A stretch of 64,000 nt of DNA from Herbiconiux sp. A18JL235. GTDB lineage: Bacteria; Actinomycetota; Actinomycetes; Actinomycetales; Microbacteriaceae. Positions 1-64,000 of the stretch are shown here, in pieces. The notes beneath the pieces were generated by a model that made no database searches, had not been told where the DNA came from, and saw only the letters and a list, made by a program, of their open reading frames with translations. The stretch spans positions 2,232,001 through 2,296,000 of the forward strand of contig NZ_CP162511.1 in assembly GCF_040939305.1 (NCBI RefSeq), written 5' to 3'. The position numbers were made by a program, and so were the translations under genes. Position 1 is the first letter of the stretch, and every line of letters begins with the position of its first letter.

Positions 1-1365
1 TTCGACGAGTCGTCGCTGACCGGCGAGAGCCTCCCGGTGGAGCGCCGTGGTGGCGACCAGGTGCTGAGCGGGTCGGTCAACGGGTCGGCAGCGGTGCGGA
101 TGGTCGCGAGCCGGGACGCGGCGCACAGCCAGTATCAGAGCATTGTCACGCTCGTGACCGAGGCTGCCGCGCATCCGGCCCCCGTGGTGAGGCTCGCGGA
201 TCGCTTCGCACTCCCCTTCACGGGCGTTGCGCTGCTCATCGGGGTCACCGCTTGGGTGCTGTCGGGTGATGCGGTGCGTTTCGCCGAAGTGCTCGTGCTG
301 GCCACCCCGTGTCCTCTGATCATCGCGGCGCCGATCGCGTTCATGGCCGGGATGAGCCGGAGTGCGAAAGCCGGGGTCGTGGTGAAGGGCGGCGCCGTGC
401 TCGAGCGACTCGCCCGCATCCGAACCGTCGTCTTCGACAAGACGGGGACCCTCACCGAAGGGCGGCCGACGGTCACCAGGGTTCGATGGGAACCGGGTTT
501 CAGCGAGGATCGCATCCTCCGCCTGGCCGCGTCGGCCGAGGAGTACTCGAGCCATGTGCTTGCCGCTTCGATCATCGCTCTCGCCCGCGCAAGAGGGCTG
601 GGGCTCCTGCCCGCCGAGCGCGCGGAGGAGGTCGCCACCGCGGGCGTGATGGCCGTGATCGACGGTGACGAGGTGCGGGTCGGAAAGCTGGCGTTCATCC
701 ACGAGCGGGCGCCGATGGCAGCCGCTCCCACCCTGGAGGCAGGCGAGCTGGCGATCTACGTGTCGGTGAACGATCGTTTCGCCGGGGTGATCATCGCGCG
801 TGATCCGTTGCGATCGAACGCCCGGGCGGCGATCTCCGAGCTCCAGCGTCGTGGCGCCCGCAGGGTCGTCATGCTCACCGGCGACGCCCACGCGACGGCG
901 TCGTCGATCGCCGAGCTGGCCGGCATCTCGGATGTGCGGGCGAGCTGCCTGCCCGCCGACAAAGTCAGCGCCGTGGCCGGCATGGACGATCGGCCGGTGA
1001 TGATGGTGGGTGACGGCGTCAACGACGCCCCCGTGCTGGCCGCAGCCGACGTCGGCATCGCCATGGGTGCTCGGGGGGCGACCGCGGCCAGCGACTCCGC
1101 CGATGTCGTCATCCTCGTCGATGACCTGTCGAAGACGGTGGATGCGGTCGCGATCGGTCAGGACAGCGTGCGTATCGCACTGCAGAGCCTCTGGCTCGGC
1201 ATCGCACTCAGCGTCCTCCTGATGATCGTCGCGTCGTTCGGTCTGATCCCGGCCGCTGTCGGCGCCGGGATCCAGGAGGCGGTGGACCTCGTCTGCATCG
1301 TGAACGCGCTCAGGGCGCTCCGTGGGCGCGGCGACCGATCTCGAGACGGTTCTCGACCTCGGTGA
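1..1365 (+). CDS. P1B-type heavy-metal-transporting ATPase, C-terminal part
   Basis: ATP-driven metal cation pump of the inner membrane, missing its N-terminus because the frame is open from base 1. The visible part starts inside the actuator domain (SLTGES), then shows a transmembrane segment with the ion-path motif TPCPL, the phosphorylation loop DKTGTLTEG, the hinge GDGVND and two C-terminal helices. A TPC motif rather than CPC or SPC is described for the P1B-5 type (Ni/Fe/Co export), so copper is less likely; the metal is an inference. It converges on the BON gene at 1310-1999 with a 56-bp 3' overlap. No DevR-like box is visible because its promoter lies outside the window; its place beside a DevR-type island recalls the metal ATPase CtpF of the mycobacterial DosR regulon. 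Confidence 0.9.
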   Translation, partial: FDESSLTGESLPVERRGGDQVLSGSVNGSAAVRMVASRDAAHSQYQSIVTLVTEAAAHPAPVVRLADRFALPFTGVALLIGVTAWVLSGDAVRFAEVLVLATPCPLIIAAPIAFMAGMSRSAKAGVVVKGGAVLERLARIRTVVFDKTGTLTEGRPTVTRVRWEPGFSEDRILRLAASAEEYSSHVLAASIIALARARGLGLLPAERAEEVATAGVMAVIDGDEVRVGKLAFIHERAPMAAAPTLEAGELAIYVSVNDRFAGVIIARDPLRSNARAAISELQRRGARRVVMLTGDAHATASSIAELAGISDVRASCLPADKVSAVAGMDDRPVMMVGDGVNDAPVLAAADVGIAMGARGATAASDSADVVILVDDLSKTVDAVAIGQDSVRIALQSLWLGIALSVLLMIVASFGLIPAAVGAGIQEAVDLVCIVNALRALRGRGDRSRDGSRPR

Positions 1366-1999
1366 CATGGGGTTCGTTCCAGGCGATGTGCTCCGCCTGC
1401 CGCTTGGCCCGGTTCGACGGCACGAATCCCGTGAGGGTGACGGCCCCGTCTGCGACGATGACGTCGATGGGGCAGCCGTGGGTGAGGGCGGTGCGACCGA
1501 GGGCGGCGCGGACGTGCTCACGGATGCGCCGGGACGGCTCGCGCGGCGTGAGCGTGATGCGATTGTCGATCCAGCGCACCCCCCGCATGTGCCGGATGCT
1601 GCTCTCGGCGACCCGGCGCTGGAAGTCCCAGTGCACCTCTCCGGTGAGGATCACGTTGCCCTCGTGCACCACCACGCTGATCGCGCCATCGGGCACGGAC
1701 GCGTTCCAGGCCAGACGCTGCACGATCGCCTCGGCCAGCAGCGTGTCGGTCGGCGCGTGGTGGAGCGCCCGGATCCGGATGTCGTTCGCCACGCCCTGCA
1801 CTCCGGTCACCCCGAGCGCGGCTGCCGTGGCCGCGCTGAGCTGTTCGAGGGTGGAGACGTCGCCGCTGAGGGTGGCGACTCTGCCGCCCACGCCCACGCC
1901 GATCTGTGTCGACCCGAGGCCCGGTATCGAGGCGAGTTCGTCTTCGACCATCTGCTGGATGGCGGTGTCGGTGGGCACCTTCCCCTGCACGTAGGTCAT
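1310..1999 (-). CDS. Triple BON-domain protein (229 aa)
   Basis: Three BON domains fill the protein (about residues 8-77, 78-152 and 155-225), each with the alternating helix/strand pattern and the VxLxGxV-type strand (ATLSGDV, VILTGEV, VTLTGFV). BON domains are thought to bind lipids or other hydrophobic ligands and usually occur in periplasmic or outer proteins such as OsmY; here no signal peptide is visible, so it is probably cytosolic. Its start codon overlaps the stop of the upstream paralogue (ATGA at 1996-1999), making it the last gene of a five-gene coupled operon starting at 4067. Exact function is unknown; a role in stress or dormancy is inferred from context. Confidence 0.85.
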   Translation of the reverse strand: MTYVQGKVPTDTAIQQMVEDELASIPGLGSTQIGVGVGGRVATLSGDVSTLEQLSAATAAALGVTGVQGVANDIRIRALHHAPTDTLLAEAIVQRLAWNASVPDGAISVVVHEGNVILTGEVHWDFQRRVAESSIRHMRGVRWIDNRITLTPREPSRRIREHVRAALGRTALTHGCPIDVIVADGAVTLTGFVPSNRAKRQAEHIAWNEPHVTEVENRLEIGRRAHGAP

Positions 2000-2688
2000 G
2001 GTCGCACCTCTGCGGCGTGGGTGTCGATGATGAGGTCGTTGCGCACCCTGGTGACGTGAGGTGATCGCCAGGCGGCGAGCTCGGCCTGGTGCTTGGCGTC
2101 GTAGCTGCGTACCTCTCCGGTCAGGATGACCGTGGTGCCGTCGACGTCGACATGGATGGCCTCGGCGTCTGTCAATGCATTGCGTTCGAGAGCGTCGGTG
2201 ATGCGCTTGTGGGTGCCGGCTGCTGAAGCTCGCGGCGCGAGGGTGATGCGGTTGTCCACCCAGCGCACGCCCTTGACCGCGGCGACCTCGCGTTCGGCGC
2301 CCTGCCTGGTGATGTCCCAGCTGACCTCGCCGGTGAGCACGACTCCCCCGTCGTGCACCTCGGCGTCGATCTCCCCGGTCGGGATGCGCGCCGACCAGTG
2401 CAGCGCCTGGGCGATCGCGGTGGCGATCTCGGTGTCGGTGGGGGTGTCGTGCGAACCACGCACCGTGATCTCGTTGGCGACAGCCTGCACACCGCGCATC
2501 CGCAGCACTGCCTTGGCGGCGGTGTGCCGATGCCAGTAGTACGGCACCTCGCCGGTGAGGGTGACGACGCCGTTCGTGACGGCCACCCCGATGGCCGGCG
2601 CGTCCACCCCAGGGGTCCAGCGGAGCTCGTCATCGACGAGCTTCTTGATCTGCGCGTCGGTGAGCCCGGCCGCCTCGGTGATGGTCAT
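1996..2688 (-). CDS. Triple BON-domain protein (230 aa)
   Basis: Paralogue of the neighbouring BON proteins with three BON domains, recognisable by repeated strands VVTLTGEV, VVLTGEV and VILTGEV and by the linking motif MRGVQAVANEI. The start at MTITEAAG is chosen because it begins right after the end of the upstream flavin protein (ATGA overlap, 2685-2688); longer in-frame versions run antisense-like Arg-rich sequence and are rejected. No signal peptide or membrane segment is visible. Together with the genes at 1310 and 2685 it forms a translationally coupled chain. Ligand and partner are unknown. Confidence 0.85.
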   Translation of the reverse strand: MTITEAAGLTDAQIKKLVDDELRWTPGVDAPAIGVAVTNGVVTLTGEVPYYWHRHTAAKAVLRMRGVQAVANEITVRGSHDTPTDTEIATAIAQALHWSARIPTGEIDAEVHDGGVVLTGEVSWDITRQGAEREVAAVKGVRWVDNRITLAPRASAAGTHKRITDALERNALTDAEAIHVDVDGTTVILTGEVRSYDAKHQAELAAWRSPHVTRVRNDLIIDTHAAEVRP

Positions 2689-3143
2689 GAGTTGTCCTTC
2701 CTGGTGCGGTGATCGGGTTCGGTGGTGAAGCGCACGCCGGTGAGCGTGCGGGGGCTGATGACGAAGTAGTTCCACTTCGTCGAGCGGGTGAAGGTGTGCA
2801 ACGCCCCGACGCCGGAGGCCTCGATCTCGGCATCGACGTCGAGGCGCCGGGCGGTGCCGCGGAGCACGACGCTCCAGCGCTGTCGGTTCTCGGTGCCGTC
2901 GGTCTCGAAGGCGACCCCCGGCCTCTCGGTGAGACTGACGATCTTCGTCCCGGGGGCGCTCCTGAAGTAGATCAGCTGGTCGTTCACGAGGTGGTTGATG
3001 GGGAAGATGTCGGCGCCGTCCTCGTCGGCGACGGCGAGTCGGCCGAAGCTGGTGGCGGCGAGCAGGCGCCAGCACTCCTCGTGACCGAGAGTCTCGACCA
3101 CGTCGGCGGCATCGATCTCGTGGGGGCGCGTCGTCCAGCTCAT
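2685..3143 (-). CDS. Pyridoxamine 5'-phosphate oxidase-like flavin-binding protein (152 aa)
   Basis: Small split-barrel protein of the PNPOx-like superfamily; family members bind FMN or F420, and similar proteins occur in the mycobacterial DosR regulon. Family signals are the N-terminal GHEECWRLLAATSFGRLAV, the central DIFPINHLVNDQLIYFRSAPGTK-type barrel core (about residues 45-65) and a C-terminal WNYFVISPRTLTG strand. A GGAG ribosome site precedes the chosen ATG, and both ends overlap neighbours by four bases (3140-3143 and 2685-2688). It is a clear paralogue of the protein at 3645-4067. Substrate is unknown; a soluble flavin/F420 reductase or redox sensor is plausible. Confidence 0.85.
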   Translation of the reverse strand: MSWTTRPHEIDAADVVETLGHEECWRLLAATSFGRLAVADEDGADIFPINHLVNDQLIYFRSAPGTKIVSLTERPGVAFETDGTENRQRWSVVLRGTARRLDVDAEIEASGVGALHTFTRSTKWNYFVISPRTLTGVRFTTEPDHRTRKDNS

Positions 3144-3625
3144 AGGTAGCTCCTCAGGATTCGAAGGTTGTTGCGGAGGTCGTGAACGGCGGGATGCCGC
3201 AGGATCACCCGGCCGGCGAGTGCTCGCTGCTCGGGTGAGGGGACGGTTCCGTCCAGGTGCACCGTCGTGCCGTAGGTCGTCACGTAGATCCGCGACGGGT
3301 CGATGACCTCGTCGGATCGCAGTGCCGCGAGGAGCTGCTCGCGGAGATCCTCCGGGCACGCGGCGGTGGGTACGAGGATGCGGTTGTCGACGGAGACGAC
3401 CTGGGCGAGGCTGAGCATGCGTCGTTCGATGATGCGACGCTGGTGATCGTGCTGCAGCGTGCCCTCCAGCACGACTCTGCCGTCGGGTTCGACGGAGATG
3501 CGGATGTCGTCGGCTGGGCTTCGGAGGAGCCAGGACAGGATGCCTTCGGCTCCTCGGCGGATCTCGGCACCTGAGGCCGTCTGACCGCCGTCGCTGGGGA
3601 GCGCGATCCGTTCGGTGAGAGTCAT
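3140..3625 (-). CDS. Double BON-domain protein (161 aa)
   Basis: Two BON domains are visible: roughly residues 20-90 with VVLEGTLQ and the VVSVDNRI linker, and residues 95-160 with TVHLDGTV and VHDLRNNLRI. It is shorter and more diverged than the three triple-BON paralogues nearby. The start MTLTERIAL has a GGAG site and follows the upstream flavin protein by 19 bp; the end overlaps the next start (TCAT at 3140-3143). No signal peptide is seen. Alternating flavin protein/BON order in this operon suggests duplication of a two-gene unit. Confidence 0.82.
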   Translation of the reverse strand: MTLTERIALPSDGGQTASGAEIRRGAEGILSWLLRSPADDIRISVEPDGRVVLEGTLQHDHQRRIIERRMLSLAQVVSVDNRILVPTAACPEDLREQLLAALRSDEVIDPSRIYVTTYGTTVHLDGTVPSPEQRALAGRVILRHPAVHDLRNNLRILRSYL

Positions 3626-3644
3626 GGGGGGTCTCCTGGGCCAG

Positions 3645-4067
3645 TCAGTAGCGGTCGGGTTCGGGTGCACGCCGGAAGGCGCGGCCGCTCAGGGTGGTGG
3701 GCCGGATGCGCACCCACCGGTATTTCAGGGTGGGAAGCAGCGGTACGAGCGGCAGGGCCTCGGCCTCGTCGATCTCGCTCTGCTTCTGCAGTTCCTCGGC
3801 GGTGCCCTTAACCACGACGCTGTAGGCGCTGCCGTCGTCGACGCAGTCGATCTCGAACACGACCTCGGGGTGGATGGTCAGTTCGAGCAGCTTCGTGCCC
3901 GGAGCGGTGCGCAGGTAGAGCGCGTCGTCGGCGCCGACATAGTTCACTGGGAAGACGTCGATCTCACCCGCCGCATTCACGACGAGGCGCCCGAACGAGT
4001 TCTCGCGCAGTCGCTCCCAGCACTCATGGTCGTCGAGGATGTGCATCGCGTCGATCGTGTCGTCCAT
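3645..4067 (-). CDS. Pyridoxamine 5'-phosphate oxidase-like flavin-binding protein (140 aa)
   Basis: First gene of the five-gene leftward operon. It belongs to the PNPOx-like split barrel family (motifs DDHECWERLRENSFGRLVV near residue 10 and FPVNYVGADDALYLRTAPGT near residues 40-60), like its paralogue at 2685-3143. The start MDDTIDAM is fixed by a strong AAAGGAGG site a few bases upstream. The leader holds a 19-bp tandem duplication and a DevR-like box (4140-4153), so induction by the DevR homologue encoded at 6599 is likely. Flavin or F420 binding is inferred from the family; substrate unknown. Confidence 0.85.
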   Translation of the reverse strand: MDDTIDAMHILDDHECWERLRENSFGRLVVNAAGEIDVFPVNYVGADDALYLRTAPGTKLLELTIHPEVVFEIDCVDDGSAYSVVVKGTAEELQKQSEIDEAEALPLVPLLPTLKYRWVRIRPTTLSGRAFRRAPEPDRY

Positions 4068-4077
4068 GTCGGCCTCC

Positions 4078-4115
4078 TTTCTCTGTGCAGCAAGTCTTTC
4101 TCTGTGCAGCAAGTC
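4078..4115. repeat. 19-bp perfect tandem duplication in operon leader
   Basis: Two identical adjacent 19-base copies (4078-4096 and 4097-4115; unit TTTCTCTGTGCAGCAAGTC on the plus strand) lie between the DevR-like box and the ribosome site of the gene starting at 4067. The 5' edge of copy one contributes to the ribosome site of that gene. Looks like a recent replication-slippage event that lengthened the leader. Confidence 0.95.
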
Positions 4116-4139
4116 AACGAGAGCGCGGATCCCGCACTG

Positions 4140-4153
4140 TGGTCTTTGGTCCC
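4140..4153 (-). promoter_or_regulatory. DevR/DosR-like box A
   Basis: On the minus strand reads GGGACCAAAGACCA, matching the form GGGAC-CAAA-GNCCC shared by four sites in this region and close to the mycobacterial DosR core GGGACTWWAGTCCC. It is 72 nt upstream of the flavin-protein gene starting at 4067 and would drive the operon 4067 to 1310. Confidence 0.7.
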
Positions 4154-4211
4154 ACGGAGAGGCGGAGCGGTGATCGCGACAGGCGGGGGGCCGGCGCCTC
4201 AGGACGATGCG

Positions 4212-4793
4212 TCATCGTCGTCCCAGTTGACCTTGACGATGCAGGTTGAGCCGGCTCGCGAGGTGCACTCCCCACTCGGCTGCGTCGGCGGGCTGTCCGT
4301 CGATCAACCGGTGCGTGGCGTCGACGAGGAAGTCGCGCGGAGGAACGAGCGGCTGGTACCCGGAGGCGCGAAGGTCGCGATCGATGCGCCGAGCGGCCGA
4401 GCCGGTGAACAGGCGAGGCGTCTTCATGCTGCGGGTCGAGAACGCGGCGACGTGGGCCTGTCTCGGTGCCCACGGCAGGGCGCGCAGGAGTTCCCGGAGC
4501 CCCCGGGTGGGGTCTGTGTGTTCGAGGACGAGATCCCCCTTGCTCCGTTCTGCGATGTTCCGGGCCTCGTGCCGTGTGGTCTCGGAGCTGAGGCCGAAGA
4601 CGTGCGTAGGTGCTCCCGCGACGAGCAGGTCGGCTCGCGTCACATCTGCGAGGTCGGCCGCGACGGCGTCGACCACGACGACGTCGGCGAAGGGGCGGAG
4701 CTGTTCGGCGATGACCTCGGCGATCCGCCGGGTGGCGCCGAACATGGACTCGTAGAGCACCACGACCCGGGCACGGGCGACGTTCTCGTTCAC
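4212..4793 (-). CDS. Flavodoxin-domain protein (193 aa)
   Basis: FMN-binding electron carrier of the flavodoxin fold. The phosphate-binding loop YESMFGATRRIAEVIAEQL is near residues 12-30, followed by DLLVAGAPTHVFGLSSETTR (about 55-75), which forms the 60s loop region. The C-terminal half is less typical. Start is GTG at 4793, which overlaps the stop of a 16-codon ORF (GTGA), so translation probably depends on upstream reading. It ends an operon led by the BON gene at 5523 and the DevR-like box at 5558. It may supply electrons to the PNPOx-like proteins encoded next door; that is inference. Confidence 0.85.
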   Translation of the reverse strand: MNENVARARVVVLYESMFGATRRIAEVIAEQLRPFADVVVVDAVAADLADVTRADLLVAGAPTHVFGLSSETTRHEARNIAERSKGDLVLEHTDPTRGLRELLRALPWAPRQAHVAAFSTRSMKTPRLFTGSAARRIDRDLRASGYQPLVPPRDFLVDATHRLIDGQPADAAEWGVHLASRLNLHRQGQLGRR

Positions 4794-4840
4794 GCAGCGG
4801 CCTCGTCTCCGAACCGCGTGGTGTGCTCGACCGTGCTCAT
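4790..4840 (-). CDS. Putative 16-aa linker ORF (MSTVEHTTRFGDEAAA)
   Basis: A 16-codon ORF starts with ATG inside the stop of the BON gene (ATGA, 4837-4840) and its TGA overlaps the GTG start of the flavodoxin gene (GTGA, 4790-4793). It thus bridges exactly the gap between two genes by double stop-start overlap. Either it is a real micropeptide or a coupling device that hands ribosomes from the BON gene to the flavodoxin. No homology can be judged at this length. Confidence 0.45.
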   Translation of the reverse strand: MSTVEHTTRFGDEAAA

Positions 4841-5523
4841 CGGAGTCCTCGGGAGTCGACGACGATCTGGTTGTCGACGTGCTGGACGTGGGGCGAGTTC
4901 CAGGCTGCGCGCTCCGCTTCGCGCCGCTCCTCGTAGGAGCGCACGGTGCCGGTGAGGCGGACGGTGGTGTCACTGACGGCGACGGTGATGTTGTGGGCGT
5001 CGATGAGCGCGTCTCTGCGGAGCGCATTGCGGATGCGCTCACCGGCATCTCGCGCCGAGACCCGTCGGGCGAGCTCGATGCGGTTGTCGACGAGGCGGAC
5101 GAACTGCACGTTCTGCACGGCCCTGCGGGCGGCACGGCGCTGATAGTCCCAGTCGACGGTGCCGGTGAGGACGACGGCGCCGTCGTGGACGGTCGCGGTG
5201 ACCGCGCCGGTGGGCAGGGTGGTCGTCCATGCCAGGACCTCGTTGACGTGGCGGGCGATCTCCTCGTCGCCGGCTGTCGCTTCGACGGTTCCGCGCACGG
5301 TGAGGTCGTTCGCCACCGTGCGCACGCCTTCCATGCGGAGCGCGGCCTTCTCCGCCGCGATCTTCTCGGGGAGCGAAGCGACCTCGCCCGCGAGGGTGAC
5401 GACACCGCCGATGACGGCGACGCCGATGGTCGCGGGGTGGACTCCGGGCGTCCAGTCGAGTTCGTCGATGACGGACTGTTGGAGGCCGCGGTCGGTGGGG
5501 CTGAGGACAGATGAAGTGGTCAT
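4837..5523 (-). CDS. Triple BON-domain protein (228 aa)
   Basis: Three BON domains with strands VVTLAGEV, VVLTGTVDW and VRLTGTVRSYEERREAE; the sequence is most like the protein at 1996-2688, showing duplication across two operons. Start MTTSSVLSPTD at 5523 is taken as it begins the conserved region; the in-frame extension further upstream is the antisense of the divergent stress-protein gene. No signal peptide. The DevR-like box B begins 34 nt upstream of the start codon. First gene of BON - 16-aa ORF - flavodoxin. Confidence 0.85.
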   Translation of the reverse strand: MTTSSVLSPTDRGLQQSVIDELDWTPGVHPATIGVAVIGGVVTLAGEVASLPEKIAAEKAALRMEGVRTVANDLTVRGTVEATAGDEEIARHVNEVLAWTTTLPTGAVTATVHDGAVVLTGTVDWDYQRRAARRAVQNVQFVRLVDNRIELARRVSARDAGERIRNALRRDALIDAHNITVAVSDTTVRLTGTVRSYEERREAERAAWNSPHVQHVDNQIVVDSRGLR

Positions 5524-5557
5524 GCCTTGATCCTGAGACGCCGACCAGTGCCTCCGT

Positions 5558-5571
5558 GGGACCTTGGTCCG
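5558..5571. promoter_or_regulatory. DevR/DosR-like box B, divergent
   Basis: GGGACCTTGGTCCG on the plus strand: two GGAC half-sites around CTTG, with the same 14-bp geometry as the other boxes. It lies between divergent genes, 34 nt from the BON gene start (5523) and 100 nt from the universal stress protein start (5672), so it may serve both. Confidence 0.7.
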
Positions 5572-5671
5572 TTCGCGACCGGAGTCCTGACGTGACACTC
5601 GAGGCGGAGAACGGATCGGAAGGGAACACCGCACCACGACTCCTCCCCAGCTACACGAAAGGAAACCGCTC

Positions 5672-6571
5672 ATGACCACCCGCACGATCGTCGCCGTCGA
5701 CGAGGGCCCCGCCGGGGATGCCGCTCTCGACTGGGCCATCCGCCGCGCCCATTGGGCGAAGGAACCGACACTCCTGGTCCACGTGGTCGAGGAGACCACC
5801 CTCGTGCCCGGCAAGGTCCTCAGCCCCGACCGCATCGACCGCGCCCACGCCCTTCTCGGCACGGCAGCCGCTCGCGTCAGGGATGCCGTGCCCGGGCTCG
5901 ATGTCCGCACCGAGGTGATCACCGGAGACGTCGTGCCGTCGTTGACGGCGCTGACCGCCCCCGACGTCCTCCTCGTGGCTGGGGAGAACACGCACGGATC
6001 GGTCCGGTCGTCGATCGGCTGGCCGGCCGCGGTGCGCGTCGCCGCGCACGCGGCCGGACCGGTCGCCGTGATACCGGCTGACGTGACCGGGGAACGCCGT
6101 GGGATCGTGGTGGGCGTCGACGACACGGACGAGTGCATGCGCGTAGCCGACATCGCAGCAGTCGAGGCGCTCACGACCGGCCAGGTCCTGCACGTCGTTC
6201 ACGCCTGGATGGCCCCCTCCGTGTGGCTCGACACCTTCCCGCTCGATGACGAGTTCATGGCCTCTCTCGCCGAGCCGCACCAGCACCTGGTCGACGATGT
6301 CGTCGGCGTTCTCCGAGGCGAGCACCCTTCACTCGACGTCGTCGGGCACACCGTCCACGGAAACCCTGCTCAGTGCCTGCTCGACGCCGACCCTCTTCCG
6401 GCTCTCGTGGTGGTCGGAACCCGCGGGCGGTCCGCATTCAAGCGGTTGTTCCTCGGCTCGGTCAGCCGCGACCTGCTCCTCAACCTGGATGCGCCCGCCA
6501 TCGTCGTGCCCACCGCCCGCACGACCCCGGCGCAGGTGCACGCCGGCGCGCACACTGCGACGACGTCATGA
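5672..6571 (+). CDS. Universal stress protein, two USP domains (299 aa)
   Basis: Tandem USP-domain protein: domain 1 about residues 1-140 (TRTIVAVDEGPAGDAALDWA) and domain 2 about 145-285 (RGIVVGVDDTDECMRVAD). Domain 2 keeps the ATP-binding pattern GTRGRSAFKRLFLGS, while the corresponding part of domain 1 (GENTHGSVRSSIGW) is less typical. Two-domain USPs are hallmark members of the mycobacterial DosR regulon (for example Rv2623). GAAAGGA precedes the ATG. Box B upstream suggests DevR control. Probably a cytosolic ATP-sensing growth or stress regulator. Confidence 0.9.
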   Translation: MTTRTIVAVDEGPAGDAALDWAIRRAHWAKEPTLLVHVVEETTLVPGKVLSPDRIDRAHALLGTAAARVRDAVPGLDVRTEVITGDVVPSLTALTAPDVLLVAGENTHGSVRSSIGWPAAVRVAAHAAGPVAVIPADVTGERRGIVVGVDDTDECMRVADIAAVEALTTGQVLHVVHAWMAPSVWLDTFPLDDEFMASLAEPHQHLVDDVVGVLRGEHPSLDVVGHTVHGNPAQCLLDADPLPALVVVGTRGRSAFKRLFLGSVSRDLLLNLDAPAIVVPTARTTPAQVHAGAHTATTS

Positions 6572-6598
6572 TGCCGCTCGTGCGGGCCCGGTGAACCG

Positions 6599-7234
6599 TC
6601 AGAGCTCGTGCCGGTGCTCGGAGCCGAGCACGGCGGCCTGGGTGCGGCGTTCGAGACCCAGTTTGCGCAGCATGTTCGAGGCGTAGTTCTTCACCGTCTT
6701 CTCTTTCAGCCCCAGCCGCTCCCCGATCTGCCGGTTGGTCAGGCCATCGGTGATCAGCCCCAGGATCTGACGCTCGCGGATGTTGAGCGCGCCGAACCTC
6801 GGGTCGTCGCGCGAGTCCGACCGCACCCGCTCCGACACCCTGCGAGTCGCCCCAGGGTGGAGCAGCGAGCGACCGGCCGCGACGGCCGTGACCGCGTCGA
6901 CCAGACTGGGACCCCGCACGTCTTTCAGCAGGTAGCCGGATGCACCGGCGACGACCGCCGCGACGACGGCGTCATCGTCGTCGTACGCGGTCAGGATGAC
7001 GCAGCGGATGCCCTCGAGAGTCGACCTCAGCTCGCGGCAGAGGTCGATCCCGTTCCCGTCGGGGAGCCGCATGTCCAGGAGAGCGACATCGGGCTTCGTC
7101 GCGATGATGCGCGCCAGTCCCTGGGCCACGGTTCCGGCTTCGGCGACGACCTCGACACCGGGGGTCGCTTCGAGCAGATCGGCGACTCCTCTCCTGACGA
7201 TCTCGTGATCATCGACCAGCGCCACTTTGATCAT
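6599..7234 (-). CDS. devR: NarL/LuxR-family response regulator, DevR (DosR)-like
   Basis: Response regulator of 211 aa. The receiver domain has acidic residues at VDDHE and the phosphoacceptor Asp54 in ALLDMRLPDGNG, the same position as in M. tuberculosis DosR. The C-terminal HTH reads GLTNRQIGERLGLKEKTVKN followed by KLGLERRTQAAV, very like the DosR recognition region (EKTVKN, MERRTQAAV). It is translated with the kinase gene by ATGA overlap (7231-7234). The family activates hypoxia/NO-responsive genes through GGGACT-type palindromes; four such sites occur within 5 kb. The symbol is by resemblance, not experimental. Confidence 0.88.
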   Translation of the reverse strand: MIKVALVDDHEIVRRGVADLLEATPGVEVVAEAGTVAQGLARIIATKPDVALLDMRLPDGNGIDLCRELRSTLEGIRCVILTAYDDDDAVVAAVVAGASGYLLKDVRGPSLVDAVTAVAAGRSLLHPGATRRVSERVRSDSRDDPRFGALNIRERQILGLITDGLTNRQIGERLGLKEKTVKNYASNMLRKLGLERRTQAAVLGSEHRHEL

Positions 7235-8958
7235 CCGTTCTCACCTCGGTCTTCGTCGGGGATGGGGATCCGCCACACCACGCGGGTTCCGCTCGCCGAG
7301 GTGGAGACCTCCATCGTGCCTTGCAAAGCCGTCACCCGTGCCTTCAGGTTCGTCAGCCCGCTCCGCCGGACCTCACTCGGCATCCCGATGCCGTCGTCGC
7401 TCACCTCGATCAGGATGTCGGTGTCGTCGACCGTCAGCGTCACGTCGACGTCGGACGCGCCGGAATGCCTGACGACGTTGCTCAGCAGCTCGCGCACCAC
7501 GGCGGTCACGTCGTCGGCGAGTTCTCCCGTCACGAACAGATCGACGGGGCCTGTGAAACTCACGTTGACGGGCTTGGGGAGGGCTTTGGAGGCGTCGGCG
7601 GCGATGTCGAGCACTCGGTGCCGTGCAGAGGCCGAGGTGTTGTCGGAGGGAGGGGTGAGGGCGAAGACGATCTTCCGGATCTGTGCGATCGCCCTGTCGA
7701 TCCGGGTCACGGCTTCGTCGAGCCGCGCGCGGTCTGCTGTCGCCAGGATCGGGGCGAGGCTCTGAAGCTCGAGACCGGTGCCGAAGAGATCCTGGATGAC
7801 ATGATCGTGCAGGTCTCGTGCGATCCGTCCGCGGTCCTCGAGCACGACCATGCGCTGCTGGTCGGCACGGGCTCTGGCCAGGGCGAGGGCAACGCTGATC
7901 CGCTCCCCCAGGTCGACACCGACCTCGAGATCGGTCGGCGTGAAGCTCGGCCGACCGGGTGCCCGAGCGGCGACCAGCACCCCCCACACGGTCGTACCGT
8001 CGGTCAGCGCGACGTAGAGGGTCGAGCCCGTCGCCTCGTTCTCCGTGATGGCGAACGGGTCGACTTTGCGGGCGGCGCCGACGTGCACGGGCGGGGCGAT
8101 GATCGATCTTCCCGAGTCGAGCACGTCGGTGGCGAGCGTTGCCGCCGCACGGAGGTCGGTGCCGTCCAATGCGAGGGCGTCGCGACCTCGGGCGGCAGCG
8201 ACATGGAGCGAGCCGGGCTCCCGCCCGGGCACGAGGATGGTCAGCAGCTGTGAGTCGGAGCGCGTGATCAGTTCATCGGCGACAGTCGCATAGGCCCGTT
8301 CGATGTCGGTGTCGGCGAGCGCGACCGCGATCTCGGCCGAGGAGGTCATCCACCGTTCCCTGGTTCGCGCTTCAACGAGGATGCGGGCATGGTCGATGGC
8401 GGATGCGGCGGTGGCGGCGAGGGCGCGGAGAAGCTGTTCGTCCTCGTCGGAGAACTGTCCGCGCCGCGGATTGGTGAGGTAGAGGTTGCCGTACACCGCG
8501 CCCCGCACGCGAATCGGCACCCCGAGGAAACCGTCCATCATGGGGTGGCCGGCCGGGAATCCGGAGGAACGCGGGTCGGTCCGGATGTGCTCGAGCCTGA
8601 TCGGCTCTTGGTTGGCGATCACGGCGCCGAGCAGACCGTGCCCCTCCGGCAGGTGCCCGATCCGGCGGACCGCGTCGTCGTCCATGCCGACGTGGATGAA
8701 CGCCTCCAGTCCGTGCCCGTCCGGGGCGATGACACCCAGGGCGCCGTATTCGGCGTCGACGAGTTCGACGGCGGCTTCGACGATGCGGCGCAGCACGACA
8801 CCCAGATCGATGTCCTCCCCCACCGCCTGCGAGGCTCTGAGCAGGGCTCTCAGACGGTCCTGGGACCGCTTCACCTCGTTCGCGCGAGCGATCAGCTCCT
8901 CGATGGAGCGGTCGAGCTCCGAGCGCGGCAGGTCGGGGAACGAGATCGAATCCGTCAC
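7231..8958 (-). CDS. devS: GAF-domain sensor histidine kinase, DevS (DosS)-like (575 aa)
   Basis: Cytosolic sensor kinase with GAF-A (about 50-195), GAF-B (200-360), HisKA_3 dimerisation domain with phospho-His384 in RDLHDHVIQDLFG, and a C-terminal HATPase (VVRELLSNVVRHS, DDGIGM). Length is close to M. tuberculosis DosS (578 aa). GAF-A holds SSGFPAGHPMMDGFLGVPIR; its His138 aligns by motif with the heme-ligating His149 of DosS, so heme-based sensing of O2/NO/CO is predicted. The GTG start follows a GGAGGC site; upstream in-frame ATGs lie in antisense of the DUF1003 gene. Operon with the response regulator at 6599. Confidence 0.88.
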   Translation of the reverse strand: MTDSISFPDLPRSELDRSIEELIARANEVKRSQDRLRALLRASQAVGEDIDLGVVLRRIVEAAVELVDAEYGALGVIAPDGHGLEAFIHVGMDDDAVRRIGHLPEGHGLLGAVIANQEPIRLEHIRTDPRSSGFPAGHPMMDGFLGVPIRVRGAVYGNLYLTNPRRGQFSDEDEQLLRALAATAASAIDHARILVEARTRERWMTSSAEIAVALADTDIERAYATVADELITRSDSQLLTILVPGREPGSLHVAAARGRDALALDGTDLRAAATLATDVLDSGRSIIAPPVHVGAARKVDPFAITENEATGSTLYVALTDGTTVWGVLVAARAPGRPSFTPTDLEVGVDLGERISVALALARARADQQRMVVLEDRGRIARDLHDHVIQDLFGTGLELQSLAPILATADRARLDEAVTRIDRAIAQIRKIVFALTPPSDNTSASARHRVLDIAADASKALPKPVNVSFTGPVDLFVTGELADDVTAVVRELLSNVVRHSGASDVDVTLTVDDTDILIEVSDDGIGMPSEVRRSGLTNLKARVTALQGTMEVSTSASGTRVVWRIPIPDEDRGENG

Positions 8959-9045
8959 GGCGCCTCCAGCGGTCTCAGCGCGAAAGTACCATCTCGAAGC
9001 CGCGTCCACCACCGCCGGGGCGACGATTCCGTCGTCAGCCACCGA

Positions 9046-9059
9046 GGGACCAAAGCCCC
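9046..9059 (+). promoter_or_regulatory. DevR/DosR-like box C
   Basis: GGGACCAAAGCCCC, 35 nt upstream of the DUF1003 gene start at 9095 and 87 nt upstream of the devS-like GTG at 8958 on the other strand. It could drive the membrane protein and also autoregulate the kinase/regulator pair. Confidence 0.7.
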
Positions 9060-9094
9060 AGGCGCCGGGGATCCGGAAGGAGAGGGTTGACCGC

Positions 9095-9559
9095 ATGAAA
9101 CGACCGCTGACCAACTGGCACACGACAGCCCACGAGAACCTGACCCCGGGAGAGCGGGCGGCCGACCGGCTGAGGAACGGGATGGGCAGCTGGCCGTTCG
9201 TCGCCGGGTTCGTCGCCCTCATGCTGATCTGGTTCGTGCTCAACTCCCTCGACAGCGCGTGGGATCCGTATCCGTTCATCCTCCTGAACCTGTTCCTCAG
9301 CATGTTGGCCGGCCTGCAGGGCGCCATCCTGCTGATAGCGGCGAAGCGGCAGGACAGCATCGCGGCCGCGCTGGCCCAGCACGACTTCGAGACCAACCTC
9401 GCCGCCAAGCAGGAGATCGAGGAGTTGATGGCCATCAACCGCGCGCAGCTCGCCCTGCTGGCCGAACTGGGATCCAGCCGCGGCGCCGCGGGTTCGTCGA
9501 ACACCCTTCCGCGCCCTGCGCTGCCGCCCTTCCCCGATCCCGCGCCTCCCGGTCGATGA
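9095..9559 (+). CDS. DUF1003 family membrane protein (154 aa)
   Basis: Integral membrane protein with the family pattern of two hydrophobic segments: GSWPFVAGFVALMLIWFVLN (about residues 30-50) and DPYPFILLNLFLSMLAGLQG (about 58-78), then ILLIAAKRQD and a cytosolic helical tail ending in a Pro-rich stretch. The family function is unknown. ATG at 9095 has a good GGAAGGAGAG site. Box C 35 nt upstream points to DevR control. Convergent with the alcohol dehydrogenase gene, two bases apart. Confidence 0.85.
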   Translation: MKRPLTNWHTTAHENLTPGERAADRLRNGMGSWPFVAGFVALMLIWFVLNSLDSAWDPYPFILLNLFLSMLAGLQGAILLIAAKRQDSIAAALAQHDFETNLAAKQEIEELMAINRAQLALLAELGSSRGAAGSSNTLPRPALPPFPDPAPPGR

Positions 9560-9561
9560 CC

Positions 9562-10596
9562 TCACGGCACCACGACCGCGCGGCCTCGGATGTCTCCGTC
9601 GTGGAGCCGGCGGTAGGCTTCCGGGGCGTCCGCCAGACCGAACCGCTCCACGTGAACCCGCACGGCTCCCGAACGAGCGAGATCGAGAACCTCGAGGAGC
9701 TCGGATCGGCTTCCCCAGTACGGTGCCCGCACCGACGCTCCGAACGGGGTCGAGAAGAAACCCGTCGGCAGCGTGGCGCCGCCGATGCCGACGATCTGCA
9801 CGTCGCCGTCGAGAGCCACGACCTCTTTCGCGATCTGCAGAGTCGCCTCCGCCCCGACGAAATCGAACACCACCTCCGCCCCGATACCGTCGGTCAGCTC
9901 GCGGATGCGAAGAGCGGCGTGCGAATCCGACCGCACCGTGTGATGTGCGCCCACCTCCGTCGCCAGAGCGAGCTTGTCGTCGTCGAGGTCGACGGCGACG
10001 ATCGTGGCGGCGGTGGTCGCCCGGAGGATCTGCACGGCGACGTGCCCGAGACCACCGACGCCGATCACGACGGCCGTCGAACCGGGCCACAGCTTGTCGC
10101 TGCTCGACCGGATCGCATGGTAGGGCGTCAGGCCCGCATCGGTCAGCGAGACGCAGTCGACCGGGTCGAGGCCGTCGAGGCGAACCAGGTGACGGGGGTC
10201 GTCGACGATCATGTACTCGGCCATCGCGCCCGGCGCGCCCAGGCCGGGCGGTGCGATGCCGAGCCCGGCGGCGTTCGGACAGTAGTCCTCGCGCCCCTGG
10301 GCGCAGGCGCGACACCGACCGCAGCCCCACGGTCCGTAGACCGCGACCGAATCGCCGAGGGCCACGCCGGTCGCTCCGGGACCGAGCTTGTCGACGACGC
10401 CGGCGGCCTCGTGCCCGAGGGTCAACGGGAGTCCGTAGACGTACTGATCGGCCGGGAGACCCATCAGGAACCAATCGGAGTGGCAGAGCCCGGCCGCCGT
10501 GACCCTCAGGCGGACCTCGCCCGGCCCGGGCTCGGGGGTGTCGACCTCGACCACCTCGGGTGGTGCGCCGATCGCGCGATACTGCAGCGCCTTCAT
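9562..10596 (-). CDS. Zinc-dependent alcohol dehydrogenase, MDR superfamily (344 aa)
   Basis: NAD(P)-dependent zinc alcohol dehydrogenase. The GroES-like catalytic domain has Cys in AAGLCHSDW and GHEAAGVV; the structural zinc is bound by four Cys in GCGRCRACAQGREDYC; the Rossmann domain has GVGGLGHVAVQ (about residues 177-187) followed by VAVDLDDDKLALA, whose Asp after the second strand favours NAD. The start at MKALQYRAIG overlaps the stop of the upstream USP gene (10593-10596), so it is the second gene of a box-D-controlled operon. Possibly a fermentative or aldehyde-detoxifying role under hypoxia; the substrate is unknown. Confidence 0.88.
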   Translation of the reverse strand: MKALQYRAIGAPPEVVEVDTPEPGPGEVRLRVTAAGLCHSDWFLMGLPADQYVYGLPLTLGHEAAGVVDKLGPGATGVALGDSVAVYGPWGCGRCRACAQGREDYCPNAAGLGIAPPGLGAPGAMAEYMIVDDPRHLVRLDGLDPVDCVSLTDAGLTPYHAIRSSSDKLWPGSTAVVIGVGGLGHVAVQILRATTAATIVAVDLDDDKLALATEVGAHHTVRSDSHAALRIRELTDGIGAEVVFDFVGAEATLQIAKEVVALDGDVQIVGIGGATLPTGFFSTPFGASVRAPYWGSRSELLEVLDLARSGAVRVHVERFGLADAPEAYRRLHDGDIRGRAVVVP

Positions 10597-11132
10597 CGGC
10601 TCGCACCCTCGCTCTGCTTCGCAGCGACCCGATCGCGCGCTGCCTCGGCGTGGGGTTCGGCGTGGGGATGGACGATCAACACGGGGCAATGGGCGTGTGC
10701 AGCGATCTCCGCGCTCACCGAGCCGAGCAGCAGTCCGGCGAAGCCTCCGTGGCCCCGGCTTCCGGTCACGATCAGATCAGCGGTGTCGCTTTCGTCGATG
10801 AGCACTCGTGCGGCCGATCCCTCGGCGATGGACAGGTGCACGCGTTCGGGCTTGGTCTCGCCGAACACGGCGTCGGCGACATCGTGCACGGTGCGTGCCG
10901 CATCCCGGTCGGGATACCACTCCGGAGGCACCATCGTGTACCGCGAGATGGGATAGGTCCACACGCACACCACATCGAGCTGCGCATCGAAGGCCTCGGC
11001 GATGCTCGCAGCCTTGCGCAACGCGGAGATGGATGATTCGGAACCATCGACGCCGACCACGACACGGGAGAACTCCCCCAAGCCCGGCCGGGCAGCGTGA
11101 GGGTCAGGGATGGAGACAGGTGATTCGCTCAT
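10593..11132 (-). CDS. Universal stress protein, single domain (179 aa)
   Basis: Single USP domain with SRVVVGVDGSESSISALRKA near residue 23 and the nucleotide-binding pattern GSRGHGGFAGLLLGSVS near residues 125-141, so an ATP-binding USP is expected. The start MSESPV is preferred because a GGAG site precedes it; the longer ATG would extend into the DevR-like box. Box D ends 34 nt upstream. Coupled by ATGA overlap to the alcohol dehydrogenase gene. Likely part of the hypoxia/dormancy response; direct partner unknown. Confidence 0.88.
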   Translation of the reverse strand: MSESPVSIPDPHAARPGLGEFSRVVVGVDGSESSISALRKAASIAEAFDAQLDVVCVWTYPISRYTMVPPEWYPDRDAARTVHDVADAVFGETKPERVHLSIAEGSAARVLIDESDTADLIVTGSRGHGGFAGLLLGSVSAEIAAHAHCPVLIVHPHAEPHAEAARDRVAAKQSEGASR

Positions 11133-11166
11133 GTCACCAGGCTCCCCGCGGCCGGCCCCTACGGTG

Positions 11167-11180
11167 TGGACCAAAGTCCA
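11167..11180 (-). promoter_or_regulatory. DevR/DosR-like box D
   Basis: TGGACCAAAGTCCA on the plus strand: half-sites TGGAC and GTCCA around CAAA, with the same 14-bp geometry as boxes A-C. It lies 34 nt upstream of the USP gene starting at 11132. Confidence 0.7.
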
Positions 11181-11235
11181 TCCGCCGACAGCTGCGACCG
11201 CTTTCCGCGGTCGACGGCATCCGCGCGGGCGTGCG

Positions 11236-12435
11236 TCAGGGGCCGGCCGGCGGCGCGGCGGAGGCGAGCTTCAGCTCGGCGGCCAGACGGAGCCTGCGGA
11301 GTCGCCGGTACGTGCCGGCGAGCGTCGACACCACGACCGCGGCGACGACGATCGAGATGCTCGAGCCGAGAAGCACGGCGAGGGTTCCCTCGTCGGCGAC
11401 CTCCGGCAGGCGCGCGAACGCCAGCTCGTTCATGAGCAGCGACACCGTGAAGCCGACCCCGCCGAGCGCTCCTGCCGCGAGCAGACCGTGGAGCGTGAGG
11501 TGCGGGCGCTTCTCGCGCGGCCCGACGAAGCTCGACAGCCAGCCGCCGAGCGCGATGCCGACGATCTTGCCCACGGGAAGAGCGATCAGGATGCCCCAGA
11601 ACGGGGCGGCGAGCTGGCTCGGGGCGACCTGCGGAATGGCGACGAGCGCCGCCGAGAACGCGAAGAGCGGGAGGATCACTCCGTTGGTGACCGGTTCGAG
11701 GTGATGACGCAGGTGCATGGCGGGCTTTCTCACCATCACGAGCCCCAGAGCGACCCCCGCGATCGTGGCGTGCACGCCCGAGAGGTACACCAGTGACCAT
11801 GTCACCAGCGCGACCGCCACCATGGCGATCGCCACGACCAGTCGGAACCGGGTGGCCAGCAGCCGGCTGAGGAGGCCGAACACGACGACGCCGACGGCGC
11901 CCGCCACGATGAGGAGCAGGTTCGGGTCGGCGGTGAAGAACACCGCGATGATGAGGATCGCGACGATGTCGTCGAGGATCGCGAGCGCGAGGATGAAGAT
12001 GCGCAGACGGGACGGGATGCCCTTGCCGAAGACGGCGAGCACCCCGAGGGCGAACGCGATGTCGGTGGCGGTCGGGATCGGCCAGCCGCCCTCGTAGCCG
12101 GAGCCCGCGGTGATGCCGAGGTAGATCAGCGCGGGGACGAGCACTCCGCCGATCGCCGCGATCGCGGGCCGGATCGCCTTCGACACGGAGTTCAGCTGTC
12201 CGACGGCGAATTCGTTCTTCAACTCCACGGCGACCACGAAGAAGAACACGGCGAGGAGGCCGTCGCTGATCCAGTGACCCACCGACAGGTCGAGCGGTGT
12301 GCCCGGGATGGCAAGATGAGCGTCTTGCAGCTCCATCAGCCCCGGCCCGAGGGCCGTGTTCGCGGCGAGGAGACCCAGTGCTGCCGCGATGAGGAGGAGG
12401 AAGGCTGCGATGCGCTCGGAGCGGATGAAGGCCAT
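11236..12435 (-). CDS. nhaA: Na+/H+ antiporter NhaA (399 aa)
   Basis: Sodium/proton antiporter of the cytoplasmic membrane with about twelve hydrophobic segments. Key motifs are present: TATDIAFALG (the Asp corresponding to E. coli Asp133) and LAILDDIVAI (the Asp pair 163/164 that binds Na+ and protons). The conserved Lys of helix X lies in LPVGKIVGI. The start at MAFIRSERIA is chosen at the beginning of the conserved region; the longer ATG runs over a non-conserved basic stretch. No DevR-like box is seen upstream. Monocistronic. Role: pH and Na+ homeostasis. Confidence 0.9.
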   Translation of the reverse strand: MAFIRSERIAAFLLLIAAALGLLAANTALGPGLMELQDAHLAIPGTPLDLSVGHWISDGLLAVFFFVVAVELKNEFAVGQLNSVSKAIRPAIAAIGGVLVPALIYLGITAGSGYEGGWPIPTATDIAFALGVLAVFGKGIPSRLRIFILALAILDDIVAILIIAVFFTADPNLLLIVAGAVGVVVFGLLSRLLATRFRLVVAIAMVAVALVTWSLVYLSGVHATIAGVALGLVMVRKPAMHLRHHLEPVTNGVILPLFAFSAALVAIPQVAPSQLAAPFWGILIALPVGKIVGIALGGWLSSFVGPREKRPHLTLHGLLAAGALGGVGFTVSLLMNELAFARLPEVADEGTLAVLLGSSISIVVAAVVVSTLAGTYRRLRRLRLAAELKLASAAPPAGP

Positions 12436-12617
12436 GCGGTGTCCTGACTGCCACTTCTGTGGCTCGTGGTTTCGACGAGAACGACCCTGCGATCGCACGC
12501 CGACCAGACTTCCCGGCACACCTGACACCATCCTACCGGCTCGGAGTGGGGGTTGCCGGACGAGGAGCGGTCGGTGTCGCGCCGCGGCGCTGATTGAATA
12601 GGGCGAAGGAGGGTGGG

Positions 12618-13934
12618 ATGCGGCGGTGGCGCGGGCGGCGGGCGGTCGCCGTGATCGTGGGGCTGGTCGTGGGTTGCATGGCCGTGCTGGTCGGGCCAGG
12701 GATCGACGCCCAGCCGGTCGACGCCGATCTGGCGACCCTCCTGAGCCTTCCCGACGACGAGATCGACGAGTTCCTCGTCACCCATGAGGGTGTGATTTTC
12801 GCGCTGCTCGACGAGCACCCCGATGAGGTCGCCGAGTGGTGGGGCGACCTCGGCGACACGGCGCGCGCGGCGCTGATCGCGTCGAACCCGGCGATCGTCG
12901 GGAATCTGCACGGCGTCGACTACGCCTCTCGCGACGAGGCGAACCGCGCTCGCCTCGCCGACCGGCTCGACGCTGCGGGCAAGGCCACCGCCGCACATCC
13001 GGACGACACCCGGGCGGCCCTGCTTTACGCCGCACTCAGCGCGATCCACGGCGCCACCAAGGGCACTCACGACCCCGAGCGCCATCTCGTGCAGCTCACC
13101 GACGACGTGCCGCCACTCGCCTCCGTCGCCGTGGGCGACCTCGACACGGCGCAGCAGGTCACCTTCGCGGTGCCCGGCATGGGCACCTACAGCACCGACA
13201 TGCAGCTCTGGACGGTGGCGGCGGAGAACATCCACCGGGCCCAGGGCCGAGCCGGCGCTTCGCCCGACCGCGCCGTCGTCGCCTGGATCGGTTACGAGGT
13301 GCCCCCGCCCGGCCTCGACGCGACCGAAGGGTCGTACGCTGCGCGAGGTGCGCCGCGGTTGAGCTCCGACATCCTCGCTCTGCGGGCGGCGCGGAAAGGA
13401 ACGGGGCTCGACACCGTCAGCGTGATCGCACATTCCTACGGCACGACGACGGCGGCGAACGCTCTGGCCGCGTCCGAGCTCGACGTGTTCTCGTTCGTCA
13501 TGCTCGGCTCGGCGGGCGTGGAGTACCGCGTCGGCTCCGTGCGCTCGCTGAGCGCCGCCCACGTCTACGCCGGGGAGGCTGCCGCCGACGACAAGGCCTT
13601 CCTCGGGCGGGTCGCGCGCATCGATCCACGCACCCCGTCGTTCGGTGCGATGATCATCGGCACCGACGGCGACCCGTCTCGAGGGCTCGTCGGCGTGACC
13701 GGGCACGAACCCGTTCTCCACTCCTCCTACAACGACGACCCGACCAGCAAGGCCTGGACGACGTACGACGACCCCGTCGAACGCGAGAACCTCTACCGAG
13801 AGCACATGCGCTCGTTCGGCTACCTCGACACCGGCACCGAGTCGCTCGAGAACGCCGCCCGCGCGTCGAGCCGCCCCGTGCGCGTGCCCGGCACGTCGAT
13901 CGGCCCCGCCTCGACGCCCGCGACCGCGGGGTGA
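12618..13934 (+). CDS. Exported alpha/beta hydrolase, DUF1023-like (438 aa)
   Basis: Likely secreted or membrane-anchored hydrolase. The N-terminus is basic (MRRWRGRR) followed by a hydrophobic segment to about residue 30, consistent with a signal peptide or anchor. After a helical region comes the alpha/beta hydrolase part with the nucleophile elbow VIAHSYGTTTAA (Ser near residue 280) and a C-terminal HEPVLHSSY candidate His. DUF1023 proteins are actinobacterial and of uncertain substrate. ATG at 12618 follows GAAGGAGG; the earlier ATG at 12594 would precede this site. The 12436-12617 gap upstream shows no other feature. Confidence 0.8.
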   Translation: MRRWRGRRAVAVIVGLVVGCMAVLVGPGIDAQPVDADLATLLSLPDDEIDEFLVTHEGVIFALLDEHPDEVAEWWGDLGDTARAALIASNPAIVGNLHGVDYASRDEANRARLADRLDAAGKATAAHPDDTRAALLYAALSAIHGATKGTHDPERHLVQLTDDVPPLASVAVGDLDTAQQVTFAVPGMGTYSTDMQLWTVAAENIHRAQGRAGASPDRAVVAWIGYEVPPPGLDATEGSYAARGAPRLSSDILALRAARKGTGLDTVSVIAHSYGTTTAANALAASELDVFSFVMLGSAGVEYRVGSVRSLSAAHVYAGEAAADDKAFLGRVARIDPRTPSFGAMIIGTDGDPSRGLVGVTGHEPVLHSSYNDDPTSKAWTTYDDPVERENLYREHMRSFGYLDTGTESLENAARASSRPVRVPGTSIGPASTPATAG

Positions 13935-13956
13935 GGGAGCGGCGGCCGGGCCGGGG

Positions 13957-14307
13957 TCAGATGCCCGTCAGGAGGGCTGCCACCTTGTCGAGGGAACCCG
14001 GGACGATTCGGTAGTACGCCCATGTGGCCCGCTTCGAGCGGGTGAGGAAGCCGGCGTCGACGAGGATCTTGAGGTGGTGGGACACCGTCGGCTGGGAGAG
14101 CCCGAGCGGCTCGGTGAGATCGCACACGCAGGCTTCACCGTCGTCGTGAGCGGCGACCATCGACAGCAGGCGCAACCGCGCCGGGTCGGCGAGGGCTTTC
14201 ACCGTGCGCGCCATCTCTTCGGCCTGATGAGCCGGCATGGCCTCCCGCGGCGCGGGCTCACAGCACGGGGTGACGTCGGTCACCGGCAGGAGATCGAGAG
14301 CGGACAT
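13957..14307 (-). CDS. arsR: ArsR-family metalloid-responsive repressor (116 aa)
   Basis: Winged-helix repressor with HTH SQPTVSHHLKILVDAGFL and the metal-site motif EACVCDL (Cys60 and Cys62) plus an N-terminal Cys pair (Cys15-Cys16). CxC in the DNA-binding helix is the As(III)/Sb(III) sensor pattern of classical ArsR; the extra Cys pair could complete a three-Cys site. Start MSALDL at 14307; a second in-frame ATG lies six codons upstream. Divergent from arsC, with a strong operator in between. Expected to repress both directions until arsenite binds. Confidence 0.88.
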   Translation of the reverse strand: MSALDLLPVTDVTPCCEPAPREAMPAHQAEEMARTVKALADPARLRLLSMVAAHDDGEACVCDLTEPLGLSQPTVSHHLKILVDAGFLTRSKRATWAYYRIVPGSLDKVAALLTGI

Positions 14308-14322
14308 GTGCCCAGCTTCGCA

Positions 14323-14348
14323 CAAACATTGACAGACGTCGATGTTTG
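14323..14348. promoter_or_regulatory. ArsR operator, inverted repeat
   Basis: Left arm CAAACATTGAC and right arm GTCGATGTTTG are 11-bp inverted copies with one mismatch, separated by AGAC. It sits between divergent arsR and arsC, the expected position for autoregulation. Confidence 0.8.
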
Positions 14349-14411
14349 CCGACAGACTGCATCCATCGACACCCTTCGATACTCGACTCCACCGCCCCGG
14401 AAGGATGCGCC

Positions 14412-14822
14412 ATGACCCCCGCGCCCACAGTCCTGTTCGTCTGCGTGCACAATGCGGGCCGCTCGCAGATGGCGGCCGGTTACCTCCAGGCCCTCGCCGG
14501 AGATCGCGTCGTCGTGCTCTCCGCCGGCAGCGAGCCGAAAGACCGGGTCAACCCGGTCGCGGTCGAGGCGATGGCCGAGGAAGGCATCGACATCACCTCC
14601 AATCAGCCGAAGGTGCTCACCACCGAGGCCGTGCGCGACTCCGACGTGGTCATCACGATGGGCTGCGGAGACGCCTGCCCGATCTTCCCGGGAAAGCGCT
14701 ACGAGGACTGGGAGCTCACCGACCCCGCGGGCCGCCCGATCGAGGAGGTGCGGCCGATCCGCGACGACATCAGGGCGCGGGTCGAGCAGCTCCTGTCGGA
14801 ACTCCTCCCCGCCACCGCTTGA
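14412..14822 (+). CDS. arsC: Arsenate reductase, low-molecular-weight phosphatase type (136 aa)
   Basis: Reduces arsenate to arsenite. The P-loop CVHNAGRS (Cys11 to Arg17, CX5R) is near the N-terminus, and a second Cys motif MGCGDACP lies near residue 80. The sequence FVCVHNAGRSQMA and the GDACP motif resemble actinobacterial mycothiol/mycoredoxin-dependent ArsC enzymes rather than thioredoxin-type CX2-Cys relay proteins; this mechanism is inference. Start at MTPAPTVLF has a GGAAGGA site. Divergent from arsR; followed 14 bp later by an FAD oxidoreductase. Confidence 0.9.
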   Translation: MTPAPTVLFVCVHNAGRSQMAAGYLQALAGDRVVVLSAGSEPKDRVNPVAVEAMAEEGIDITSNQPKVLTTEAVRDSDVVITMGCGDACPIFPGKRYEDWELTDPAGRPIEEVRPIRDDIRARVEQLLSELLPATA

Positions 14823-14836
14823 GACCGGCGGACACG

Positions 14837-16234
14837 ATGACGATGACACTGACCGTCCCACCCCGCGCCACGAGCTCTCGCCTCGACGGTCTGCCCGTCG
14901 CGGTGATCGGCGCCGGGCCGGTCGGCCTGGCCGCCGCGGCGCACCTGCTCGAGCGCGGCCTCGACGTCGTGGTCTTCGAGGCGGGCGAGCGTGCCGGCAG
15001 CGCGGTCGCCGCCTGGGGGCACGTTCGACTGTTCTCACCCTGGACCTACCTCCTCGATCCAGCCGCCGTACGCCTCCTCGCCGCCACCGGGTGGACGGCG
15101 CCCGCCGGTGACCGCTCCCCCACCGGCAGCGAGTTCCTCGACTCGTACCTCGGCCCGCTCGCTCGCACCTCGACCCTCGAGCCGCTCATCCGGCTGGGGT
15201 GCAGGGTCACCGCGGTGAGCCGGCAGGGGATGGACCGCACGCGTTCCACCGGTCGTGGCGACACCCCGTTCCTGCTCCGCGTCGACGGCGACGGAACCCC
15301 GACCGACGTCCTCGCGCGCGCCGTGATCGACACCTCGGGCACGTTCCACTCCCCCAACCCGCTGACCGCATCCGGCCTCGAACCCTCCATCACGACGAAG
15401 CGGATCGTCACGGGCCTGCCCGACGTGCTCGGCTCCGATCGCCCGCGCTTCGCCGGCCGGCGGGTTCTCGTGGTGGGCGCCGGCCACTCCGCGGCGAACG
15501 CACTGCTCGCACTCGGCGAGCTCGCTCGGGCCGAACCCGGAACCCGGGTCACGTGGGCGGTCCGCAACCCCACCGCCGCCCGCGTGTTCACCGCCGCCGA
15601 CGACCGGCTCCCCGACCGGGCGTCGATCGGCCGGCGACTCGACGGTCTCGTCTCGAGCGGTGCGGTCGCGCTCGTCGACCGGTTCGAGATCGACGCAGTC
15701 GAGGAGCACGTCGAGCGCACCGGCGAACCGTCGACCGGGTTCATTCGTGCGACCGGGCGCCGCGCGGGAGCCCCCTTCGCCATCGAGGCCGACGTGATCG
15801 TGAACGCCACGGGCTTCCGGCCCGACCTCGACCTGCTCCGCGAGATCAGGCTGGGTCTCGACGACATCGTCGAGGCACCGCGCGCGCTCGCGTCGTTGAT
15901 CGATCCCAACCTGCACTCCTGCGGAACCGTGCCGCCGCACGGCGTCGCCGAGCTCACCCACCCTGAACCGGACTTCTTCATCGCCGGCATGAAGTCGTAC
16001 GGCCGTGCCCCCACGTTCCTCCTCGCCACGGGCTACGAGCAGGTGCGCTCGATCGCCGACGAGCTCGCCGGCCATCACGACGCCGCCCGTGTCGTGCACC
16101 TCTCGCTCCCCGCGACCGGGGTGTGCTCGACCGCTCCGGCCGACGACGCCACGACCGACAGCACCCGTTCAGACGCCGGATGCTGCACCACGTCCTCCCC
16201 CGTACCGACCACCGCCGCATCCTGCTGTCGATGA
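14837..16234 (+). CDS. FAD-dependent oxidoreductase of the ars operon, Cys-rich tail (465 aa)
   Basis: Flavin monooxygenase-like enzyme. The N-terminal FAD motif VIGAGPVGLAAAAHLLERG starts near residue 22; a second dinucleotide motif VLVVGAGHSAANALLA is near residues 210-225; the ATG-type motif VNATGFRPDLD lies near 320. The family is common in arsenic operons (ArsO-like), with uncertain substrate. The last about 38 residues carry five Cys including two CC pairs (AGCC, ASCCR), a possible arsenite-binding tail. Two ATGs three codons apart are possible starts (14837, 14843). No pump gene follows in this operon. Confidence 0.82.
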   Translation: MTMTLTVPPRATSSRLDGLPVAVIGAGPVGLAAAAHLLERGLDVVVFEAGERAGSAVAAWGHVRLFSPWTYLLDPAAVRLLAATGWTAPAGDRSPTGSEFLDSYLGPLARTSTLEPLIRLGCRVTAVSRQGMDRTRSTGRGDTPFLLRVDGDGTPTDVLARAVIDTSGTFHSPNPLTASGLEPSITTKRIVTGLPDVLGSDRPRFAGRRVLVVGAGHSAANALLALGELARAEPGTRVTWAVRNPTAARVFTAADDRLPDRASIGRRLDGLVSSGAVALVDRFEIDAVEEHVERTGEPSTGFIRATGRRAGAPFAIEADVIVNATGFRPDLDLLREIRLGLDDIVEAPRALASLIDPNLHSCGTVPPHGVAELTHPEPDFFIAGMKSYGRAPTFLLATGYEQVRSIADELAGHHDAARVVHLSLPATGVCSTAPADDATTDSTRSDAGCCTTSSPVPTTAASCCR

Positions 16235-16350
16235 GCGTCACGCGCATCCGTTCTCCGCTGGAGTCGGGCTGGGCCCCCTTCGCCGGACGGTGGCGCGCCA
16301 CCGTCCTCAGCGGGCATCGGAGCCCGCGGTAGACGGGTCGCTGCGCAGGA

Positions 16351-16887
16351 TCAGCGGTCGTCGCCCGGCGACACCGCACCGCCCATGTCCTCCTGCCAGA
16401 CCGCGGTGGCACCGCTGTGGCCGATGAGCACCGCCTGCACGACGGTGCCGCCCGCTGCGACCAGCGCCAGCACGATGAGCACGACCGCGACCCAGCGCGG
16501 CACTCGACGCACGGCGGGCGCAGAAGCCTCGCCCGCCACCGCCTGCGCGCGCGCCGACCGCTTTTCATACAAGGTCACGGCGAGCAGCAGGCCCGCGACG
16601 ACGACGAGCCCCACCACCCACGGCAGCAGGCCGTCGGCGAGCTCGGCGTGCTGCTCGATCAGGTCACTCTCCCCCACCCGGTGCTCGAGCTTCTCGCCCG
16701 ACTCGGTCGAGACGGGCACGAGCACGAGGGCAACGAGGGCGAGCGCCACCGGGAGATAGCCCGCCCAGCGCCGGGCTTTCGGCCAGAACGCCGTGAGCAG
16801 CACGAGCACTGCGGCGGCGGGCACGATCACCTCGGTCGCGTGCACGATGAAGGGGTGGAGGGGCAGACCGAAGAAGGTGTCGAACAT
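16351..16887 (-). CDS. DUF2231-like four-helix membrane protein (178 aa)
   Basis: Small membrane protein with about four hydrophobic segments: around residues 17-37, 43-60, 88-105 and 131-152. The opening FFGLPLHPFIVHATEVIVP is the conserved start of the DUF2231 family (HP and HA histidines in the first helix), sometimes noted near heme or redox proteins; function unknown. It is divergent from the OmpR-type two-component system at 16997. The C-terminal AVWQEDMGGAVSPGDDR is soluble. Confidence 0.75.
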   Translation of the reverse strand: MFDTFFGLPLHPFIVHATEVIVPAAAVLVLLTAFWPKARRWAGYLPVALALVALVLVPVSTESGEKLEHRVGESDLIEQHAELADGLLPWVVGLVVVAGLLLAVTLYEKRSARAQAVAGEASAPAVRRVPRWVAVVLIVLALVAAGGTVVQAVLIGHSGATAVWQEDMGGAVSPGDDR

Positions 16888-16983
16888 GGGCTCATCGTCA
16901 GGGCCGATTCTTCCAAGATTCTTAGACGCCGCGCAGGCGCCGATCGGGATGGACGCGGTCAGCGGACGATGACGCCGCGGCCC

Positions 16984-16989
16984 TAGACT
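16984..16989 (+). promoter_or_regulatory. Predicted -10 element of a leaderless transcript
   Basis: TAGACT ends 7 nt before the ATG at 16997, so transcription would start at or very near the start codon. Further examples of this spacing are listed among the findings. Confidence 0.45.
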
Positions 16990-16996
16990 TCACGCC

Positions 16997-17665
16997 ATGT
17001 CGGACGGTGCGCGCATCCTGATCGTCGAGGACGATAGCTCGCTCTCGGCGATGCTCCAGGAGCTCTTCGCCGAGGAGGGCTACCAGGTGACCCTCGCCCA
17101 CGACGGCCAGCGGGCACTGCACCTGGTGCTGACACGCGCGTTCGACGCCGTCGTGCTCGATCGCGGCCTGCCACTGCTCGGGGGCCTCGACGTGCTCACC
17201 AGGTGGCGGCGCTCCGGGGTGAGCGTTCCCGTCCTGGTGCTCTCCGCCCTCGGCAACCCGGCCGACCGCGTCGAGGGACTCGACAGCGGAGCCGAGGACT
17301 ACCTCAGCAAGCCGTTCGACATCGACGAACTCCTCGCCAGGGTGCGAGCACTGCTCCGCCGCCACGAGACCACGGCCACCACCCTCACCCTGCACGACGG
17401 ATCGACCTTCGACCCCTCGGCCCGCCAGGTGACGAGGGCCTCGGGCGAGACCGTGATGCTCTCCGAGCGCGAGTCGGCGCTCCTCGAGGTGCTGGCGCGA
17501 GACCGCAACCAGGTGTTCGAGCGCGCCACCCTGCTGCGGTTGGCGTTCCCGGTGGCCGAGGAGCTCGGCGTCGTCGACACCTACGTGCACTACCTGCGGC
17601 GCAAGATGGGCCGGGGTGTCGTCGAGACGGTCCGCGGCATCGGCTACCGATTGGGCGCACCGTGA
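16997..17665 (+). CDS. OmpR/PhoB-family response regulator (222 aa)
   Basis: Receiver domain with EDD at residues 11-13, phosphoacceptor Asp55 in VVLDRGLPLLGG and Lys in YLSKPFDIDELLARV, followed by a winged-helix DNA-binding domain (VMLSERESALLEVLARDRNQVF ... DTYVHYLRRKMG near residues 150-205). Its TGA overlaps the kinase GTG (GTGA, 17662-17665). The electron-transfer operon begins 98 bp after the kinase, so this pair may control it. A leaderless -10 precedes the ATG. Confidence 0.92.
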   Translation: MSDGARILIVEDDSSLSAMLQELFAEEGYQVTLAHDGQRALHLVLTRAFDAVVLDRGLPLLGGLDVLTRWRRSGVSVPVLVLSALGNPADRVEGLDSGAEDYLSKPFDIDELLARVRALLRRHETTATTLTLHDGSTFDPSARQVTRASGETVMLSERESALLEVLARDRNQVFERATLLRLAFPVAEELGVVDTYVHYLRRKMGRGVVETVRGIGYRLGAP

Positions 17666-18840
17666 CCGCCGAGGAGCTCGCCCTGCGGCGCACCGCCCGG
17701 CGGCTCGCCCTGCAGTTCGCCGCCGTGATCGCGGTCATCGTCGCCCTGGTCGGCGTGCTCGCCTACGCCCTCGTCGCCGCCTCGGTCGCGGAGTCGGTCG
17801 ATCGCGAGCTCTCGATCAGCGGTCAGGACCTGCGCGGCGACGAGGCCCCCGCCGACACCTGGGTGATCACGGTGCGCGACGGGCGCGTCGCGTCGTCGAA
17901 GACCCTTCCCGCGGGCCTCCCCGACACCGCGGCCCTCGACCAGGCCGGGCGCACGGGCGAGACCGTCGACACGGACGTCTCGGCCGACGGGCGCAGCTAC
18001 GCCGTGCGCACCAGGGTCGAGGGCGGTCTGCTCGTGCAGGTCGCGATCGACCGCCACGAGTCGGACGAAGAGCTCACCCGCCTCGCCTGGTCGCTCGCCG
18101 GTGCAGGAGCGGTGGGCGTCGCCGCAGCGACGGTGGGCGGCTACCTGCTGTCGCGACGGGCGATGCGGCCGCTCACCGATGCACTGGCGAAGCAACGACG
18201 CTTCGTCGCCGACGCCAGCCACGAGCTCCGCACCCCGCTCACCCTGCTCAGCACGCGGGTGCAGTTGCTGCGGCGCCGCCTCGCGGGCGAGACCTCCCCC
18301 GCCCGGCTGCAGTCGGAGGCGGATGCGGTGGTCGCCGACACGGCAGCCCTGACCGCCATTCTCGAAGACCTGCTCATCGCCGCCGACGACAGGCCCGCAT
18401 CCGTCGGCGTCGTCGACGTCGCAGCCATCGCCGCCGAGGTCGTGACGGCGGCGGGAGCGGAGGCAGAGGCGGGCGGCATCGCGCTCACCCTCGACGCCCC
18501 CTCCCCGGCCGTCGCCGCGGCGGGCGAGGCGCCGCTGCGCCGAGTGCTGTTCTCGCTGATCTCGAACGCGCTCGATCACGCGCACTCCTCGGTGGCCGTG
18601 GGGGTGACCGAGGAGCAGCGTATCGTGCGGGTGCGGGTCGCCGACGACGGGCCCGGGTTCCGCGACGGCGATCGCCCGTTCGAGCGGTTCGCCTCCGACC
18701 GCACGCCAGGCACCGGCCCCGCCCACTACGGGCTGGGACTCGCGCTCGTCGCCGACGTGGTCAACCGCTACGGCGGAAGCGTGCGCGTCGTGAAGGAGCT
18801 GCCGGGAGGGGTGGTGGAGGCGACCCTGCCGCGCGCCTGA
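17662..18840 (+). CDS. Sensor histidine kinase, two TM segments (392 aa)
   Basis: Membrane kinase partner of the preceding regulator. TM1 is near residues 15-40, an extracytoplasmic domain of about 90 residues follows, TM2 is near 140-162, and a short HAMP-like region leads to the H-box FVADASHELRTPLTLL (His near 189). The HATPase domain has LISNALDHA (N-box), DDGPGF and GLGLALV. GTG start overlaps the regulator stop. The extracytoplasmic domain gives no recognisable ligand motif. Probably senses envelope redox or flavin status given the downstream operon; that is inference. Confidence 0.88.
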   Translation: MTAEELALRRTARRLALQFAAVIAVIVALVGVLAYALVAASVAESVDRELSISGQDLRGDEAPADTWVITVRDGRVASSKTLPAGLPDTAALDQAGRTGETVDTDVSADGRSYAVRTRVEGGLLVQVAIDRHESDEELTRLAWSLAGAGAVGVAAATVGGYLLSRRAMRPLTDALAKQRRFVADASHELRTPLTLLSTRVQLLRRRLAGETSPARLQSEADAVVADTAALTAILEDLLIAADDRPASVGVVDVAAIAAEVVTAAGAEAEAGGIALTLDAPSPAVAAAGEAPLRRVLFSLISNALDHAHSSVAVGVTEEQRIVRVRVADDGPGFRDGDRPFERFASDRTPGTGPAHYGLGLALVADVVNRYGGSVRVVKELPGGVVEATLPRA

Positions 18841-18890
18841 CCGGCTGGACGCCGGTTGGAAGAATCCTGGAAGAAACGGAGCGGATGCTG

Positions 18891-18928
18891 GTCTCACGTC
18901 GGGAGAGAAGTCTCACGTCGAGAGAGAA
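18891..18928. repeat. 19-bp tandem duplication upstream of tether gene
   Basis: Two adjacent 19-base copies (18891-18909, 18910-18928; GTCTCACGTCGGGAGAGAA against the same with one G-to-A change) directly precede the AAGGAG ribosome site of the gene at 18939. A similar-length duplication lies at 4078-4115. Confidence 0.9.
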
Positions 18929-18938
18929 GGAGTCCACC

Positions 18939-19265
18939 GTGAACGCTCGGGATCGAGGCCGCCGCACCGTCCGGGTGCTGACCGGTGCGCTCGTGGCATC
19001 GACAGTGATCGGGTCGGGTGTCGGGGCGGCAGTGCTGTGGCTGAACGCCAGCGAGTCGAAGGCATCGGCTGCGCAGAGCTCCACCGACACGGGGAGCGGA
19101 TCGTCGTCGTCGAGCGGGAGCGGGTCGTCGTCGTCCTCCTCCTCCTCCTCCAACGGAAGCGAATCGGGCTCGTCCTCGGGTTCGTCCTCGTCCTCCTCCG
19201 GCTCCGGCGGCCTCGTCGCGCCCTCCCGCGGCGGGTCGACCCACGGCACGACGAGGGGGTCGTGA
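18939..19265 (+). CDS. Ser/Gly-rich membrane tether, FMN-binding domain missing (108 aa)
   Basis: Short protein with a basic N-terminus, one hydrophobic segment (VLTGALVASTVIGSGVGAAV, about residues 12-31) and then a low-complexity Ser/Gly linker to the end. In related actinobacterial operons the same anchor plus Ser-rich linker is followed by an FMN-binding domain that ApbE flavinylates; here the reading frame stops right after the linker and apbE starts 1 bp later. The last residues GGSTHGTTRGS distantly recall the flavinylation pattern (xGATxxS). GTG with AAGGAG spacing is chosen over the ATG at 18885. Either a minimal flavin tether or a truncated carrier. Confidence 0.6.
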   Translation: MNARDRGRRTVRVLTGALVASTVIGSGVGAAVLWLNASESKASAAQSSTDTGSGSSSSSGSGSSSSSSSSSNGSESGSSSGSSSSSSGSGGLVAPSRGGSTHGTTRGS

Positions 19266-19266
19266 G

Positions 19267-20166
19267 ATGACCGGCACGGCCACCGCGCGCTGGCGCGCCT
19301 GGAGCACCGAAGTGGAGCTGACCGTCACCGTCCCCGCTCTCCTCGACGAGGCGACCCGCCTCGCGGTCGGGGTGATGGACTCGGTCGACGCCGCCTGCAG
19401 CCGCTACCGCCCCGACTCGGAGCTCTCGCTCTTCACCCGCTCCGGGCTCTCCTCCACTCCCGTCTCGCCGCAGCTCAGCGACCTCCTCAGCGACGCGCTG
19501 GCCGCGGCCGAACTCACCGACGGCCTGGTCGACCCCACCCTCGGTCACCGGCTCTCCGAACTCGACGGCCCACCGCTCGGCGTGGCCGCGACCCTGTCGC
19601 GCCCGGTGCGCTGGACCGACGTATCGCTCGACGACGGCGTGCTCAGCGCCCCACCGGGCACGGGCTTCGATCTCGGCGCGATCGGCAAGGCCTCGGCCTG
19701 CGAGCAGGTGGTGCGCGTCATCGCTCAGGAACTCGGGCCCGACGTGGGGGCACTCGTCGGGATCGGGGGCGACCTCGCGTCGACGATCGAGCATCCGGAG
19801 GGCGGCTGGCAGGTCCTCGTGCAGGACGGTGCGGGCGACCCGGCCGACCGTGTCGCTCTCACGGCCGGAGCGGCCCTCGCCACCTCGAGCACCCAGCGTC
19901 GCCGGCACCGGGTGGGAGCCGACCTCGTCGCTCACATCCTCGACCCCCTGTCGTTGCAACCGGTGCAGAGTCCCTGGTGCACCGTCACCTGCGCCGCGGT
20001 GAGCTGCGTCGAGGCGAACGCCTACTCGACAGCGGCCGTCATCCTCGGCCATCAGGCCCTCCCCTGGCTCGCCGAGCGCGGGGTTCCCGCCCGCTTCGTC
20101 AACCAGCGGTACGCCGTCAGCGCCACCGCCGCCTGGCCCGCTCGGAGCGAGGTGGCCCATGTCTGA
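19267..20166 (+). CDS. apbE: FAD:protein FMN transferase, ApbE family (299 aa)
   Basis: Attaches FMN covalently to Thr/Ser of target proteins outside the cytoplasmic membrane. Family motifs are GFDLGAIGKASACEQVV (about residues 136-152), GIGGDLA (about 161-167), ALATSSTQRRRHRVG and HILDPLS (about 205-225). No clear signal peptide is visible, unlike many ApbE proteins; short actinobacterial ApbE members often lack one. It sits 1 bp after the tether gene and overlaps the next start by 8 bp. The substrate should be a membrane carrier of this operon, but no canonical FMN-binding domain is encoded here. Confidence 0.88.
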   Translation: MTGTATARWRAWSTEVELTVTVPALLDEATRLAVGVMDSVDAACSRYRPDSELSLFTRSGLSSTPVSPQLSDLLSDALAAAELTDGLVDPTLGHRLSELDGPPLGVAATLSRPVRWTDVSLDDGVLSAPPGTGFDLGAIGKASACEQVVRVIAQELGPDVGALVGIGGDLASTIEHPEGGWQVLVQDGAGDPADRVALTAGAALATSSTQRRRHRVGADLVAHILDPLSLQPVQSPWCTVTCAAVSCVEANAYSTAAVILGHQALPWLAERGVPARFVNQRYAVSATAAWPARSEVAHV

Positions 20167-20731
20167 GGTGCTGTGGGCGATCGGCCGCATCAGCGGCGTG
20201 ATGTCGCTGCTGCTGTTCACCGCATCCGTGCTGCTCGGAGTCCTCACCCGGGCGGGCAAGCCCCTTCCGGGACTCCCCCGCTTCGGCATCGTGCTCGTGC
20301 ATCGCAACGTGTCGCTCCTGGCGTCGGCGTTCCTCGTGCTGCACGTGCTCACCCTGCTCGGCGACAGCTACGCGAAGCTCTCGCTCGTCGACATCGTCAT
20401 CCCCTTCCTCGCCAGCTACGAGCCGTTCTGGCAGGGCCTCGGCACGGTCGCGTTCGATCTCGTCGTCGCCGTCGTCATCACGGCGCTGCTGCGCCACCGG
20501 CTGCCCGCGCGGGTGTTCCGGCTGGTGCACTGGATCGTCTACCTCCTGTGGCCGGTCGCGCTGCTGCACTCCCTCGGCAACGGCACCGACGGGAGCAGCG
20601 GTTGGTTCGTCGCGCTGGCGGTCGTCTCCGCCGCATCCGTCGCCGCCGCGGTGATCTGGCGGGTGGCGTCGGCCCGCTTCCGGAGCGCGCCGCTCGAGCG
20701 CGCCGAACGAACGATGCAGAGGATGCGCTGA
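20159..20731 (+). CDS. Ferric-reductase-like transmembrane protein (190 aa)
   Basis: Integral membrane protein with about five hydrophobic segments and paired His in HRNVSLLASAFLVLHVLTL (residues about 43-60) and RLVHWIVYLLWPVALLHSLG (about 120-140), which suit two b-type hemes as in the ferric-reductase/NOX/MsrQ fold. It would pass electrons across the membrane between the cytosolic NuoF-like/ferredoxin pair and an extracytoplasmic flavin. Start overlaps apbE by 8 bp; stop overlaps the next ATG by one base (TGATG). Confidence 0.85.
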   Translation: MSEVLWAIGRISGVMSLLLFTASVLLGVLTRAGKPLPGLPRFGIVLVHRNVSLLASAFLVLHVLTLLGDSYAKLSLVDIVIPFLASYEPFWQGLGTVAFDLVVAVVITALLRHRLPARVFRLVHWIVYLLWPVALLHSLGNGTDGSSGWFVALAVVSAASVAAAVIWRVASARFRSAPLERAERTMQRMR

Positions 20732-21969
20732 TGACTTCCACGAACGCGGCAACGACGGCGATGATGCCTCCGGAGGGGACCCTGCCCTCGCGCCTGTTCG
20801 CGGCGGGTCACCGAGCGGATGCCGCCCGTCACGTCGCCCGGTTCGGGCCCGTGCCCGTGCCCGCGGCGGCGGACCTCGTCATGGAACTGCGCGCCTCGGG
20901 GCTCACCGGCCGAGGCGGCGGGGCGTTCCCGGCGTCGAAGAAGATCGACGCGCTCGCCGGCCCACCCGGGACGATCATCGCCAACGGGTCGGAGGGAGAG
21001 CCGCTCAGCCGCAAAGACGCCACCCTGCTCGAACACGCTCCCCACCTGGTGATCGACGGGCTGGTGCTGCTGTCCGCCGCCGTCGGCCCCGGGGCGCGGC
21101 TGGTCGTCGTGGCGCATCCCGACGGGGCGGAGTCCGTGCGGCGAGCTCTGCTCGAGCGCCGGGACGGCGGGGAGATCGAGGTGCGGGTGGCCGAAGACCG
21201 CTTCGTGGCGGGAGAGGCGACGGCCGTGGTCGCGGGGCTGTCGGGCGCGCCCGCGACACCGAAAGACCATCCCGTGCACCTCACCGAACGCGGGGTCGGT
21301 CGCCGACCCACCCTCCTGTTCAACGTCGAGACGCTCGCGCACATCGCCCTCATCGCCCGCTACGGCGCCGAGTGGTTCCGCAGCTCGGGAACCGCCGACG
21401 ACCCCGGCACCCGGCTTTTCAGCATCAGCGGGGACGGGGTGGCGGAGCAGGTCGTCGAGGTGCCCGGAGGCTCGCGCCTCGCCGAGGTGCTCACCGCGAT
21501 CGGTGTGGAGCCGACGAGCATCCAGGCCGCGCTCGTCGGCGGCTTCCACGGGCGCTGGATCGCGGCCGGCGACTTCGGGGGCCGGCTCGTCGCCCGGCCC
21601 GCCGACGGCAACGGCAACGGCAACGGCGGCATCGCGGCGGGCGCCGGCGTCGTCCTCCTCCTCGGCGCCGCGAGCTGTGGGCTGCGGGTCAGCGCCTCCA
21701 TCCTCGACTACCTCGCCGCCGAGAGCGCGGGTCAGTGCGGGCCGTGCGTACTCGGGCTCCCCAGACTCTCGCACCGGTTCGCCGAGTACTCCTCCGGTCG
21801 CGACAGCGACCCGAGCGGAGTGCGGTACCTCATCGAGACGATCCCCGGCCGGGGTGCCTGCCACCACCCCGACGGCACCGTCTCGCTCGCACGTTCGGCG
21901 CTCGCCGTGTTCGCCGGCGAACTCGACCGGCACCGGTCGGGCTCGTGCTCGGAAGGAGGCCTCGCATGA
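20731..21969 (+). CDS. NuoF-like NADH:acceptor flavoprotein (412 aa)
   Basis: Homologue of the 51-kDa (NuoF) subunit: FMN/NADH site GRGGGAFPASKK and NGSEGEP (about residues 56-90), an SLBB-like middle region, and the 4Fe-4S motif ESAGQCGPCVLG (about residues 333-344) with a further Cys near GACHHP. Compared with complex I NuoF the glycine loop is altered (GRGGGAFP for GRGGAGFP). No NuoE or NuoG partner is encoded; instead a ferredoxin follows with ATGA overlap. Predicted to move electrons between NAD(P)H and the ferredoxin or the membrane heme protein. Confidence 0.85.
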   Translation: MTSTNAATTAMMPPEGTLPSRLFAAGHRADAARHVARFGPVPVPAAADLVMELRASGLTGRGGGAFPASKKIDALAGPPGTIIANGSEGEPLSRKDATLLEHAPHLVIDGLVLLSAAVGPGARLVVVAHPDGAESVRRALLERRDGGEIEVRVAEDRFVAGEATAVVAGLSGAPATPKDHPVHLTERGVGRRPTLLFNVETLAHIALIARYGAEWFRSSGTADDPGTRLFSISGDGVAEQVVEVPGGSRLAEVLTAIGVEPTSIQAALVGGFHGRWIAAGDFGGRLVARPADGNGNGNGGIAAGAGVVLLLGAASCGLRVSASILDYLAAESAGQCGPCVLGLPRLSHRFAEYSSGRDSDPSGVRYLIETIPGRGACHHPDGTVSLARSALAVFAGELDRHRSGSCSEGGLA

Positions 21970-22220
21970 CCCGCCACGCCATGAGCGCCCCGAGCACGAG
22001 CGCGACGCTCCACATCGACTGGACGCGGTGCCAGGCGCGCGGAGCGTGCCTCGACCTCCTGCCCGATCTCCTCCGCCCCGACGACGACGGCTACCCCCTG
22101 GCGGCGACTCCGCCCCGGGAACGCTCCGACGTCCCCGTCCCGCCCGCCGGCCTTCCCGCCGCCCGCGACGCCGTCGATCTCTGCCCGCGACTCGCGCTGT
22201 CGCTCCGTCCGCTGCCCTGA
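21966..22220 (+). CDS. Small ferredoxin (84 aa)
   Basis: Short iron-sulfur protein with CQARGAC near residues 22-28 and a C-terminal DLCPRLAL near residue 73, the spaced CX5C ... CP pattern of actinobacterial 3Fe-4S/4Fe-4S ferredoxins (as found beside P450s). The middle is Pro-rich. Last gene of the coupled operon 18939-22220; start overlaps the NuoF-like stop (ATGA). Likely direct electron partner of the NuoF-like protein. Confidence 0.8.
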   Translation: MTRHAMSAPSTSATLHIDWTRCQARGACLDLLPDLLRPDDDGYPLAATPPRERSDVPVPPAGLPAARDAVDLCPRLALSLRPLP

Positions 22221-22314
22221 TCTGCGCGGAACTCCGTCGCCCGGCCGTCCACGCGTCGCGCTGATCCACCCCGACCCTCCGCCTGCTGCCCCGAGCTCCT
22301 CCACTCAGCCCTCC

Positions 22315-22331
22315 GGCGGCCCCGAGCCGCC
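22315..22331. terminator. Possible hairpin terminator
   Basis: GGCGGC-CCCGA-GCCGCC forms a 6-bp GC-only stem with a 5-nt loop after the ferredoxin operon and before the PucR gene at 22353. No T-run follows, so termination efficiency is uncertain. Confidence 0.4.
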
Positions 22332-22352
22332 CGGGTGGGGTAGAAATGCAGG

Positions 22353-23885
22353 GTGCCCGCCAGTCTGCAGTCGTTGCTCCAGCATCCGGAGTTCCGTGCG
22401 CGCTTGGTCGTTCCCGACGGGTCGCGCGCCGCCCGCGAGGTCTCGGTGTCGTGGGCCCACAGCTCCGACCTCGCCGACCCCACCCCGTGGCTCGAGGCGG
22501 GGCAACTGCTGCTCACCGACGGCGCGCAGTTCGCCGACGTCGACGAACGGTTCACGAGCGAGTACGTGCGCCGGCTCGTCGAGCACGACATCCACGCTCT
22601 CGGCTTCGCGATCGGCGTCATCCACCCGGCGATCCCCCGGGCACTGATCGCCGCGTGTGCCGAGCACGGGCTCGCTCTCATCGAGATCGGGAGGGAGACC
22701 CTCTTCATCTCGATCATCAGGTTCGTCGCCGGCGAGATCGCGGCCGAGAGCCGAGCCCGCGTGCAGTGGTCGCTCGACGCCCACCGATCGATCGCCCGCG
22801 CCGCCCTGTCGTCCGACGGACTCGGCGCCATCCTCATCGAGCTCTCGGCGCAGCTCGACTGCTGGGTCGCGCTGTTCGACTCCACCGGGGCACCTCTGCA
22901 CGTGCCAGGACTCTCCGCCCCTCCCGCCGAGCTCAGGCAGGCGGTGGAGGCGGCGGCGTACGAGACCCTCGTGAAGGGCGCGCGGGCCGGGCTCAGCATC
23001 ATCCATTCCGACGTCGGCATCTCCCTGCAGACGATCGGCCAGCGCGGTCGGCTGCGCGGCGTGCTGGCGGTGGGGACGTCGGGGCCCCTCGACCCTGCGG
23101 GCCACGAGGTCGTCGAGAGCGTCATCGGCATCGCCAGCATCGTGCTGGAGCAACGACGTGAACTGGATGCGGCTCGCCGCCAGCTGCGCACCGGCCTCCT
23201 CGAACTCCTCATGGCCGGCGAGTGGGAGGTGGCCAGCCGCACCGCCGCGTCGGTGTGGGGCGGTCTGCCGGCCGAGCCGATCGTCGTCACCACGATCGCG
23301 GGCGAGGGCCTCAGCCCGTCGGCGCTCGACGAGCTCGAGCTGGAAGCGGTGCGGAGCGACCGCGGCTTCTTCTACGCCGAGCGAGGCGGAGACGTGCTGC
23401 TCATCGCGGGCGCCACGACGCCGCCCGAGCTGCGCTCTCTCATCGCGCGTCACGGCATGACAGCCGGAACCTCGAGCCGGGTGTCCTGGGCCGACCTGAG
23501 GCTCGGCGTCTCCGAGGCGACGCACGCCGCGCGGGCGGCGAGCCCGGCCGATCCTGTGGTCGACTACGAGAGCCTCGCCGAGCGCGGACTGCGGGGGCTG
23601 CTCCGTGTCGCCGGCGGCGAGAGCGTGGCGCGCACGCTGCTGGCGCCCGTGCTGCGGCTGCGGCAGCCGGAGCGCACCGTGCTCCTCGAGACGGTGCGGG
23701 TGTGGCTCGAGCATCACGGCGCGTGGGACCCTGCCGCGCGGGCCCTGCACGTGCACCGGCACACCGTGAAGAATCGCGTGGAGACGGCGGAGAGGATGCT
23801 CGGGGTCGACCTGGGCGATTTCGCGGTGCGCGCGGAGATCTGGTCGGCGATCGAGCTCGTCGGGGTCGACCCGGAGTCGTCATAG
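22353..23885 (+). CDS. PucR-family transcriptional regulator (510 aa)
   Basis: Regulator with an N-terminal PucR domain (about residues 1-125, LVVPDGSRAAREVSVSWAHS ... ARSHRDRE-free region ending near GRETLFISIIRF), a GAF-like middle and a C-terminal PucR-type HTH (ALHVHRHTVKNRVETAERML, about residues 465-485). Such regulators sense catabolic substrates and control adjacent pathways. GTG at 22353; a TAGAAA hexamer lies 6 nt upstream, compatible with a leaderless start. It reads into the aminotransferase/dehydrogenase pair and probably controls it. Confidence 0.85.
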   Translation: MPASLQSLLQHPEFRARLVVPDGSRAAREVSVSWAHSSDLADPTPWLEAGQLLLTDGAQFADVDERFTSEYVRRLVEHDIHALGFAIGVIHPAIPRALIAACAEHGLALIEIGRETLFISIIRFVAGEIAAESRARVQWSLDAHRSIARAALSSDGLGAILIELSAQLDCWVALFDSTGAPLHVPGLSAPPAELRQAVEAAAYETLVKGARAGLSIIHSDVGISLQTIGQRGRLRGVLAVGTSGPLDPAGHEVVESVIGIASIVLEQRRELDAARRQLRTGLLELLMAGEWEVASRTAASVWGGLPAEPIVVTTIAGEGLSPSALDELELEAVRSDRGFFYAERGGDVLLIAGATTPPELRSLIARHGMTAGTSSRVSWADLRLGVSEATHAARAASPADPVVDYESLAERGLRGLLRVAGGESVARTLLAPVLRLRQPERTVLLETVRVWLEHHGAWDPAARALHVHRHTVKNRVETAERMLGVDLGDFAVRAEIWSAIELVGVDPESS

Positions 23886-23983
23886 CGGAACTGTCCACAT
23901 CAGGCGGCATGAATCGACACTCTGGCTAGCCGTTCGCCGGCCGGGAGCCGTCATGATCGGAGCATCCGATCGAAAGGCTGCCC

Positions 23984-25327
23984 GTGACCCTCACCTCCCC
24001 ACCCCGCGTCGTCACCGACGGTCAGCCGAGCAACGACGACGTGCGCGCAGCGGACCGCGCCCACGTCTTCCATTCCTGGTCGGCCCAGGGAGCCCTCACG
24101 CCGTTCGTCATCGCCGGCGGCCTCGGCACGACCGTCTGGGACCACGACGGCCGCGAGTACCTCGACTTCTCGAGCCAGCTGGTCAACGTGAACATCGGAC
24201 ACCAGCATCCGAGGGTCGTCGAGGCCATCGCGGAGCAGGCGCGCCTGCTCACCACCGTCGCGCCCGCCCACGCCAATGCGACACGCAACGAGGCGGCGAG
24301 GCGCATCACCGAGCTCGCCCCCGAGGGCTTCGAGAAGGTGTTCTTCACCAACGGCGGCGCCGACGCCAACGAGAACGCCATCCGGATGGCGCGGCAGGTG
24401 ACAGGTCGCGACAAGGTGGTCTCGCTCTACCGCAGCTATCACGGCAACACCGGGGCGGCCGTCGTCGCCACCGGCGACTGGCGCCGCATCCCGAACGAGT
24501 ACTCCCGCGGCCACGTGCACGTCTTCGGACCGTACCTCTACCGGTCGGAGTTCTGGGCGCAGACGCCTGAGGAGGAGAGCGCGCGAGCCCTGCGTCACCT
24601 CGAACGCACCATCCAGGCCGAGGGTGCCGACTCGATCGCCGCTATCCTGCTCGAGACCGTGCCCGGCACCGCCGGTGTGCTGATGCCGCCGCCCGGCTAC
24701 CTCGAGGGCGTGCGAGCCGTCGCCGACCGCTACGGCATCCTCCTCATCCTCGACGAGGTGATGGCGGGCTTCGGCCGCACGGGGCACTGGTTCGCCTTCG
24801 ACGCCTACGACGTCGTACCCGACCTCATCACCTTCGCCAAGGGCGTCAACTCCGGCTACGTGCCGGTGGGCGGCGTCGTCGTCTCCGACCGGGTCGCCCG
24901 GTTCTTCGACGAGCGCGTCTTCCCCGGCGGGCTGACGTACTCGGGCCACCCGCTCGCCTCGGCCTCCATCGTCGCCACGATCGACGCCATGCGCGAGGAG
25001 GACGTGGTCGGGAACGCCGCCCGCATCGGCGCCGATCACCTCGGCCCCGCCCTGCAGACCCTCGCCGACACGCACGAGATCGTCGGCGAGGTGCGCGGCA
25101 GCGGCGTGTTCTGGGCCGTCGAGCTGGTCGCCGACCGCGACACCCGCGAGCCGCTCGCCGCCGCCTCGATGGCCGCGGTGAAGGCCGCGCTCCTCGACAA
25201 TGGGGTGCTGCCGTTCGTGCAGGACAACCGCAACCATGTCGTGCCTCCCGCCGTGGTCACGCCCGACGAAGTGCGCCGCGGCGTGGCCGCGCTCGACGCC
25301 GCGCTCTCCGCGGTCGCCCGAAGCTGA
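23984..25327 (+). CDS. Class III PLP aminotransferase, omega-amino acid type (447 aa)
   Basis: PLP-dependent transaminase of the class III (omega-amino acid:pyruvate / GABA) group. PLP-binding signs are TNGGADANENAIRMAR (about residues 115-130), LILDEVMAGFGRTG (about 255-268) with the Asp for the pyridine nitrogen, and the Schiff-base Lys in TFAKGVNSGY (about 286). GTG start with GAAAGG upstream. With the downstream CoA-acylating semialdehyde dehydrogenase it fits conversion of beta-alanine (or 3-aminoisobutyrate) via the semialdehyde to acetyl- or propionyl-CoA. Substrate is inferred from context only. Confidence 0.88.
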   Translation: MTLTSPPRVVTDGQPSNDDVRAADRAHVFHSWSAQGALTPFVIAGGLGTTVWDHDGREYLDFSSQLVNVNIGHQHPRVVEAIAEQARLLTTVAPAHANATRNEAARRITELAPEGFEKVFFTNGGADANENAIRMARQVTGRDKVVSLYRSYHGNTGAAVVATGDWRRIPNEYSRGHVHVFGPYLYRSEFWAQTPEEESARALRHLERTIQAEGADSIAAILLETVPGTAGVLMPPPGYLEGVRAVADRYGILLILDEVMAGFGRTGHWFAFDAYDVVPDLITFAKGVNSGYVPVGGVVVSDRVARFFDERVFPGGLTYSGHPLASASIVATIDAMREEDVVGNAARIGADHLGPALQTLADTHEIVGEVRGSGVFWAVELVADRDTREPLAAASMAAVKAALLDNGVLPFVQDNRNHVVPPAVVTPDEVRRGVAALDAALSAVARS

Positions 25328-25403
25328 TCGCCCGGGCGCCCGCCCTCACCAGACCATCCACCACCAGACCATCGCCCGCTGACGAGACCGAGGAACGACA
25401 ACG

Positions 25404-26903
<1,500 letters not shown>

Positions 26904-26948
26904 GTCTGGATGCCGCGCTGAGCGCCCTGCGGATGTGCCGCCGAGCGC

Positions 26949-27455
26949 TCAGCGCTTCTTCCATCCGGTGAGGCGTTCGAACTCCTTGCGACCGAGCGGC
27001 GCCGTGGTGTCGATCGGAGTGCGCTGCGATCGCAGCTCGCCGCCGAGCACCCCCGCCGCCGCCTCGGCCGCCGAGCGCACACGGCGGGCGACGAGACCGA
27101 CCGTGCCGCCGTCGCCGTGGAACCCCCACACCGTCGAGATGAGCAGCCGCGACCCGGTGGCCGTCGGTGTCGCCGCCACGGGTACGGCGCAGCGCGCGAA
27201 GTGCCGCCGCACCCCCACGAGCGAGAGCAGCGGCACCACCTCGAGCGCCCAGTCGCTCCAGTTCGACGTGCCGTCGTCGCCGATCTCCGCGTACCTGAGC
27301 GACCACATCCCGTCGCCGAAGGCTTCCTGCGACACGGTGAAACCGTCGGCGGCGAGGGCGGCGAGCACCACCTCCTGCGCCTCGCCCGGGGCCCGACGCG
27401 ACTCGATCTCGTGGAACCTCACGGTCGTGCCGATCGCGAAGGCGTGGTCGCTCAT
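26949..27455 (-). CDS. Conserved-looking hypothetical protein (168 aa)
   Basis: Not recognised. Soluble protein without signal peptide or membrane helices; N-terminus AIGTTVRFHEIESRRAPGEAQ, a middle region with TSNWSDWALEVVPLLSLVGV and a C-terminal basic end GRKEFERLTGWKKR. Codon use (third-position G/C) supports coding. The ATG at 27455 is taken because the in-frame extension runs into the TetR gene antisense-like sequence. Convergent with the dehydrogenase gene and co-directional with the TetR gene 55 bp upstream. Confidence 0.65.
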   Translation of the reverse strand: MSDHAFAIGTTVRFHEIESRRAPGEAQEVVLAALAADGFTVSQEAFGDGMWSLRYAEIGDDGTSNWSDWALEVVPLLSLVGVRRHFARCAVPVAATPTATGSRLLISTVWGFHGDGGTVGLVARRVRSAAEAAAGVLGGELRSQRTPIDTTAPLGRKEFERLTGWKKR

Positions 27456-27510
27456 CCCTCCATCCTGACGCGATCGGGCGTCGAAGGCACCGGCGAGGTG
27501 GGCAACGAGC

Positions 27511-28119
27511 TCAGCGTCCTTCTGGCCCGGGAGTCGTCGGAGTCGCGGAGCCCGCCGATGCCGTGAGCCGCACGAGCAGCTCGCGCTGCCTCTGCAGCAC
27601 GTCGGCGAGCGGAACGGCGTCGTCGCCCGCCAGCCACTCCGAGAGCGCGGTGTCGAACAGCGCCGCCGCGACGGCTGCCACGAGCGAAGCCTCCTCGCGC
27701 GACGCGCCTCGCGCGCGCAGCGCCACGTCGATCGCATCGGTGAGCACCGCCGACTTCAGGCGTTCGCGCTCGCGCAGCTTCGGCTCCTGCTCGATGACGG
27801 CGCGGCGGGCCCCCACCTCGCGCTTCCACCCCTCGAGGTCGCCGCTCGCGACGGCGTCGAGGCCGTGAAACGCGAGATCCATCGGCGAGAGCCCCACGGG
27901 GGCCGCGACGAGCACGTCGGCGACGACGGAAGGCAGCTCGCGCTCGCGAAGGAAGAGCACGTCGCGCTTGTCGGCGAAGTGCCTGAAGAAAGTGCGCGTC
28001 GTGAGCCCCGCCCGTCCGGCGATCTCGGGCACGGTCGTCTGCGCGTACCCCTTCGACGCGAACAGCTCCATCGCGGCCCGTTCGAGGCGGAGAGCGGCGT
28101 CGGGGGCCCAGCGAGGCAT
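27511..28119 (-). CDS. TetR-family transcriptional repressor (202 aa)
   Basis: HTH near residues 28-47 (TTVPEIAGRAGLTTRTFFRHF) typical of TetR; the C-terminal ligand domain (ALRARGASREEASLVAAVAAAL) is all-helical and variable. It is divergent from the oxidoreductase at 28208, with a very large inverted repeat in between that overlaps its own upstream region, so autorepression and control of the oxidoreductase are expected. Ligand unknown; perhaps a quinone or electrophile given the target. Confidence 0.88.
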   Translation of the reverse strand: MPRWAPDAALRLERAAMELFASKGYAQTTVPEIAGRAGLTTRTFFRHFADKRDVLFLRERELPSVVADVLVAAPVGLSPMDLAFHGLDAVASGDLEGWKREVGARRAVIEQEPKLRERERLKSAVLTDAIDVALRARGASREEASLVAAVAAALFDTALSEWLAGDDAVPLADVLQRQRELLVRLTASAGSATPTTPGPEGR

Positions 28120-28131
28120 CCCCCCACACTA

Positions 28132-28186
28132 CCTGATGGCATGTCGTGTCGTCAGTGTTACCATGACGACACGAGATGTCATCAGG
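28132..28186. promoter_or_regulatory. TetR operator, 23-bp-arm inverted repeat
   Basis: Arms 28132-28154 (begins CCTGATG, ends CGTGTCGTCA) and 28164-28186 (begins TGACGACACG, ends CATCAGG) match at 21 of 23 positions around a 9-bp spacer. It lies between the TetR gene and the divergent oxidoreductase. Confidence 0.85.
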
Positions 28187-28207
28187 GCATCCGTCGAAAG
28201 GATTCCG

Positions 28208-29335
28208 GTGTCGACGAACTCCGCAGCCTGGCTGCCCGAAGCCCGCGCCGACCTCGTGGTCGCTCCCGCCGAGATGCCGGTCCCCGGCCCGGGTGAACTG
28301 CTCGTGCGCACCAGGGCGGTGGCCGTGAACCCCCTCGACGAGGTGAAGCAGCACACGGGGAATCTGATGTACCGCTGGCTCCCCTACCCCGTCGTGCTCG
28401 GGGAGGACGTCGCGGGCGTGGTCGTGGCGGTGGGCCGAGGCGTCACGCGCTTCGCGCCAGGCGACCGGGTCGTGGCTTACGCCGTGGGGATGGAGAGGGG
28501 TTCGCGGCATCACGCCGAGGGCGGGTTCCAGTCGTTCGTCGTGGTGCGTGAGGGCCTCACGGCACCCGTGCCCGACACGCTTGCCTTCCACGACGCCGTC
28601 GTGCTCCCGCTCGCGGTCTCCACCGCCGCGACCGCCCTGTTCCAGAACGACCACCTCGCGCTCCCGCCTCCCACGGTGCCGCGGCGCGCCGAGCCCGCGC
28701 CCGGGCGCGGCACCGTCGTGGTCTGGGGCGGGTCGACGAGCGTCGGCAGCAACGCGATCCAGCTCGCCGCAGCCTCCGGCCACCGGGTCGCCGCCACCGC
28801 ATCGCCCCGCAATCACGAGCGGATGCGCGAACTCGGCGCAGACGTGGTCGTCGACTACCGCGACAGCACCGCGGTGCGGCAGCTGAGCGATGCGCTTGAG
28901 GGAGACGACGTGAAGGGCATCCTCGCCGTGGGCACGGGATCGGGCGCACCCGCTGTCGCCCTCGCCGTCGCGACCGGCGCGCGGCGGGTCGCCCTGGCGA
29001 GCCCCGCCGTCTCGTTCGCCGAGCTCCCGAGGCGCGGCGGCCCGAGCGCTGCAGCCGTTCGTACACTCACCCGCATGGGCGCCTCGACCGCCCTCACCCA
29101 GCTCACCGCGCGGCGGCACGGCATCACCGCGAGCTTCGTCTGGGGAAGCACGCTGATGTCGAACGAGGTGGGGCGGATGCTGTGGCACGACTACCTGCCG
29201 CGGGCACTCGCCGACGGAACCCATGCGTGCGCCCCCACGGCCGAGGTGGTCGGCGAAGGGCTCGGGGCGATCCAGACGGCGATCGACCGCCTGCGCGCGG
29301 GGGTGTCGGCGACGAAGCTCGTCGTCACCCTCTGA
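28208..29335 (+). CDS. Zinc-binding-family MDR oxidoreductase, quinone-reductase-like (375 aa)
   Basis: Medium-chain dehydrogenase/reductase: GroES-like N-terminus (VRTRAVAVNPLDEVKQHTG, VVLGEDVAGVVVAVG) and Rossmann fold with VWGGSTSVGSNAIQLAAASG (about residues 178-197). The zinc-binding Cys/His residues of alcohol dehydrogenases are absent, fitting NADPH:quinone or enoyl reductase types. GTG at 28208 with AAAGGA is used; longer forms would cross the TetR operator. Controlled by the divergent TetR. Substrate unknown. Confidence 0.85.
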   Translation: MSTNSAAWLPEARADLVVAPAEMPVPGPGELLVRTRAVAVNPLDEVKQHTGNLMYRWLPYPVVLGEDVAGVVVAVGRGVTRFAPGDRVVAYAVGMERGSRHHAEGGFQSFVVVREGLTAPVPDTLAFHDAVVLPLAVSTAATALFQNDHLALPPPTVPRRAEPAPGRGTVVVWGGSTSVGSNAIQLAAASGHRVAATASPRNHERMRELGADVVVDYRDSTAVRQLSDALEGDDVKGILAVGTGSGAPAVALAVATGARRVALASPAVSFAELPRRGGPSAAAVRTLTRMGASTALTQLTARRHGITASFVWGSTLMSNEVGRMLWHDYLPRALADGTHACAPTAEVVGEGLGAIQTAIDRLRAGVSATKLVVTL

Positions 29336-29385
29336 GGCTGCCCGCGGCCGGGCGCCACACGACAAGCCCGGATAGGGTCGGCGAG

Positions 29386-29988
29386 GTGAGCCGTACGACC
29401 GTCGCCCCGCCCCCGTCCCTTCGAGCCGTCGGAGTCGGAGTGGTCCTCGCCTGCGCCATCGCCCTCAGCGGATGCTCGGGCTTGCCGAGCGCAGTGGCAC
29501 CTTCAGCGGCGAAAACCTCACCGAGCGTCGCCGACGCCTCTTCGACCCCGGCCGCCGAGGCGCCGTGGAGCGAGGGCACCGGCCCCGTGGCCGCCATCGA
29601 GTTCGAGCTCGACGGCACCGCGTCCACCCTCCTCGGAACCTTCGAACCCGGCGGTCTCCTGTCGTGCACCGGAGACATCGTGACGATCGCGAACACGTCG
29701 CCCGCCCCCGGCCTCGGCGTCACCTTCTCCGCCGCCGACGAGCCCGCTCCCCTGGTGTCGAGCTGGGTGGTGGGCGACGAGCTGGTCGCCCAGTTCACCG
29801 GTTCGGGCGAGGTGGTGCGCGAGGAGCATCCCGACGGCTCGATCGGGTACACGGTGATCGGGGCGGAGGGTCGAGCATCCGTGCTCCCTCGCGACCCCGC
29901 AGCCGCCGCGATCGGCGACTACGACATGAAGGAGGCGAGGCAGGTCGATGCCGTCTCCTCGTTCACCGTCACCTGCCCGGTCGGCTGA
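29386..29988 (+). CDS. Putative lipoprotein (200 aa)
   Basis: Signal peptide with hydrophobic core VGVGVVLACAIALSGC; lipobox ALSGC gives a lipid-modified Cys near residue 26. The mature part is Thr/Ser/Ala-rich at first, then a compact domain with two Cys (LLSCTGD and VTCPVG) that may pair in a disulfide. Not assigned to a family. GTG at 29386 with TAGGGT 7 nt upstream fits a leaderless start. Stands alone between the MDR oxidoreductase and the MarR gene; gap 29989-30199 shows no other feature. Confidence 0.75.
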   Translation: MSRTTVAPPPSLRAVGVGVVLACAIALSGCSGLPSAVAPSAAKTSPSVADASSTPAAEAPWSEGTGPVAAIEFELDGTASTLLGTFEPGGLLSCTGDIVTIANTSPAPGLGVTFSAADEPAPLVSSWVVGDELVAQFTGSGEVVREEHPDGSIGYTVIGAEGRASVLPRDPAAAAIGDYDMKEARQVDAVSSFTVTCPVG

Positions 29989-30199
29989 CCCCGCGTGATC
30001 CGGCTTCCCTCGGTCCGATCCTCCGACGAGTCGCCTCGGTCTGGAACGGAGGCTGCTCGCCGTCGCTCCCGTCGAGGTCGACCGCCCCAGGGCAGATGAT
30101 CGGGTCGTGCGAGGTGTCGATCGGGTCTCGACTCGGAATCCGTGCGGCGGTCGAGGCCACTCGGGTGTTCACTGGACGGAACGACGAGAAAGCAGTCAC

Positions 30200-30655
30200 G
30201 TGACCTCCGCACTCCAGCATTCCGCAGACGACCTCGTCGACGCCCTCACCGAACTCTGGAACGCCGAGGTGCAGCGCCGGCGGGAGATCGCCGAGCGCAC
30301 GGGGCTCTCGGCGAACGACGAACAGGCGCTCGAGCGCATCGTCGACGCCTCGCGGGCCGGCGACGGCGTCAGCCCGAAGGCGCTCGCCGCCGCCATCGGC
30401 ATCACCAGTGCGTCGATCACGGTTCTCATCGATCGCCTCGAGCGGCGAGGACTGGTGACGCGATCGGTGAGCCCGTCCGACCGGCGGGCACTGCTGCTCC
30501 GCCCCACCCCGGAGGGCTTGACGCTCATCGAGTCGGCTCGGGGGCCGGGCACAGACTTCGTCGCGGTGCTGGAGCGGATGGATGCGGCAGAACGCGAGTC
30601 GGGCATCCGCTTCCTCCATCGGCTGAGCAGGGCCATCGGGCACCGGGCGCGCTAG
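30200..30655 (+). CDS. MarR-family transcriptional regulator (151 aa)
   Basis: Winged-helix regulator: recognition helix ITSASITVLIDRLERRGLV (about residues 70-88) and wing VTRSVSPSDRRALLLRPTPEG, both typical for MarR. The C-terminal helix pairs for dimerisation. GTG at 30200 is the first start giving the normal family length of about 150 aa. No adjacent divergent target; downstream small ORF and P450 could be under its control, but no operator was recognised. Confidence 0.85.
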   Translation: MTSALQHSADDLVDALTELWNAEVQRRREIAERTGLSANDEQALERIVDASRAGDGVSPKALAAAIGITSASITVLIDRLERRGLVTRSVSPSDRRALLLRPTPEGLTLIESARGPGTDFVAVLERMDAAERESGIRFLHRLSRAIGHRAR

Positions 30656-30783
30656 CCCGCACGTCCTGTCCCTAGCAGAACCGGGAGTGACCTGGCAGGC
30701 CCCTTGCGGCAGACGGATGCGGGTGTGGGCTGGTCAGCAGCCCCGGCACCCGCGGTCGTGGGCTCGCGAAAGGAGCAGGACAC

Positions 30784-30987
30784 ATGGCACGAGACGACGA
30801 CAAGGCCCAACTGGGCGCCCGCCTGACCGGTGAGCGCGACCCCCGCGACCCCGATGGGTTGCTCACGCTCGACGATGTGACGACGGGTGCCGAGGGCGAC
30901 GCGAACGGCGACGGTGCTGCCGCTGTCACCGAGGCGGCGAGACGCCGCATGACCTTCCCGCCCCGTCCGGGAGAAGACGAGCGATGA
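30784..30987 (+). CDS. Small acidic protein coupled to P450 (67 aa)
   Basis: Not recognised. Hydrophilic, Asp-rich protein (ARDDDKAQLGARLTGERD ... GEDER) without hydrophobic segments, likely disordered. Good GAAAGGAG site before the ATG and a four-base ATGA overlap with the P450 start (30984-30987) argue that it is translated. Could be a P450 partner or only a coupling leader. Confidence 0.6.
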   Translation: MARDDDKAQLGARLTGERDPRDPDGLLTLDDVTTGAEGDANGDGAAAVTEAARRRMTFPPRPGEDER

Positions 30988-32276
30988 ACCGCCCTCTCCT
31001 CGACGACTCCGTGAGGCTGATGCTCCACGGCTACGGCCTCGGCTCACGCGTGTGGGCGCGGGTGCGACCGGGAGCGCGCGCCGCGCCGATGCGGCTGCTC
31101 GGCGACGACGCCCTCCTCGTGCGCGGCGCTGATGCGGTGCGCATGTTCTACGACGAGAGTCTCGTCGCCCGCCACGGCGCCATGCCGGCGCTCGTGCAGG
31201 AGACGCTGTTCGGGCGCGGTTCGGTGCACAGTCTGGACGGCGATGAGCACCGGCACCGCAAGGCGAACTTCGTCGACATCGCTTACGAAGACGAGCAGGT
31301 CGCGCGGCTCACCCCGCTGTTCGAGGCGGAGTGGCGGGCTGAGCTCGACGACTGGGAGCGCGGTGGTCGGCGCAGCGCCTACGACGCCGCGGTGGGGGTG
31401 TTCGGCCGGGCCGGGATGCGCTGGGCGGGGCTGCCGGGAACCGCGGCCGCGAAGACCCGCTGGGCGGGCAGACTCGCCCAGATCGTCGACGGCTTCGGCG
31501 CGCCGTACTCCCCCGAGTACCTGCTGGCCTACGGCAACCGGCTGTGGTCGGACAAGCACTCGGCACGTCTCGTGGAGGCCGTACGCACCGGCGGCCTGCA
31601 CCCCGCGGAGGGCACCGCGCTGCACGCCTGGGCCTGGCACCGCGATCGGCGCGGCGAGCTGCTCGAGTCCCGGCTCGCGGGCGTCGAGCTGCAGAACAGC
31701 ATCCGGCCGCTCGTCGCCGTCGCCCGCTTCGTCGCCTTCGCGGCCAAGGAGCTGCACGACCGGCCCGAGTGGCGCGAGCGCATCGCCCACGAGACCGCCG
31801 AACGCGGCGCCCTGGTGGGCGGGCCGCTCGCCACCGCGTTCGCGCAGGAGATCCGGCGCACGGCCCCGTTCGTGCCGTTGCTGCCCGGCTGGACCCTCAC
31901 CGATCTCGAGGTCGACGGGCAGCACGTGCCGCGCGGCGGGCGGCTCCTGCTCGACATCCTCGGCACGAACACCGACGAGAGCTCGTGGCAGTCGGCCGGC
32001 GCGTTCGACCCCGATCGGTTCGTCGGCGTCGACGACTACGAGGCCATTCCGGTGTTCATCCCGCACGGCGGCGCAGGGGTCACCACCGGCCACCGCTGCC
32101 CGGGCGAGAAGCTCGCCATCTCCGGCCTCGCCTCCGCGGTGGCCGCGCTGAGCGATCCCCGGGTCGCCGTGCTCGACGAGGGACTGCGGGTGAACCGACG
32201 TCGCCTGCCCACCAAGCCGGCGTCGGGAGGCCGCGTGCGCGCATCCGGTTCACCGTCGCGATGCCCGTTCCACTGA
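30984..32276 (+). CDS. CYP152-family fatty-acid peroxygenase P450 (430 aa)
   Basis: Cytochrome P450 of the H2O2-driven fatty-acid hydroxylase/decarboxylase group. Heme ligand Cys372 in TTGHRCPGEKLA preceded by FIPHGGAGV; the carboxylate-binding Arg-Pro pair is Arg241-Pro242 in LQNSIRPLVAVARF; EIRRTAPFVPLLPG near 290 replaces the ExxR-type context. At the position that is Gln85 in P450-BSbeta and His85 in OleT, it has His82 (RGSVHSLDG). So it may decarboxylate as well as hydroxylate fatty acids. No redox partner gene is adjacent, fitting peroxide use. Coupled to the small ORF upstream. Confidence 0.88.
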   Translation: MNRPLLDDSVRLMLHGYGLGSRVWARVRPGARAAPMRLLGDDALLVRGADAVRMFYDESLVARHGAMPALVQETLFGRGSVHSLDGDEHRHRKANFVDIAYEDEQVARLTPLFEAEWRAELDDWERGGRRSAYDAAVGVFGRAGMRWAGLPGTAAAKTRWAGRLAQIVDGFGAPYSPEYLLAYGNRLWSDKHSARLVEAVRTGGLHPAEGTALHAWAWHRDRRGELLESRLAGVELQNSIRPLVAVARFVAFAAKELHDRPEWRERIAHETAERGALVGGPLATAFAQEIRRTAPFVPLLPGWTLTDLEVDGQHVPRGGRLLLDILGTNTDESSWQSAGAFDPDRFVGVDDYEAIPVFIPHGGAGVTTGHRCPGEKLAISGLASAVAALSDPRVAVLDEGLRVNRRRLPTKPASGGRVRASGSPSRCPFH

Positions 32277-32366
32277 TGCGCCGGCCCCGGTGCGGCCTCG
32301 CCCCTTCTCGCCCCAGCCCGATGAACGCGCTGGCCCCCCGGGCGCAGGGTTGCCTAGCATGAGGGC

Positions 32367-32717
32367 ATGACGGTCACAGGAATCGGCGGGGTGTTCTTCC
32401 GCAGTCGCGATCCGCAGGCGCGCGCCGCGTGGTACCGGGAGCACCTCGGCATCGACGCGGGAGCCGATGCCGTGTGGAACCAGGGCGAGGGCATGACGGT
32501 GTTCGCGCCCTTCCCGCACGACAGCGACTACTTCCCTGCCGACCAGACGTTCATGCTGAACCTCCGAGTCACCGAGCTCGACGCGATGGTCGCGAGGCTC
32601 GAGGCCGCGGGCATCGAGGTCGAACGCCGCGCGGAGTGGGAGACCGATTTCGGCAGGTTCGTGCGCCTCCACGACCCCGAGGGCCTGCCGCTCGAGCTGT
32701 GGGAGCTGCCCGGGTGA
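32367..32717 (+). CDS. VOC-superfamily (glyoxalase-like) protein (116 aa)
   Basis: Paired beta-alpha-beta-beta-beta modules of the vicinal-oxygen-chelate fold: GIGGVFFRSRDPQARAAWYREHLG at the start and FGRFVRLHDPEGLPLELWEL at the end, with the metal-ligand-like Glu in LELWEL. A substrate cannot be assigned. TAGCAT ends 6 nt before the ATG, compatible with a leaderless transcript. Confidence 0.85.
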   Translation: MTVTGIGGVFFRSRDPQARAAWYREHLGIDAGADAVWNQGEGMTVFAPFPHDSDYFPADQTFMLNLRVTELDAMVARLEAAGIEVERRAEWETDFGRFVRLHDPEGLPLELWELPG

Positions 32718-32833
32718 GCTCGGCCGTCCGAGCGTGCTTTCCGTCGTGGGCGACGCGAGGGGGCGGTGCGTGCTGTAATGGGGCGGGATCGCGCGCGGCA
32801 CGCGGGCGACCGGATGCGGAAGGAACGCCAACG

Positions 32834-33298
32834 ATGTCGTACACCGTCGACTTCACCACGGTCTCCACCACCGGCCTCGAGTCGTCGCCGGTCGCAGACG
32901 CGCTCGCGGGGCTCCGGGCGAACGAGGCACGCTACTACAAGAACAAGTACGACCACACCTTCGTGACCCACCCCGCCGCCGAGGTGCCCGAGACGGTCGC
33001 GTGGGTCACCGACATCCTGCAGAGCGAGCGCGACATCGTCATCGGCTCGCCGGTGCTCGAGGCGACGGAGTTCGAGGTGGCGGGCATCCGCATGGCCTAC
33101 CTGTTCTACGAGAGCGGCCTGTCGATCAACGTGATGTACACCCTCGACGACGCGGGCAAGCGCGCAGTCGGCTTCAAGCTCTCCGACGGCATGGAGGTTC
33201 CCGCGGAGCTCGCCGACCGGTTCAAGTTCGCCCGTCAGAGGTCGAAGCTGGCCGGCACGATCCGCGGCTCCTACTTCACCATCAAGAACGAGCACTGA
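32834..33298 (+). CDS. Hypothetical protein (154 aa)
   Basis: Not recognised. Soluble, mixed alpha/beta sequence without signal peptide: DALAGLRANEARYYKNKYDHT (residues about 22-42), ILQSERDIVIGSPVLEATEF, then AYLFYESGLSINVMYTLDD. GGAACGCC-type weak ribosome site before the ATG. The last seven codons lie in the first copy of a 23-bp direct repeat continuing past the stop codon, evidence of a tandem duplication at the gene end. Confidence 0.65.
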   Translation: MSYTVDFTTVSTTGLESSPVADALAGLRANEARYYKNKYDHTFVTHPAAEVPETVAWVTDILQSERDIVIGSPVLEATEFEVAGIRMAYLFYESGLSINVMYTLDDAGKRAVGFKLSDGMEVPAELADRFKFARQRSKLAGTIRGSYFTIKNEH

Positions 33299-33320
33299 CT
33301 TCACCATCAAGAACGAGCAC
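33273..33320. repeat. 23-bp direct repeat at a gene end (period 25)
   Basis: ACTTCACCATCAAGAACGAG plus CAC occurs at 33273-33295 and again at 33298-33320, separated by TG. The first copy codes for the C-terminus and includes the stop region of the gene ending at 33298; the second is non-coding. Confidence 0.95.
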
Positions 33321-33359
33321 GGAGCTGACGACGAGCACGGAAGCGACGACTATTCCCTC

Positions 33360-35321
33360 CTACACGGTGAACGTGAACGTCGACCCGAGTCCGTATCGGG
33401 TGATCGCATCCTTGATGACGACCAAGGCCCACAGGCCCTCCGCCGTCGATTCTCCACCGGCGTCGCTCTTGCGGTGACTTCCGGCCGAGTCCGCCTTGAT
33501 CTCGTCGAAGAACGCGCCGCTACCCTCGAACGCACCGGGCCCCGGCTTGCCGGCGTACATCGGCACCAGGGCGGAGTTGTTGCCGATGAACCACGTCCCC
33601 ACGATCTTCGCCGACTGCAAGTAGGCGGTCTTCTTCGCTGCGGCGTCGGTACGGCCGGACTGGCCGTACGCCTCGGCGAGCTCGACGAGACCCACCACGA
33701 TCGACGAGTCCTGGTAGACCGACTGGGTGTCGTTGGTGTGGAAGCGCGCGGCCCAACCCGAGATACCGGTGATGCGCTCCCTGGTGCGGGAGTATCCGTT
33801 CACGGTGTCGGCGTAGTGGTACGCCTGCATCCCGTAGAAGCGGTCAGCGGAATAGCAGATGGTGTCGAGCAGCCCCGTCAACGCAGACGCCGCCTGGCCC
33901 GCGTCGCGCCTCAGGCGGTACGACTTCGCGAGGGCGAGCATCTGCACCTGCCCCCAGGCCTGCCATTCCCCGCCGACGGGGTCGTCGATGAAGATGCCGT
34001 CGCGCCAATCGGTGGTGCGGTACTGGGCCGCGGTGACGCGATTGAGCGCCTGATCCATCTTCGCGTAGACGGACGACTGCGACGGGGCGGCGCTGTAGCC
34101 GTCGACCGTGGTGGCGACGGGCACCCAGGTTCCGTGTCCGGCTCCGACGTACCGGATGCGGTAGTACTCGCTGAGCCCGATGAGGAAGTTGGCGGCGAGA
34201 CGGTTGTCGAGCGTCCCCATGTCGTACTGCAGCACGTTGGTGAGCACCCGATCGAGGTGGTTCTCGAGGAAGGCGCCGAAGGCCAGGTCGTCGGCCGACA
34301 GGGCGCCGCCGGGACTCGTGGCCTTGACCTTCTGCATCATCTGCAATCCGAGCGCGAGCGCCCAGAGCTGCCTGGCGTCGTCGGCGCCGAGGTTGAGGGA
34401 GCTCGTCGTCCAGTCCTTCTTCACTCCCGCGAGCGATGACGTCGACGCGCCCGTGGCCGAACTGTAGAGCGGGCCGGAGTACACGGCGGCGACGTCGGCT
34501 CCGTTCGTCGCCTGCAGGTCGTCCATCGCCACCGAGTAGGGCGGATGCGGCAGGAACGGATCAGCGCGAACGTACGCTCCCGTGGCGTCGGTGATGATGT
34601 GGGAGGGGTCTGAGGTGAACTGCATCCACTGCGAGTGCCCACCTCCGGCGTCGAGGGGTGGGTACTGGGTTCTGCGATAGAACTCGGAGCGGTAACCGTA
34701 GTGCTTGTTCTGGCTCTGCATCACGTCCCAGCCATAGGTCGCGGGAGCATCCAGCCAGGCGAAGTTGTAGACCTTGCCCTCGACGGTGGTGAGGTGACAG
34801 GTGAACGTGAGCAGCGCCTTAGCCGCCGCCAGCGACGAGGCGCGCCCGTTCAGGAGGTAGTCGGTGGCGAGCGCGATCGCGGTGCGGGCGGAGTCGTCGA
34901 CGCAGGTGGCGCCCTCGGCGAGGTCTTGGTAGGGGTTCCACCCGGCAGTCGCCCAGCCCGCTGGTTTCTCCTGCGCGTAGAGCATCATCGCTTTCATGGG
35001 CCAGGCCGCGACGCGGGCGAATCCGCCAGCGCCGAGGACAGCGTCGTAGTAGGAGGGCGTGGGCCAGCTGACGCCGTGCTGGTCGGGCCGCTGGCCGGCT
35101 GAAGTTCCTGAGCCGTAGGTGAAGCCCGTGACCGCGCCGGACGCCGAGATGCTTCGCGCGGTGAGCAGCTGCCAGTTCAGATGGCCGAAAGCGAGGGGGA
35201 AGGCATCGAAATCGAGGGTCACGGTCGCCGCTCGTGCCGCGTCTGGTGCGGATGTCAGCTGCGGAACCATGAGCCCTCCAGCGGCGGCAGCGATACCTGC
35301 GAGAAAACTGCGACGTCTCAT
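33360..35321 (-). CDS. Tat-exported putative carbohydrate-active enzyme (653 aa)
   Basis: Large secreted protein. The N-terminus MRRRSFLAGIAAAAGGLMVP has a twin-arginine type signal (RRRSFLAG), cleavage probably near ARAATVT. The mature part is rich in Trp/Tyr and helix-loop repeats (WNPYQDLAEGATCVDDSARTA, DARQLWALALGLQ, WQAWGQVQMLALAKSY), suggesting an (alpha/alpha) toroid as in glycosidases or polysaccharide lyases; the family was not identified. Of the ATGs 35327 and 35321, the latter has proper spacing from GGAGG. A perfect palindrome overlaps the upstream region, so repression by a sugar-responsive regulator is plausible. Confidence 0.7.
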   Translation of the reverse strand: MRRRSFLAGIAAAAGGLMVPQLTSAPDAARAATVTLDFDAFPLAFGHLNWQLLTARSISASGAVTGFTYGSGTSAGQRPDQHGVSWPTPSYYDAVLGAGGFARVAAWPMKAMMLYAQEKPAGWATAGWNPYQDLAEGATCVDDSARTAIALATDYLLNGRASSLAAAKALLTFTCHLTTVEGKVYNFAWLDAPATYGWDVMQSQNKHYGYRSEFYRRTQYPPLDAGGGHSQWMQFTSDPSHIITDATGAYVRADPFLPHPPYSVAMDDLQATNGADVAAVYSGPLYSSATGASTSSLAGVKKDWTTSSLNLGADDARQLWALALGLQMMQKVKATSPGGALSADDLAFGAFLENHLDRVLTNVLQYDMGTLDNRLAANFLIGLSEYYRIRYVGAGHGTWVPVATTVDGYSAAPSQSSVYAKMDQALNRVTAAQYRTTDWRDGIFIDDPVGGEWQAWGQVQMLALAKSYRLRRDAGQAASALTGLLDTICYSADRFYGMQAYHYADTVNGYSRTRERITGISGWAARFHTNDTQSVYQDSSIVVGLVELAEAYGQSGRTDAAAKKTAYLQSAKIVGTWFIGNNSALVPMYAGKPGPGAFEGSGAFFDEIKADSAGSHRKSDAGGESTAEGLWALVVIKDAITRYGLGSTFTFTV

Positions 35322-35332
35322 TCTCATCCTCC

Positions 35333-35346
35333 GAACAACGTTGTTC
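35333..35346. promoter_or_regulatory. 14-bp perfect palindrome, operator candidate
   Basis: GAACAACGTTGTTC with a CG centre, like LacI-type operators, 11 nt upstream of the start of the exported enzyme and adjoining its ribosome site. Binding there would block translation initiation region transcription. No LacI gene is in the neighbourhood. Confidence 0.6.
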
Positions 35347-35632
35347 CGACTAAGCAGCACCTAGTCTGCGGCCGAATCCCGTGGTCGTCAAACATCCTGT
35401 GGCATCGTTGACCCAGCCGTCTAAACCGGTATAGGCTGTCGCGCCGTAACCGTGACGGCGCGCCGAGACCGACCTCCACCCTCCGGCCACTCGAACGGCA
35501 CTTCCGGCGGAGGCGGGCAGCACCCGAGCTCCCCTAGCGTGAGGGCATGACCGCTCTCCGAGTCCGCACACGCGTCCCGGTGTCGACCCCCGCACTCGTC
35601 GGGTCTTGGTGGCGAGCGGGGATAATGTGACG
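35347..35632. other. Intergenic region between divergent genes
   Basis: About 290 bp between the exported-enzyme gene and the kinase gene. Besides the palindrome at its left edge it holds a TAGCGT hexamer (35535-35540), a 27-codon ORF (35547-35630) and GATAAT (35621-35626) just before the kinase start. Nothing else was recognised. Confidence 0.5.
35547..35630 (+). CDS. Putative 27-aa leader ORF with tandem Trp
   Basis: A 27-codon ORF begins with ATG 6 nt after TAGCGT and ends with TGA two bases before the kinase ATG at 35633, so ribosomes ending here could start the kinase. It encodes a basic start (TALRVRTRV) and a Trp-Trp pair near the end (GSWWRAG). It may be a leader peptide for coupling or attenuation, or chance. 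Confidence 0.35.
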   Translation: MTALRVRTRVPVSTPALVGSWWRAGIM

Positions 35633-36883
35633 ATGAAGGTGCAGCCGAGCCGGATCGCGCGGGCTCCCGAACTGCTGGCGGCGGTGGCGGTGCTCGTCGT
35701 CGGCGGCATCGAGGCGTCTTCGGCGAATCTGTCGGGGTACGGCTCCGGCCCCGCCCTGGTGCAGGCGATAGCGGTTCTCGGCACCGCCACCGCGGTCGCC
35801 ACCACCCGCCGCGCACCCTGGGTGTCGTTCTGCGTGCTCTGGGCACTGCTCATCCTGCAGGCGGCGACCACCACAGACGTGCTGCTCGTGCAGATCGCCG
35901 TCGTCGGCGTCGCGTTCGGCATCGCCCGGTGGGGGTCGACGGCGCTGCTCTGGGTGTCGGGACTCTCGATCCCGGTCGCCGCGACCATCTCGTTCCTCTA
36001 CATCAACCTTCTCGCCTACACGCTGTGGCAGACGCGGATCGCGCGGAACCTCATCGTTCCGCTGGTCGATGCGGGCATCGCGTGGCCGGTCTTCGTGCTG
36101 CCCCTCATCCTGAGCGTGCTGGCGCTGCCGTGGCTCGCCGGTCTCGTCACGCGTTACTGGGGCGCCGCCCGGCGTTCGCAGCGCTCTCAGGCCGAGGCGG
36201 AGAGCGCCGCCGCCCGAGCCGCGGTGGAGCGGGAGCGGATGGCCGAGATCGCGGCGCTGCGCGAGAACCAGGCCCGACTCGCCCGCGACGTGCACGACGT
36301 GGTGGGGCACTCCCTCACCGTCATCCTCGCCCAGGCCGAGTCGGCGCAGTTCCTCGACGACTCCAGGCCCGAGGCGCTGAAGGCGACGATGGCGACGATC
36401 GCGCGGTCGGCACGTTCCTCCCTGCAGGAGGTGCGAGCCGTGCTGTCGTCGCCCGACGGCACGACCGGCCATCCGACCGACCTCGACGCCCTCGTCTCCT
36501 CCACTCGCGAGAGCGGGCTCCCGATCGTCGTCGCCGACACAGGGGCTGTGCACCCGCTTCCGCCCGAGCTCGCGACCGTCGCGTTCCGGGTGCTGCAGGA
36601 GATGCTCACGAACGCGCTGAAGCACGGGCGCCGCGACTCGATGGTGACCGTGCACCGCGACTGGGGCGACCTGCTCCGGCTCACGGTCACCAATCAGCCG
36701 GCTTCCACACCCGCACCGCCCGGCCCCGAGCATCCGGGTGGCGAGGGTCTCACCGGCATGCGCCGCAGGGTCGAGTCGGTCGGCGGCTCGCTCGACGTCT
36801 CGACCGGGGGCGACGGCGCGTTCGTCGTCACCGCGACGCTGCCGCTGCGCGCCGGCGCCCCGTTCCCGCCGGTGCGGGTGTGA
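35633..36883 (+). CDS. NarL/DesK-type sensor histidine kinase (416 aa)
   Basis: Membrane kinase with about five hydrophobic segments in the first 160 residues, a coiled-coil linker (QAEAESAAARAAVERERMAEIAALRENQ; longer run split here by position, about 185-212), HisKA_3 with phospho-His in ARDVHDVVGHSLTVIL (near residue 222) and a HATPase (LQEMLTNALKHG; GEGLTGMRRRVE). ATG at 35633 is used; a GATAAT hexamer 6 nt upstream or coupling to the 27-codon ORF could provide initiation. GTGA overlap with its regulator. Senses an unknown envelope signal. Confidence 0.88.
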   Translation: MKVQPSRIARAPELLAAVAVLVVGGIEASSANLSGYGSGPALVQAIAVLGTATAVATTRRAPWVSFCVLWALLILQAATTTDVLLVQIAVVGVAFGIARWGSTALLWVSGLSIPVAATISFLYINLLAYTLWQTRIARNLIVPLVDAGIAWPVFVLPLILSVLALPWLAGLVTRYWGAARRSQRSQAEAESAAARAAVERERMAEIAALRENQARLARDVHDVVGHSLTVILAQAESAQFLDDSRPEALKATMATIARSARSSLQEVRAVLSSPDGTTGHPTDLDALVSSTRESGLPIVVADTGAVHPLPPELATVAFRVLQEMLTNALKHGRRDSMVTVHRDWGDLLRLTVTNQPASTPAPPGPEHPGGEGLTGMRRRVESVGGSLDVSTGGDGAFVVTATLPLRAGAPFPPVRV

Positions 36884-37542
36884 GCGCGCCCATCCGCGTG
36901 CTCCTCGTCGACGACCAGGAGCTGTTCCGCGAAGGGATGCGCGTCATCGTCGACGCCCAGCACGACCTCGAGGTGGTGGGCACCGCCGGCGACGGGTTCG
37001 AGGCGGTCGAGCTGGTGGCGGCGCTGCAGCCCGACGTGGTGCTGATGGACATCCGGATGCCCGAACTCGACGGCGTGGAGGCCACCCGTCGCATCTTCCT
37101 CCCCGAGGCCGCCGCCGCCCGCTCGACGCCGGTGCGCGTTCTCGTGCTCACCACCTTCGATCTCGACGATCGCGCCGCAACGGCCATCCGCCACGGTGCG
37201 AGCGGTTTCCTGGTGAAGGATGCGACACCCGCGATGCTCATCGACGCGATCCGCACCGTGCACGCCGGCAACGCCGTGCTCGCGCCGCAAGCCCTCTCGA
37301 CGCTGCTCGTGAGCGGGTTCAAGGAGCCGGCTCCCCCGCCGGCGGAATTCGAGCTGCTGACCGACAAGGAGCGCGAAGTCTTCGACGCCGTCGCCCGCGG
37401 CGCCTCGAACAGCGAGGTGGCCGCCCGCCTGTTCACCAGCGAGTCGACGGTGAAGACGCATGTCGGCGCCGTGCTGCGCAAGCTCGGGCTACGCGACCGC
37501 GTGCAGCTCGTGGTGTTCGCGCACCGCCACCAGCTCGTCTAG
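36880..37542 (+). CDS. NarL/LuxR-family response regulator (220 aa)
   Basis: Receiver domain with VDDQE, Asp57 in VVLMDIRMPELDG and Lys in FLVKDATP, then a LuxR-type HTH (LTDKEREVFDAVARGASNSEVAARLF, STVKTHVGAVLRKLGL; about residues 155-210). GTG start overlaps the kinase TGA. Partner of the preceding kinase. It differs from the DevR-like regulator in the recognition helix (SESTVKTHVG against KEKTVKNYAS), so it should bind other sites. Confidence 0.92.
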   Translation: MSAPIRVLLVDDQELFREGMRVIVDAQHDLEVVGTAGDGFEAVELVAALQPDVVLMDIRMPELDGVEATRRIFLPEAAAARSTPVRVLVLTTFDLDDRAATAIRHGASGFLVKDATPAMLIDAIRTVHAGNAVLAPQALSTLLVSGFKEPAPPPAEFELLTDKEREVFDAVARGASNSEVAARLFTSESTVKTHVGAVLRKLGLRDRVQLVVFAHRHQLV

Positions 37543-37669
37543 CGCGGGCGGGCTGCCGGCTGGTCCTCGAGGTGGAGACGGGCGGGACGCCGGTCGGGCC
37601 GATCGGCACTTCCTGCCGATCCGCGCGATGCCCCGGCCGGCGAGTCTGGAGGGGACGAAAGGATGCTCC

Positions 37670-38320
37670 ATGTTCCCGCTCCACCTCCGTTCCTCCAGCC
37701 GCTCCGGGCGCGCCGGCCGCTCCGGGCGCGCCGCGAGCCGCCCCCCGCTCGTGGCGGTCGCCTTCGGAGCCGCACTGCTGCTGGCGTCATGCAGTGGCAC
37801 GGTGACCGCGGGGCCGGGCGCTGCACCCGCCCCTTCTGTCGAGGCGCAGCCGGGGCTCGGCGATGACGACGGCGGGCTCGGAGCCGACGACGGGGTCGTG
37901 CCCTTCGGCGAGTCGGTCTCGCTCCGCGACGACGTGGCGGCGATGACCGGCCTCACACCAGAACTCCGCGACGCGCTCGAACGCGCCGAGGCAGCCGCCG
38001 TCGCGGATCGCGGTCTGCGCTTCACCTTCGTCGACGGGTGGCGGAGCGTCGGCTACCAGGAGGAGCTGTTCGAGCGGGCGGTGCAGAAGTACGGCAGCGA
38101 GGCCGAGGCCGCACGCTGGGTGAAGCGCGGCGACGATTCGAAGCACGTGACGGGCGAGGCGGTCGACCTCGAGACCGCCGATGCGATGGACTGGCTGAAC
38201 CGGTTCGGCGACGAGTTCGGCCTCTGCCAGGTCTACACGAACGAGCTCTGGCACTTCGAGCTCACGGCAGACGACGCGGGCGAGTGCCCGCCGCAGCTCC
38301 GGGACGGAAGCGCGGGCTGA
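37670..38320 (+). CDS. D-alanyl-D-alanine carboxypeptidase-like lipoprotein, M15/VanY (216 aa)
   Basis: Probable peptidoglycan peptidase. The N-terminus has a basic region and hydrophobic core ending in LLASCSG, a lipobox. The peptidase part shows GWRSVGYQEELF, the zinc motif SKHVTGEAVDL (His and Asp ligands, about residues 158-168) and ELWHFEL with the third His and the catalytic Glu region (about 190). Acidic linker GDDDGGLGADDG precedes the domain. Trims D-Ala from stem peptides, by family. Codes alone between the two-component system and the kinase cluster. Confidence 0.85.
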   Translation: MFPLHLRSSSRSGRAGRSGRAASRPPLVAVAFGAALLLASCSGTVTAGPGAAPAPSVEAQPGLGDDDGGLGADDGVVPFGESVSLRDDVAAMTGLTPELRDALERAEAAAVADRGLRFTFVDGWRSVGYQEELFERAVQKYGSEAEAARWVKRGDDSKHVTGEAVDLETADAMDWLNRFGDEFGLCQVYTNELWHFELTADDAGECPPQLRDGSAG

Positions 38321-38349
38321 TCGTGTGCTGAGGTCGAGGACGGTTCGGC

Positions 38350-38829
38350 TCAGTCCGCCGTGTGGTCGACGTCGAGCGGCTGCACGACGACGTGGGAGTG
38401 CCCCTCGGGGCCGCCGTGCGCCTCGACGTACCGCTTGAAGCCTCGCACGGCCGTGCGGAGCGCGCGGGAGTCGGCCTTCAGGACGGCGGCGCTTCGTTCG
38501 GCCGGGCCATCCGGGGTCCACTCCAGGATCACGGTGACCGTGGTGCGATCGTCGGCGTCTTCGGTGAAGGAGGCGCTTGCCGTGTGGGCTGGCTCACCCG
38601 TGATGCTGCGCCACGAGATCCGTTCCTCGGGGGCCTGCTCGACGATCTCGATGTCGAACTCGCGCTCGAAGCCGGCGAGCGAGAGGGTCCAGTGGCTGTA
38701 GAGCTCCGCGGTGACGGAGACCGTGCGAACGGCGGACACGAACTGCGGGAACGCCTCGACGTCGAGCCATTGCTGGTAGACGGCGGCGATCGGCGCGTGG
38801 ATCGTCTCGGAATGCTGTGCGCGTGCCAT
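38350..38829 (-). CDS. SRPBCC (START-like) family protein (159 aa)
   Basis: Cyclase/dehydrase-like ligand-binding fold: ETIHAPIAAVYQQWLDVEAFPQF at the start and APEERISWRSITGE in the middle match the polyketide cyclase/SRPBCC group. It is a paralogue of the protein at 48915-49370 (shared FPxF and ERIxWxS/TxxGE patterns). Function unknown; such small SRPBCC proteins often accompany stress genes. Last gene of a leftward group led by DUF6458 and the Ser/Thr kinase. Confidence 0.82.
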   Translation of the reverse strand: MARAQHSETIHAPIAAVYQQWLDVEAFPQFVSAVRTVSVTAELYSHWTLSLAGFEREFDIEIVEQAPEERISWRSITGEPAHTASASFTEDADDRTTVTVILEWTPDGPAERSAAVLKADSRALRTAVRGFKRYVEAHGGPEGHSHVVVQPLDVDHTAD

Positions 38830-38851
38830 GGTGAACCCTCTCGTCCGACGA

Positions 38852-39016
38852 TCAGACGCGTCGGTTACCGGTGAGCAGCCGCACCAGGAAGACGATCACC
38901 GCCAGCACGAGCAGGATGAGCCCCACCCAGAGGAGGAAGTTCAGCGAGGAGACGAAACCTCCCGTGAACAGGAGGACGATCGCGATGACCGCGATGATGA
39001 TGAGCAGGATGTTCAT
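38852..39016 (-). CDS. Small two-helix membrane protein (54 aa)
   Basis: MNILLIIIAVIAIVLLFTGG forms the first membrane segment and NFLLWVGLILLVLAVIVFLV the second, ending in a basic tail RLLTGNRRV. A strong AAAGGAGA ribosome site precedes the ATG. Similar DUF-type miniature membrane proteins occur widely in Actinobacteria and low-GC bacteria, function unknown. It lies between the SRPBCC gene and the kinase gene on the same strand. Confidence 0.75.
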   Translation of the reverse strand: MNILLIIIAVIAIVLLFTGGFVSSLNFLLWVGLILLVLAVIVFLVRLLTGNRRV

Positions 39017-39079
39017 GGTGCATCTCCTTTGTTGATACGACGGCTCGGGAGCCGCCCTGCCGCCTGGTGGGCGGAAGTC

Positions 39080-40519
39080 TTATTTCTTGCCGGGACCGTT
39101 GCCGTTGCCGTTATTGTTTCCGGGGCCCTTGTTCTCGGCGCCGTTCCCGTTGTTGTTGCCCGGGCCCTTGTTCTCGTTGCCCGTGCCGCTGTCGCCCGGC
39201 CCGGTGTCGCCGGTGTCGACCGGTGCCTCGACCACGGGCTGCGTGTCTTCGGGCACGACGGCCTCGGTGGGAACGTCCTCGACGACGGTCTGCTCCGTCT
39301 CCGCGGGCTGCACGTCGTCGGCGGGCACGACGGCCTGCTCCGGCACCGCCGGATCCGTCGCCTCGACCTGGGCGGGAGACGCAGGGGCCGACGACGAGCC
39401 CAGAGCGGAGAGCGAGACCCCCACCACCGCCACGAGCACCAGAGCCGAAGCCGCCAGGGTGAGCACGACCCGGCGTCTGCGGCCCTTCGCCCGTGCGGGT
39501 GCTGCAGTGGACGTGGGCTTCGTCGGCGTCGTGCTCGCCCACGCGGGCGCGGCATCGAGCGCCGCCGGCGCCACCCCCGCCAGCGCGACGGTCGCCGCTG
39601 TCGGTTCGGCGCGCGGCGGCTCGGCGAGCACCATCGTCGCCTCGAGGTCGATCGCTCCCGTCGCCGTCGGGTCGCTCACCCCTCCCGTCATCAGCTCGCC
39701 CGCGGCGACCGCGACGTCGAGAGCCGTCGGCCGGGTCGAGGGCTCTCGCGCGGTCATCGCCGCCAGGAGGGACTTCCAGCCGTAGCCGAGTGATCCAGGA
39801 ACCACGGGGTCGCGGCTGAGTCGCGCGAGGGCGGTCTCGTGGGTCGCCGTCTGGGGGAACGCCCGCTCGCCTGTGAGCGCCTCGAGCAGCACCAGTCCGA
39901 GCGAGTACACGTCGGACGCGGGGGTCGCGGCGGCTCCGCGCACCTGCTCCGGGCTGAGGTAGGCGGCGGTGCCGATCAACGTTCCCGGGGCGGTGAGGCG
40001 GGTGGCGTCGACGAGCAGTGCGATGCCGAAGTCGGCGAGCTTCGCCCGGTACTCCTCCCCCGGCAGGTGAGACGGGCGCAGCAGCACGTTCGACGGCTTG
40101 ATGTCGCGATGCACGATCCCCGACTGGTGCACGACATGCAGGGCTTCGGCGAGGTCGCGCGCCATCGTGGCGGTTTCGCGCTGCCCGAGGGGGCCGCGCT
40201 CGACCCGCTGGCGCAGCGTCGGGCCCTCGACGCACTCCATCACGAGGTAGTTCGGACGGTCACCCGTCATCCGGGCGTCGTACAGGGTCACCAGCGCAGC
40301 GTGGTTGAGGGAGGCGAGAAAGCGCATCTCGGTCGTCGTTCGCGCGTCTTCCACGGCGGACTCGCGGAACACCTTCACCGCGACGGTGCGGCCGAGCGTC
40401 TCGTCGCGGGCGCGGTACACGACACCCATCCCTCCCGAGCCCAGGCGTGAGTCGAGGAGGTAGCGGCCATCGAGCAGCTCGCCAGTCGTCGGGGAGCTCT
40501 CGGGAGGAGCGATCGACAC
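39080..40519 (-). CDS. Eukaryotic-type Ser/Thr protein kinase (479 aa)
   Basis: PknB-like kinase: glycine loop LGSGGMGVVYRARD, Lys in VAVKVF, catalytic HRDIKPSN (about residues 130-137), DFGIA and the APE-like region. A single TM segment lies near 345-370 (VVLTLAASALVLVAVVGVSL), followed by an extracellular Pro/Glu/Val-rich stretch and a low-complexity Asn/Gly/Lys tail (GPGNNNGNG type repeats). No PASTA domains. Starts with GTG 3 bp after the DUF6458 gene. Likely envelope signalling; the tail may anchor in the wall. Confidence 0.9.
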   Translation of the reverse strand: MSIAPPESSPTTGELLDGRYLLDSRLGSGGMGVVYRARDETLGRTVAVKVFRESAVEDARTTTEMRFLASLNHAALVTLYDARMTGDRPNYLVMECVEGPTLRQRVERGPLGQRETATMARDLAEALHVVHQSGIVHRDIKPSNVLLRPSHLPGEEYRAKLADFGIALLVDATRLTAPGTLIGTAAYLSPEQVRGAAATPASDVYSLGLVLLEALTGERAFPQTATHETALARLSRDPVVPGSLGYGWKSLLAAMTAREPSTRPTALDVAVAAGELMTGGVSDPTATGAIDLEATMVLAEPPRAEPTAATVALAGVAPAALDAAPAWASTTPTKPTSTAAPARAKGRRRRVVLTLAASALVLVAVVGVSLSALGSSSAPASPAQVEATDPAVPEQAVVPADDVQPAETEQTVVEDVPTEAVVPEDTQPVVEAPVDTGDTGPGDSGTGNENKGPGNNNGNGAENKGPGNNNGNGNGPGKK

Positions 40520-40522
40520 CGA

Positions 40523-40783
40523 TCAGACCAGGGGGCCGTCGGACTCGCGGGTGCTCCGCGTGACCTGCTCGCCGCTCGCCGGGTCGACGGCCGAGCGGGT
40601 GGTGGCCACCGACTGACGGCGGCGGAAGACCATCACCAGGCTGATGATGAACACCACGACCCCGGCCGCCATGAGGATGTAGCCGATCAGGGAGAGATTC
40701 ACGACTCCGCCGAGATCGACGTTCACCGCGAACGCCAGGATGGCGCCGATCACGAAGAGAGCGATTCCGGTTCCGATACCCAT
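40523..40783 (-). CDS. DUF6458-like small membrane protein (86 aa)
   Basis: Two hydrophobic segments, IGTGIALFVIGAILAFAV and LIGYILMAAGVVVFIISLVM, then a short cytosolic tail with a VDPASGEQV motif. The pattern MGIGTGIALFVIGAILAFA is typical of the actinobacterial DUF6458 family, function unknown. Start at MGIGTG with TTGAGGAG site. First gene of the leftward group with the Ser/Thr kinase. Confidence 0.8.
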   Translation of the reverse strand: MGIGTGIALFVIGAILAFAVNVDLGGVVNLSLIGYILMAAGVVVFIISLVMVFRRRQSVATTRSAVDPASGEQVTRSTRESDGPLV

Positions 40784-40943
40784 GGGGTGCTCCTCAAACT
40801 CGGGTTGTCGCGGCGAGAGCTTCGCCACGGTGACCGACGGCTGACAATCCGCTGAAGACCGTCGACCTCATCTGGTCGGTCGAGTTCCTGCCTACCATGA
40901 TTGAGTCAAGAGCGATTGAGCTAATTTTTCCGGAGGAGTTCGG

Positions 40944-41636
40944 ATGCCCGCAGAGCTGAAGAGACGAGCAGCGGTGTTCGCCGCCCTCGCTGAGCCGAAC
41001 CGGCTCCGCATCGTCGACCTGCTCACCCTCGGCGACCTGTCGTCGTCGGAGATCGAGCTCCTCCTGAAGCTACGCTCCAACCTCGTCGCCCACCACCTCA
41101 AGGTGCTGGAGAAGGCGACCATCGTCTCGCGCATCCGTTCGGAGTTCGACCGCCGCCGCAGCTACATCACGCTGCACCCCGAGGTGTTCGACACGTTGAT
41201 GCCGAGCGACCTCGACGCGCCGAGCCGCGTGGTCTTCGTCTGCACCGCCAACTCGGCGCGCTCACAGCTGGCCGAAGCCATCTGGCGCAACACGAGCCCC
41301 ATTCCCGCCATCTCGGCTGGTGTGCTGCCGAGCGAGGCCGTGAACCCGGGTGCGCTGGCCGTCGCCGAACGGCACGGCCTGCGCATCGATGGGAACAAGC
41401 GGCCGCAGCATGTCGACGAGGTGCTCGATCCGCACGACTTCGTGGTGACCGTGTGCGACAGCGCGCACGAGCAGCTGGTGGGCCGCGACGACCTGCACTG
41501 GTCGATCCCCGATCCCGCCGCGGTGGGTACCGCCGCGGCATTCGACAGCGCTTTCGCGACGATCGCGCGCCGCGTGCGCAGCCTGTCGGCGCGCATCCGC
41601 CCGCTGTCGGAGCGGAGCGTCGCCGCTGCGAGATGA
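40944..41636 (+). CDS. ArsR-type HTH fused to arsenate-reductase-like phosphatase (230 aa)
   Basis: N-terminal winged helix (residues 1-88, LRIVDLLTLGDLSSSEIELL, HHLKVLEKATIVSRIR) joined to a low-molecular-weight phosphatase/ArsC domain: P-loop CTANSARS (Cys100 to Arg106) and the general acid loop SIPDPAAVG. The HTH has no Cys pair, so arsenite sensing by the ArsR part is unlikely in the classical way; the fusion may sense through the phosphatase domain. GGAGGAG site before the ATG. The AT-rich upstream stretch 40890-40930 has two ATTGAG repeats and TTGAGTCAA, possible operator. Confidence 0.85.
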   Translation: MPAELKRRAAVFAALAEPNRLRIVDLLTLGDLSSSEIELLLKLRSNLVAHHLKVLEKATIVSRIRSEFDRRRSYITLHPEVFDTLMPSDLDAPSRVVFVCTANSARSQLAEAIWRNTSPIPAISAGVLPSEAVNPGALAVAERHGLRIDGNKRPQHVDEVLDPHDFVVTVCDSAHEQLVGRDDLHWSIPDPAAVGTAAAFDSAFATIARRVRSLSARIRPLSERSVAAAR

Positions 41637-41642
41637 ACGGCC

Positions 41643-42026
41643 TTACTCGCGCGAGCTGAGGAGGATGCCCGCGCCGGCGAGCTGGTCGTGAACGGCTCGG
41701 GCGGTGGCCCGATACTTCTTGTCCAGATGGGCGAGCGCGACCTCGCCGTGACCCGTGCCGCTCACGCCGTACAGCGTCGGGCGCTTGAGCTCGACCTCGA
41801 CACCGGCCCCCGTGTCGGCGAACGTAACGGTCAGGATGACCGGTTCGTCGGCGTTCGTGAACATCTTCTGCAGGAAGCTCGGTTCGGTGCCGAGAGTGGC
41901 GTGCCACTCGGTCGTGGAGCGTTTGTCCACCACGTACTCCTCGCTCGCCAGCACCTCGTCGACCGCCTGCTGCGCGCCGTCGATCGTGCCCGAGACTTCG
42001 TAGACCCACCTGAACATGCCTGTCAT
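41643..42026 (-). CDS. Hypothetical protein (127 aa)
   Basis: Not recognised. Small soluble protein with RWVYEVSGTIDGAQQAVDEVL at the start and VILTVTFADTGAGVEVEL in the middle, a pattern seen in SRPBCC-like or steroid-binding mini-folds, but no assignment is made. Two ATGs (42026 and 42017) are possible. Convergent with the ArsR-ArsC fusion and divergent from the wall-binding protein. Confidence 0.6.
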   Translation of the reverse strand: MTGMFRWVYEVSGTIDGAQQAVDEVLASEEYVVDKRSTTEWHATLGTEPSFLQKMFTNADEPVILTVTFADTGAGVEVELKRPTLYGVSGTGHGEVALAHLDKKYRATARAVHDQLAGAGILLSSRE

Positions 42027-42249
42027 GACCCTGCCCCCCTATCGCCCCGCTCAATCTACCGATTACCGGGGTGCCTGCGTAGCACCGGAAGCCGGCCACG
42101 GGGTTTCGCTCATCAGGCACGTCGACTCGCGGCGCGGAGGGGGGAAGTCCCCTCAACAGGGGGGAGATGACGGCGGCGGCGAGTTGGAATACTCGGACTC
42201 GGCGCGGCCGCACGGTCGGCGTCGACCCGCAGCGCAGAGGGAGTGCCCC

Positions 42250-44202
42250 GTGGACAGTGCCATTCGTGACTCATCGCCGAGCATCGGTTCGAGACGGCGC
42301 ACCCTCGCGGCGAGCGTGATCGCCGCGATGGTGATCGGCGGCGGGCTCATCGTGTCAGCCCCCGCGGTCGCTGCGGTGACGGCGCCCGTTCCCTCCGGCG
42401 TCTACGTGTCGTCGCCCTGGGTCGAGCCCGGCGGGCGCGTGTCCGTCGCCTTCGTGGGCGACGACGAGTGCCCGGCACCGCAGGGCGCCTCGTTCACGAG
42501 CGAGGCGGGAACCACCGCGCTCACCCAGAACGGGTTCGGCGAGAGCTACTGGATCTACCGCGACTACGCCTTCGTCGACGGTGACGGCGACCCATTGCCC
42601 CTGGGCGAGGACGCCCCGGTGCACGGCACCCTCACGCTCGACTGCGGCGACTCCTCCGTCTCGCTCCCCCTCACGGTGAGCCCGACCCCGCCCGAGACGA
42701 TCTACAACAGCCCCACCGCGTGGACCTGGTACACCCCGGGCAGCGCCTCCATCGGCAGCGAGGTGGTGGTGAACGCGCTCGGGTTCGCACCGGGTGAGAC
42801 CGTGACCGTGAGTCTGATCGACTCGACCCGCTATCGCGGCGACGGCGACGTCTCCTCCGCCTCGGCGATCCCGGTGTCGGTCACGGCCGACGGCGAGGGC
42901 GCCATCACCGCCGAGGTCACGCTGCCAGGGGGGTGGGCCCCGAGCGACGTCGTCGACCTGGTCGCCGCGGGCTCCGAGAGCGGCTACCTCCTCGTCTCGG
43001 GCGAGGGTCAGCCCATCAACGGCATCGCGGCGCTCGATCTCGACACAGACGGGCTCGCGGTGCCGGGCGGCTCACTCGCGGTCTCGGCGTCGGGGTTCGA
43101 GGCGGGCGAGACGGTGACCGTGGCCCTGCACTCCGATTCGGCTCCGGCGCGCCCGTTGGGCACCCTGACCGCGGGGGCCGACGGCGCCGTCTCGGGCTCG
43201 GTGGGCGTGCCGGCCGACACCGCCCTCGGGGGTTATCGGGTGTGGGCGGGTGCGTCGAGCAAGGGATACCTGTTGATCACGGCCGAGCTCATCGTCGGGG
43301 AGTCGGAGCGCATTGCCGCATCCGACCGCTACTCCAGCGCCGTCGACATCGCCCGCGCAGCCTATCCCGGCACCGCCGACGTGGTCTATGTCGCCACCGG
43401 GGCGAGCTATCCGGATGCTCTCGGCGCCGGCGCAGCCGCTGCCGAAGCCGGCGGACCGCTGCTTCTCACCGCGCCGAACGAGCTCCCCGCCGCGGTGAAG
43501 AAGGCGATCTCAGCGTTGTCGCCGGCCCGAATCGTCGTGGTGGGTGGCCCGAACTCCGTCTCCGAGGCCGTCGTGAAGCAGCTGCGCACGCTGGCTCCGA
43601 AGGTCGAGCGTCAGAGCGGAGCCGACCGCTACGCCTCCTCGCGCGCGATCGTCGAGAACACCTTCGACTCCGCGAGCACCGCGTTCATCGCCACGGGCGC
43701 GACCTTCCCCGACGCGCTCAGCGCGACGAGTGCCGCGGCGAGCAAGGGAGCACCCGTGCTCCTCATCCCGGGCACCGCATCCGCTGTCGACGCCGAGACG
43801 CTGGCTCTGCTCGACCGGCTCGGAGTCACGCAGGTCGCCATCACGGGCGGACCGAACTCCGTCTCGCCCGCGATCGAGTCGCAGCTGGCGGCACAGTACG
43901 GCGCGTCGAAGCTGAGCCGCCTCGGCGGCGCCGACCGCTACGCCGCCTCGGCGACCGTGAATCTCGCGGCGTTCGGCTCGGCGAGCGAGGCGTTCCTCGC
44001 CACGGGCGTCACCTTCCCCGACGCCCTCGCGGGCGGAGTGCTGGCGGCGACGAAGTCGGCACCGCTCCTCGTCGTGCACGGCGACTGCGTGCCGTCGGCC
44101 ACGATCGACGCGCTGCACGGGTGGGGCGTGACGAAGGTCACGCTCCTCGGCGGCCCGGCGAGTCTCTCCTCGGCAGTGGAGACGCTCCACCGCTGCTCCT
44201 GA
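42250..44202 (+). CDS. Exported cell wall-binding repeat protein (650 aa)
   Basis: Signal peptide (basic RRR, then LAASVIAAMVIGGGLIVSAP, cleaved near AVAAV). After two Ig-like/filamin-like modules (residues about 45-330) come three cell wall-binding repeat 2 units with the signature DRYxxAxxIA, ATGxxYPDAL and VVGGPNSVS (about 350-645). These repeats anchor proteins to the Gram-positive wall (as in clostridial CWB2 proteins). GTG at 42250 follows AGGGAG. Likely an envelope-attached adhesin or structural protein. Confidence 0.88.
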   Translation: MDSAIRDSSPSIGSRRRTLAASVIAAMVIGGGLIVSAPAVAAVTAPVPSGVYVSSPWVEPGGRVSVAFVGDDECPAPQGASFTSEAGTTALTQNGFGESYWIYRDYAFVDGDGDPLPLGEDAPVHGTLTLDCGDSSVSLPLTVSPTPPETIYNSPTAWTWYTPGSASIGSEVVVNALGFAPGETVTVSLIDSTRYRGDGDVSSASAIPVSVTADGEGAITAEVTLPGGWAPSDVVDLVAAGSESGYLLVSGEGQPINGIAALDLDTDGLAVPGGSLAVSASGFEAGETVTVALHSDSAPARPLGTLTAGADGAVSGSVGVPADTALGGYRVWAGASSKGYLLITAELIVGESERIAASDRYSSAVDIARAAYPGTADVVYVATGASYPDALGAGAAAAEAGGPLLLTAPNELPAAVKKAISALSPARIVVVGGPNSVSEAVVKQLRTLAPKVERQSGADRYASSRAIVENTFDSASTAFIATGATFPDALSATSAAASKGAPVLLIPGTASAVDAETLALLDRLGVTQVAITGGPNSVSPAIESQLAAQYGASKLSRLGGADRYAASATVNLAAFGSASEAFLATGVTFPDALAGGVLAATKSAPLLVVHGDCVPSATIDALHGWGVTKVTLLGGPASLSSAVETLHRCS

Positions 44203-44224
44203 GCTTTCGGCATCGCGCGCCCGG

Positions 44225-44614
44225 TCACCTCACGAACTGGGCGAGTTGGAGGAGATTGCCGCATCCGTCGTCGAGCACGGCGACGATGACGGGACCCATG
44301 GTCGCGGGCGGCTGAGTGAACGCGACACCGAGGTCGACGAGGCGCTCGTACTCGCCCTGCACGTCGTCGACACCGAGCTGCAGGAAGGGGATGCCGTCAG
44401 CGGCCAGCGCCTCGGTGAAGGGCCCGACCGCGGGATGGCCCTTCGGCTCGAGCGAGAGCTGGGTGCCCTCGGGCAGCTCGGGGTCGACGACGGTGAGCCA
44501 CCGATGCTCCCCCAGCGGCACGTCTGCGGCGACCGCGAAGCCGAGTCGCTGGGTGTAGAACTCGAGGGCGCGCTGCTGGTCGTCGACGAAGACGCTCACG
44601 GTCTGGAGTTTCAT
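44225..44614 (-). CDS. VOC-superfamily protein (129 aa)
   Basis: Glyoxalase/bleomycin-resistance-like fold: LQTVSVFVDDQQRALEFYTQRLGF at the start and GPVIVAVLDDGCGNLLQLAQF at the end with the Asp/Gly/Asn loop typical of the second module. Start overlaps the stop of the ArsR-like regulator (ATGA), so the two are an operon, a common pairing in Actinobacteria. Substrate unknown. Confidence 0.85.
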   Translation of the reverse strand: MKLQTVSVFVDDQQRALEFYTQRLGFAVAADVPLGEHRWLTVVDPELPEGTQLSLEPKGHPAVGPFTEALAADGIPFLQLGVDDVQGEYERLVDLGVAFTQPPATMGPVIVAVLDDGCGNLLQLAQFVR

Positions 44615-44901
44615 GACTGCTTCTCTCTGCTCTGTCGCACCGGCCACCGCTCGGCGATCTGGGCCAGCGGGGCGGTGTCGATGGTGTGGAAGGTGAACCT
44701 GCCGCGTCGCTCCCGATGCACCAGCCCCGCGGCCTCGAGCACCTCGAGGTGCTGCGAGACGGCCTGGCGGCTCGGCGAGATGCCGTGGCTCATGGCCAGC
44801 CGGGAGCACAGCTCGAACAGGGTCTGCTCGTCGCGGAGCAGCAGTTCGTCGAGCAGCGCCCGCCGTGTCTCGTCGGCGAGAGCCTTGAACACGTCGGCCA
44901 T
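44611..44901 (-). CDS. ArsR-family regulator (96 aa)
   Basis: Small winged-helix protein with MADVFKALADETRRALLDEL at the N-terminus and the recognition helix SPSRQAVSQHLEVLEAAGLV, close to ArsR/SmtB regulators of the non-metal-binding (YczG/AHA1-linked) type: the Cys residues of metal sensors are absent except LFELCSR. ATG at 44901 lies 6 nt after TATAGT, a leaderless arrangement, and the operator overlaps this promoter. Controls the VOC gene and itself. Confidence 0.85.
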   Translation of the reverse strand: MADVFKALADETRRALLDELLLRDEQTLFELCSRLAMSHGISPSRQAVSQHLEVLEAAGLVHRERRGRFTFHTIDTAPLAQIAERWPVRQSREKQS

Positions 44902-44910
44902 GCGCCCACT

Positions 44911-44934
44911 ATAGGCAAGTAATTGCTTGCCTAT
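44911..44934 (-). promoter_or_regulatory. ArsR-family operator overlapping -10 element
   Basis: Perfect 9-bp inverted repeat ATAGGCAAG / CTTGCCTAT with a 6-bp spacer (TAATTG). On the minus strand a TATAGT hexamer (44908-44913) overlaps the proximal arm and ends 6 nt before the ATG at 44901. Confidence 0.75.
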
Positions 44935-45072
44935 CAAGGGGTGAGCCTGGGCCGCGCGTAAAGTCGGTCGTCGCGCGCGAATACGGCGACGACCGTCCCA
45001 TGTCCAGCCCCTCGCCGCGCACCCGTCGCCCGCCTACGGTCACGAGCGACGCGGCCCGCCCACGGGTCGCGC

Positions 45073-46428
45073 GTGACGGAGGCCCACGTGAGAACCCAGA
45101 CGGATGCGCAGACCGGCGAGACGAAGCTCAGCCGACGCATCACCGGTCCACTGCTGTTCCTGTTCATCCTCGGTGACGTCTTGGGAGCAGGCATCTACGC
45201 CCTCATGGGGGTGCTCGCGGGCGAGGTCGGCGGCGCGCTGTGGGCACCGCTCCTGCTCGCCCTGCTCCTGGCGCTGCTCACCGCCGGGTCGTACGCCGAA
45301 CTGGTCACGAAGTACCCCAAGGCGGGCGGGGCGGCAGTCTTCGCGCAGCGCGCCTTCGCGCCTCCGATCATCTCCTTCCTCGTCGGTTTCTGCATGCTCG
45401 CTGCCGGAGTCGTGAGCGCCGCGGGTCTCGCCTTGGCCTTCACCGGCGAGTACCTGCAGACCTTCCTGCCGGTGCCGCCCATCCCGGCAGCGATGGTGTT
45501 CCTCCTGCTGGTGGCGGCGCTCAACGCCCGCGGCATCAGCGAATCGGTGAAGAGCAATGTGGTGATGACCGTCATCGAGGTCTCCGGCCTCGTCATCGTC
45601 ATCGTCGCCGTGGCCGCGATGGTGGGTGGAGGCGGCGGTGACGTGTCGCGCGTGACGCAGTTCCCCGGCGACTCGTCGCCCGCCCTCGCGGTGCTCGGCG
45701 GAGCGATCATCGCCTACTACTCCTTCGTCGGCTTCGAGACCTCGGCCAACGTCGCCGAGGAGGTGCGCGACCCGTCCCGCGTGTACCCGCGGGCTCTTTT
45801 CGGGGCGCTCCTCACGGCGGGCGCCGTCTACGTGCTGGTCGGCATCGCCTCCGCCGTCGCACTGCCGGCGGGTGAGCTCACCGACTCCTCGGGGCCGCTG
45901 CTCGCCGTGGTCGCCGCCACCGGATTCCCGGTGCCCGACTGGCTGTTCAGCCTCATCGCTCTCGTGGCGGTGGCGAACGGCGCATCGCTCACCATGATCA
46001 TGACGAGCCGGGTGACCTTCGGCATGGCGCAGCAGGGTCTGCTCCCGCCGGTGCTCTCGACCGTGCTGCCGAAGCGGCGCACGCCCTGGGTGGCGATCGT
46101 CGCCACGACCGCCATCGCCATGCTGCTCACCCTCGTGGGGGATCTCGAGACGCTCGCCTCCGCGGTCGTGCTCCTGCTGCTGTTCGTCTTCATCAGCACG
46201 AACGTGGCTGTGCTCGTGCTGCGCAGGCAGCGCGTGGAGCACAAGCACTTCAGGGTGTGGACGTGGGTTCCGGTGCTCGGCGTGCTCTCGTGCATCCTCC
46301 TCCTCACTCAGCAGGAGCCGCTCGTCTGGGCGTTCGGAGGAGCCTTCGTCGTGCTGGGGGTCGTGCTCTACCTCGTGCGGCGAGCGACCTCGTCGAAGAC
46401 GGGCACGCCCCCACCCGAACGCTCGTGA
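45073..46428 (+). CDS. APC-superfamily amino acid permease (451 aa)
   Basis: Membrane transporter with about twelve hydrophobic segments. The N-terminal motif LFIFILGDVLGAGIYALMG-type sequence (about residues 27-46) with GAGI is the substrate-binding unwound helix of APC transporters; SFVGFETSANVAEEVRDPSR (about 216-235) is the conserved cytosolic loop. GTG at 45073 is used; another GTG is 15 bp later. Substrate cannot be told from sequence; stands alone. Confidence 0.85.
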   Translation: MTEAHVRTQTDAQTGETKLSRRITGPLLFLFILGDVLGAGIYALMGVLAGEVGGALWAPLLLALLLALLTAGSYAELVTKYPKAGGAAVFAQRAFAPPIISFLVGFCMLAAGVVSAAGLALAFTGEYLQTFLPVPPIPAAMVFLLLVAALNARGISESVKSNVVMTVIEVSGLVIVIVAVAAMVGGGGGDVSRVTQFPGDSSPALAVLGGAIIAYYSFVGFETSANVAEEVRDPSRVYPRALFGALLTAGAVYVLVGIASAVALPAGELTDSSGPLLAVVAATGFPVPDWLFSLIALVAVANGASLTMIMTSRVTFGMAQQGLLPPVLSTVLPKRRTPWVAIVATTAIAMLLTLVGDLETLASAVVLLLLFVFISTNVAVLVLRRQRVEHKHFRVWTWVPVLGVLSCILLLTQQEPLVWAFGGAFVVLGVVLYLVRRATSSKTGTPPPERS

Positions 46429-46449
46429 GTGCCGGGCGGGAGGCGGGCC

Positions 46450-47286
46450 TCAGAGGATGGGTGTGCCGCCCGTCACCGCGATGCGGGCCCCCGAGACGTA
46501 GCTGGCCTCGTCTGATGCGAGCATGACGTAGACGGGTGCGAGTTCGGCGGGCTGGCCGGGGCGGCCGAGCGGTGACTGCGATCCGAAGCTCTCGACCTTG
46601 TCGGGCTCCATGGTGGCGGGGATGAGGGGTGTCCAGATCGGCCCGGGCGCGACGCTGTTGGCCCGGATGCCGCGTTCCGCCAGCATCTGGGCGAGCGACG
46701 CGCTGATGCTCGCCACAGCCGCCTTGGTCGCCGCGTAGGGAAGCAGGTTCGGCGACGGCTTGTCGGACTGCACCGACGTCGACCCGATGATCGATCCCCC
46801 TGACGGGATGTGCGGCAGCGCGGCCTTGACGAGGTGGAAGTAGGCGCTGACGTTCACCGCCCAGGTGTAGTCCCATTCCTCGTCGGGAATGTCCTCGATC
46901 GTGGGCCGGTCCATCTGGAACGCCGCGTTGTTCACCAGCACGTCGACGCGCCCGAACTCGGCGACGGTCTGCTCGACGATCGCCCGGCAGTGCGCCGGGT
47001 CGGAGATGTCGCCGGGAATGCTCAGCACCCTGCGCCCGGCCGCCTCCACGAGCGCGCAGGTCTCGGCGGCATCCTCGTGCTCGTCGAGGTACGAGATCGC
47101 GACGTCGGCGCCCTCGCGCGCATAGGCGATGGCCACCGCCTTCCCGATACCGCTGTCGCCGCCTGTGATGAGGGCGATCTTTCCGGTCAGCCGGCCGCTG
47201 CCGACGTAGCTGTCCTCGCCGTGATCGGGCTTCTGCTCGAGCTCCTGCTCGGAGCCGGGTGGGGTCTGCTGCTCTGGTTCTGGCAT
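46450..47286 (-). CDS. SDR-family oxidoreductase, stress-protein (GSP39/YdaD) type (278 aa)
   Basis: Short-chain dehydrogenase with an acidic N-terminal extension (PEPEQQTPPGSEQELEQKPD), NAD(P) motif TGGDSGIGKAVA (about residues 41-52), NNAA and catalytic YAATK (about 185). The extension and overall pattern match the B. subtilis general stress protein 39 and E. coli YghA type. Ser-Tyr-Lys catalytic set appears intact. Substrate unknown; stress role by family. Confidence 0.88.
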   Translation of the reverse strand: MPEPEQQTPPGSEQELEQKPDHGEDSYVGSGRLTGKIALITGGDSGIGKAVAIAYAREGADVAISYLDEHEDAAETCALVEAAGRRVLSIPGDISDPAHCRAIVEQTVAEFGRVDVLVNNAAFQMDRPTIEDIPDEEWDYTWAVNVSAYFHLVKAALPHIPSGGSIIGSTSVQSDKPSPNLLPYAATKAAVASISASLAQMLAERGIRANSVAPGPIWTPLIPATMEPDKVESFGSQSPLGRPGQPAELAPVYVMLASDEASYVSGARIAVTGGTPIL

Positions 47287-47408
47287 GTCTGTCCTCCGTC
47301 GCGGGTGTTCTTCCGCACCCTACGGACGTCCCGCGCATCGGCACGGGGGTTGACAGCGTTCCGCCCCGACGTCGCATGCCGGTCGCCCCTGCCCGCCAGA
47401 ATGGAGGC

Positions 47409-48356
47409 ATGAAGATCCTCCTCCCCGACACCATCGACCTCAGCGCGCTCGACCTCGGGCCGGCCGACACCGCCGTCGTGTACGACCCCGCGGTCGCCAT
47501 CCCGTCCGAGCACCGCGACGCCGAGGTGCTCGTGGCGTGGCGCAACACCGCCGACAACCTCGCCGACGCGGCACAGCACCTCGGCAGCCTGAAGCTCGTG
47601 CAGACGCTCGCCGCGGGCCCGGATGCGGTGCTCGCCGCCGGCTTCTCCCCCGACGCCGTCGTCACCTCGGGCCGCTCCCTGCACGACGAGACGGTCGCCG
47701 AGCACACCCTCGCCCTCGTGCTCGCGCTGGTGCGGCGACTCGACCTGATGCGGGATGCACAGCGCGACTCCGTCTGGCACGAGCAGTTCCTCGACGCGCA
47801 GCGCGACCCCGCCACCGAGCAGCTCTACACGCTCGCCGGCGCCCACGTCTGCATCTGGGGCTTCGGCTCGATCGCCCGCACCCTCGCCCCCATGCTCGAG
47901 CTGCTGGGGGCCAGCGTCACCGGCGTCGCCTCGAGCTCCGGCACCCGCCACGGCTACGAGGTCGTCGACGACGCAGGCCTCCCCGCCCACCTCGCCGAGG
48001 TCGACGTGCTCATCTCCCTGCTGCCGGCGACCGGGCAGACCGAGAAGGCCTTCGACGGACGGCTCATCGGCGCGCTGAAGCCGGGGGCGGTGTTCGTGAA
48101 CGTCGGTCGAGGCGCCACCGTCGACGAGTCAGCCCTCGTCGACGCCCTCACCTCGGGCCGCCTCCGCGCTGCCGCCCTCGACGTGATGCAGCAGGAGCCG
48201 CTGCCGGCCGACTCGCCCCTCTGGGCCACCCCGAACCTCCTGCTCACCCCCCACGCGGCGGGCAACCGTCCGCGCGGCGCAGCCCCCCTCATCGCCCGCA
48301 ACCTCGATGCCCTCCGCACCGGCGGCCCCCTCGAGAACGTCGTCGACCGAGATTGA
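47409..48356 (+). CDS. D-isomer-specific 2-hydroxyacid dehydrogenase (315 aa)
   Basis: NAD-dependent 2-hydroxyacid dehydrogenase family: Rossmann motif GFGSIARTLAPMLELLGASV (about residues 155-174), VNVGRGATVDESALVDAL with the catalytic Arg (about 230), Glu in QQEPLPADSPLW and His in LLTPHAAGN (about 285). A CAGAAT hexamer lies 6 nt before the ATG. Slightly short compared with PGDH; substrate not assignable. Monocistronic. Confidence 0.88.
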   Translation: MKILLPDTIDLSALDLGPADTAVVYDPAVAIPSEHRDAEVLVAWRNTADNLADAAQHLGSLKLVQTLAAGPDAVLAAGFSPDAVVTSGRSLHDETVAEHTLALVLALVRRLDLMRDAQRDSVWHEQFLDAQRDPATEQLYTLAGAHVCIWGFGSIARTLAPMLELLGASVTGVASSSGTRHGYEVVDDAGLPAHLAEVDVLISLLPATGQTEKAFDGRLIGALKPGAVFVNVGRGATVDESALVDALTSGRLRAAALDVMQQEPLPADSPLWATPNLLLTPHAAGNRPRGAAPLIARNLDALRTGGPLENVVDRD

Positions 48357-48442
48357 CCCCCAGCCCGCGACACGCGGATCTGTCCGTTCAGCTTGCCTCG
48401 GCGACGCCCATGCACGAAGGTGAGGTGACGGAGGAGGCTCCC

Positions 48443-48811
48443 GTGGGCAAATTCCTGTGCGGCTCGCACATCGAAGTCGAGTTCGACGACCGCGTCCTCG
48501 CGCATCTGCAGGTGGTGCTGGGTGCCAAGCTGCGGCGTGGCGAGTCGACGCTGTTCAGCTGGCGCGACAGCGCCGACTCGGGCGACGGGCGCACGACGAC
48601 CTGGGTGCATCCGCTCTCCGACATCACCTTCAAGTACTACGGCCACCGCAAGCCCACCCTCAACCCCGACTGGATCGATGCGCTCATGCTCGAGGCCAAC
48701 AAGCCGGGCGGGCTCCAGCTCGTCGAGGAGCCCCAGACCGAGCAGGGTGTGCCGATCGCTCACCACAATCCGATCTCGGGGAGCGGTCGCACGACGACGA
48801 GTACCGACTGA
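48443..48811 (+). CDS. DUF7882-like small protein (122 aa)
   Basis: Small protein of a Microbacteriaceae-typical family often misannotated as ATP-dependent DNA ligase: GKFLCGSHIEVEFDDRVLAHLQVVLGAKLR at the start (about residues 2-31) and HPLSDITFKYYGHRKPTLNPDWI in the middle. It has no ligase motif. Probably a small soluble protein of unknown role. GTG at 48443 with GAGGAGG is chosen; the upstream ATG at 48410 lacks such a site. Confidence 0.75.
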   Translation: MGKFLCGSHIEVEFDDRVLAHLQVVLGAKLRRGESTLFSWRDSADSGDGRTTTWVHPLSDITFKYYGHRKPTLNPDWIDALMLEANKPGGLQLVEEPQTEQGVPIAHHNPISGSGRTTTSTD

Positions 48812-48914
48812 AGACGCTGTGCTGTGAGTTCGGTGTCAAGGCCTTGGAGCGCATCCTGGTGCCGCGTTGGCTCGAGAGCACGAAGAGATCAGATCGACAG
48901 TGAGGATCAAGCAG

Positions 48915-49370
48915 ATGGCCCAGATCATCGAGAGCATCGACGTCGCCGTTCCCGTGAAGGTGGCGTACGACCAGTGGACCCAGTTCGAGAGCTTCCCCGA
49001 GTTCCTGGACGAGGTCGAGTCGATCACCCAGCAGGACGACACCCACACGCACTGGAAGGTGAAGGTCGGCGGTGTGGAACGTGAGTTCGACGCCGAGATC
49101 ACCGAGCAGCACCCCGACGAGCGAGTCGCCTGGACGAGCCGTGGCGGAGACACCGAGCACGCCGGGGTCGTGACCTTCCACAAGCTCGACGACACCACGT
49201 CGCGGGTGACGGTTCAGCTCGACTGGGAGCCGGAGGGCTTCCTCGAGAAGGCGGGTTCGCTGCTCGGCGCCGGCACCCACGCCGTCAAGAAAGACCTCAA
49301 GAACTTCAAGGAGTTCATCGAGAGCCGCGGCGACGCCACGGGTGCCTGGCGCGGCGACGTCGACGCCTGA
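48915..49370 (+). CDS. SRPBCC (START-like) family protein (151 aa)
   Basis: Polyketide cyclase/dehydrase-like fold with IESIDVAVPVKVAYDQWTQFESFPEFLDEV at the start (about residues 4-33) and DERVAWTSRGGD in the middle, as in its paralogue at 38350-38829. C-terminal helix KDLKNFKEFIESRG. ATG at 48915 has a GAGG site at suitable spacing; GTG at 48900 is an alternative. Convergent, 1 bp from the LuxR-type regulator. Ligand unknown. Confidence 0.82.
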   Translation: MAQIIESIDVAVPVKVAYDQWTQFESFPEFLDEVESITQQDDTHTHWKVKVGGVEREFDAEITEQHPDERVAWTSRGGDTEHAGVVTFHKLDDTTSRVTVQLDWEPEGFLEKAGSLLGAGTHAVKKDLKNFKEFIESRGDATGAWRGDVDA

Positions 49371-49371
49371 T

Positions 49372-50958
49372 TCAGTCGCCCTCGGGGGTGTAGCCGTGCC
49401 GCACGGCGAGCTCCTCGAGGGCGGCTTTCGACGTCACGCCGAGCTTGCGGTAGGCGTTACGCAGTTGCGTCTTCACCGTGTTCCGTGACACGAACAGGTC
49501 TGCGGCGGCATCGTCGAGCGACGCCGAACCCATGACACCGCGTACGACCGCGAGTTCGCGGGGTGTGAGCTCGAGGAAGGGATCCGTGCCCGGTCCGGCG
49601 ACGTCGGCACTCAGGGCCCTGACGACGGCGTCGGGGAGGTGGGCATCCAGCTGCGGGAGCAGTTCTGCGAGGTCGTCGGCCGGAACGACCGTGAGCGACA
49701 GGTACAGGCGGTGCTGGTTGGCGAGTTCGATCGCCATGCGCAGCTGCTTGGCCGCCGACTCCGCGTCGCCCAGGCGATGTGCCGCCGCTGCCGACACGCC
49801 GAGAGCGCCGATGAGCAGCCGGGGCGACGTCGTGGAGATGCCGACGAGCGCCGTTGCCCGCCGCCTGGCCTGGGCAGCGTCACCTGCGACGAGAACAGCC
49901 GCCGCCCGCCAGAGGCGGATCTGGCGGGCGCCGAAGTCGTCGGTGCCGCGCCCCTCGACGTCGAGGGCTTCCAGCGCCTCGCGCGAGGCCGCCCAGTTGT
50001 CGAGGCGGCCGAGCAGCACCGACCGCGCGATCGCCACGAGAGGCGCCCAGGCGCCCGTCGTCGTCGCCTGGTGGGGCAGCGTCGCGGCTGACGAGTCGAT
50101 CTGCGTGAGCAGCACGAGGCAGCGCGCAGGGTCGTCTTCGACGAGCGCCGCCAGGTACTTCTGAGCCGGCCACCGCTCCGGAACGCCCGTGAGGTCGACA
50201 GCCGCGAGCTCCCGTCTCGCCTCGTCGAGCCGCAGTTCGTCGAGCAGCAGGTGTACCCGTGCGAATCGGGCGGTGACGGATGCACGATTCTCCCACCACT
50301 CCGAACCCACGTCCGGAAGGCGGTCGAGCCAGTTCCTGGCCTGGATGTTACGGCCCGCGAGAGCGTGGATCCAGGCCAGCGCTCCGGCGGCCGAGGCGAT
50401 GGCGATGGTGTGGTCGATGGCGACGGCCGCGTCGTAGCTCTCGGTGTACTCACGGGTCGCCCGGTCGGTGTCTCCGTCGTACTCCCAGGCCATCGCCCAT
50501 TGGAACACGATCTCGGGCAGCGCCTGGAGCAGCGTGGCGCGGGCGTCGTCGTCGGCCTCGTCGACCAGCAGGCGCGCTTCGGCAGCGGCAGCCGTCGCCT
50601 CGGTGTAGCGACCGCGCGCCCTGCGCTCCGCGACCTTGCTGGTGAGCCGCGCGAGCACATCGAGGAGGTTGAGCGGCGCCGGGGTCGGCGAGGTGCCGCG
50701 GAAGATGGTGGTGGGCGTCTGCCCGTTGGAGACGTACCGGTTCACGTAGTTCGCCGCGAGGGCCCACCGCGGATGCGCTTCGAGAACTGAGGCGGGCAAC
50801 GCGCTCACCGCGCGCTTCACCGCGTTGGGATCGACGGAGAGCAGCTCGCCCCAGCGCTCGTCGAGGGCCGCCACCACCTCGTCCCAGGCGGAGCGCTCGA
50901 CGAGGTCATCGAGGCCGGGCCCCGCACCCGCCCCGCCGTCCCCCGTCGCACCAGTCAT
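49372..50958 (-). CDS. LuxR-family transcriptional regulator with helical-repeat region (528 aa)
   Basis: C-terminal LuxR-type HTH (ELTPRELAVVRGVMGSASLDDAAADLFVS, NTVKTQLRNAYRKLGV; about residues 460-520) behind a long alanine-rich helical region resembling TPR/MalT-like repeats. The ATPase part (Walker A) of MalT/LAL regulators is absent. TAGATT lies 9 nt upstream of the ATG. Divergence of neighbours does not reveal a target; function unknown. Confidence 0.82.
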   Translation of the reverse strand: MTGATGDGGAGAGPGLDDLVERSAWDEVVAALDERWGELLSVDPNAVKRAVSALPASVLEAHPRWALAANYVNRYVSNGQTPTTIFRGTSPTPAPLNLLDVLARLTSKVAERRARGRYTEATAAAAEARLLVDEADDDARATLLQALPEIVFQWAMAWEYDGDTDRATREYTESYDAAVAIDHTIAIASAAGALAWIHALAGRNIQARNWLDRLPDVGSEWWENRASVTARFARVHLLLDELRLDEARRELAAVDLTGVPERWPAQKYLAALVEDDPARCLVLLTQIDSSAATLPHQATTTGAWAPLVAIARSVLLGRLDNWAASREALEALDVEGRGTDDFGARQIRLWRAAAVLVAGDAAQARRRATALVGISTTSPRLLIGALGVSAAAAHRLGDAESAAKQLRMAIELANQHRLYLSLTVVPADDLAELLPQLDAHLPDAVVRALSADVAGPGTDPFLELTPRELAVVRGVMGSASLDDAAADLFVSRNTVKTQLRNAYRKLGVTSKAALEELAVRHGYTPEGD

Positions 50959-51115
50959 ACCCGCCCGAATCTAGCGTCGCATCCAGGCGCCGGGCTCCGA
51001 AGACCCCAAGGCTCACCCGCCGCTTCACCCGGTCGCCGCGGGAGCACACAGTCCGCGGCCCAACGGGCGGCCCAGCCGGTGGCGGCCCAGCCGGCGCGTC
51101 CCCGACGGCCGCGAT

Positions 51116-51625
51116 TCAACCGGCGGCGGCTCGCCTCACGGCGCGGAGGATGAGGGGGGCGGCGACCCAGATCACCACGATGAAGGCGAGCACACCGATC
51201 GCGGCCCAGAGGGCGACTTCGGGCGATGCCACGAAGTCGAACACGAACAGCACGATGCCGATGAACAGGAGCGAGGCCACCGCGAGACAGGCGAGCAGGA
51301 TGACGCTCGACGCTTGCACCAGCTGCTTCTTGGCCTTGCGGCGGAACAGGAGCCGGTGGAGCACGACCGGCGCCAGGGCCAGGAGCGTCAGACCGGTGGC
51401 CATGACGACGAGGGTGAGGTAGAGCCCGCGGTCGAAGGCAGTGAGCTCGGTGAACCGCTGCTGGAAGGGGAGGGTGAGGAGGAAGCCGGCGAGGATCTGG
51501 GTTCCTGTCTGCAGCACCCGGAACTCCTGCAGCAGCTCCGACCAGTTGCGGTCGTAGCGCTCGTTGGGCGTCTCGTCCCTGCCGTCGCCCGGCACCGCAT
51601 CCTGTTCCTCGCGCGAGTCGCTCAT
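51116..51625 (-). CDS. DUF6328-like membrane protein (169 aa)
   Basis: Four hydrophobic segments (about residues 42-60, 65-90, 105-128, 135-158) after an acidic N-terminus. The opening ERYDRNWSELLQEFRVLQTGTQILAGFLLT is characteristic of the actinobacterial DUF6328 family, function unknown. Divergent from the Acr3-like transporter at 51726. Confidence 0.78.
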   Translation of the reverse strand: MSDSREEQDAVPGDGRDETPNERYDRNWSELLQEFRVLQTGTQILAGFLLTLPFQQRFTELTAFDRGLYLTLVVMATGLTLLALAPVVLHRLLFRRKAKKQLVQASSVILLACLAVASLLFIGIVLFVFDFVASPEVALWAAIGVLAFIVVIWVAAPLILRAVRRAAAG

Positions 51626-51725
51626 GCTCGGTGATCCGCCCTTCCAGCCCGTCCCGTCCTCCAGTGACCGTACCGCGCGTGCGGTCGCGCCGGAGGGCGA
51701 CGCGCGAGGCCGCTAGCGTGGTGGA

Positions 51726-52754
51726 GTGACGTCGGTGGTGAGGTGGTGGGACGCGCGACAGGTGCCGATCTACCTCGCCGCCCTGGGCGTCGGCGCGGTC
51801 GTGGGCCTGCTCGCTCCGGATTCGGCGGTACCGCTCGGCGGCGCGATCACCCCGCTGCTCGCACTTCTGCTGTTCGCCACGTTCCTCGCCGTGCCGCTCG
51901 TCGAGCTGGGGCGCGCGGTGCGCGATCTGAGGTTCATGATCACCGTCGTCGCGGTCAACTTCATCGCCGTCCCGATCATCGTCTTCCCGCTGTCGCGCCT
52001 GGTCGCCGACGACTCCGGGCTGCTCGTCGGCCTGCTGTTCGTGCTGCTCACCCCCTGCATCGACTACGTCGTCGTCTTCACCGGCCTCGCCGGCGGCGCG
52101 AGGGCCCGATTGCTGGCCGCCACTCCCCTGCTCATGGTGCTGCAGATCGTGCTGCTGCCGCTGTACCTGCTGCTGTTCGCGGGGCCGGAAGCGGCGTCGT
52201 CCATCGAGCCGGGCACCTTCGTCGAAGCGTTCCTCCTACTCGTGGCGGCTCCGCTCGCCGCCGCGGCGCTCGTGCAGGCGCTGTCGAGGCAGCGGCGATC
52301 CCGGGGCGCGGCGACCGCCGTCGCCGCCGTCGAGGGTGCCGCCGCCTCCGCCATGGTGCCGCTCATGGCCGTCGTGCTCGCCGTCGTGGTCGCCTCCCAG
52401 CTCGCCGAGGTGGGCAGGGACGCGGGGGCGCTGCTGCGGCTCGTTCCGATCTACGCGGTCTTCCTCGTGGTGATGCTCGCCGTCGGCATCCTCGTGTCCC
52501 GTGCGGCCGGGATCGACGTCCCCGGCCGCCGTGCCGTCGTGTTCAGCGGCGCGACCCGCAACTCGCTGGTGGTGCTGCCGCTCGCTCTGGCGCTCCCCGA
52601 GTCGCTCGGCCTCGCCCCGCTCGCGGTGGTCACGCAGACGCTCGTCGAGCTCGTCGGCCTGGTCGTGCTCGTGCGGCTCGTGCCCGCAATGCTCCCCGCG
52701 GCCGGGACGACGGGCGATGAAGACGGCAGCCGGGCGACGCCCGCATCCGGCTGA
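51726..52754 (+). CDS. Acr3/bile-acid-symporter-fold transporter, arsenic-resistance-like (342 aa)
   Basis: Ten-helix BASS-fold transporter. Helix 4 region LLTPCIDYVVVFTGLAGGAR carries a Cys like the catalytic Cys of Acr3 arsenite pumps, and FSGATRNSLVVLPLALALPE matches the helix 9 ARN motif. So arsenite export is possible; the family also includes other anion transporters. TAGCGT lies 6 nt upstream of the GTG (leaderless arrangement). It is about 36 kb from the ars operon at 13957-16234, which lacks a pump. Confidence 0.8.
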   Translation: MTSVVRWWDARQVPIYLAALGVGAVVGLLAPDSAVPLGGAITPLLALLLFATFLAVPLVELGRAVRDLRFMITVVAVNFIAVPIIVFPLSRLVADDSGLLVGLLFVLLTPCIDYVVVFTGLAGGARARLLAATPLLMVLQIVLLPLYLLLFAGPEAASSIEPGTFVEAFLLLVAAPLAAAALVQALSRQRRSRGAATAVAAVEGAAASAMVPLMAVVLAVVVASQLAEVGRDAGALLRLVPIYAVFLVVMLAVGILVSRAAGIDVPGRRAVVFSGATRNSLVVLPLALALPESLGLAPLAVVTQTLVELVGLVVLVRLVPAMLPAAGTTGDEDGSRATPASG

Positions 52755-52816
52755 TATCCTGACGGCTCGCAGCATGCAGGACCGTCGCGGCGGCCCGCCG
52801 AACGGAGCAGCACACC

Positions 52817-53932
52817 ATGACCGAACCGAGCGACTCCAGGGTCGGCCTCTACATCGACTTCGACAACATCGTCATCTCGCGCTACCAGCAGCTGCACGGC
52901 AGGCAGGCCTTCCAGCGCGACGGCATCCGCGACTTCGACCGCACCCGCCAGGGCGCCGACCCCGAGATCGCAGCGCGACTCGCGGCGGCCACGGTCGACT
53001 TCGACGCTGTCGTCGACTTCGCGGCCTCGTTCGGCACCATCGTGGTGAACCGGGCCTACGCCGACTGGTCGGTCCCGGTGAACGCCAGCTACCAGCGTCA
53101 GCTCATGTCGCGGGCCGTCGACCTCACCCAGCTGTTCACCACCACCACGCGGGGAACGAAGAACGGTGCCGACATCCGTCTCGCCGTCGACGTGGTGGAA
53201 GACCTGTTCCGCCTGCCCGACCTCACGCACGTCATCATCGTCGCCGGCGACTCCGACTACATCGCGCTGGCGCAGAAGTCGAAGCGACTCGGCCGCTACG
53301 TCGTCGGCATCGGCGTGGCCGGCTCGTCGAGCACCTCGTTGGCCGCCGCCTGCGACGAGTTCGAGCACTACGACTCGCTGCCCGGGGTGAAGGATGCTGC
53401 GGGCGCCGTCGCCCGGTCGGGAGGCTCCACGGGTGGCCGGGCGGCGGGGCGGAAGGTCGAGTCGGCAGCCGGAGCCGGGGCCTCCGACGACTCCTCGGCT
53501 CAAGGACAGTCCCAGTCGTCGGCGCAGAGCCCGGGCGCCGAGGGCGACGCGCAGACCGAGAAGAAGACCACCACGCGCGGCCGCCGCGCCGCGGCGATGA
53601 CCCCGACCTTCTCGCACCTCGACGACGCCGGCTACGAGGAGCCGGAGCCCACCGAGCAGGTCGACCCCCAGCAGACCGCCACCGAGCTGCTCGTGCGCGC
53701 GCTCCAGGTGGGGCACGCCAAGGGCGACGACGACGAGTGGCTGAACACCGGCAACGTGAAGAACCAGATGCGCCGGATGGATCCGTCGTTCAGCGAGAAG
53801 CCCCTCGGTTTCCGCTCCTTCGGCGACTTCCTGGCGTCCCGTGACGAGGTGGCGGAGCTCGGCGAAGACGGCTCCCAGCGCCTCATCCGCCTGCGCCAGG
53901 CCCCCCAGCCCAGCGCCCGCCGCCGCCGCTGA
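52817..53932 (+). CDS. NYN-domain protein with OST-HTH-like C-terminus (371 aa)
   Basis: N-terminal NYN/LabA-type PIN nuclease-like domain: VGLYIDFDNIVISRYQQLHG (acidic residues DFDN), DVVEDLFRLPDLTHVIIVAGDSDYIALAQ (Asp-rich active site, about residues 130-158) and GIGV. A Ser/Gly/Gln-rich linker (about 215-270) joins a C-terminal helical domain (LLVRALQVGHAKGDDDEWLNTGNVKNQMRR, about 295-324) resembling OST-HTH/LOTUS. Such proteins are thought to act in RNA processing. Unlinked to an obvious operon. Confidence 0.85.
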   Translation: MTEPSDSRVGLYIDFDNIVISRYQQLHGRQAFQRDGIRDFDRTRQGADPEIAARLAAATVDFDAVVDFAASFGTIVVNRAYADWSVPVNASYQRQLMSRAVDLTQLFTTTTRGTKNGADIRLAVDVVEDLFRLPDLTHVIIVAGDSDYIALAQKSKRLGRYVVGIGVAGSSSTSLAAACDEFEHYDSLPGVKDAAGAVARSGGSTGGRAAGRKVESAAGAGASDDSSAQGQSQSSAQSPGAEGDAQTEKKTTTRGRRAAAMTPTFSHLDDAGYEEPEPTEQVDPQQTATELLVRALQVGHAKGDDDEWLNTGNVKNQMRRMDPSFSEKPLGFRSFGDFLASRDEVAELGEDGSQRLIRLRQAPQPSARRRR

Positions 53933-53951
53933 GCCTCACCCGCGCACCGGT

Positions 53952-54545
53952 TCAGCCGCCGTCGAGCTCCAGCCTCATCAGTACGCGCGGAAAGCCGTTC
54001 AGCACCGACGTCGTGTCGGCTGCCTTCTCGAAACCCGCCTTCTCGAAGAGGCTCCTGGTGCCGACGTACGCCATCGTGAGATCGACCTTCTTCCCGGCGT
54101 TGTCGACGGGGTAGCCCTCGATCGCCCGGGCACCGTGATCGCGGGCGAACTCCACGGCGCCCGCCAGCAGCCGGTGGGAGATGCCCCGCCCGCGGTGGCC
54201 GGGCCGCACCCGGATGCACCACACCGACCAGACGCCCTCGTCGTCGTCGAGGTGCGGGATGCGCCGGTTGCGCGCGAAGGTCGTGTCGGCCCGCGGGTGC
54301 ACCGCAGCCCAGCCCACCACCTCCCCGTCGGCGTCGTAGGCGAGCACGCCGGGCGGCGGGTCGAGCTCCACGAGTTCACGCACCCGATCGCCCCGGGCGG
54401 GCCCGCTCAGCGTGAGATTCTCCTTCGACGGGATGCGGTAGCTGAGGCACCAGCACACGTTCGCGTCGGGGCGCTTGGGGCCCACCATGGTCGCGACGTC
54501 GGCGAACACCGTCGCCGGCCGCACCTCGATCGTCGTGCCGGCCAT
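53952..54545 (-). CDS. GNAT-family N-acetyltransferase (197 aa)
   Basis: Acetyl-CoA-binding fold: VWCIRVRPGHRGRGISHRLL (about residues 107-126) is the pyrophosphate loop (R-x-x-G-x-G), followed by ARAIEGYPVDNAGKKVDLT. N-terminal CWCLSYRIPSKENLT is characteristic of a group of actinobacterial GNATs. Acceptor substrate unknown. Co-directional with the TetR gene 16 bp upstream, likely operon. Confidence 0.85.
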   Translation of the reverse strand: MAGTTIEVRPATVFADVATMVGPKRPDANVCWCLSYRIPSKENLTLSGPARGDRVRELVELDPPPGVLAYDADGEVVGWAAVHPRADTTFARNRRIPHLDDDEGVWSVWCIRVRPGHRGRGISHRLLAGAVEFARDHGARAIEGYPVDNAGKKVDLTMAYVGTRSLFEKAGFEKAADTTSVLNGFPRVLMRLELDGG

Positions 54546-54561
54546 CCGTGCGCGCCGGAGC

Positions 54562-55212
54562 TCAGGCGACGGCGACGGCGCGGTGGCCGCGCGGGGTCGT
54601 CATGCGGGCGAGGAGGGTGGGGAGGGTGCGGGTGACGTACGAGGAGGTGTCGAAGTCGCTCTCGTCGTGGCCGGCGAACACCCACCCCTCGAACGAGCGC
54701 TCGTAGCTCTCGAGGATGAGCCGCGCCGCGAGCGCGGGCGGCCAGCTCGGGTCGCGGTCGAGCTCGTCGATCAACTCGATCACGACGGCAGACAGCGTCT
54801 CGAGGTGGCGGCGCTCGGCGGCGAGCAGCGACTCGGCGGCGTTCGGGGAGCGCAGCGCCCTGAGCCGGCGCTCGGCACGGATGATCACCGCACCCCGGTC
54901 GATCGGCCGGGCCTGGGCGAGCGCCACTGCGGCCGAGCCGAGCAGCTGCTCGTCGTCGAGACCCGCGAGGCCGCCGAGCCCCGCCCGCAACCGCTCCGCG
55001 CACTCCTCGGCGAGGCGCTCCTGCACGGCGTCGAGGAATTCGTCGTCGGTGGCGAACAGCGCACGGAACGACTGAGGGTGGATGCCGGCTTGCTCCGACA
55101 CGTCGGCGATCAGCTGCGGGGTCACGGTGCCTCCCGCCGCGAGGGCGATGCGCCCGGCGGCGGCGAGGCGGGAGCGGGCGTCGGCACGCTGCCACTCGGT
55201 CTTCCTCACCAT
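54562..55212 (-). CDS. TetR-like transcriptional regulator (216 aa)
   Basis: N-terminal HTH with TPQLIADVSEQAGIHPQSFRALF (about residues 31-53), weaker than canonical TetR but with the family arrangement, and a helical C-terminal domain. The ATG at 55212 with GAAAGG is chosen; the ORF start at 55293 is antisense to the sigma-factor gene end. Probably controls itself and the GNAT gene. Target unknown. Confidence 0.75.
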   Translation of the reverse strand: MVRKTEWQRADARSRLAAAGRIALAAGGTVTPQLIADVSEQAGIHPQSFRALFATDDEFLDAVQERLAEECAERLRAGLGGLAGLDDEQLLGSAAVALAQARPIDRGAVIIRAERRLRALRSPNAAESLLAAERRHLETLSAVVIELIDELDRDPSWPPALAARLILESYERSFEGWVFAGHDESDFDTSSYVTRTLPTLLARMTTPRGHRAVAVA

Positions 55213-55246
55213 CGGTTCGACCTTTCTCGCACGAGAGAACCTTAGC

Positions 55247-56497
55247 TCAGCGCTGCTCGCCCAGTGCCGCCGCCTTCGCCCGCAGCACGTCACGCTCGCG
55301 CTCGTTGGCGGTGAGCGACGCCGCCGTCAGGAGCTCCGCGCGTGCCTCCTGGTCGCGGCCGAGACGGGCGAGCAGTTCCCCGCGCACGCTCGGGATGAGG
55401 TGACTCCCCCGCAGCGCCCCCTCCTCGTCGAGCCGGTCGACGATGGCCAGAGCGGATGCGGGCCCCACAGCCTGCGCCACCGCGACCGCGCGATTCACCT
55501 CGACGACGGGGTTCGGCGCGAGTCGTCCGAGCGCCTCGTAGAGCACGACGATCGCTTCCCAGTCGGTGGTCTCGACGCTCGGCGCGGTGGCGTGCAGCTC
55601 GGCGATCGCCGCCTGCAGCGCGTAGCTCCCCCGACCCCTGCCGAGTCCGTCGGCACGGGCGAGGGCGGCGACTCCGCGCCCGATCTGCGCGCGATCCCAA
55701 GTGGTGCGATCCTGATCGGCGAGGAGCACCGGCGCGCCGTCCGGCCCGACCCGGGCGGCGAAGCGCGAGGCCTGGAACTCCATGAGCGCCACCAGGGCGT
55801 GCACCTCGGCCTCCCGGGGCATGAGGCTCTGCAGCATCCTGCCGAGACGGAGGGCCTCGTTCGCGAGCTCCGGTCGCATCCACCGTTCCCCGCTCGTGGC
55901 GGCGTAGCCCTCGGTGAAGCTCAGGTAGACCACGCCCAGCACCGCCGAGAGACGCTGCTTCCACGCCACGGGTTCGGGCGTCTCGAACGGCACCTTCGCG
56001 GCTCCCAGGGTCTTCTTCGCCCTCACGATGCGCTGCTGCACGGTGGCCACCGGCACGAGGAACAGACGCGCGATCTCCTCGGTCGTGAGACCCGCCACCA
56101 CCTTGAGGGTGAGTGCGACCTGCGCCTCACGGGCGAGCACCGGGTGGCAGGCGGTGAAGACGAGCCGCAGCACGTCGTCGTGGATGGGCTCGAAGTCGGG
56201 CTCGGTCGCCGCCTCCAGCTCGTAGGCCAGAGCGCGGTGCCGCTCGTCGAGCCGCGACCTCCGGCGCCAGGCGTCGATCGCCCGGCGCTTGGCGACGGCG
56301 GTGAGCCAGGCGCCGGGGTTCTGCGGAATCCCCGACGCCTGCCAGGCCACGAGCGCCTCGGCCACCGCCTCCTGGGCGAGGTCTTCGGCGCTGCCGAGGT
56401 CGCCCGTGGCCTTGGCCAGCGTGGCGACCACGCGGGCGCTCTCGATGCGCCACACCGCCTCGAGGCTGCGGCGCACCTCGTCGAGTGCGGCGCCCAC
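55247..56497 (-). CDS. ECF sigma factor with large C-terminal extension, ECF42/SigJ-like (416 aa)
   Basis: Sigma-2 region (LAKATGDLGSAEDLAQEAVAEALVAW, about residues 20-45) and sigma-4 (VALTLKVVAGLTTEEIARLFLVPVATVQQRIVRAK, about 125-160), then a helical DUF6596/TPR-like extension with LSFTEGYAATSGERWMR (about 185-205) found in ECF42 group sigmas. GTG start lies 4 bp after the stop of the YCII protein gene (56502-56957), the standard pairing of this group. Likely transcribes its own operon; trigger unknown. Confidence 0.85.
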   Translation of the reverse strand: MGAALDEVRRSLEAVWRIESARVVATLAKATGDLGSAEDLAQEAVAEALVAWQASGIPQNPGAWLTAVAKRRAIDAWRRRSRLDERHRALAYELEAATEPDFEPIHDDVLRLVFTACHPVLAREAQVALTLKVVAGLTTEEIARLFLVPVATVQQRIVRAKKTLGAAKVPFETPEPVAWKQRLSAVLGVVYLSFTEGYAATSGERWMRPELANEALRLGRMLQSLMPREAEVHALVALMEFQASRFAARVGPDGAPVLLADQDRTTWDRAQIGRGVAALARADGLGRGRGSYALQAAIAELHATAPSVETTDWEAIVVLYEALGRLAPNPVVEVNRAVAVAQAVGPASALAIVDRLDEEGALRGSHLIPSVRGELLARLGRDQEARAELLTAASLTANERERDVLRAKAAALGEQR

Positions 56498-56501
56498 CGG
56501 C

Positions 56502-56957
56502 TCAGGCGTCCGCCGTGCCCGCCGAGCCCATCGCGCCCGCCGCACCCTCGACGCCGCGCCACTCCTTCTCCTTCTTGATGTACTCGTTGTCGGAGAAGTC
56601 CTCGAAGTCGCTCTCGTCGGAGACCCGGCGCACCTCGAGCTTGGTGCCCGGGCCGAGGGGTGCGCGGAGCGCCCATTCCCTGGCTTCGTCGCGCGACGAC
56701 ACCTGCAGCAGCCAGAAGCCGTTGAACAGCTCGTGCACCTCGCCGTAGGGGCCGTCGGTGACGACCGGGGTCTCGGCACCGAAGTCGACGACGAAGCCCT
56801 CGGCAGCGTCGGTGAGACCATCGCCGCCGATGAGCACACCGGCTTGGATCATCGACTCGTTGTAGGCGCCCATGGCGTTGATGATCTGCTCGAAGTCGAG
56901 GTCTTTCGACGCTTCGAGGGCCTCGGCGGTGGTGCGCATGATGAGCATGTACTTCAT
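56502..56957 (-). CDS. YCII-related (DGPF-type) protein (151 aa)
   Basis: YCII domain: MKYMLIMRTTAEALEASKDL at the start and VVTDGPYGEVHELFNGFWLLQV (about residues 65-87) with the DGPY variant of the DGPF motif, plus WALRAPLGPGTKLEVRRV. Such proteins are encoded next to ECF42 sigma factors and often controlled by them. AAGGAG site precedes the ATG. C-terminal tail is Ala/Gly rich. Function in the cell unknown. Confidence 0.85.
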   Translation of the reverse strand: MKYMLIMRTTAEALEASKDLDFEQIINAMGAYNESMIQAGVLIGGDGLTDAAEGFVVDFGAETPVVTDGPYGEVHELFNGFWLLQVSSRDEAREWALRAPLGPGTKLEVRRVSDESDFEDFSDNEYIKKEKEWRGVEGAAGAMGSAGTADA

Positions 56958-57075
56958 GGGGTTCTCCTTGAGTGGTGAGGCGCCTGTGGTGGCCCCTTCT
57001 ACTATCGCGTCGAACGACGACACCCGGGATCGACATCGATCGCAGGATTCGGGGAAGAATTCTCGCCCACGGCGG

Positions 57076-57894
57076 TCAGGGCCGGTCTCCGCGCTCGGCA
57101 CGGAGCCTCCGCGCGAGCTGGCCGCCGCCCCACAGCCGCTCGTCGGCGGCACGGTCGTTGACCGGGACCATGCCGGCCCAACCCCGGTAGAGCTCCGGGT
57201 CGACGGACACCTCGCCGTCCCAGCCCGGGGTGGGTGCCAGCACCGACGCCCCGCGTGCGACCGCAGCGTTCAGCCAGCTCCTCACCTCTCGCTCCGAGGC
57301 CTCCGCCCGGCCGAACGGTGGGTCGAGCAGCACGAGGTCGTCCTCCCGCACGAGCCGCAGCGTCTCGAACGGCCCGCGCACCTCGAAGGTGACGTCGCTC
57401 TGCCGCAGCAGCCTCGACAGTGCCCGGATGCCGGTCGGGTCGAGAGCCGGCCGCCCACGCACCGGAAGCGCGCCGGCGAAGTGCGAGCGCGTCCGCCCTC
57501 CTTCGTCGAGGTCGGCTGTGCCACGCAGGTAGGCGAAGCGAGCCGCGCGCTGCACCGGGTCGGACGGATCGGCTTCGAGCTCCGCCCTGAAGTACGGGTC
57601 GCTGTGGCGCTCAGCGTGGAAGGCGACGGCGGCGATGAAGGCCTCCGGCTCGTCGCGCGCCACCTCCCACGCCAGCACCAGGTCGGTGCAGGGGGAAGCG
57701 AGCGTCACGACGGCATCCGGATGCTCGTGCAGCACCGCGAGCGCCACCGACCCCGAATCGAGGAACGGCTCGAGATACCCGTCGACGCGCCCGGGCAGAC
57801 AGTCCACTGCCAGCTCGGCCAGGTGCCGGCTTCGCGCGCTGGTGAGATAGGGCGCCCTTGCCGAGCGTTGCCGGCCGACTCGGGTGGGCGGCAC
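57076..57894 (-). CDS. Divergent Dam-like (D12 class) N6-adenine methylase (272 aa)
   Basis: D12-class DNA adenine methyltransferase pattern: YLEPFLDSGSVALAVL (about residues 41-56) stands for the SAM motif EPFxGSGAV, with Asp where Gly is usual; AARFAYLRGTADLDEGGRTRSHF (about 120-142) matches the conserved FLYLNRTCFNGxxR block; and DLVLLDPPF (about 193-201) is the DPPY catalytic motif with Phe. No partner restriction gene is adjacent. It may be an active but divergent orphan methylase or a degenerated one. Confidence 0.65.
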   Translation of the reverse strand: MPPTRVGRQRSARAPYLTSARSRHLAELAVDCLPGRVDGYLEPFLDSGSVALAVLHEHPDAVVTLASPCTDLVLAWEVARDEPEAFIAAVAFHAERHSDPYFRAELEADPSDPVQRAARFAYLRGTADLDEGGRTRSHFAGALPVRGRPALDPTGIRALSRLLRQSDVTFEVRGPFETLRLVREDDLVLLDPPFGRAEASEREVRSWLNAAVARGASVLAPTPGWDGEVSVDPELYRGWAGMVPVNDRAADERLWGGGQLARRLRAERGDRP

Positions 57895-57895
57895 G

Positions 57896-58252
57896 CTAAC
57901 CCTTGACGCGCACGAGTTCGGCGACGAGCCTGCCGACGAGGTCGAGCGGGACGGGCTTGCGGAGAGGGAACTTCACCGTGTCTTTGGCGGCACGGTAGCC
58001 AGCGACCTCGGCCTCCAGCGCATCGTCGTCGAAGCGGGGAATGGCATAGAGGGCGACGTGGGTCTTCCAGCCGGCGAAGAAGACCAGGGGCCGGTCACCG
58101 AGGGAGTAGGTGGGCATGTGGTAGCTGATCGACTCCACGGCGTCGGGAGCGGAGCCCCGCACGGTGCACCGCAACGCCCCGAGCACGTCGCGCACGTCTT
58201 GGGCGAACGAGGCGATGTACTCGTCGACGGAGCTGAACTGCTGCGAGGCCAC
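57896..58252 (-). CDS. DUF1801-like small protein (118 aa)
   Basis: Small protein with the YdhG/DUF1801 pattern: VDEYIASFAQDVRDVLGALRCTVRGSAPDAVESISYHMPTY (about residues 9-49), WKTHVALYAIP and a C-terminal VKFPLRKPVPLDLVGRLVAEL. Function unknown, possibly iron-binding-like fold (frataxin-like). One base separates it from the methylase gene downstream. Confidence 0.82.
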   Translation of the reverse strand: MASQQFSSVDEYIASFAQDVRDVLGALRCTVRGSAPDAVESISYHMPTYSLGDRPLVFFAGWKTHVALYAIPRFDDDALEAEVAGYRAAKDTVKFPLRKPVPLDLVGRLVAELVRVKG

Positions 58253-58256
58253 GGCG

Positions 58257-58631
58257 TCAGGAACCGGGCTCGTCGAAGTACGACAGGCCGACCTCGTTGC
58301 GGGCCCTCGCGGCTTCGGCGCGCTCCTGGCGGAGGCGCTCAGCGCGCTCCTGGCGCTCGCGCAGCACCTCGGGGTCGACGGCGACGGTGCGCACCGTCAT
58401 GCCTCCCTTCGTGGCCGGGCTGCTGGCGGACTTCTTCGCCGCCGACGCGCGCGGCGCCCGCGAGCCTGACCCGCCCGCCGCGGCGCGCGACTCCTTCACC
58501 ACGGGCGCCTGACCGGTGCCGGCGCAGCGCTGGCCGTTCTTGTCGGCGTGCTGCACCATCGTCTGCGACACCAGGCCCACCGCGATCGATTTCCCGCACA
58601 CCGGGCATTTCGTTGCCGTACCGCCTGCCAT
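58257..58631 (-). CDS. Zinc-ribbon-like hypothetical protein (124 aa)
   Basis: Not a named family. The N-terminus [29 protein letters not shown] holds a CxxC plus His and Cys, a probable zinc site. The middle is low-complexity Ala/Ser/Lys-rich and the C-terminus has a charged coiled-coil-like helix ([20 protein letters not shown]). ATG at 58631 begins the conserved-looking zinc part. Four bases from the DUF1801 gene, likely co-transcribed. Possibly nucleic-acid-binding. Confidence 0.65.
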
Positions 58632-58802
58632 CGTCGTCCGAGCCTCCAGATCTGGGTCTGCGCGAGAAATCCCGCCCAGAGATTTTCGCACGGATCACGC
58701 CCGGCCATCGACGGCCGGGTCAGCCCGAGGAAGAGCTCCCGCACGGGTACGGCGCGAGCCAGGACTCGGAATAGTCCGGCGCCGCCGTCGGTTCGTCCTC
58801 CT

Positions 58803-59243
58803 ATGCCCCTCTCCGCAGAATACGAACCCGGCACCAGCGACTGGGCCCGCAAGCAGCTCGACGTCTACGAGGCCTCGGGCGGAACCGAAGGCACCACGCT
58901 GAACGGCATGGGCGTCGTGATCCTCTCCACCATCGGCGCGAAGAGCGGCAAGCTTCGTAAGACGCCGCTCATGCGCGTTGAGCACGACGGCGAGTACGCG
59001 GTGGTGGCCTCTCTCGGCGGGGCACCGAAGCATCCGGTCTGGTATCACAACATCGTCGCCGAGCCGCACGTGGAGCTGCAGGACCGCACCGAGAAGCACG
59101 ACTACCGTGCCCGCGAGGTCTTCGGCGACGAGAAGGCGCTCTGGTGGGAGCGCGCCATCGCCGCGTACCCGCCCTACGCCGACTACCAGCTGAAGACCGA
59201 GCGCGAGATCCCCGTCTTCGTGCTCACCCGCATCGAGGGCTGA
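58803..59243 (+). CDS. Deazaflavin-dependent nitroreductase-family protein, Ddn-like (146 aa)
   Basis: Split-barrel protein of the F420-dependent Ddn/nitroreductase group: [40 protein letters not shown] (about residues 44-83) is the F420-binding signature and [12 protein letters not shown] closes the domain. Family members reduce quinones or nitroaromatics with F420H2. Monocistronic, between the zinc-ribbon gene (divergent) and dhaM (convergent). Confidence 0.88.
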
Positions 59244-59281
59244 GCCGGCCGGCGCGCGCCAGTGCCACCCTCGGCTTCGGC

Positions 59282-60034
59282 TCAGGCCTCGCCGAAACCG
59301 CTCTCCACGAGGTCGGCGAGGGCGTTCACGGCCTCGGCGCCCGCCGGGTCGTCGCTCGCGATCTCGACGACGCTGCCTTTCGTGAGGCCGAGCGACATGA
59401 TGCCGAGCAGACTCTTGGCGTCGCGGCCGTTCACCGTGACCTTCGTGTCGAAGCCGCTCGCCAGCTTCACGAACTCGGCGGCCGGCCGCGCGTGAAGGCC
59501 GTCCCGGTTCACGATGGTGACCGTGCGCGAGGGTGTTGCGGATGCGCCGGCCCCGCTCTCGGCTGCGGCCCCGGCCTCGAACACCGGCACGGCGGCTATC
59601 TCGCCTGACCCCGCGCCGAGGGCGTCCTGCCTGCCTGAGCTCTCCGCTGCCGACTCCCCCGCAGCGACCACGGCGTCGAGGTCGTTTCCCGACTCGGCAG
59701 CGACGGCGGCGGCGACACCGCCCTCGACCAGCGGCGCGGAGACGATGCGCACGCGCTCCCGCACCTCTTCGTCGAGGAAGTCCAGCGCTGTCTCGGCGGT
59801 CAGGATGGCGGAGCCGAGGTCGCAGAACACGGCGACGCCGTGCCCGGAATCGGCCGCGCCTATCGCCGCGCTCACCTTGTCGAAGCTGGTGCCGATGCCG
59901 CCCTGGTCGGTGCCTCCGGCAGCGACGAGCGATGCGGTGCCGGCCATCTGGCCGGCCAGCTCGACGAGCCCGTCGGCGATCTTGGCACTGTGCGACACGT
60001 AGACGATGCCGACTTTGCCCGGGGTGCCGGCCAT
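59282..60034 (-). CDS. dhaM: Dihydroxyacetone kinase phosphotransferase subunit DhaM, EIIA-HPr fusion (250 aa)
   Basis: N-terminal EIIA-mannose-type domain (about residues 1-130; phospho-His in VYVSHSAKIADG and GGTDQGGIGTSF), Ala/Ser linker, then a complete HPr domain with phospho-His in NRDGLHARPAAEFV (about residues 172-185). It passes phosphate from PEP-derived HPr to DhaL-ADP. Unlike E. coli DhaM there is no EI domain, so a separate PtsI must act. Start overlaps dhaL stop by one base. Probable operon dhaKLM. Confidence 0.9.
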   Translation of the reverse strand: MAGTPGKVGIVYVSHSAKIADGLVELAGQMAGTASLVAAGGTDQGGIGTSFDKVSAAIGAADSGHGVAVFCDLGSAILTAETALDFLDEEVRERVRIVSAPLVEGGVAAAVAAESGNDLDAVVAAGESAAESSGRQDALGAGSGEIAAVPVFEAGAAAESGAGASATPSRTVTIVNRDGLHARPAAEFVKLASGFDTKVTVNGRDAKSLLGIMSLGLTKGSVVEIASDDPAGAEAVNALADLVESGFGEA

Positions 60035-60684
60035 CAGGCGTCACCACTGGCCGAGCGCGCCGCCTCGGCCGCGGCGCGCAGGATGAGCGACGACGACTGC
60101 GCCCCGGGGTCGCGGTGCCCGATCGCGCGCTCGCCGAGGTAGCTGGCACGGCCCTTGCGGGCGACAAGCGGCTCGGTGGCCAGTGCCCCCGCCTCCGCCG
60201 CGGTCGCCGCGGCGTCGAGGATCTCCGCCTCGGAGCGGCCCTCGGCGGCCGCCGCGGCGGCTGCGTCGACGGCGGGAGTCCAGGCGTCGATCATGGTCTT
60301 GTCACCCGACTCCGCCTTGCCCCGCAGCACGATGCCGTCGCGCGCCGCGGTGAGCAGCGCCACGAGCGCCGCACCGTCGAGCTCGGCCTCCTTGCCGACG
60401 GCGCCCGCGCCCTTGAGGTAGGCGGTGCCGAGCAGAGGGCCGGACGCACCGCCCACCGTCGAGATGAGAGTGGTGGCGACGAGCTTCAGGGCGTCGCCCG
60501 GAACCGCATCGGCGGGGAGGTCGTCGAGCTTCGCGATCACGGCCGTGTAGCCGCGGTCGAGGTTCTCGCCGTGGTCGCCGTCGCCGATCGCGCGGTCGAG
60601 GGTGACCAGTTCCACCCGATGCTCCGACACCGCCTCCGCGGTTCGCCGGATCCAGTCGGTCGTCCAGGTGATGCCGAGGCCCAT
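60034..60684 (-). CDS. dhaL: Dihydroxyacetone kinase ADP-binding subunit DhaL (216 aa)
   Basis: Eight-helix barrel subunit that holds ADP as a cofactor. The Mg-ADP motif GDGDHGENLDRGYTAV (about residues 32-47) has the Asp ligands, followed by GGASGPLLGTAYL (about 77-89) and DKTMIDAWTPAVDAA (about 115-130). Length normal for DhaL. TGATG overlap with dhaM; 10 bp after dhaK. Confidence 0.92.
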   Translation of the reverse strand: MGLGITWTTDWIRRTAEAVSEHRVELVTLDRAIGDGDHGENLDRGYTAVIAKLDDLPADAVPGDALKLVATTLISTVGGASGPLLGTAYLKGAGAVGKEAELDGAALVALLTAARDGIVLRGKAESGDKTMIDAWTPAVDAAAAAAAEGRSEAEILDAAATAAEAGALATEPLVARKGRASYLGERAIGHRDPGAQSSSLILRAAAEAARSASGDA

Positions 60685-60694
60685 GTTTCTCCTT

Positions 60695-61696
60695 CTACCT
60701 TCCCCAGCGGAGCGCCGCTGTCTGAACCGGCGCGTCGTACAGCTCGGTCAGTTCGTCGTCGAGCTTCAGCACACTGATCGACACACCCTGCATCTCGAGC
60801 GAGGTGACGAAGTTGCCGACGAGCGAGCGCGCCACCTCCACCCCGCGGTCGGCGAGCACCGCCGCCGCGTGGCGGAACACGATGTAGAGCTCGACCTGGG
60901 GCGTGCCGCCCATGCCGTTCACGAGGAGGTGCACCCTGTCACCCGAGTCGAGCGGCAGGTCGTCGAGGATGGGGCCGAGCAGCCGGTCGACGATGGCGTC
61001 GGCGGGCTCCAACTTGATGCGCTCGCGGCCCGGTTCACCGTGGATGCCGATGCCGATCTCGATCTCGTCGTCGGCGAGCTCGAAGCTCGGCTCCCCGGCG
61101 TGCGGCACGACGCAGGGCGTGAGCGCGACACCCATGGTGCGCACTCGGGAGTTGACCTTCTCGGCGACGGCGACCACGGCATCCAGGTCGTCGCCGCGTT
61201 CGGCTGCGGCACCGGCGATCTTCTCCACCAGCACGGTGCCGGCGACGCCTCGGCGGCCTGCGGTGTAGAGCGAGTCCTTCACGGCGACGTCGTCGTCGAC
61301 GACGACCGTGCGCACCTCGATGTCCTCGGCCGAGGCGAGGTCGGCGGCGGTCTCGAAGTTGAGCACGTCGCCGGTGTAGTTCTTCACGATGTGCAGCACG
61401 CCCTTGCCCGAGTCGACGGCCTTGGTGGCGGCGAGGATGGGGTCGGGGGTGGGCGAGGTGAACACGGGGCCCGGAACCGCCGCGTCGAGCATGCCGAAAC
61501 CGACGAATCCGCCGTGCAAGGGCTCGTGGCCGCTGCCACCACCCGAGACGATGCCGACCTTGCCGGCGACCGGAGCGTCTTTCCGCACGATGAAGATCGG
61601 GTCGTGCGAGACGGTGACGATGTCGCCGTGCGCCGCCTCGAATCCGACGACCGCCTCGTCGACGACGTTCTTCGGATCGTTGATGAGTTTCTTCAT
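60695..61696 (-). CDS. dhaK: Dihydroxyacetone kinase substrate subunit DhaK (333 aa)
   Basis: Binds dihydroxyacetone covalently through a His. Conserved blocks: [16 protein letters not shown] (about residues 46-61) with the substrate-site His, [15 protein letters not shown] and [13 protein letters not shown] (about 205-217) with the covalent His. ATG at 61696 with a GAAGGGAA site. Lead gene of dhaKLM, divergent from glpF-glpK. Confidence 0.92.
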
Positions 61697-61859
61697 TGAA
61701 CATTCCCTTCGATCGGGCGTTCGTCGCCCGTCACGGGATCCGGTCACCCGGCCATCCATCACAAATCTATACCTGAAAGGTCGCTGGGGATATCGTTGCC
61801 TCAAGCCGTTCACCACGGAGGCCACAGCGGGTGGCCGAACAGTGCGAAGGAAGGTCATC

Positions 61860-62627
61860 GTGGACAATCTCGGAATCGACTTCATATCTGAACTGGTGGG
61901 CACCGCCCTGCTGGTCCTCCTCGGCTGCGGCGTCGTCGCGAACGTCGCCCTCGTGCGCACGAAGGGTTTCAACGGCGGGTTCTTGATGGTGAACGTCGGC
62001 TGGGGCCTCGCGGTCTTCGCCGGTGTCATCGTCTCCTACGCCTCCGGCGCCCACCTTAATCCGGCGGTCACCCTCGGACTCGTGGCCAACGGCGCGCCGA
62101 CGTTCGGGTCGGAGGCCACCTCCGTGCCGGTGAACTTCCTGTCGGTCATCGCCTACATCGGCGCGCAGATGATCGGTGCGATCATCGGTGCCGTGTTCGT
62201 GTGGCTTGCCTACAAGCAGCACTTCGACGCCGAGCCCGAGGCCGGCAACAAGCTCGGCGTGTTCTCCACCGGGCCCGCGATGCGCTCCTACGGATGGAAC
62301 CTCGTCACCGAGATCATCGGCACCTTCGTGCTGGTGTTCGTGGTGATCGGCTTCGGCCGCAACGGCGACGGCGGCGGTCTCGCCGCGCTCGGTGCTCTGC
62401 CGGTGGCTCTGCTCGTGATCGGTATCGGCGCCTCCCTCGGTGGCCCGACCGGGTACGCGATCAACCCCGCCCGTGACCTCGGCCCGCGCATCGCCCACGC
62501 CCTGCTCCCCATCAAGGGCAAGGGCTCCTCCGACTGGGCCTACTCCTGGGTACCCGTCGCCGGCCCCATCATCGGCGGCGTGCTCGCGGGTCTCCTCGCC
62601 ATCCCCCTCCTCCCCATCCTCACCTGA
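61860..62627 (+). CDS. glpF: Glycerol facilitator / aquaglyceroporin GlpF (255 aa)
   Basis: MIP-family channel with six membrane helices and two NPA motifs, [11 protein letters not shown] (about residues 64-74) and [13 protein letters not shown] (about 200-212); the Asp after the second motif is typical of glycerol-conducting members. GTG at 61860 with AGGAAGG is used. 90 bp and a strong hairpin separate it from glpK. Brings in glycerol for phosphorylation. Confidence 0.92.
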
Positions 62628-62632
62628 TCCCC

Positions 62633-62668
62633 AGCGGGCCGGTCCACAGTGACGTGGACCGGCCCGCT
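62633..62668 (+). terminator. Perfect 15-bp-stem hairpin between glpF and glpK
   Basis: AGCGGGCCGGTCCAC and its exact inverse flank a 6-nt loop AGTGAC. No T-run follows. It may partially terminate glpF transcripts or stabilise them, giving different glpF and glpK levels. Confidence 0.65.
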
Positions 62669-62717
62669 GCATCCGAAGCATCCGCAGTAGAAGTCCTCAC
62701 ACCACGAAGGAGTCGTC

Positions 62718-64000
62718 ATGACGGACTACATCATCGCCATCGATCAGGGAACCACGAGCACCCGCGCCATCGTCTTCGACCACTCGGGATCGATCGTCTC
62801 GACCGGCCAGAAGGAGCACGAGCAGATCTTCCCCAAGGCCGGCTGGGTCGAGCACGACCCTAAGGAGATCTGGGACAACACCCGCGAGGTCATCGGTCAG
62901 GCGCTGTCGAAGGCGAACATCACCCGGCACAACGTGAAGGCCGTCGGCATCACGAACCAGCGCGAGACCGCCGTGGTGTGGAACAAGAACACCGGCGAAC
63001 CGGTCTACAACGCGATCGTGTGGCAGGACACCCGCACCCAGCCCATCGTCGACCGTCTCGCCGAAGACGGCGGGGTCGAGCGGTTCAAGCCGACCGTGGG
63101 TCTGCCGCTCGCGACCTACTTCTCAGGTACGAAGATCGTCTGGATCCTCGAGAACGTCGAAGGAGCCCGCGAGGCCGCCGAGGCCGGCGACCTGCTGTTC
63201 GGCACCACCGACAGCTGGGTGCTGTGGAACCTGACGGGCGGCGTCGACGGCGGCGTGCACGCGACAGACGTCACGAATGCCTCGCGAACCCTGTTCATGG
63301 ACCTCGAGACACTCGAATGGCGCGACGACATCCTCGAGGCGTTCGGAGTGCCTCGCAGCATGCTGCCCGAGATCAAGTCGTCGTCCGAGGTCTACGGCAC
63401 GGTGCACAGCTCGTCGCTGCTGCGGGAGGTGCCGGTGGCGGGCATCCTGGGCGACCAGCAGGCCGCGACCTTCGGCCAGGCCGCGTTCGGGCCCGGTGAG
63501 GCGAAGAACACCTACGGCACCGGCAACTTCCTCATCTTCAACACCGACACCGAGATCGTGCACTCCAAGAACGGGCTGCTCACCACCCTCGGCTACAAGC
63601 TCGGTGACGAGCCCGCGCACTACGCGCTCGAAGGGTCGATCGCGGTGACCGGGTCGCTCATCCAGTGGCTGCGAGACAACCTCGGCATCATCTCCTCCGC
63701 CCCCGAGGTCGAGGAGCTGGCCAAGACGGTCGACGACAACGGCGGCGCGTACTTCGTGCCCGCGTTCTCCGGACTCTTCGCTCCCTACTGGCGACCGGAT
63801 GCGCGCGGCGCACTCGTGGGCCTCACCCGCTACGTGAACAAGGGCCACATCGCACGAGCAGCGCTCGAGGCCACCGCATTCCAGACCCGCGAGGTGCTCG
63901 ACGCGGTGAACGCCGACTCCGGGGTTCCGCTCGAGGAGTTGAAGGTCGACGGCGGCATGATCGCCAACAACCTGCTCATGCAGTTCCAGGCCGACATCCT
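62718..64000 (+). CDS. glpK: Glycerol kinase, N-terminal part (cut by window end)
   Basis: FGGY-family kinase making glycerol-3-phosphate. Phosphate-loop [13 protein letters not shown] (about residues 9-21), WQDTRT (about 101-106), [17 protein letters not shown] (about 262-269) and [14 protein letters not shown] (about 350-363) are typical glycerol kinase blocks. AAGGAG precedes the ATG. 427 codons are visible and the frame is still open; the full family length is about 500 aa. Downstream of glpF. Confidence 0.95.

Follow-up and report, generated by a model that had tools for sequence, protein, structure and literature searches.

Does a DevR/DevS-like gene pair of Herbiconiux sp. A18JL235 govern the stress genes that surround it, and how would it act at their promoters? 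Most work on DosR-type control concerns mycobacteria and, under the name OsdR, Streptomyces. The original prediction, drawn from a 64,000-nucleotide stretch of DNA (the window, to whose numbering positions refer unless prefixed by C1), placed four DosR-type boxes around this pair and proposed a dormancy regulon. Its core reading, that these are DosR/DevR-type regulon boxes around a DevR/DevS pair, is supported by three findings: regulator and sensor resemble DevR and DevS, the boxes are conserved in orthologous promoters, and box and regulator occur together in the genus and the family.

The regulator and the sensor kinase

The response regulator (6599..7234, minus strand), assigned by Pfam, structure-sequence match and alignment, has DevR/DosR as its best match among solved structures (231 bits, versus 139 for the runner-up), with 111 of 205 residues identical (54%). 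Proteins of this type are defined by D54 and K104 in the NarL-type receiver and by K179, K182 and N183 in the helix-turn-helix domain. The Herbiconiux protein has both domains and, in the alignment, retains all five of these residues as well as T198, as expected of a DevR/DosR protein; K182 appears as a DevR residue in the accessible part of PMC5999986. With NCBIfam, the best 25 of the 92 matched models all fell below cut-off, and no DevR model was among the matches listed.

The kinase (7231..8958, minus strand; Pfam and alignment) belongs with DevS, DosS and DosT. It contains two GAF domains, HisKA_3 and HATPase, and its GAF-A, which resembles DosS/DosT-type GAF domains, keeps the haem-ligand histidine (His138) and the distal tyrosine (Tyr160). 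We take these two residues to correspond to H149 and Y171 of DosS-type kinases.

Boxes and genes of the cluster

All four predicted box sequences were found at the positions given, and every one of them precedes one or more genes. The predicted common geometry, GGGAC-NNNN-GNCCN, holds for three of them and fails for the box at 11167, which begins TGGAC. The genes mentioned below were assigned by Pfam.

The leftmost box in the window, GGGACCAAAGACCA (4140..4153, minus strand), follows a flavodoxin-like gene (4212..4793, minus) and precedes a pyridoxamine-oxidase-like gene (Pyridox_ox_2; 3645..4067, minus), from which the box centre is 79.5 nt away. The latter gene is the first of a tight minus-strand run that continues with BON (3140-3625), Pyridox_ox_2 (2685-3143), BON (1996-2688, starting at the ATG at 2688) and BON (1310-1999) genes; judging from its spacing, the run would form an operon. 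The near-palindromic box GGGACCTTGGTCCG (5558..5571) lies between a triple-BON gene (4837..5523, minus), whose ATG is 41.5 nt from the box centre, and a tandem universal stress protein (USP) gene (5672..6571, plus). Its control of the latter is uncertain: the distance is 107.5 nt, and in the orthologous clusters L187 and L188 the box is not near the USP gene. Box GGGACCAAAGCCCC (9046..9059, plus) is centred 42.5 nt 5' of the ATG of a DUF1003 gene (9095..9559, plus) and 94.5 nt from the GTG of devS. Finally, TGGACCAAAGTCCA (11167..11180) is centred 41.5 nt upstream of the ATG of a USP gene (10593..11132, minus), which overlaps a downstream zinc alcohol dehydrogenase gene (9562..10596, minus).

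The cluster extends to the left beyond the window, where two further boxes occur (C1:2231320 and C1:2231402). The second is centred 64.5-67.5 nt upstream of a heavy-metal P-type ATPase gene, of which the window contains the 3' part (1..1365, plus) and lacks the start and the box. Another gene beyond the window that has a box encodes a DUF2269 membrane protein. Boxes thus precede USP and other stress genes close to the regulator gene. BON, DUF1003 and flavodoxin genes had been proposed as new regulon members; the first two do carry boxes, and the flavodoxin gene, which has none of its own, is at best a member as the probable operon partner of the triple-BON gene.

Conservation and distribution

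In orthologous promoters the box, its spacing and the -10-like hexamer described below are retained while the remainder diverges: pairwise identity is 322/364 in the box, 243/572 in the spacer and 432/1326 upstream. The 4140 box is present in all five species compared, once with a mismatch, and the 11167 box in all five at unchanged distance. Of 50 sites counted across the genus, 27 are no further than ~20 kb from devR; one genome that has DevR (G010) counts against the association, its one strict site being away from devR.

Among 249 family genomes, 50 of the 51 strong modules of box, hexamer and ATG fall in the 80 genomes scored as having a close relative of DevR, a number that may be undercounted since DevR presence was scored on 12 first-look candidates per large genome; 23 of these 50 sit no more than 30 kb from devR. 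When the spacing was shifted by 10 nt as a control, 3 of 60 modules were strong, versus 51 of 109 at the real spacing. Counting against the association, a search in one box orientation gave no strong module in 43 DevR-positive family genomes outside the genus. Across the class, the spacing peak is broad (34 of 117 distinct strings at 40.5-44.5 nt, these being part of the matches listed) and lends moderate backing to a fixed spacing.

Spacing of box, hexamer and start codon

In four of seven cases the box centre stands 41.5-42.5 nt before an ATG, and a -10-like NANNNT lies between them at -12..-7 or -13..-8. The hexamers are CAGGAT for the triple-BON gene (5530..5535, minus; -12..-7), GAGCCT for the USP gene (11139..11144, minus; -12..-7) and GAGGGT for DUF1003 (9082..9087, plus; -13..-8). 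At DUF1003 box and hexamer are both shifted one base further, so that the hexamer moves with the box. A leaderless promoter would be expected to carry its -10 hexamer in this place, at -12..-7 from the start codon. NANNNT occurs at the expected place in 4 of 4 promoters of this genome, 13 of 13 in close relatives and 12 of 15 in other actinobacteria, against a background of 8.7-10.1%; at other loci of the genus only three of five boxes at this distance have it, which counts against the rule. Hexamer positions 2 and 6 were identical in all 52 comparisons of orthologous promoters.

The Pyridox_ox_2 promoter has TTGACT (4112..4117, minus) where the 4140 box would lead one to expect a -10 element. 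In five of five species 23 nt lead from the box to the start of this hexamer, although the distance from box to ATG varies between 61.5 and 79.5 nt; that TTGACT lacks the A at position 2 counts against the model. Upstream of devS, TACTTT (8983..8988, minus) lies in a block conserved among orthologous promoters and is a possible -10 of the devS promoter.

Proposed mechanism

Boxes, spacing, conservation and co-occurrence are established from the sequence. We consider it probable that these genes form a two-component regulon of the DosR/OsdR type with class-II, probably leaderless, promoters; as a regulon of boxes and DevR/DevS, it is well supported computationally. By homology, DevS would sense oxygen, NO or redox state through its haem-type GAF domain and phosphorylate DevR at D54. 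A DevR dimer is then expected to bind the 14-bp inverted repeat GGGACC-WWN-GGTCCC and its variants and to activate transcription, as suggested by the retained contact residues and by the co-occurrence of box and regulator. At no fewer than four target promoters activation would be of class-II type, the box standing in place of a -35 element 22 bp before NANNNT. Given a box centre 41.5 or 42.5 nt from the ATG and 22 bp to the hexamer, the predicted first transcribed base is the A of the ATG (BON, DUF2269 and USP genes) or the base preceding it (DUF1003), and the mRNAs would be leaderless. The Pyridox_ox_2/BON operon would share the box-to-hexamer spacing of the other promoters, but with a leader. 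Homology further suggests a role in low oxygen or dormancy.

Alternative explanations

Could the likeness of the boxes be a chance effect of base composition? In the window the loose geometry is not enriched, with 4 matches (one of them outside the cluster, at 34311) versus 9.5 expected in shuffles, and is rarer than chance; GGACCAAAGTCC with up to two mismatches is near chance there (5 versus 3.8 expected). It is the tight form that is enriched: with at most one mismatch to GGACCAAAGTCC there are 8 sites in the whole 4.3 Mb genome, 4 of them inside the 7-kb cluster, a count that is post hoc because the pattern was derived from the cluster's own sites. The box at 11167 is the genome's only exact GGACCAAAGTCC. 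A control with the pattern read backwards outnumbered the real count in this genome and most genomes of the genus, an unfavourable result; its base composition context differs from that of the real pattern, and box positions and co-occurrence were therefore used instead. A crude ORF test called 14 of 19 GGGACCNNNGNCC sites coding, wrongly including three intergenic cluster boxes, and such sorting is unreliable because open antisense frames cross intergenic boxes; it speaks neither for nor against the proposed refutation by equal frequency of the pattern in coding DNA. A GmrSD-like gene has a further site before it, at C1:2699004. The left-side boxes, the conservation of orthologous promoters and the co-location with devR in other genomes support the boxes independently of how the pattern is defined, and the conservation, spacing and co-occurrence tests used sequences beyond the view of the original prediction; a chance origin is scarcely credible.

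Accepting the boxes, one may ask where transcripts start and which regulator is involved. With a box over or near the core promoter, a start ~15-20 nt before the ATG and Shine-Dalgarno-like translation, these would be short-leader promoters that DevR might repress. A short leader is conceivable because an AGGA, GGAG or GAGG tetramer occurs at -17..-6 in 8 of 16 promoters, including those of BON, USP and DUF1003 here. These tetramers are not conserved between species, whereas hexamer positions 2 and 6 are; the BON tetramer, AGGA, overlaps the -10-like hexamer; and at Pyridox_ox_2 the hexamer tracks the box, not the ATG. We regard short leaders as improbable and prefer class-II, leaderless starts. 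As to the regulator, the pair had been called the only one of its kind, which is incorrect: the genome has another devS-devR locus, at C1:3,587-3,590 kb. Its DevR2 (C1:3589464) is 69% identical to DevR, shares the recognition stretch EKTVKN and has an operon box, GGGACCAAAGACCC, of the same form as the window boxes. DevR2 might thus be the main reader of the boxes, or both proteins might read them, and the adjoining pair would not be the sole regulator. Against this, the window boxes cluster round the first pair, and the orthologous clusters L185-L188 retain that pair next to the same target genes; we hold a main or shared role of DevR2 to be rather unlikely, though less so than short leaders.

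Comparison with known systems

Like Mycobacterium DevRS/DosRS, the Herbiconiux system combines a regulator and sensor of this type with a GGGAC-core inverted repeat and USPs among its targets, and the proximal mycobacterial box overlaps the -35 (PMC3029386, PMC5360333; both available in part). The gap between box and ATG here is 34 nt; the part of PMC5360333 available describes a DosR promoter, likened to class II CRP promoters, whose box precedes the start by 34 bp. The systems differ in the middle of the box (CT-WWA there, CC-WWN here), in the number of boxes (several there, a single one at most targets here) and in the BON, DUF1003 and DUF2269 genes as targets here. The fusion of box and ATG at fixed distance in Herbiconiux may be a further difference.

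The middle of the box had been taken for a new change, a view contradicted by Streptomyces coelicolor OsdKR, whose predicted sites include the GGGACCTTCGGCCC type, and by GGACC-WWN boxes widespread in relatives. According to the accessible part of the same source (PMC5069765), predicted OsdR targets also include a USP-alcohol dehydrogenase unit and a pyridoxamine 5'-phosphate oxidase; the Streptomyces consensus differs, being AGGGCCGATCGGCCCT, and the positions given there for its sites run from +36 to -391, with no fixed distance.

Leaderless promoters are a general feature in actinobacteria: according to the accessible parts of two studies, M. marinum has YANNNT-type -10 elements and 5' UTRs that are 0-3 nt long (PMC8022548), and in M. 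smegmatis 24% of starts are leaderless (PMC6448022). Here, by contrast, the predicted leaderless starts go with a single activator box at a constant spacing. A literature search, with subscription journals mostly outside its coverage, found no DosR regulon in Microbacteriaceae and, in co-mentioning papers covered in part, nothing linking DosR boxes to leaderless starts. The promoter architecture, box, hexamer and ATG at fixed spacing, is the new part.

Co-occurrence traces a DosR-type switch across another large environmental actinobacterial family, and the analysis defines its site and a promoter geometry that predicts start points to the base, and adds BON, DUF1003 and DUF2269 as new candidate targets. 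More tentatively, a good part of the DevR regulon of Microbacteriaceae may consist of one fused cassette, box-22 bp-NANNNT-6 or 7 bp-ATG, in which the position of the activator fixes the start codon; the stress mRNAs would then be leaderless and could be translated by leaderless-competent ribosomes in an energy-poor or hibernating state. If so, promoter geometry would link the onset of quiescence to the way in which messages are translated, and the purpose of leaderless mRNAs would become testable inside one regulon.

Box Inventory and Gene Content of the Cluster

All four boxes of the original prediction were found in the window, at 4140–4153, 5558–5571, 9046–9059 and 11167–11180. The 14-bp geometry proposed to unite them was not enriched in its loose form, with four matches to GGGACNNNNGNCCN in the window (C1:2232001–2296000; G+C content 70%) compared with 9.5 in shuffled sequences, that is, fewer than expected by chance, whereas the tight form proved to be both rare and clustered. 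In the 4.3-Mb genome, GGACCAAAGTCC with at most one mismatch occurs at eight sites, four of them inside the ∼7-kb interval holding the four boxes, and GGGACCNNNGNCC occurs at 19 sites, four of them inside 10 kb and one of these just left of the window. The cluster extends beyond the left edge of the window by two further boxes: GGGACCAAGGACCA, centred 41.5 nt upstream of a DUF2269 membrane-protein gene, and GGGACCAAAGCCAC, centred 64.5–67.5 nt upstream of a heavy-metal P-type ATPase gene that starts left of the window and reads on into it. Once the second locus, devS2–devR2, is included, the boxes total seven. A box-like sequence, GGGACCTAAGGCCC, is also present at C1:2699004 (L052:7003–7109), 99.5 nt before a GmrSD-type restriction endonuclease gene.

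The box at 4140 precedes a tightly packed run of five minus-strand genes, Pyridox_ox_2 (4067–3645), BON (3625–3140), Pyridox_ox_2 (3143–2685), BON (2688–1996) and BON (1999–1310), and not the flavodoxin gene (4793–4212, minus), which had been proposed as a new member of the regulon and is a probable operon partner of a BON gene (5523–4837, minus). Positions 1310–5523 hold four BON-domain and two Pyridox_ox_2 genes inside ∼4 kb. The minus strand also encodes DevR (7234–6599), DevS (8958–7231) and a second USP (11132–10593) with a zinc alcohol dehydrogenase (10596–9562); a tandem USP (5672–6571) and DUF1003 (9095–9559) are on the plus strand. The neighbourhood of several of these genes is maintained in relatives (loci L185–L188).

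Two DevS–DevR Pairs

Along its full length, the window's DevR can be aligned with the mycobacterial protein (111/205 residues identical; 231 bits, compared with 139 for VraR and 119 for NarL). It retains D8, D9, D54, T82, K104, K179, K182, N183 and T198, residues with functional roles in DevR/DosR regulators. Among named records, the closest DevR (91%) belongs to a Herbiconiux MAG, and the family is Microbacteriaceae. DevS comprises two GAF stretches, HisKA_3 and HATPase_c. The best matches of GAF-A are five solved GAF domains, four of them named DevS, the top match (E = 5.7e-40) being annotated merely as a probable histidine kinase. A His and a Tyr at positions 92 and 114 of the solved chain, corresponding to the haem ligand His149 and to Tyr171, are retained as His138 and Tyr160.

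The pair, which the original prediction called the only one, is not unique in the genome, since devS2–devR2 lies 1.35 Mb away; it is preceded by its own box, and DevR2 is 69% identical to DevR. This locus (L051:6998–10096, C1:3,587–3,590 kb) is headed by a 268-aa protein with no Pfam match, which by eye looks like an iron/2-oxoglutarate oxygenase, and its promoter region also contains TTAGCCTGGCCTAAG, which resembles an iron-regulator box.

Spacing Between Box, Hexamer and Start Codon

In at least four genes, the box is joined at a constant distance to start codons that are probably leaderless. Its centre lies 41.5 nt upstream of the ATG of DUF2269, BON and the second USP and 42.5 nt upstream of that of DUF1003, accounting for four of the seven boxes. 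Across orthologous promoters, taken from two relatives in the case of DUF2269 and DUF1003 and from four in that of BON and USP, the box and its spacing stay constant and the remainder has diverged, pairwise identity being 322/364 in the box, 243/572 in the spacer and 432/1326 upstream. NANNNT at −12 to −7 occupies the place expected of a −10 element if the A of the ATG is the first transcribed base. Positions 2 and 6 of this hexamer are identical in 52/52 pairwise comparisons, and in DUF1003 box and hexamer are each shifted one base further from the ATG. With boxes 41.5–43.5 nt from the ATG, the hexamer is found in 4/4 promoters of this genome, 13/13 of five close relatives, 3/5 of other loci of the genus and 12/15 of other actinobacteria (background, 8.7–10.1% of candidate ATG starts). 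In the Pyridox_ox_2 promoter, TTGACT follows exactly 23 nt past the box in 5/5 species while the box-to-ATG distance ranges from 61.5 to 79.5 nt, indicating that the hexamer is tied to the box. Immediately after TTGACT, a perfect 19-bp tandem duplication (4078–4115) makes this leader longer than in relatives. Counting against leaderlessness, AGGA, GGAG or GAGG occurs at −17 to −6 in 8 of 16 promoters.

The proximal DevR box overlaps the −35 element in mycobacteria (PMC3029386), and at one DosR promoter, which the authors compare with class II CRP promoters, the box is 34 bp upstream of the start (PMC5360333); here, genes with the 41.5-nt spacing have 34 nt between box and ATG. In M. marinum, −10 elements have the form YANNNT, and 5′ UTRs of 0–3 nt are translated in leaderless fashion (PMC8022548). 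In PMC3898074, DosR was found only in the reference list.

Co-occurrence of Box and DevR

Among 11 genomes of the genus having a close DevR relative, GGGACCWWNGNCC occurs at 50 sites, 27 of them within ∼20 kb of devR (22/42 with the own genome excluded); the five genomes of the genus without such a relative hold five sites altogether. One DevR-encoding genome, G010, has one strict site, away from devR. A survey of 249 family genomes in one box orientation (box–N24/25–ANNNT–N6/7–ATG) gave 109 matches. Of these, 51 have a box classed as strong, its middle being WW and its end CCY; a control with 10 nt of extra spacing, the single shift tried, gave 60 matches, 3 of them strong. DevR was detected at E ≤ 1e-60 in 80/249 genomes. 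These contain 50/51 strong modules and 31/58 weak matches, of which 23/51 and 3/58, respectively, lie within 30 kb of devR. Outside the own genus, DevR is present in 33 of the 34 genomes with a strong module, and 43 DevR-positive genomes lack one in the orientation searched. The class-level signal is weaker: among 117 of the matches listed, 34 lie at 40.5–44.5 nt, and the −10-like hexamer accompanies 14/34 of these versus 4/83 elsewhere. A devR relative at G395:C1:271326–271940, in a genome of the family, is reported with one internal TAG.

Relation to Streptomyces OsdR

The Streptomyces OsdR consensus is AGGGCCGATCGGCCCT, some sites are GGGACCTTCGGCCC, and predicted targets include a USP–alcohol dehydrogenase–USP unit and a pyridoxamine 5′-phosphate oxidase (PMC5069765). 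The box middle, which the original prediction took for a new change, is thus already known from OsdR, as are the USP–ADH unit and the oxidase target. The one paper found to contain both 'BON domain' and 'DosR regulon' deals with Burkholderia (PMC6127331). The cluster is a predicted DosR/OsdR-type regulon in another actinobacterial group, in which DevR would bind the boxes and activate transcription from the proposed start points in a putative response to oxygen.
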